DNA from: Propionibacteriales bacterium
GTDB taxonomy: Bacteria; Actinomycetota; Actinomycetes; Propionibacteriales; Propionibacteriaceae
DNA: 13,690 nucleotides
Direction: 5' to 3'
Assembly: GCA_030453285.1 (NCBI GenBank)
Contig: JAKDKP010000008.1
Location: 1 to 13,690 of the forward strand
Both the position numbers and the translations under genes were made by a program. Each line of letters opens with the position of its first letter. Position 1 is the first letter of the stretch. The notes beneath the pieces are model-generated. The model did not search any database, was not told where the DNA came from, and saw nothing but the letters and a program-made list of their open reading frames with translations. Shown piece after piece: positions 1 to 13,690 of this stretch.

Positions 1-163
1 GGATCGTCATGTGCAGCGAGCCCGCGATCCTGGCCCCCTTCAGCGGCTGCGCCTGCCCGTACTCCGCGCGCATGGCCATCAGGCCGGGCATCTCGTGTTC
101 GGCCAGGGTGATCTCCTTGCGCCCGAACTCGGCGAGGGAGAGGTCAGCAACGCGAAAGTCCAT
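1..163 (-). CDS. ahcY: Adenosylhomocysteinase (S-adenosylhomocysteine hydrolase), N-terminal part, runs off the window
   Basis: Reading leftward from an ATG at 163-161, 54 codons are visible before the window edge. They give an N-terminus with the segments [29 protein letters not shown] and [14 protein letters not shown], which I recognise as the start of S-adenosylhomocysteine hydrolase. The family hydrolyses SAH to adenosine and homocysteine with bound NAD in the cytosol and so relieves product inhibition of methyltransferases. The catalytic and NAD-binding regions lie outside the window. There is no clear Shine-Dalgarno sequence before the ATG, but a promoter-like -10/-35 pair sits so close that the transcript may be leaderless. 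The gene ends the conserved housekeeping block shared with manB and the TobH gene. Identification is firm; completeness cannot be judged. Confidence 0.93.
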
Positions 164-170
164 GCCGCAC

Positions 171-199
171 AGGCTAGTGCCCTGCCTCGTTCGGTCGAA
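171..199 (-). promoter_or_regulatory. Possible leaderless promoter of ahcY
   Basis: On the minus strand a TAGCCT -10-like hexamer (176-171) lies 17 bp from a TTCGAC -35-like hexamer (199-194). Only 7 bp separate the -10 from the ahcY ATG, so transcription would start at or next to the start codon. Leaderless mRNAs are common in actinobacteria, and the lack of a Shine-Dalgarno sequence agrees. The -35 overlaps a short inverted repeat, GTTCG-gt-CGAAC (189-200), which could be an operator. This rests on motif resemblance only. Confidence 0.35.
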
Positions 200-232
200 C
201 CACGGGCCGGATCGGCGGCATCGCCGTCGTGG
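200..232 (-). terminator. Possible hairpin terminator downstream of aroQ
   Basis: About 40 bp beyond the aroQ stop there is a nested inverted repeat. The outer arms are CCACG/CGTGG (200-204 and 228-232); the inner arms are CGGCG/CGCCG (213-217 and 222-226) around a 4-nt loop. There is no T-tract, so it would be a non-canonical terminator at best. The gap 164-272 holds no credible gene. It also carries a direct repeat, ATCAGCTCCG, at 235-244 and 253-262. Confidence 0.22.
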
Positions 233-272
233 CCATCAGCTCCGATGCGGCGATCAGCTCCGGCGGGCACGG

Positions 273-785
273 TCAGTCCGAGGAGGCCGGGTCGTCGACC
301 GGTGAGACGGGCGGTCTGAGCTGGTGCACCTGGCCCTCCGATCGTTGCCTGCGCCACGCAATCACCGCCAGGGCCAGCTCGTAACCGTCGGTCCCCAAGC
401 CGACCAGCACGCCGTTCACGTACGGGGAGACCACCGAATGGCGGCGGAACTCCTCACGGGCGTGGATGTTGGACAGGTGCACCTCGTACACATCGGCCGT
501 GCATTGGGCCACGGCGTCGGCAATCGCGATGTTGTAGTGGCTCCACGCGGCCGGGTTGATGATCACCGGCAGCTCCTGGTCGGCGGCCTCGTGCAGCCAA
601 CTGATCATGTACGCCTCGGAGTCGGTCTGGCGTACGTCGACGCTGAGGCCGAGCTCTTCTCCCCGCCGGACCAGGCTCTCGGCGATGTCGTCATGGGTAC
701 GGCGTCCGTACACCTCGGGCTGGCGTCGGCCCAGACGGCCAAGATTGGGTCCGTTGAGGACCAGGACCGGCTGCGGGTCGACCAT
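273..785 (-). CDS. aroQ: Type II 3-dehydroquinate dehydratase
   Basis: The 170-residue product is a type II dehydroquinase, which converts 3-dehydroquinate to 3-dehydroshikimate in the shikimate pathway and normally forms a cytosolic dodecamer. Visible motifs are VLNGPNLGRLGRRQPEVYG at 8-27, IINPAAWSHYNIAIADA at 75-91 and EVHLSNIHAREEFRRHS at 101-117. Compared from memory with the M. tuberculosis enzyme, every active-site residue is kept with an offset of two: R21, Y26, N77, H83, D90, E101, H103, R110 and R114. The SEA sequence at 56-58 is also mycobacterial. A C-terminal tail of about 25 residues exceeds the usual 145-150. I chose the ATG at 785 because it starts just before the conserved first strand. 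An in-frame ATG at 845 would add 20 arginine-rich residues. Neither has a good ribosome binding site. No other aro genes are nearby. Confidence 0.92.
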   Translation of the reverse strand: MVDPQPVLVLNGPNLGRLGRRQPEVYGRRTHDDIAESLVRRGEELGLSVDVRQTDSEAYMISWLHEAADQELPVIINPAAWSHYNIAIADAVAQCTADVYEVHLSNIHAREEFRRHSVVSPYVNGVLVGLGTDGYELALAVIAWRRQRSEGQVHQLRPPVSPVDDPASSD

Positions 786-790
786 GATCA

Positions 791-805
791 GTGACCGCCA
801 GTCAC
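791..805 (-). repeat. Inverted repeat just upstream of the aroQ start
   Basis: Perfect 5-bp arms GTGAC (791-795) and GTCAC (801-805) with a 5-nt spacer lie 5 bp upstream of the chosen aroQ ATG, where a Shine-Dalgarno sequence would be expected. It may be a small mRNA hairpin or a chance repeat. The 786-870 gap between aroQ and the TobH gene shows no clear promoter. Confidence 0.3.
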
Positions 806-870
806 GGCGACGCGGTTGTTCTCTTCGGTGTCCACAGTTGATCATCCTGCCAGAAGAATTGCCTGGAACC

Positions 871-1902
871 TCAGGTCCGGTTGCCGAGGCGGCCGAGACC
901 GATGGCCAGGTAGTGACATCCGTACAGGCCCTGTTGCAGCAGGGCAGCGTAGCGGTCGATGTCGGCGCCTTCGTCCGCCACGACCACCGTCACGCGTACG
1001 TCGTGACGTTCGGCGGCAGCCAACAGCCGCCCCCGGGCGGCTCGGATCCACGCCTCGGTGTTGCCGTCGTCGAGGATCACCAGGGCCGGACGGACCTCGG
1101 GGTCGTCGAAGGGGTCGGCAAACGGATCGCGCTCGGTGACGCCCTCGACCACCGGCAGGAGTGCGTCGGCGTCGGCCGCCAGTGCGGGCCGACCGCTGGC
1201 GGCGCGCAGCCCCTCGGCGACCCGTCGCGAGGCACGGGAGGCGAGCACCGATCCGCCCCAGACCAATGGTTGGGCCTCGCCAACCGCCAACGCCATCTCC
1301 TTGCCCGGGTTGGTCGCCAGATCGGTGTACGGGGAGCACCGCCGCGCCATGTCGTCCACCGCCTCGGCCACCTGCTCGATCGCCACCGGCGGACCCAGCT
1401 CCATCCGGTGCAGGCCGGCCAGCATCACCACCGCCGCGCTCAGGCTGTCCCCGGTCCGGGTGACGAGCCTGATCGTCGAGGAGGAGGCGGCGTGCTCGGT
1501 GAGCGGGGAACCGTCTGGGCAGGCGATGATCACTTGGGCGCCGCGTCGGACGGCCTCCCGGGCTGTTGCCACCAACGCCGGTTCGGCCGCCTCGGCGGCC
1601 AGGATGACAACCAGGTCGAGTGGACCCACCCAGCCCGGCAGCCCGGCCACCGGCCAGGCGACGAACGGCACCGGGCAGACCGGTTCCAACAGGGCCCGTA
1701 CCAGCCGTGCCTCGCCGCCGACGGCAATCACCGCCCGCGGCCGGTCATCGGTGCCTAGGGCGGCCAGGCCGGACTCGGCGGCGGCGGCCTCGATCCGCAG
1801 CCGGGAGCCGGCCTCGGCCAAGTGACGCAGAACAGGATCTGCCGCCGCCAGAACGCGCTCATCCTCCAGCAGGGCATCGTCGAAGACCGTCATGCAGGCC
1901 AT
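871..1902 (-). CDS. TobH-family SIS-domain protein (PGI/PMI-like)
   Basis: The 343-residue protein resembles the actinobacterial TobH family, related to bifunctional phosphoglucose/phosphomannose isomerases. An N-terminal SIS-like half contains AVIAVGGEARLVRALLE near 58-75. A C-terminal half of the bact-PGI_C type carries NPGKEMALAVGEAQPLVWGGS near 197-217. The Asn-His-Asn-Glu segment and nearby residues used by true PGI/PMI enzymes are not seen, so isomerase activity is doubtful. The family usually sits beside manB, which suggests a role in mannose or nucleotide-sugar metabolism. The start may be the ATG at 1902 or at 1893 (MTVFDD); neither has a strong ribosome binding site. Only 39 bp separate it from the binding-protein gene upstream, so it may be read as the tail of the iron operon. 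Family assignment is good; function is unknown. Confidence 0.82.
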   Translation of the reverse strand: MACMTVFDDALLEDERVLAAADPVLRHLAEAGSRLRIEAAAAESGLAALGTDDRPRAVIAVGGEARLVRALLEPVCPVPFVAWPVAGLPGWVGPLDLVVILAAEAAEPALVATAREAVRRGAQVIIACPDGSPLTEHAASSSTIRLVTRTGDSLSAAVVMLAGLHRMELGPPVAIEQVAEAVDDMARRCSPYTDLATNPGKEMALAVGEAQPLVWGGSVLASRASRRVAEGLRAASGRPALAADADALLPVVEGVTERDPFADPFDDPEVRPALVILDDGNTEAWIRAARGRLLAAAERHDVRVTVVVADEGADIDRYAALLQQGLYGCHYLAIGLGRLGNRT

Positions 1903-1941
1903 TCTGCCGCGCTCGACGCAGAACCAAGCGCCAGCATCGGG

Positions 1942-2943
1942 TCAGGCCTTCGCCGCCAACTGGGTCAGCCGCTCATCCAGTACGCCGATCACGACCTCGG
2001 CCAGGGTCCAGGAGCGGTCGCCGCCGGACGGGATCTGGATCAGACGATCATTCTTGACTGCCGGGATCGACTGACCGAGCTTGCCCTCAAGGAATGCCTT
2101 GACATCGGGCAGCGGTGCCAATTCACCGGTGTTGTTGCCGCCCACCACGATCAGGTCGGCCTCAGACAGCAGACCGACGGCCTGCTCGGCGGCGTAGGTG
2201 CCGCCCAGTTTCCCGCCCTGGATGCACTCCATCCCGATCATGGCCCCGACCGTGCTGTCCCACTCACCCGCGTACTGGATCGCGATGGTGCCGTCCTGTT
2301 CCCACGAGTTGACCGCCAGAGCCTTCTTGCCCTTGAGGAAGGCGGCATGGCGCTTCCCGACCTCGGTGGCCTGCTGCTGGACCCGTGCCATCAAGGCCTC
2401 CGCCGCTGCGCGTTGGTTGATCACGTCGGCAAGATCAGCGAACTGGACGAGACGATCGTCGGGCTTCTTGGGTGGCACGGCTCCCACCGGGGCGATCTCA
2501 GCGAGGCGTTCGAGGTTGCCCGAACCGTCGGTCAGTCCGGGTGCCGGCATGCAGACCACGATCACATCGGGTGCCATCGCGGCAATCCCTTCGTAGTCGA
2601 TTTCGCGTGGGGTGCCGATCTTGGGGATCGCTGCGTACTTCGCCGCCAGTTCCTTGGTGGTCATGCCCTGGTAGAAGGGGTCCTCGGTGAGCCCGACGGC
2701 GTTCACGTCAGGCAGCTCCAGCAGATGGGTGGCGGCCACCAGCACGATGCTCGCCGGTGCACTCGGCACGTCGACAGGCCCCTGGAAGCTCTGCACGGTA
2801 CGCATGCCGGCGTCTCCGGCGGCCTTGTCCTGGCCTCCTGATGGGCCACCGCATCCGGCGACGACCAAGGTGGCGAAGAGACCGCCACCCAGCGCGAGGG
2901 CACCGCGGCGACCGAGACGTGTGGCGGGAAGGTTGTTGATCAT
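1942..2943 (-). CDS. Ferric-siderophore ABC transporter, substrate-binding lipoprotein
   Basis: The 333-residue protein is a class III (FecB/FepB/BtuF-like, PF01497-type) binding protein that would capture a ferric siderophore outside the membrane and deliver it to the FecCD permeases. The N-terminus has an LGRRGALALG twin-arginine-like stretch (R12, R13), a hydrophobic segment and a lipobox VAGC with C31 as the lipidation site, so it may be a Tat-exported lipoprotein. The family hallmark GTPREIDYEGIAAMAPDVIVV lies near 111-131. The start at 2943 is set by AGGAG six bases upstream; an in-frame ATG at 2976 lacks such a site and falls in a palindrome. It is the last transport gene, 155 bp after the ATPase gene, unlike the overlaps among the others, so it may have separate control. 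Haem or cobalamin as ligand is possible, but the SIP partner favours siderophore. Confidence 0.9.
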   Translation of the reverse strand: MINNLPATRLGRRGALALGGGLFATLVVAGCGGPSGGQDKAAGDAGMRTVQSFQGPVDVPSAPASIVLVAATHLLELPDVNAVGLTEDPFYQGMTTKELAAKYAAIPKIGTPREIDYEGIAAMAPDVIVVCMPAPGLTDGSGNLERLAEIAPVGAVPPKKPDDRLVQFADLADVINQRAAAEALMARVQQQATEVGKRHAAFLKGKKALAVNSWEQDGTIAIQYAGEWDSTVGAMIGMECIQGGKLGGTYAAEQAVGLLSEADLIVVGGNNTGELAPLPDVKAFLEGKLGQSIPAVKNDRLIQIPSGGDRSWTLAEVVIGVLDERLTQLAAKA

Positions 2944-3098
2944 GAGTTCTCCTGGTGAGGGTGAGTGTGTCGGCATGCCGACGGCGGCGTCGGCGCGGAC
3001 GCGACAATGTGGGTGTTCGGGACCGTGGGATGTTCGGGGCCCGAGGCGTCTTCGGCGACGTCGTGTCCGGGCCCGGGGACGAGTCGGGCGATCGTCTG
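2944..3098 (-). other. Structured intercistronic gap before the binding-protein gene
   Basis: This 155-bp gap separates the ATPase stop from the binding-protein start and holds no plausible gene. It contains a 14-bp perfect palindrome, GTCGGCATGCCGAC (2969-2982), 25 bp upstream of the ATG. It also has a GC-only inverted repeat, GGGCCCG/CGGGCCC (3037-3043 and 3068-3074), a 10-bp palindrome CCGGGCCCGG (3067-3076) and a TGTTCGGG direct repeat (3014-3021 and 3031-3038). No T-tract, iron box or convincing -10/-35 pair is visible. An mRNA processing or stability element, or a weak internal operator, would fit. Confidence 0.4.
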
Positions 3099-4025
3099 TC
3101 AGCGCAGGTGGGCAGGATTCGCGAGGGCAGAGTGATCGTCGGGTCGCGTCGGGCGCGGGCCGCGACGCGGCACCACCATCGGACCACCCTCGACCGGGTC
3201 TTCAATCACGACCGCGTCGAGACCGAACACGTCGGAGACCAGGTCGGCGGTGATGATCTGTTCGGGGCGCCCCTCGGCGACGATCTCACCCTCACGCATG
3301 GCGATCACGTGGGTGCCGTACCGGCAGGCCTGGTTGAGATCGTGCAGTACTGCCACGATCGTGCGCCCCTGGTGGTTGAGGTGGCCGAACAACTCCAGCA
3401 ACTCCACCTGGTGGGCCACGTCGAGAAAACTGGTCGGTTCGTCGAGCAGGAGCAGCTCGGTCTGCTGGGCCAGGGCCATCGCCACCCAGACCCGCTGCCG
3501 CTGACCACCGGACAACTCATCGACCAGCCGGTCGGCCAGGTCGACGGTGTTGGTGGCCGCCAGCGCATCGGTGACCGCCTGCTCGTCGGTCGATGTCCAC
3601 TGCCGAAAGAGTCCCTGATGCGGGTTGCGGCCGCGCGCGACGAGGTCGGCCACCGAGATGCCTTCGGGGGCAATGGACGACTGGGGCAGCAGACCGAGCC
3701 GTTTGGCGACGTCCTTGCTGCGCAGCCTTGCGATGTCTCGACCGTCCAGCAGCACCTGCCCGTTCCTGGGCTGCAGCAGGCGGCTCAGGGCGCGCAGCAG
3801 GGTGGACTTGCCGCAGGCGTTCGGACCGACGATGACGGTGAACTCCCCTGCCGGGATCTCCACGTCCAGCCCGACCGAGATGACCCGTCGGTCGTACCCG
3901 ATCGTCAGATCACGACCGACCAAGGGGGCACCGGTCGGCGCTTCGGGCTCGCTGGGTTTCGTCGTGTCGTACGCCGCAGTCGTCGGCGGAGCCGGAGCAG
4001 CGGTGTCGGTGGTGGATGTGGTCAT
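3099..4025 (-). CDS. Ferric-siderophore ABC transporter, ATP-binding protein (FecE/FhuC type)
   Basis: This 308-residue ATPase would power siderophore import from the cytosolic face of the permease pair. All motifs are intact: Walker A GPNACGKST (67-75), Q-loop Q115, signature LSGGQ (171-175), Walker B LLLLDE (191-196) and H-loop H228. The sequence around them (LLPQSS, DEPTSFLDVAHQVE, VLHDLNQA) is that of the FecE/FhuC/BtuD group. An N-terminal extension of about 34 residues, rich in Thr, Ala and Pro, and a Pro/Arg-rich tail of about 30 residues are longer than usual and look disordered. The start at 4025 overlaps the upstream permease stop as ATGA, which points to translational coupling. Open frame continues upstream to 4850, but that part is only the shadow of the permease gene. 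Confidence 0.95.
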   Translation of the reverse strand: MTTSTTDTAAPAPPTTAAYDTTKPSEPEAPTGAPLVGRDLTIGYDRRVISVGLDVEIPAGEFTVIVGPNACGKSTLLRALSRLLQPRNGQVLLDGRDIARLRSKDVAKRLGLLPQSSIAPEGISVADLVARGRNPHQGLFRQWTSTDEQAVTDALAATNTVDLADRLVDELSGGQRQRVWVAMALAQQTELLLLDEPTSFLDVAHQVELLELFGHLNHQGRTIVAVLHDLNQACRYGTHVIAMREGEIVAEGRPEQIITADLVSDVFGLDAVVIEDPVEGGPMVVPRRGPRPTRPDDHSALANPAHLR

Positions 4026-5101
4026 GCGAGTTGCCTCCTCGCCTCGTGGATGAGCAGCCAGACCAGATACAGGCCGCCGATGCTGACGGTGACCACCCCG
4101 ACGGGGACCTGGCGTTCGCCGAATGCGTGTTGCGCGACCAGATCGGCCACCGACAGCAGCAGCCCGCCGACCACCGCCGAGCCGAGCAGTGTCGTACCCG
4201 CTGCGCCGGTCACCCGGCGTGCGATCTGTGGCGCCGCGAGCGCCACGAAGGCGATCGGTCCGGCCGCAGCCGTGGCAACGGCCACCAGTGCGACACCGAT
4301 CACGATCATCAGCAACCGACTGCGCTCGGTGTCGGTGCCCAGAGCGCGGGCCAGATCGTCGCCCATCTCCATCTGTCGCAGGGATCGCGCCTGGGTCCAC
4401 AACGCGACCGACGCGAGTGCGATCATGATCAACGCCGGAGTCACCTTCGTCCAGCTCAGGCCGTTCAGGGAGCCGACGCCCCAGGAGGCCGCCGCCAAGG
4501 CGATGTCCAGGTCGGCACGCATGATCAACCAGGTGTTGATCGAACTGATCACCGCGGTGACCCCGATGCCGACGATGATCAACCGGAAGCCCTGCACGCC
4601 TCGATTCCAGGCCAGCAGGTAGATCACCAGCGCGGTCACCAGGCCACCGATGATGGCTCCGGCAGAGACGCTCAGCACACCGTCGCCGAGCACGATGATG
4701 GTGATGATGCCGCCGGCATGCGCGCCGGTGGAGAAGCCGATGATGTCGGGGCTGCCGAGAGGGTTGCGCGTCAGGGACTGGAAGATCGCCCCGGAGAGTC
4801 CGAGCGCGGCACCAAGCACAAGCCCGGCCACCACCCGCGGCGCTCGCCACTGGGTGACGACGGTCCGTTCGATCCGAGTGCCGTCGCCGAGGAACACCGC
4901 CACCAGACGGTCCAACGGAATGGCCAGGGAGCCGAGCACCAGACCGAGGACGGCGGCCACCAATGCCAGCAGGGCGAGGAGGCCGATCACGGTGAGCACT
5001 CGTACGTCGATGCGGGCGTGGAACGGCGCAGGCAGAGTGAGCATCCGGTGTCGCGTGCGAGGCGAGCTGTCGCCGCGGTCGGTGACGGGAGCACTGATCA
5101 T
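4022..5101 (-). CDS. Ferric-siderophore ABC transporter permease (FecCD family), second subunit
   Basis: The 359-residue protein is an integral membrane permease of the FecCD/BtuC family, with many hydrophobic helices after a polar N-terminus of about 33 residues. The family motif GAIFQSLTRNPLGSPDIIGF, which contacts the ATPase, lies roughly at residues 105-125, and the downstream GDDLARALGTD segment is also characteristic. It would pair with the permease encoded just upstream to form the channel. The start at 5101 overlaps the stop of the first permease in an ATGA, and its own stop overlaps the ATPase start in the same way, so it is the middle of a coupled operon. Open frame to 5473 upstream is a shadow of the other permease. 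The substrate is inferred from neighbours, not from this sequence. Confidence 0.93.
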   Translation of the reverse strand: MISAPVTDRGDSSPRTRHRMLTLPAPFHARIDVRVLTVIGLLALLALVAAVLGLVLGSLAIPLDRLVAVFLGDGTRIERTVVTQWRAPRVVAGLVLGAALGLSGAIFQSLTRNPLGSPDIIGFSTGAHAGGIITIIVLGDGVLSVSAGAIIGGLVTALVIYLLAWNRGVQGFRLIIVGIGVTAVISSINTWLIMRADLDIALAAASWGVGSLNGLSWTKVTPALIMIALASVALWTQARSLRQMEMGDDLARALGTDTERSRLLMIVIGVALVAVATAAAGPIAFVALAAPQIARRVTGAAGTTLLGSAVVGGLLLSVADLVAQHAFGERQVPVGVVTVSIGGLYLVWLLIHEARRQLA

Positions 5102-6171
5102 GGTGCGCTCGCCGCCTTCTTGCGCCGGACGAGGAAGATCAACACCGGCGCGCCGAGGAAGGCGGTGACGATGCCCACCGGCATTTCTCCGGGCCACACC
5201 AGGAAGCGACCGAGGATGTCGGACAGCAGCACGAGGATGGCGCCGACGAAGATCGCGTACGCGCAGATCCAGCGTTGATCTGGACCGACGAACCACCGCA
5301 CCACGTGGGGCACCATCAGGCCGACGAAGCCGATCGGTCCGGCGATCGCGGTGGCCGAGCCGGCCAGCAGGGTGACCGCGATGACGACCACCACCCGGGT
5401 GCGACCCACGTGGGTGCCGAGCGAGGCAGCCAGATCGTCGCCGAGCATGATCGAGTTCAAGGCCCGCGAACACAGCAGTGCCAGCACCAGACCGACAGCC
5501 AGCAACGGAAGCACCGGCCCCATCGTCGCCAGGTCACGCCCGGCGACCGAGCCTGCGTTCCAGGAGCGCATCGCGTCGAACGTGGTCGGCTCCAGCAGCA
5601 TGAGTCCGGTGGTGAAGCCGGCCAGGGCCGCCCCCAGCGCGACGCCCGCCAGGGTCATCCGGATGGGACCGGTGGTGCCGCGCCCAGCCGAGCCGATCAG
5701 GTACACCGCCACCGTCGCCACCAACGCACCGCCGAGGGCAAACCACACGTACTGGCCGACGGTGGTCAAACCGAAGAAGCCGATGCCGATCACCACGGCG
5801 AAGGCGGCCCCGGCGTTCACGCCGAGGATTCCCGGGTCGGCCAGCGGATTGCGGGTCAGCGCCTGGATCATGCAACCGGCGACCGCCAGGCCGGTACCGA
5901 CAATCATGGCCAGGACCGTACGAGGCACCCGCAGCTCGGTGATGATCAACTGGTTCTCCGAGCCGTTGAAGGCGGTCAACGCCTGCCAGGCCGTCTCCAG
6001 TGGCATCAGCTTCGACCCCACCGCCAGCGAGACGATGGCGCACAACAGCATGACGGCCGCAGCCACCAGCAGACCCAGGAAACGCTGATGGTTCCGCGTG
6101 ACCAGCCCACTGCGAATCGCCCGGGGCTGCTCGGCGCTGGTGGTCACCGGCCGGTCGAGCACCGCCGTCAT
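5098..6171 (-). CDS. Ferric-siderophore ABC transporter permease (FecCD family), first subunit
   Basis: The 357-residue FecCD/BtuC-type permease has about nine or ten hydrophobic segments after a polar N-terminal stretch of about 30 residues. The hallmark GCMIQALTRNPLADPGILGV lies near residues 98-118, and GDDLAASLGTHVGRTR with a following GPIGFVGLMVPHVVR segment matches the coupling-helix region of the family. It is expected to form the heterodimeric channel with the next gene product and to take ferric siderophore from the lipoprotein. The start (6171) overlaps the SIP-fusion stop as ATGA, so its translation is probably coupled to that reductase. This direct coupling of a cytosolic reductase and a permease suggests that import and iron release are co-expressed in fixed ratio. 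Confidence 0.94.
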   Translation of the reverse strand: MTAVLDRPVTTSAEQPRAIRSGLVTRNHQRFLGLLVAAAVMLLCAIVSLAVGSKLMPLETAWQALTAFNGSENQLIITELRVPRTVLAMIVGTGLAVAGCMIQALTRNPLADPGILGVNAGAAFAVVIGIGFFGLTTVGQYVWFALGGALVATVAVYLIGSAGRGTTGPIRMTLAGVALGAALAGFTTGLMLLEPTTFDAMRSWNAGSVAGRDLATMGPVLPLLAVGLVLALLCSRALNSIMLGDDLAASLGTHVGRTRVVVVIAVTLLAGSATAIAGPIGFVGLMVPHVVRWFVGPDQRWICAYAIFVGAILVLLSDILGRFLVWPGEMPVGIVTAFLGAPVLIFLVRRKKAASAP

Positions 6172-8066
6172 CGGGTGAACACCTCCGCTCCGGCAAGATC
6201 GGGCAACGGATTCTCCGCAACGGGCCGACGATGGGCGATCAGGCAGATACGCCCCCAGCCGATGGTGGTCCGTTCCACGACGGGGAATCCGGACCGTACG
6301 ACCAGGGATTCCAGGTCGGCGTCGGTGCGCAGCCCGGTCCCGTGTGTGGTGAGGGCCAGCAGATCGGCCTCGGCGTTCTCGACCGCCCGGTCGCCGACGA
6401 CCCGCTCGAGCAGGACCAGGTGCGCCGCGCTGGTCCGCTGCAGCAGCTCAAGCGCCCGCTCGTCTGCCAGCTCGGTCAGCGCGTCGGACAACACCAGCAC
6501 GTCGACGTGGTCGGTCAAGGAACCGCCCGCCGCCTGCTCGAGGGACGTTCCCTTGACCTGGATGGCCTCGCGGCGGCTGGTGCTGCCGCAGAGAGCATCC
6601 AGATCGGCGGTCGCCCAATCCACCACCGCGGGCGGGACGAGAACCGTGACCTTCGACACCCGACGGGCCAGCGCATTGGCCAGCGACGTCGTGCCCAGTC
6701 CGGTCACCGCGATTGACCGGGCTTCGGCCACGACGGGCAAGGCGGCGAGATTGGTGGCGAACCAGCCCGTCTCCTCGGCGGCCCGGCGCTGCAGCGCGAC
6801 CTCGATCTCAGCGCGTCGAGCACGCAGGGTGGCGTACGAATCGCCGTGCACGCGGGCGAATCCGTCTGCTCCGCGCAGGGTGTCGACCAGACCGACGAGT
6901 CCCAATTCGGCGAGCGCCGCCGGACGATTCAGGTCAAGGTGGTCAGCCAGATGATCATCATCCAACGCCTCGCCCAACGTGGTCGGGCGATGGCCGGCAT
7001 CGGTGGCCACGGCAACACCCAGGGCAGCCAGTGCGTCCAACACCTTGGCCAGACGATCGGGGCGAACCTCGGTGGCCGCAGCCAGCTCGTCGATCCGCTC
7101 CAGCCCCCGCTCCCAGGCGGCCGGCAATCCGATGGTGACCGCGGCCCGCAGCACCAAGGGAGCCAACAACTCCGACATCTCGTGCAGTCGGACGACCGGA
7201 TGCTCGCCCGGGTCGGTGCCGGCGTCGGTGCGTCGCCAGTAGCCGACGATCTCCAGACGCTCGGGCGGGACGCCGCGCTCATCGCGCAGATGGCGACGGA
7301 TCGGTTTGAGCGACGTGGCCTCACCGGCAACGAAGGCGTACACCGAACCGGGCCACCACGGGGCCGTACGAATGGCTTCGCCGAGCAGCTGTCCCGGCAC
7401 CACCTCATCCCTGCCCGGACGACCCAGGCCCTCCCGGATCAATCCCTCCCGGATCAACCAGGTGATGTCGATGCCCGGGCGGTGCGGCAGATCGTCCTGC
7501 ACGTCGGCCGGCCTCGCCACCTCGACGAACACCTGGGCCCTGGTCCCGGACGGGGCCTCGGTGATCCAGCGCCCGATCGCGGGCAGGGCGGTTTCGTCCC
7601 CGGCCACCAGATGCCAGTCAACGCCCTCGGGGAACCCGACGCACTCCTTGGGTCCGGCGAACCAGATCTTCTCCCCAACCACGCACCGTTCGGCCCAGCC
7701 ACTGGCCAGGCCCGCACCATGTCGTACGAAGTCCAAGGCCATCTCGCCGGTGGTCGGATCGAACGAGCGCACCGTGTAGTTCCTGGTCGCCGCAATCTGC
7801 TCGGGTTCCCACCTCAGCCGCCCGTCGGCCTGACCGGGCAGGGGCGGCGGTGTGCCGTCGGCGGCGGGAAACAGCAGCTTCACATGATCATCGAATCCCA
7901 CGCTGACCACCGGCGGCTGGGGATGCCCCTGCCGTACGAAGGCACCCATCTCGGGGCCGGCCACCACCACGCGTCGCATCCCGGGTGTGACATCACTCAC
8001 CCGTACCACCTCAACCTCGCGGAGGGTGATGGGATGAGACTCGAAATTCCGGATCGTGCGCGGCAT
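6168..8066 (-). CDS. Siderophore-interacting ferric reductase (SIP) fused to a degenerate O-methyltransferase-like domain
   Basis: The 632-residue protein has two parts. Residues about 11-279 are a SIP/ViuB-like flavin reductase: RNYTVRSFD (96-104) is the flavin-binding motif, GDETALPAI (156-164) starts the NAD(P)H-side region and GYWR (275-278) is the usual C-terminal end. Such enzymes reduce ferric siderophores in the cytosol to free iron. Residues about 297-370 then look like the winged-helix dimerisation domain of plant-type O-methyltransferases (IDELAAATEVRPDRLAKVLD), followed by a Rossmann-like region (430-613). There the SAM-binding motif is reduced to VTGLGTTSL, and the catalytic HDW is replaced in SDALTELADE, so methyl transfer is doubtful. 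I chose the ATG at 8066, with GGAGA five bases upstream, over the ATG at 8090, which has none. It is first in the minus-strand operon, just after the iron box. Confidence 0.9.
   Translation of the reverse strand: MPRTIRNFESHPITLREVEVVRVSDVTPGMRRVVVAGPEMGAFVRQGHPQPPVVSVGFDDHVKLLFPAADGTPPPLPGQADGRLRWEPEQIAATRNYTVRSFDPTTGEMALDFVRHGAGLASGWAERCVVGEKIWFAGPKECVGFPEGVDWHLVAGDETALPAIGRWITEAPSGTRAQVFVEVARPADVQDDLPHRPGIDITWLIREGLIREGLGRPGRDEVVPGQLLGEAIRTAPWWPGSVYAFVAGEATSLKPIRRHLRDERGVPPERLEIVGYWRRTDAGTDPGEHPVVRLHEMSELLAPLVLRAAVTIGLPAAWERGLERIDELAAATEVRPDRLAKVLDALAALGVAVATDAGHRPTTLGEALDDDHLADHLDLNRPAALAELGLVGLVDTLRGADGFARVHGDSYATLRARRAEIEVALQRRAAEETGWFATNLAALPVVAEARSIAVTGLGTTSLANALARRVSKVTVLVPPAVVDWATADLDALCGSTSRREAIQVKGTSLEQAAGGSLTDHVDVLVLSDALTELADERALELLQRTSAAHLVLLERVVGDRAVENAEADLLALTTHGTGLRTDADLESLVVRSGFPVVERTTIGWGRICLIAHRRPVAENPLPDLAGAEVFTR
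7429..7458 (-). repeat. 15-bp in-frame tandem duplication inside the SIP domain
   Basis: Two nearly identical 15-bp units (7429-7443 and 7444-7458, differing in the last base) encode LIREGLIREGLG at residues 204-215 of the SIP protein. It looks like a recent five-codon slippage duplication in a loop of the NAD(P)H-side domain. It keeps the frame and may vary between strains. Confidence 0.75.
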
Positions 8067-8106
8067 GCTGGTCTCCGTGGGCGCTGACATCGCTCTGACG
8101 CAAGCG

Positions 8107-8136
8107 ACAATAGACCCGTTAGGTTAGGCTCGCCAA
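8107..8136 (-). promoter_or_regulatory. Candidate promoter of the siderophore-uptake operon
   Basis: On the minus strand TTGGCG (8136-8131) and TATTGT (8112-8107) are spaced by 18 bp and each match four of six bases of the sigma-70-type consensus. Transcription would begin near 8100, giving a leader of about 34 nt to the ATG at 8066, which carries the GGAGA ribosome binding site. The iron box sits between and over these elements, so repressor binding would block polymerase. Confidence 0.5.
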
Positions 8137-8137
8137 A
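8119..8137. promoter_or_regulatory. DtxR/IdeR-type iron box in the divergent promoter region
   Basis: The 19-bp sequence TTAGGTTAGGCTCGCCAAA matches the well-known palindromic consensus TTAGGTTAGGCTAACCTAA at 16 of 19 positions; the mismatches are at positions 13, 14 and 17. It lies between the divergent SIP-fusion and ABC genes, both iron-transport-like. The expected action is repression by Fe(II)-loaded DtxR/IdeR when iron is plentiful and release when it is scarce. It is the only such box I found in the window. One half-site is perfect and the other is eroded. Confidence 0.88.
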
Positions 8138-8149
8138 CTGACCGTTCCT

Positions 8150-8172
8150 TGGACGCCTCCGCCCGGCGTCCA
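8150..8172 (+). promoter_or_regulatory. Leader hairpin upstream of the exporter-fold ABC operon
   Basis: A perfect inverted repeat with 8-bp arms (TGGACGCC at 8150-8157, GGCGTCCA at 8165-8172) and a 7-nt loop lies between the iron box and the first ABC gene. In RNA it would form a stable GC-rich stem ending 11 nt before the GGAGAG ribosome binding site. No T-run follows, so a simple terminator is unlikely. It could be a second operator, a stability element or a translational control structure. Confidence 0.5.
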
Positions 8173-8198
8173 CGATGCCCATCGGAGAGTTGCCCGGC

Positions 8199-9926
8199 AT
8201 GAGCCTGCTGCCCGCCCGACCGTGGTTCTTCCCCAAGGCCGAACCCCCCACGGTGAACTCCGTGCGGGTCGATGACACCACGACCCCACGCCGACTGACC
8301 ATCGCCACGATCACCGCGGCGCCCAAGCAACTGGCTCCGGCCGCCCTGCTGACCTCCTCCCACCAGATCGGCGAAGGCCTGGTCCCGGTCGTGGTCGGAC
8401 GGGCCGTCGATGAGGCGGTCGGCCCCGGCAATCCGATCGCCCTGCTGAGCTGGATCGGCGTCCTGGCCCTGGTGTTCTGCTGGTTGTCCTTCTCATACCG
8501 GTTCGGATCCCGGATCGGCTTCCTGGGGATGAACTCGGTGCAGCACGACATACGCATGCTGGTCACCGACAAGCTGCTCTCCCCTGCGGGACTCGGTGGC
8601 CCGGGCATGCGGATCGGCAACCGATTGTCGGTCGCCACCTCCGACACCACCATGCTGGCCACCTCGATGGGGCTGGGCATCTATGGGCCCGCAGCAGTCG
8701 CCGGGGTGCTGGTCTGCGCCGTCGTCCTGCTCACCATCTCCTGGCCGCTGGCCATCGCGGTGATCGTCGGTGCTGCCGGAATCCTCTTCCTCGGCGATGT
8801 GCTCGGCGGGGCACTGCGCCGACGCGTCGGCACCCAGCAGGCCGCGATCGCCGATGCCGCCGGCACCGCGACCGATCTCGTGCACGGACTACGGGTGATC
8901 AAGGGACTCGGCGCTCAGGAGACCGCTGCCACCCGCTACGCCGGCGTCTCGGCCAATGCCCTCACTGCCGCCGTGCGCGCGGCCCGCTCCCAGGCGCGCT
9001 CGCTCGCAGTGCTGCAGATCCTCTCGGGCGTGTTCGTGGTCGCCATTGGTGTCACGGCCGGATGGATGGCCCTGGAAGGCATGATCACCGTCGGTGGGTT
9101 GATCACCGTGGTGATGCTGACCCAGTGGGTGATGGAACCGATCGGCAGCATGGCGCACATCGTCAACTTCTTCTGGAACCCCGGAATCGCTGCCGCCACA
9201 CGGATCCTCGACGTCCTGCGCGCCGGCCCCGCGGTCACCGAACGACCCAACGCCGTTGAGCTGGCCCGCACCGTCGGCGGCCGCGGCCTCCACCTGTTCG
9301 CGTCCGGGGTCGACGTACGGGCAGCACCGGGCGAACACCTCGTGCTGGGCTGCGATCCGGCGGCCCGCTCCCACTGGGCCGGTCTGCTGGCGCGGACCAC
9401 CGAGTCGACCGACAGCACGGTGACCGTCACCGACGACGGCGCCAGCAGCCGCGAGGTCGACCTCGCCGAGGTGACTCTCGCCTCGGCACGTCGCGCCGTC
9501 CTGGTGGTACCGCACGAGGCACCACTGTTCGAGGGCAGCGTGCTCGACAACGTCACCCTCGGCGGCGATCGGCCACCAGAACCCGTCCTCCACGCCGCCG
9601 CCTGCGACCAGGTGGCCGAGATGCTTCCCGACGGCCTGGACACCGACGTCGGTGACCAGGGCAGTCACCTCTCGGGAGGACAGCGGCAACGCGTCGGCCT
9701 CGCCCGTGCGCTGTACGCCGACCCCGACATCCTCGTCCTGCTGGATCCCACCTCGGCGGTCGACTCGGTCACCGAGGATGCAGTTGCCCGCGAGACGCTT
9801 GCGCTGCGCCGGGGGCGGACCACCATCGTGCTCACCGACTCCCCCGCCTGGGCCCAGCACGCTGATCGGACCGATCACGTGCCCGTACTCACCTCAAGCA
9901 CACCGACCGAGAGGGAGGGTCGATGA
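8199..9926 (+). CDS. Exporter-fold ABC half-transporter with degenerate ATP-binding motifs, subunit 1
   Basis: The 575-residue protein has an N-terminal membrane region (about 45-330) of the type I exporter fold and a C-terminal ATPase domain. That domain has lost almost every nucleotide motif. The Walker A position reads GCDPAARSH (384-392) with no GKS/T. The Walker B region is ILVLLDPTS (511-519), with Leu for Asp and Asp for the catalytic Glu. The Q-loop Gln is His (439) and the H-loop His is Asp (547). The signature LSGGQRQR (491-498) is perfect. The protein should therefore give its signature to the ATP site of its partner. GGAGAG at 8184-8189 favours the ATG at 8199 over one at 8175. 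The stop overlaps the next gene as ATGA. The link to siderophores is inferred from the iron box and the neighbouring SIP gene. Confidence 0.9.
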   Translation: MSLLPARPWFFPKAEPPTVNSVRVDDTTTPRRLTIATITAAPKQLAPAALLTSSHQIGEGLVPVVVGRAVDEAVGPGNPIALLSWIGVLALVFCWLSFSYRFGSRIGFLGMNSVQHDIRMLVTDKLLSPAGLGGPGMRIGNRLSVATSDTTMLATSMGLGIYGPAAVAGVLVCAVVLLTISWPLAIAVIVGAAGILFLGDVLGGALRRRVGTQQAAIADAAGTATDLVHGLRVIKGLGAQETAATRYAGVSANALTAAVRAARSQARSLAVLQILSGVFVVAIGVTAGWMALEGMITVGGLITVVMLTQWVMEPIGSMAHIVNFFWNPGIAAATRILDVLRAGPAVTERPNAVELARTVGGRGLHLFASGVDVRAAPGEHLVLGCDPAARSHWAGLLARTTESTDSTVTVTDDGASSREVDLAEVTLASARRAVLVVPHEAPLFEGSVLDNVTLGGDRPPEPVLHAAACDQVAEMLPDGLDTDVGDQGSHLSGGQRQRVGLARALYADPDILVLLDPTSAVDSVTEDAVARETLALRRGRTTIVLTDSPAWAQHADRTDHVPVLTSSTPTEREGR

Positions 9927-11701
9927 CCACCTTCGGAATCGCCACCTCGCGCCAGGTGCGGCACACCTTGGGAGAGGTTTTCGAGGGCCGTCGACTCGGT
10001 CTCGTCGGCGCCGCTGTCGTGCTCGCCGCGGCCGCAACGGCCGGCCTGGTGATGCCCAACGTGATGGGCCGGATCGTCGACCTCGTCGGGGCGCGAGGGC
10101 GTGCCGTGGTCACCGACGGGCTGGGTGAGCTGATCATGCTCGGACTGATCATGGTGGCCGGCGTCGTCGTGGCCGCCGTCCTCACCGCCCTGGGCACCAT
10201 CTGGGCGGTGACGGTGGTCGAGGGTGCCGTCGCCGGGCTGCGCGAACGACTCGTGGCCCACCTCGTACGGCTGCCCAATGCCGTGGTCGAGGACGCCGGG
10301 TCGGGAGATTCGATCTCACGTGCCACTGATGACGTGGCGGAGGTCTCGACAGCGGTGAACCAGGTGCTGCCGGCAGTATCGGGGGCGTTGTTCACCATCG
10401 TGCTGACCTTCGTCGGGCTCAGCGTGATCGATTGGCGTTTCGCCGTGGCGCTGGCCCTGGTCATCCCGATCCAGTTGCTGGCCGTACGGCTCTACCTCAA
10501 GCGCGCGCCGGCCCAGTACGCCGCCGAACGGGCCGCGATGGCCGACCGAGCCCAGGCGGTGCTCGGTTCCCTGCGCGGCATCGATGCGGTCCGTGCGCAC
10601 CAGTTGGAGACCCGACGGCGGAACCTGATCGCGGGCCACTCCTGGCGAGTCGTGCACTGGGCCATGCATCAGCGGGTCACCAACAACCTGTTCTGGGGTC
10701 GGCTCAACCTTGCCGAGTTCTGCGGGATGACGCTGCTGCTGCTGACCGGCTTCTGGCTGGTCGGCACCGGCCAGGCCACCACCGGCACGACCACCGCGGC
10801 GGTGCTGCTGTTCCATCGCCTCTTCGGACCGATCGGACAGTTGCTGATGGTGGTCGACACCTGGCAGTCCGCGGCCGCCTCGCTGCGACGCATCGTCGGT
10901 GTGCTGTCGGTGCCGACCACGGCCGGCGACCAGGCGATCCCGGCACAGGTGGGGGCCGGCGCATTGCTGGTCGAGGACGTGCGGTTCGCGTACGGGCCGG
11001 GGCAACGGCCCACCCTGGACGGACTCGGACTGGCGATCGCGTCGGGGTGTTCGTTGGCCGTGGTGGGCGCCTCCGGTGCGGGAAAGTCGACCCTGGCCGC
11101 GATCATTGCCGGCCTGCGGCCTCCCGACGACGGGCGGGTGCTCGTCGACGGGATCGACCTGCGCACCCTGGACGGCCCGGCGCGCTCCCGGATCGTCGGA
11201 TTGGTCACCCAGGAGTCACACGTGTTCGCCGCGACCGTACGGGACAACCTCACCCTGGCTGCTGCGGTTGACGACGACACCCTGTGGCGCGCCCTGTCCC
11301 GGGTGGGGGCCAAGGAGTGGATCGAGGCCCTGCCCGACGGATTGGACGAGATGCTCGGCGCGCACGGTGTCACCCCGAGCGGGCCCCAGGCGCAACAGTT
11401 GGCCCTGGCCCGACTCGATCTGCTCGATCCGCCGGTGGTGATCCTGGACGAGGCGACTGCCGAGGCGGGCAGCGTGAATGCCGCCCGATTGGACGCCGCG
11501 GCCCGTACGGTCACCTCTGGCCGCACGACGATCATGATCGCGCACCGACTCGACCAGGCTCGTACGGCCGACGCGATCGCCCACGTCGCCGACGGGCGGA
11601 TCACCGAACTCGGCAGCCACGACGAACTGGTGGCCGCCGGCGGCCGCTATGCGGCCCTGTGGTCGGCCTGGTCGCGGGGCCGCCGACAGCCCGACGAGTG
11701 A
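9923..11701 (+). CDS. Exporter-fold ABC half-transporter, catalytic subunit 2
   Basis: The 592-residue partner has a type I exporter membrane region (about 25-325) and an ATPase domain with intact Walker A GASGAGKST (382-390), Q430, Walker B VVILDE (505-510) and H541. Its signature is degenerate (PSGPQAQQ, 485-492), and the D-loop reads AEAG where SALD is usual. These defects are the mirror image of those in subunit 1, so the pair should have one working site formed by this Walker A and the LSGGQ of the other protein. A strong GGGAGGG (9913-9919) precedes the overlapping ATG. It may export a siderophore or import one as mycobacterial IrtAB does; sequence alone cannot tell. It converges on the Trm112-like gene with only 9 bp between stops and no room for a standard terminator. 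Confidence 0.92.
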   Translation: MTTFGIATSRQVRHTLGEVFEGRRLGLVGAAVVLAAAATAGLVMPNVMGRIVDLVGARGRAVVTDGLGELIMLGLIMVAGVVVAAVLTALGTIWAVTVVEGAVAGLRERLVAHLVRLPNAVVEDAGSGDSISRATDDVAEVSTAVNQVLPAVSGALFTIVLTFVGLSVIDWRFAVALALVIPIQLLAVRLYLKRAPAQYAAERAAMADRAQAVLGSLRGIDAVRAHQLETRRRNLIAGHSWRVVHWAMHQRVTNNLFWGRLNLAEFCGMTLLLLTGFWLVGTGQATTGTTTAAVLLFHRLFGPIGQLLMVVDTWQSAAASLRRIVGVLSVPTTAGDQAIPAQVGAGALLVEDVRFAYGPGQRPTLDGLGLAIASGCSLAVVGASGAGKSTLAAIIAGLRPPDDGRVLVDGIDLRTLDGPARSRIVGLVTQESHVFAATVRDNLTLAAAVDDDTLWRALSRVGAKEWIEALPDGLDEMLGAHGVTPSGPQAQQLALARLDLLDPPVVILDEATAEAGSVNAARLDAAARTVTSGRTTIMIAHRLDQARTADAIAHVADGRITELGSHDELVAAGGRYAALWSAWSRGRRQPDE

Positions 11702-11710
11702 GGCGGCAGG

Positions 11711-11902
11711 TCAGCTCTGGGGGCGGGTCGGGCGTGCCTCGTCGATGAGCAGCACCGGCACCTGGTCGCGAACCGGGTACGCCAGCGCACAGTCGGCGGC
11801 GGTGCAGACCAACTCGCCCGCTTCATGATCAACAGCCAGGGACGAGTGGCACTGTGGGCAGGCAAGAATCTGGAGCAGTTCGGGATCGAGTTCGACAGCC
11901 AT
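11711..11902 (-). CDS. Trm112-like small zinc-binding protein
   Basis: The 63-residue protein belongs to the Trm112p/UPF0434 family. Four cysteines are placed for one zinc ion (C15, C18 in CPQC; C33 and C38), followed by the conserved AYPVRDQVPVLLIDEA at 41-56. In eukaryotes Trm112 activates several methyltransferases; in bacteria the role is unclear. The last cysteine pair is spaced CxxxxC where many family members have CxxC. AGAGGA lies six bases before the ATG at 11902. The gene begins 9 bp after the manB stop, so both are probably co-transcribed. In other actinobacteria the TobH gene would be expected next, but here the iron island intervenes. Confidence 0.88.
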   Translation of the reverse strand: MAVELDPELLQILACPQCHSSLAVDHEAGELVCTAADCALAYPVRDQVPVLLIDEARPTRPQS

Positions 11903-11911
11903 GATGTCCTC

Positions 11912-13333
11912 TCAGGCCTCGGCCGCGACGATCGCGAGCACTTCGTCGCGCAATCGTTCGACGGCCTCGGTGGTGGGTGCCTCGACATTGAGTCTCAGCA
12001 GGGGCTCGGTGTTGCTCGGTCGCAGATTGATCCACCAGTCGGGTCCGGAGATGGTCAGCCCGTCGCCACGGTCCTGATCACCGCGGCTCTCGAAGGCCTC
12101 CGCAACCGCTGCCATGCAGGCTTGGGCATCGGTGACGGTGGAATTGATCTCGCCGCTGGAGGCGTAGCGGGTGAAGTCCTGCACCAGCTCGGACAAGGTG
12201 CCGCCGGAGTGACCCAGCAGGGCGATCGTGTGCAGGGCGGCCAGCATGCCGGTGTCGGCACCCCAGAACTCGCGGAAGTAGAAATGCGCCGAATGCTCCC
12301 CGCCGAAGATCGCATCGTGCTCGGCCATCGCCGCCTTCACCGAGGTGTGCCCAACCTTGGAGACGACGATCTGCCCGCCCAGTTCGGTGACGATCTCCGA
12401 CACCGCCCGCGAGGTGATCGTGTTGATCACCACGGTCGCGCCGGGTTCACGATGCAACTCCTGACTGGCGATCAGGGCGGTCAGGGTTGAGGGGTCCACC
12501 ACCGCACCGCGTTCGTCGATGATGAAGCAGCGATCGGCATCCCCGTCGAAGACCAGACCAAGATCAGCACCGTTGGCACGAACGGCCTGTTGGGCATCGA
12601 TGAGGTTCTCCGGGATCAGCGGGTTGGGTTGATGATGGGGAAAGCTGCCGTCGAGGTCGGTGTACAGGCCGATCAGTTCGGCATCGATGTCGGCGAAGAC
12701 CGCGCCCAGGGTGTGCCCGGCCATCCCGTTCCCGGCATCAGCGACGACGGTGAGCCGCCTGATGTCAGTCAGGTCCACCAGGGAATGCAGGTGCGCGGCG
12801 TACGCGGGCAGCAGATCCTGCACAGTGACGGTCCCTTCCCCGTCGCAGGCCGGGGTGGACGCGGCGACCCGCTCCTGGAGACGGGCCAGATGGTCAGGGG
12901 TGACCGGAGCGGCGCCGCTCAGGCAGAACTTCACACCGTTCCAGTCGCCGGGGTTGTGGCTGGCGGTGAACATCACCCCCGGCAGGCCGAGGCGACCAGA
13001 GGCGAACCACAGCAGGTCGGTGCTGGCCAGGCCGATGTCGATCACGTCGACCCCGCGGGAGGTGACACCGGTGATGAAGGCGGCTGCCAGGATCGGGCTG
13101 GTGACGCGCATGTCCCGCCCGATCACGAGGCGGCCAGAGCCGCTCCCGGGGTCGGCGCCGGCCAGGCCCAGCACGTCGGCCCAGGCGGCGCCGAGCAGCC
13201 GGGCACCTTCGGCGTCCCACTGGACGTCCGGCCCGGTGACCAGCCCACGGCTGTCGGTGGCCTTGAAGCTCGCAGAGTTCAGCAGCGGGGGACTCCTATC
13301 GGCCGCGGCCCACAGTCGAAGCACACCGACCAC
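11912..13333 (-). CDS. manB: Phosphomannomutase/phosphoglucomutase
   Basis: The 473-residue product is an alpha-D-phosphohexomutase that interconverts mannose-6-phosphate and mannose-1-phosphate (some also act on glucose phosphates), feeding GDP-mannose and glycolipid or glycan synthesis. Motifs, numbered from the GTG at 13333, are the phosphoserine loop TASHNPGDWNG (123-133, S125), metal loop DGDADR (263-268), sugar-binding GGEHSAH (344-350) and phosphate-binding RPSNTEP (438-444). The start is uncertain. GTG at 13333 or 13324 leaves an atypical leader and no good ribosome binding site. AGGAGT (13297-13292) sits six bases before a CTG at 13285, which would start the protein LLNSASFKATDSRG, close to the usual N-terminus. 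I give the conventional GTG as the outer limit. The familiar KAYDIRG reads KATDSRG here. Confidence 0.92.
   Translation of the reverse strand: MVGVLRLWAAADRSPPLLNSASFKATDSRGLVTGPDVQWDAEGARLLGAAWADVLGLAGADPGSGSGRLVIGRDMRVTSPILAAAFITGVTSRGVDVIDIGLASTDLLWFASGRLGLPGVMFTASHNPGDWNGVKFCLSGAAPVTPDHLARLQERVAASTPACDGEGTVTVQDLLPAYAAHLHSLVDLTDIRRLTVVADAGNGMAGHTLGAVFADIDAELIGLYTDLDGSFPHHQPNPLIPENLIDAQQAVRANGADLGLVFDGDADRCFIIDERGAVVDPSTLTALIASQELHREPGATVVINTITSRAVSEIVTELGGQIVVSKVGHTSVKAAMAEHDAIFGGEHSAHFYFREFWGADTGMLAALHTIALLGHSGGTLSELVQDFTRYASSGEINSTVTDAQACMAAVAEAFESRGDQDRGDGLTISGPDWWINLRPSNTEPLLRLNVEAPTTEAVERLRDEVLAIVAAEA
13292..13297 (-). promoter_or_regulatory. Strong ribosome binding site in front of a CTG codon of manB
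   Basis: AGGAGT on the minus strand lies inside the manB reading frame if the GTG starts are used. It is separated by six bases (CCCCCG) from CTG at 13285-13283. Its strength and spacing suggest that translation may really begin at this CTG. No ATG, GTG or TTG occurs at the right distance. Confidence 0.45.
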
Positions 13334-13361
13334 GCGGGCGGCCCGGCTCCGACGTCGTGGC

Positions 13362-13690
13362 TCAGTGGCGCTGGTGGGCGTCAGGGTCGGCCAGCATCGT
13401 CAGGTGGCCGCGACGGCGTACCTCGACAACCGTCGACTCGGCCGTACGAGGTCCTCGCTCGGCCGATTCGTAGGAGAACCCGACCTCCCGTACGGCATCG
13501 GCCAGGGCCAACAGATCGTCGCTGGAGGGCTCGGGCTCGGAGTCGTTCGCCAGCCGGATCACTTCCCATCCTCGCGGGGCCGACAGTCCGTGGGCATGCT
13601 GGGCGCACAGGTCGTAGCCATGCGGTTCGGCGCGTGTCGCCAAGGGGCCGAGCACGGCGGTGGAGTCGGTGTAGACGTAGGTCAAGGTCT
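13362..13690 (-). CDS. DUF3499-family protein, N-terminus cut by the window edge
   Basis: About 109 residues are visible, starting in TLTYVYTDSTAVLGPLATRA and followed by YDLCAQHAHGLSAPRGWEVI, which I recognise as the DUF3499 family of actinobacteria. The family normally begins about 15 residues earlier with a cysteine-containing segment; this probably joins the visible C and H of DLCAQH to bind zinc, but it is outside the window. The TTG at 13685 is internal, not the start. The C-terminal third is charged and poorly conserved. Function is unknown. The gene commonly precedes manB, and here its stop is 28 bp before the first manB GTG, so the two probably share a transcript. Confidence 0.85.
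   Translation of the reverse strand, partial: TLTYVYTDSTAVLGPLATRAEPHGYDLCAQHAHGLSAPRGWEVIRLANDSEPEPSSDDLLALADAVREVGFSYESAERGPRTAESTVVEVRRRGHLTMLADPDAHQRH

Follow-up and report, generated by a model that had tools for sequence, protein, structure and literature searches.

The stretch of DNA analysed here (the window; 13,690 nucleotides from a Propionibacteriales genome) carries on its minus strand a gene for a predicted ferric-siderophore reductase of the SIP type that runs on, in the same reading frame, into an O-methyltransferase (OMT)-type domain (Table 1). Genes for two FecCD permeases, a siderophore ABC ATPase and a Peripla_BP_2 protein lie downstream of it on the same strand, and a pair of ABC proteins of exporter architecture is encoded divergently; going by this arrangement, we call the pair IrtA/IrtB-like. 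The IrtA-like subunit reads GCDPAARS at Walker A and its Walker B is altered; GxxGxGK[ST] occurs in none of 34 related IrtA-like ORFs and Walker A in 31 of 33 IrtB-like partners, which makes them an ATPase pair whose one-sidedness is conserved in the family. The cassette is flanked by a phosphomannomutase gene (871-1902) and a PGI-C-like SIS gene (11912-13333, minus strand; its PF10432 match is just under the cut-off). Genes of these two kinds are neighbours in actinobacteria, and the iron-uptake cassette has possibly been inserted between them; no clear G+C step was seen along the window.

Table 1. Features of the window, grouped by gene.
Feature	Position	Strand	Remarks
SIP-pseudo-OMT fusion gene	6168..8066	-	632 aa + stop
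SIP FAD-binding domain (PF08021)	7647..8012	-	residues 19-140
SIP domain (PF04954)	7230..7619	-	residues 150-279; terminates at GYWR
Linker	7200..7226	-	residues 281-289; low confidence, pLDDT <50 in AlphaFold model
Winged-helix dimerisation-type part, OMT fold	6924..7199	-	residues ~290-381; PF08100 below cut-off, and model
Helical connector and Rossmann core, OMT fold	6225..6923	-	residues ~382-614; predicted structure
Degenerate motif I, VTGLGTTSL	6681..6707	-	residues 454-462; DVGGGTGTL in intact relative
Degenerate catalytic segment, SDALTELADE	6459..6488	-	residues 527-536; T531, E532 at His-Asp position
HGTGLRT	6324..6344	-	residues 575-581; L579 at Glu position of GGxERT
FecCD permease 1	5098..6171	-	4-base overlap with end of fusion gene
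FecCD permease 2	4022..5023	-	homologous part; approximate start
Siderophore ABC ATPase	3099..4040	-	homologous part; approximate start
Peripla_BP_2 siderophore-binding lipoprotein-like gene	1942..2976	-	
IrtA-like ABC protein	8175..9926	+	ABC_membrane and ABC_tran only; no SIP, no Walker A
IrtB-like ABC protein	9923..11701	+	Walker A intact
DtxR/IdeR-type iron box	8119..8137	+	between divergent genes; 3 mismatches to consensus

The first half of the window protein matches PF08021 with 90.7 bits (curated cut-off 23) and PF04954 with 118.7 bits (cut-off 26.3), in the correct order, and has the SIP fold; from membership of this family we infer that the protein reduces ferric siderophores with FAD and NAD(P)H. 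The second half falls short of the curated cut-offs, with 16.7 against 25.6 bits for PF08100 and no match to PF00891. At E 0.001 these two families are matched by 69 and 64 of 71 chosen fusion rows, respectively, and by the window protein in neither case. The AlphaFold model nevertheless gives the C-terminal half a high-confidence fold, which the model and its structure matches place with the Methyltransf_2-type OMTs; the boundaries between winged-helix and Rossmann parts were set manually from the secondary structure. An earlier note, made from the letters alone, had proposed just such a fusion of a SIP reductase with an OMT-type half, and both the domain matches and the predicted structure bear it out. 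A second in-frame ATG lies upstream, at 8090; conservation of the N-terminus in relatives favours the start at 8066 and argues against a wrong frame or start.

Aligned with the OMT TnmH and with an intact relative from Microlunatus soli (L017, identical to P0124), the window protein lacks the Asp and one of the three glycines of SAM motif I (DxGxGxG), and the catalytic His-Asp and Glu are replaced by T531-E532 and L579; the loss of SAM motif and catalytic residues read from the sequence earlier is confirmed by this alignment. Against solved OMTs the intact relative scores 6.5e-45 (3i53, NcsB1) and the window protein ~2e-10. At the level of sequence, all this argues strongly that the methyltransferase half of the window protein is dead. 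Motif I nonetheless keeps two of its three glycines at these columns in 155 of 193 rows, the window protein included, a count that contains duplicates under two names and comes from searches seeded with dead forms, so that it is biased and does not give population frequencies. Since most dead rows have kept these two glycines, the sequence would still allow SAM or another nucleotide to be bound. A His stands at the catalytic position in two dead rows (P0090 and L072). Intact forms carry acidic residues in motif I and behind the second strand (DVGGG, VELP), which dead forms lack: the window protein has VTGLG and no acid after the second strand, and the largest dead clade has IHSGG and CALP.

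The profile search for other SIP fusions suggested in the earlier note found the fusion in dozens of genomes. In the window's own taxonomic family, the C-terminal domain was matched in 13 of 198 genomes, by 15 genes that are all SIP-fused (one of them, L019, shortened); Tessaracoccus caeni (L067/L019) has a shortened second fusion copy beside a full-length one in the same genome. Searching with just the C-terminal part brought up three proteins, including that of the window; the full-length profile was needed to find relatives, and matched 504 proteins at E <=0.001. Among the 120 of these matches listed, lengths are 603-656 aa, both SIP domains appear in the precomputed annotation, and the source names, where given, are SIP, ferric-siderophore-reductase or 'hypothetical protein'. 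Scanning named genomes gave 49 loci in 25 named genera, including Streptomyces, Actinoplanes, Nocardioides, Kribbella, Pseudonocardia, Microbacterium, Corynebacterium and Tessaracoccus; one locus comes from a MAG labelled Acidimicrobiales. At 46 of the 49 the match to the window protein starts within its first 60 residues and reaches past residue 500 in a single open frame, the exceptions being shortened (L067), cut by a contig end (L069) or matched only to residue 441 (L074). In a phylum sample of 396 genomes, six passed E <=1e-70, three with whole-profile fusions (G000, G358, G304) and three with the SIP part only; with this strict threshold and three scored candidates per genome, some fusions were possibly missed. 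Among 60 genomes sampled separately from the class, one has a frame (L084) that runs 355 aa beyond SIP. The fusion is thus widely spread but sparse, and is a broad actinobacterial family rather than the peculiarity of one gene.

Within this family, the methyltransferase half occurs in three states, assigned here by motif strings. An intact clade (P0124-P0130, P0132 from Actinomadura rugatobispora, and P0133) keeps motif I and, in most members, HDWP and GER as well; P0128 has RN instead of HD, and P0129 Ala instead of Glu. The largest dead clade, with which L052 was counted, has LVIHSGGAGA in place of motif I (a first census of 135 rows has [IL]HSGGA in 91), FKTLPD-like stretches in place of HDWPD, and HGSGLRT in place of GGxERT. 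Further dead forms include the window protein and P0002 from Propionibacteriaceae bacterium Y1700. The earlier view of a dead methyltransferase with a degenerate SAM motif therefore holds for the window protein but not family-wide: some fusions keep an intact OMT half, and the largest clade shows not simply a decayed SAM motif but another conserved motif in its place.

The trees were calculated in a quick mode with SH-aLRT support only. After removal of near-copies at 93% identity, the largest clade is represented in them by 19 of its 141 rows and the other dead forms by 29 of 36; also omitted were L064, L067, L069, L074 and L075 (broken, short, cut or very divergent) as well as L011, P0124, P0140 and P0141. 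L015, L016 and P0003 form long branches, and their placement is unsure. In the OMT-domain tree the intact forms group at 99%, with the free-standing P0131 inside, the 48 dead rows group at 99%, and the window protein pairs with P0002 at 100%; the fork uniting all fusions against free-standing OMTs reaches only 76%. In the SIP tree, where the outgroup did not form one side of a branch, intact and dead fusions share one 95% clade, with 27 of 28 unfused SIPs outside and one (L024) inside, and a single clade for the 57 fusions is not rejected (p-AU 0.574). A stretch EQS[FV]FE is found in the largest dead clade as well as in the intact forms. The simplest history would be one fusion followed by one loss of the methyltransferase motifs, and separate fusion events for intact and dead forms are not needed; two fusions, or a later split, are possible histories as well, because the basal fork is weak at 76%, the SIP tree has the outgroup problem just mentioned, and the intact clade includes a free-standing protein.

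Scored by the DtxR/IdeR consensus, the iron box between the divergent genes of the window was equalled in none of 200 shuffles; a first pattern had been drawn up after the site had been seen. A box with at most five mismatches lies near the start of the fusion gene in 35 of 48 relatives, versus 13 of 960 random stretches from the same loci, which may themselves contain true sites. Neighbours were counted by tblastn (E 1e-8, up to 9 kb), with some loci cut off, so that absences are soft, and a few matches are possibly paralogues (a weak extra ATPase match at L040; some AraC matches at ~31% identity): among the 49 named loci, FecCD genes were found in 42, ATPase in 34, IrtA-like in 35, IrtB-like in 34, binding protein in 39, AraC-type regulators in 43 (on the opposite strand in 42), enterochelin-esterase-like genes in 19 and NRPS genes in 8. 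A Peripla_BP_2 gene directly adjoins the fusion in the intact-clade locus L017 and the dead form L016, and tblastn found no FecCD match in the flanks of either. Because of its transporter neighbours and the iron box, we place the fusion gene in iron-regulated siderophore uptake.

As to the ligands, an enterochelin-esterase-like gene is absent from the window, and in the 82.6% complete assembly of the same genome we found one such frame elsewhere (31% identity) and no NRPS condensation domain; the siderophores used by this host may thus come from other organisms. An ornithine/lysine hydroxylase match, i.e. hydroxamate ligands, occurs in three loci. Some fusion clusters (L028 of Streptomyces geranii, L054, L066) also contain NRPS and aspartate decarboxylase (PanD) genes, L028 together with the hydroxylase, and are possibly clusters for beta-alanine-containing siderophores. 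In the largest clade, the regulator adjoining the fusion has two AraC-type HTH stretches in 535 aa (L045 6464-8068, minus strand). Beside an intact SIP-OMT gene of Microlunatus soli, a DUF2470 gene (L076 11841-12575, minus strand) adjoins the binding-protein gene; PMC11014987 reports the DUF2470 domain as heme-binding.

Wherever constraint was tested, the second half proved to be under it, strongly so in one clade and less tightly in others. Mean pairwise identity, in a comparison across clades whose age and sampling may differ, is 73.0% for the pseudo-OMT half and 74.3% for SIP in the largest dead clade (171 pairs, 19 chosen rows), 58.2% and 67.4% in the intact clade (36 pairs), and 42.2% and 66.4% in other dead forms (29 rows, 406 pairs); between the window protein and P0002 it is 62.8% and 83.9%. 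Among pairs of relatives that leave out the window protein, dN/dS is 0.07-0.38 for SIP in 13 pairs; the pseudo-OMT half, for which one pair was too close, gives 0.22-0.58 in the other 12 and exceeds SIP in 11 of these. Constraint on the pseudo-OMT half is thus weaker than on SIP, given its higher dN/dS and its faster divergence in the window branch and the second dead clade.

Because the fusion recurs in many actinobacteria within iron-uptake clusters, the dead domain has probably taken on a new function. The reuse suggested earlier, for dimerisation, siderophore binding or sensing, is plausible and fits this neighbourhood. Sequence and computation provide the fusion and its fold, the lost motifs, the family, constraint among relatives, the operon and the iron box; building on these, we suggest a ferric-siderophore reductase in which the pseudo-OMT serves as a dimerising, siderophore-holding module, and give this reading an even chance. 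The SIP half would act as a cytosolic, iron-regulated reductase that reduces the Fe(III) of imported siderophores, which reach it through the adjacent FecCD/ATPase and IrtAB-like transporters, and so frees the iron. The C-terminal half would derive from an OMT acting on phenolic substrates, and would have lost its SAM motif and catalytic residues after fusion, most simply once, to be retained as a non-catalytic module. OMTs of this class dimerise via the winged-helix region and have a cleft that binds phenolic substrates. Once the SAM motif is lost, dimer interface and acceptor cleft are the usable features left: the winged-helix part most likely joins two subunits, as the fold class and the very name of PF08100 suggest, and the old cleft most likely keeps a phenolate or catecholate siderophore, or the iron-free ligand, beside the flavin. 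Siderophore transporters, and in part an enterochelin-esterase relative, lie nearby, and holding such a siderophore would therefore be the most economical reuse, as the earlier note had supposed; against it counts that the esterase, which hints at catecholate lactones, is found in only 19 of 49 loci, and that three loci match a hydroxamate-type hydroxylase.

The main rival to siderophore holding is scaffolding: the pseudo-OMT might serve only to dimerise the reductase or to dock it at the IrtAB-like or FecCD/ATPase transporter, and bind no siderophore itself. Mycobacterial IrtA has SIP fused directly to the transporter, and docking would serve the same end. However, the largest dead clade is conserved evenly over Rossmann core and dimerisation part (67 of 165 and 33 of 85 positions at >=90%) and has a new motif at the SAM site, which exceeds the needs of a scaffold; the dimerisation part is itself poorly conserved (6 of 85 positions) in the second dead clade; and no IrtA-like match was found in the available flanks (up to 9 kb) of 14 of 49 loci. 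We thus consider docking possible, if on the unlikely side. It is a tentative and rather speculative thought that this whole branch of actinobacterial SIP reductases descends from a bifunctional reductase/OMT, whose intact clade would couple reductive iron release to O-methylation of the freed phenolic or catecholic ligand, so that iron cannot rebind, while the dead branch, to which the window protein belongs, holds the ligand; the dead branch would then present the siderophore for reduction, the largest clade with a new motif at the SAM site.

We think it quite unlikely that the C-terminal half binds a small molecule (SAM, another nucleotide or a new cofactor) in an altered SAM site, as an enzyme or as a sensor tuning the reductase. 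The two glycines kept in most dead rows, the LVIHSGGAGA conserved at this site in the largest dead clade, and RdmB, which has the same fold with SAM bound (1xds) and reportedly performs non-methyl chemistry, would all agree with this; but the acids of the intact forms are missing and the catalytic positions substituted. Less probable still is that the window lineage keeps the second half merely as a decaying leftover, whose only requirement is that it not harm the reductase: it does diverge far more than SIP in the window pair and in the second dead clade, but the window protein and P0002 keep a full-length open frame, the model has a high-confidence fold, and dN/dS is below 1 in all 12 pairs of relatives computed (the window's own pair not among them). 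An assembly or sequencing error joining two genes, for which only the fragmented source genome (769 contigs) could be cited, is ruled out by recurrence of the fusion in 15 loci of the window's family, in the 120 listed proteins and as one open frame at 46 of the 49 named loci.

A sizeable SIP family that carries an old methyltransferase, of which intact and dead versions both survive, offers a clean case of an enzyme domain turning into a pseudoenzyme. One may also ask whether siderophores are methylated in some bacteria as their iron is removed, and the dead domain may explain siderophore choice by these reductases.

To our knowledge, known SIP reductases are stand-alone or transporter-fused. 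In titles and abstract openings of the open-access literature we found no description of a SIP-OMT fusion, most subscription journals lying outside this search, and the available portions of PMC12305651 and PMC13238742 do not describe one. The reductase family, then, is known, but its second domain, widespread and for the most part dead, is apparently undescribed. Compared with SIP reductases (PF08021 and PF04954) such as 4yhb from Thermobifida fusca, the window protein runs ~350 aa further, into the OMT fold; the SIP-only chains matched in the PDB have 250-301 aa. Compared with OMTs of the DnrK/TnmH/NcsB1 type (Dimerisation and Methyltransf_2), its second half is fused behind a reductase and has the motif I Asp, His-Asp and Glu substituted. 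The aclacinomycin-10-hydroxylase RdmB is said to be a non-methylating member of the OMT fold; it was solved with SAM, whereas the window domain is without most of its SAM motif. With mycobacterial IrtAB, the locus shares a SIP reductase genetically tied to an IrtAB-like ABC pair under an iron box; there, however, SIP resides on IrtA, while here the IrtA-like ORF carries ABC_membrane and ABC_tran only, and SIP sits on a separate, divergent gene together with the pseudo-OMT.
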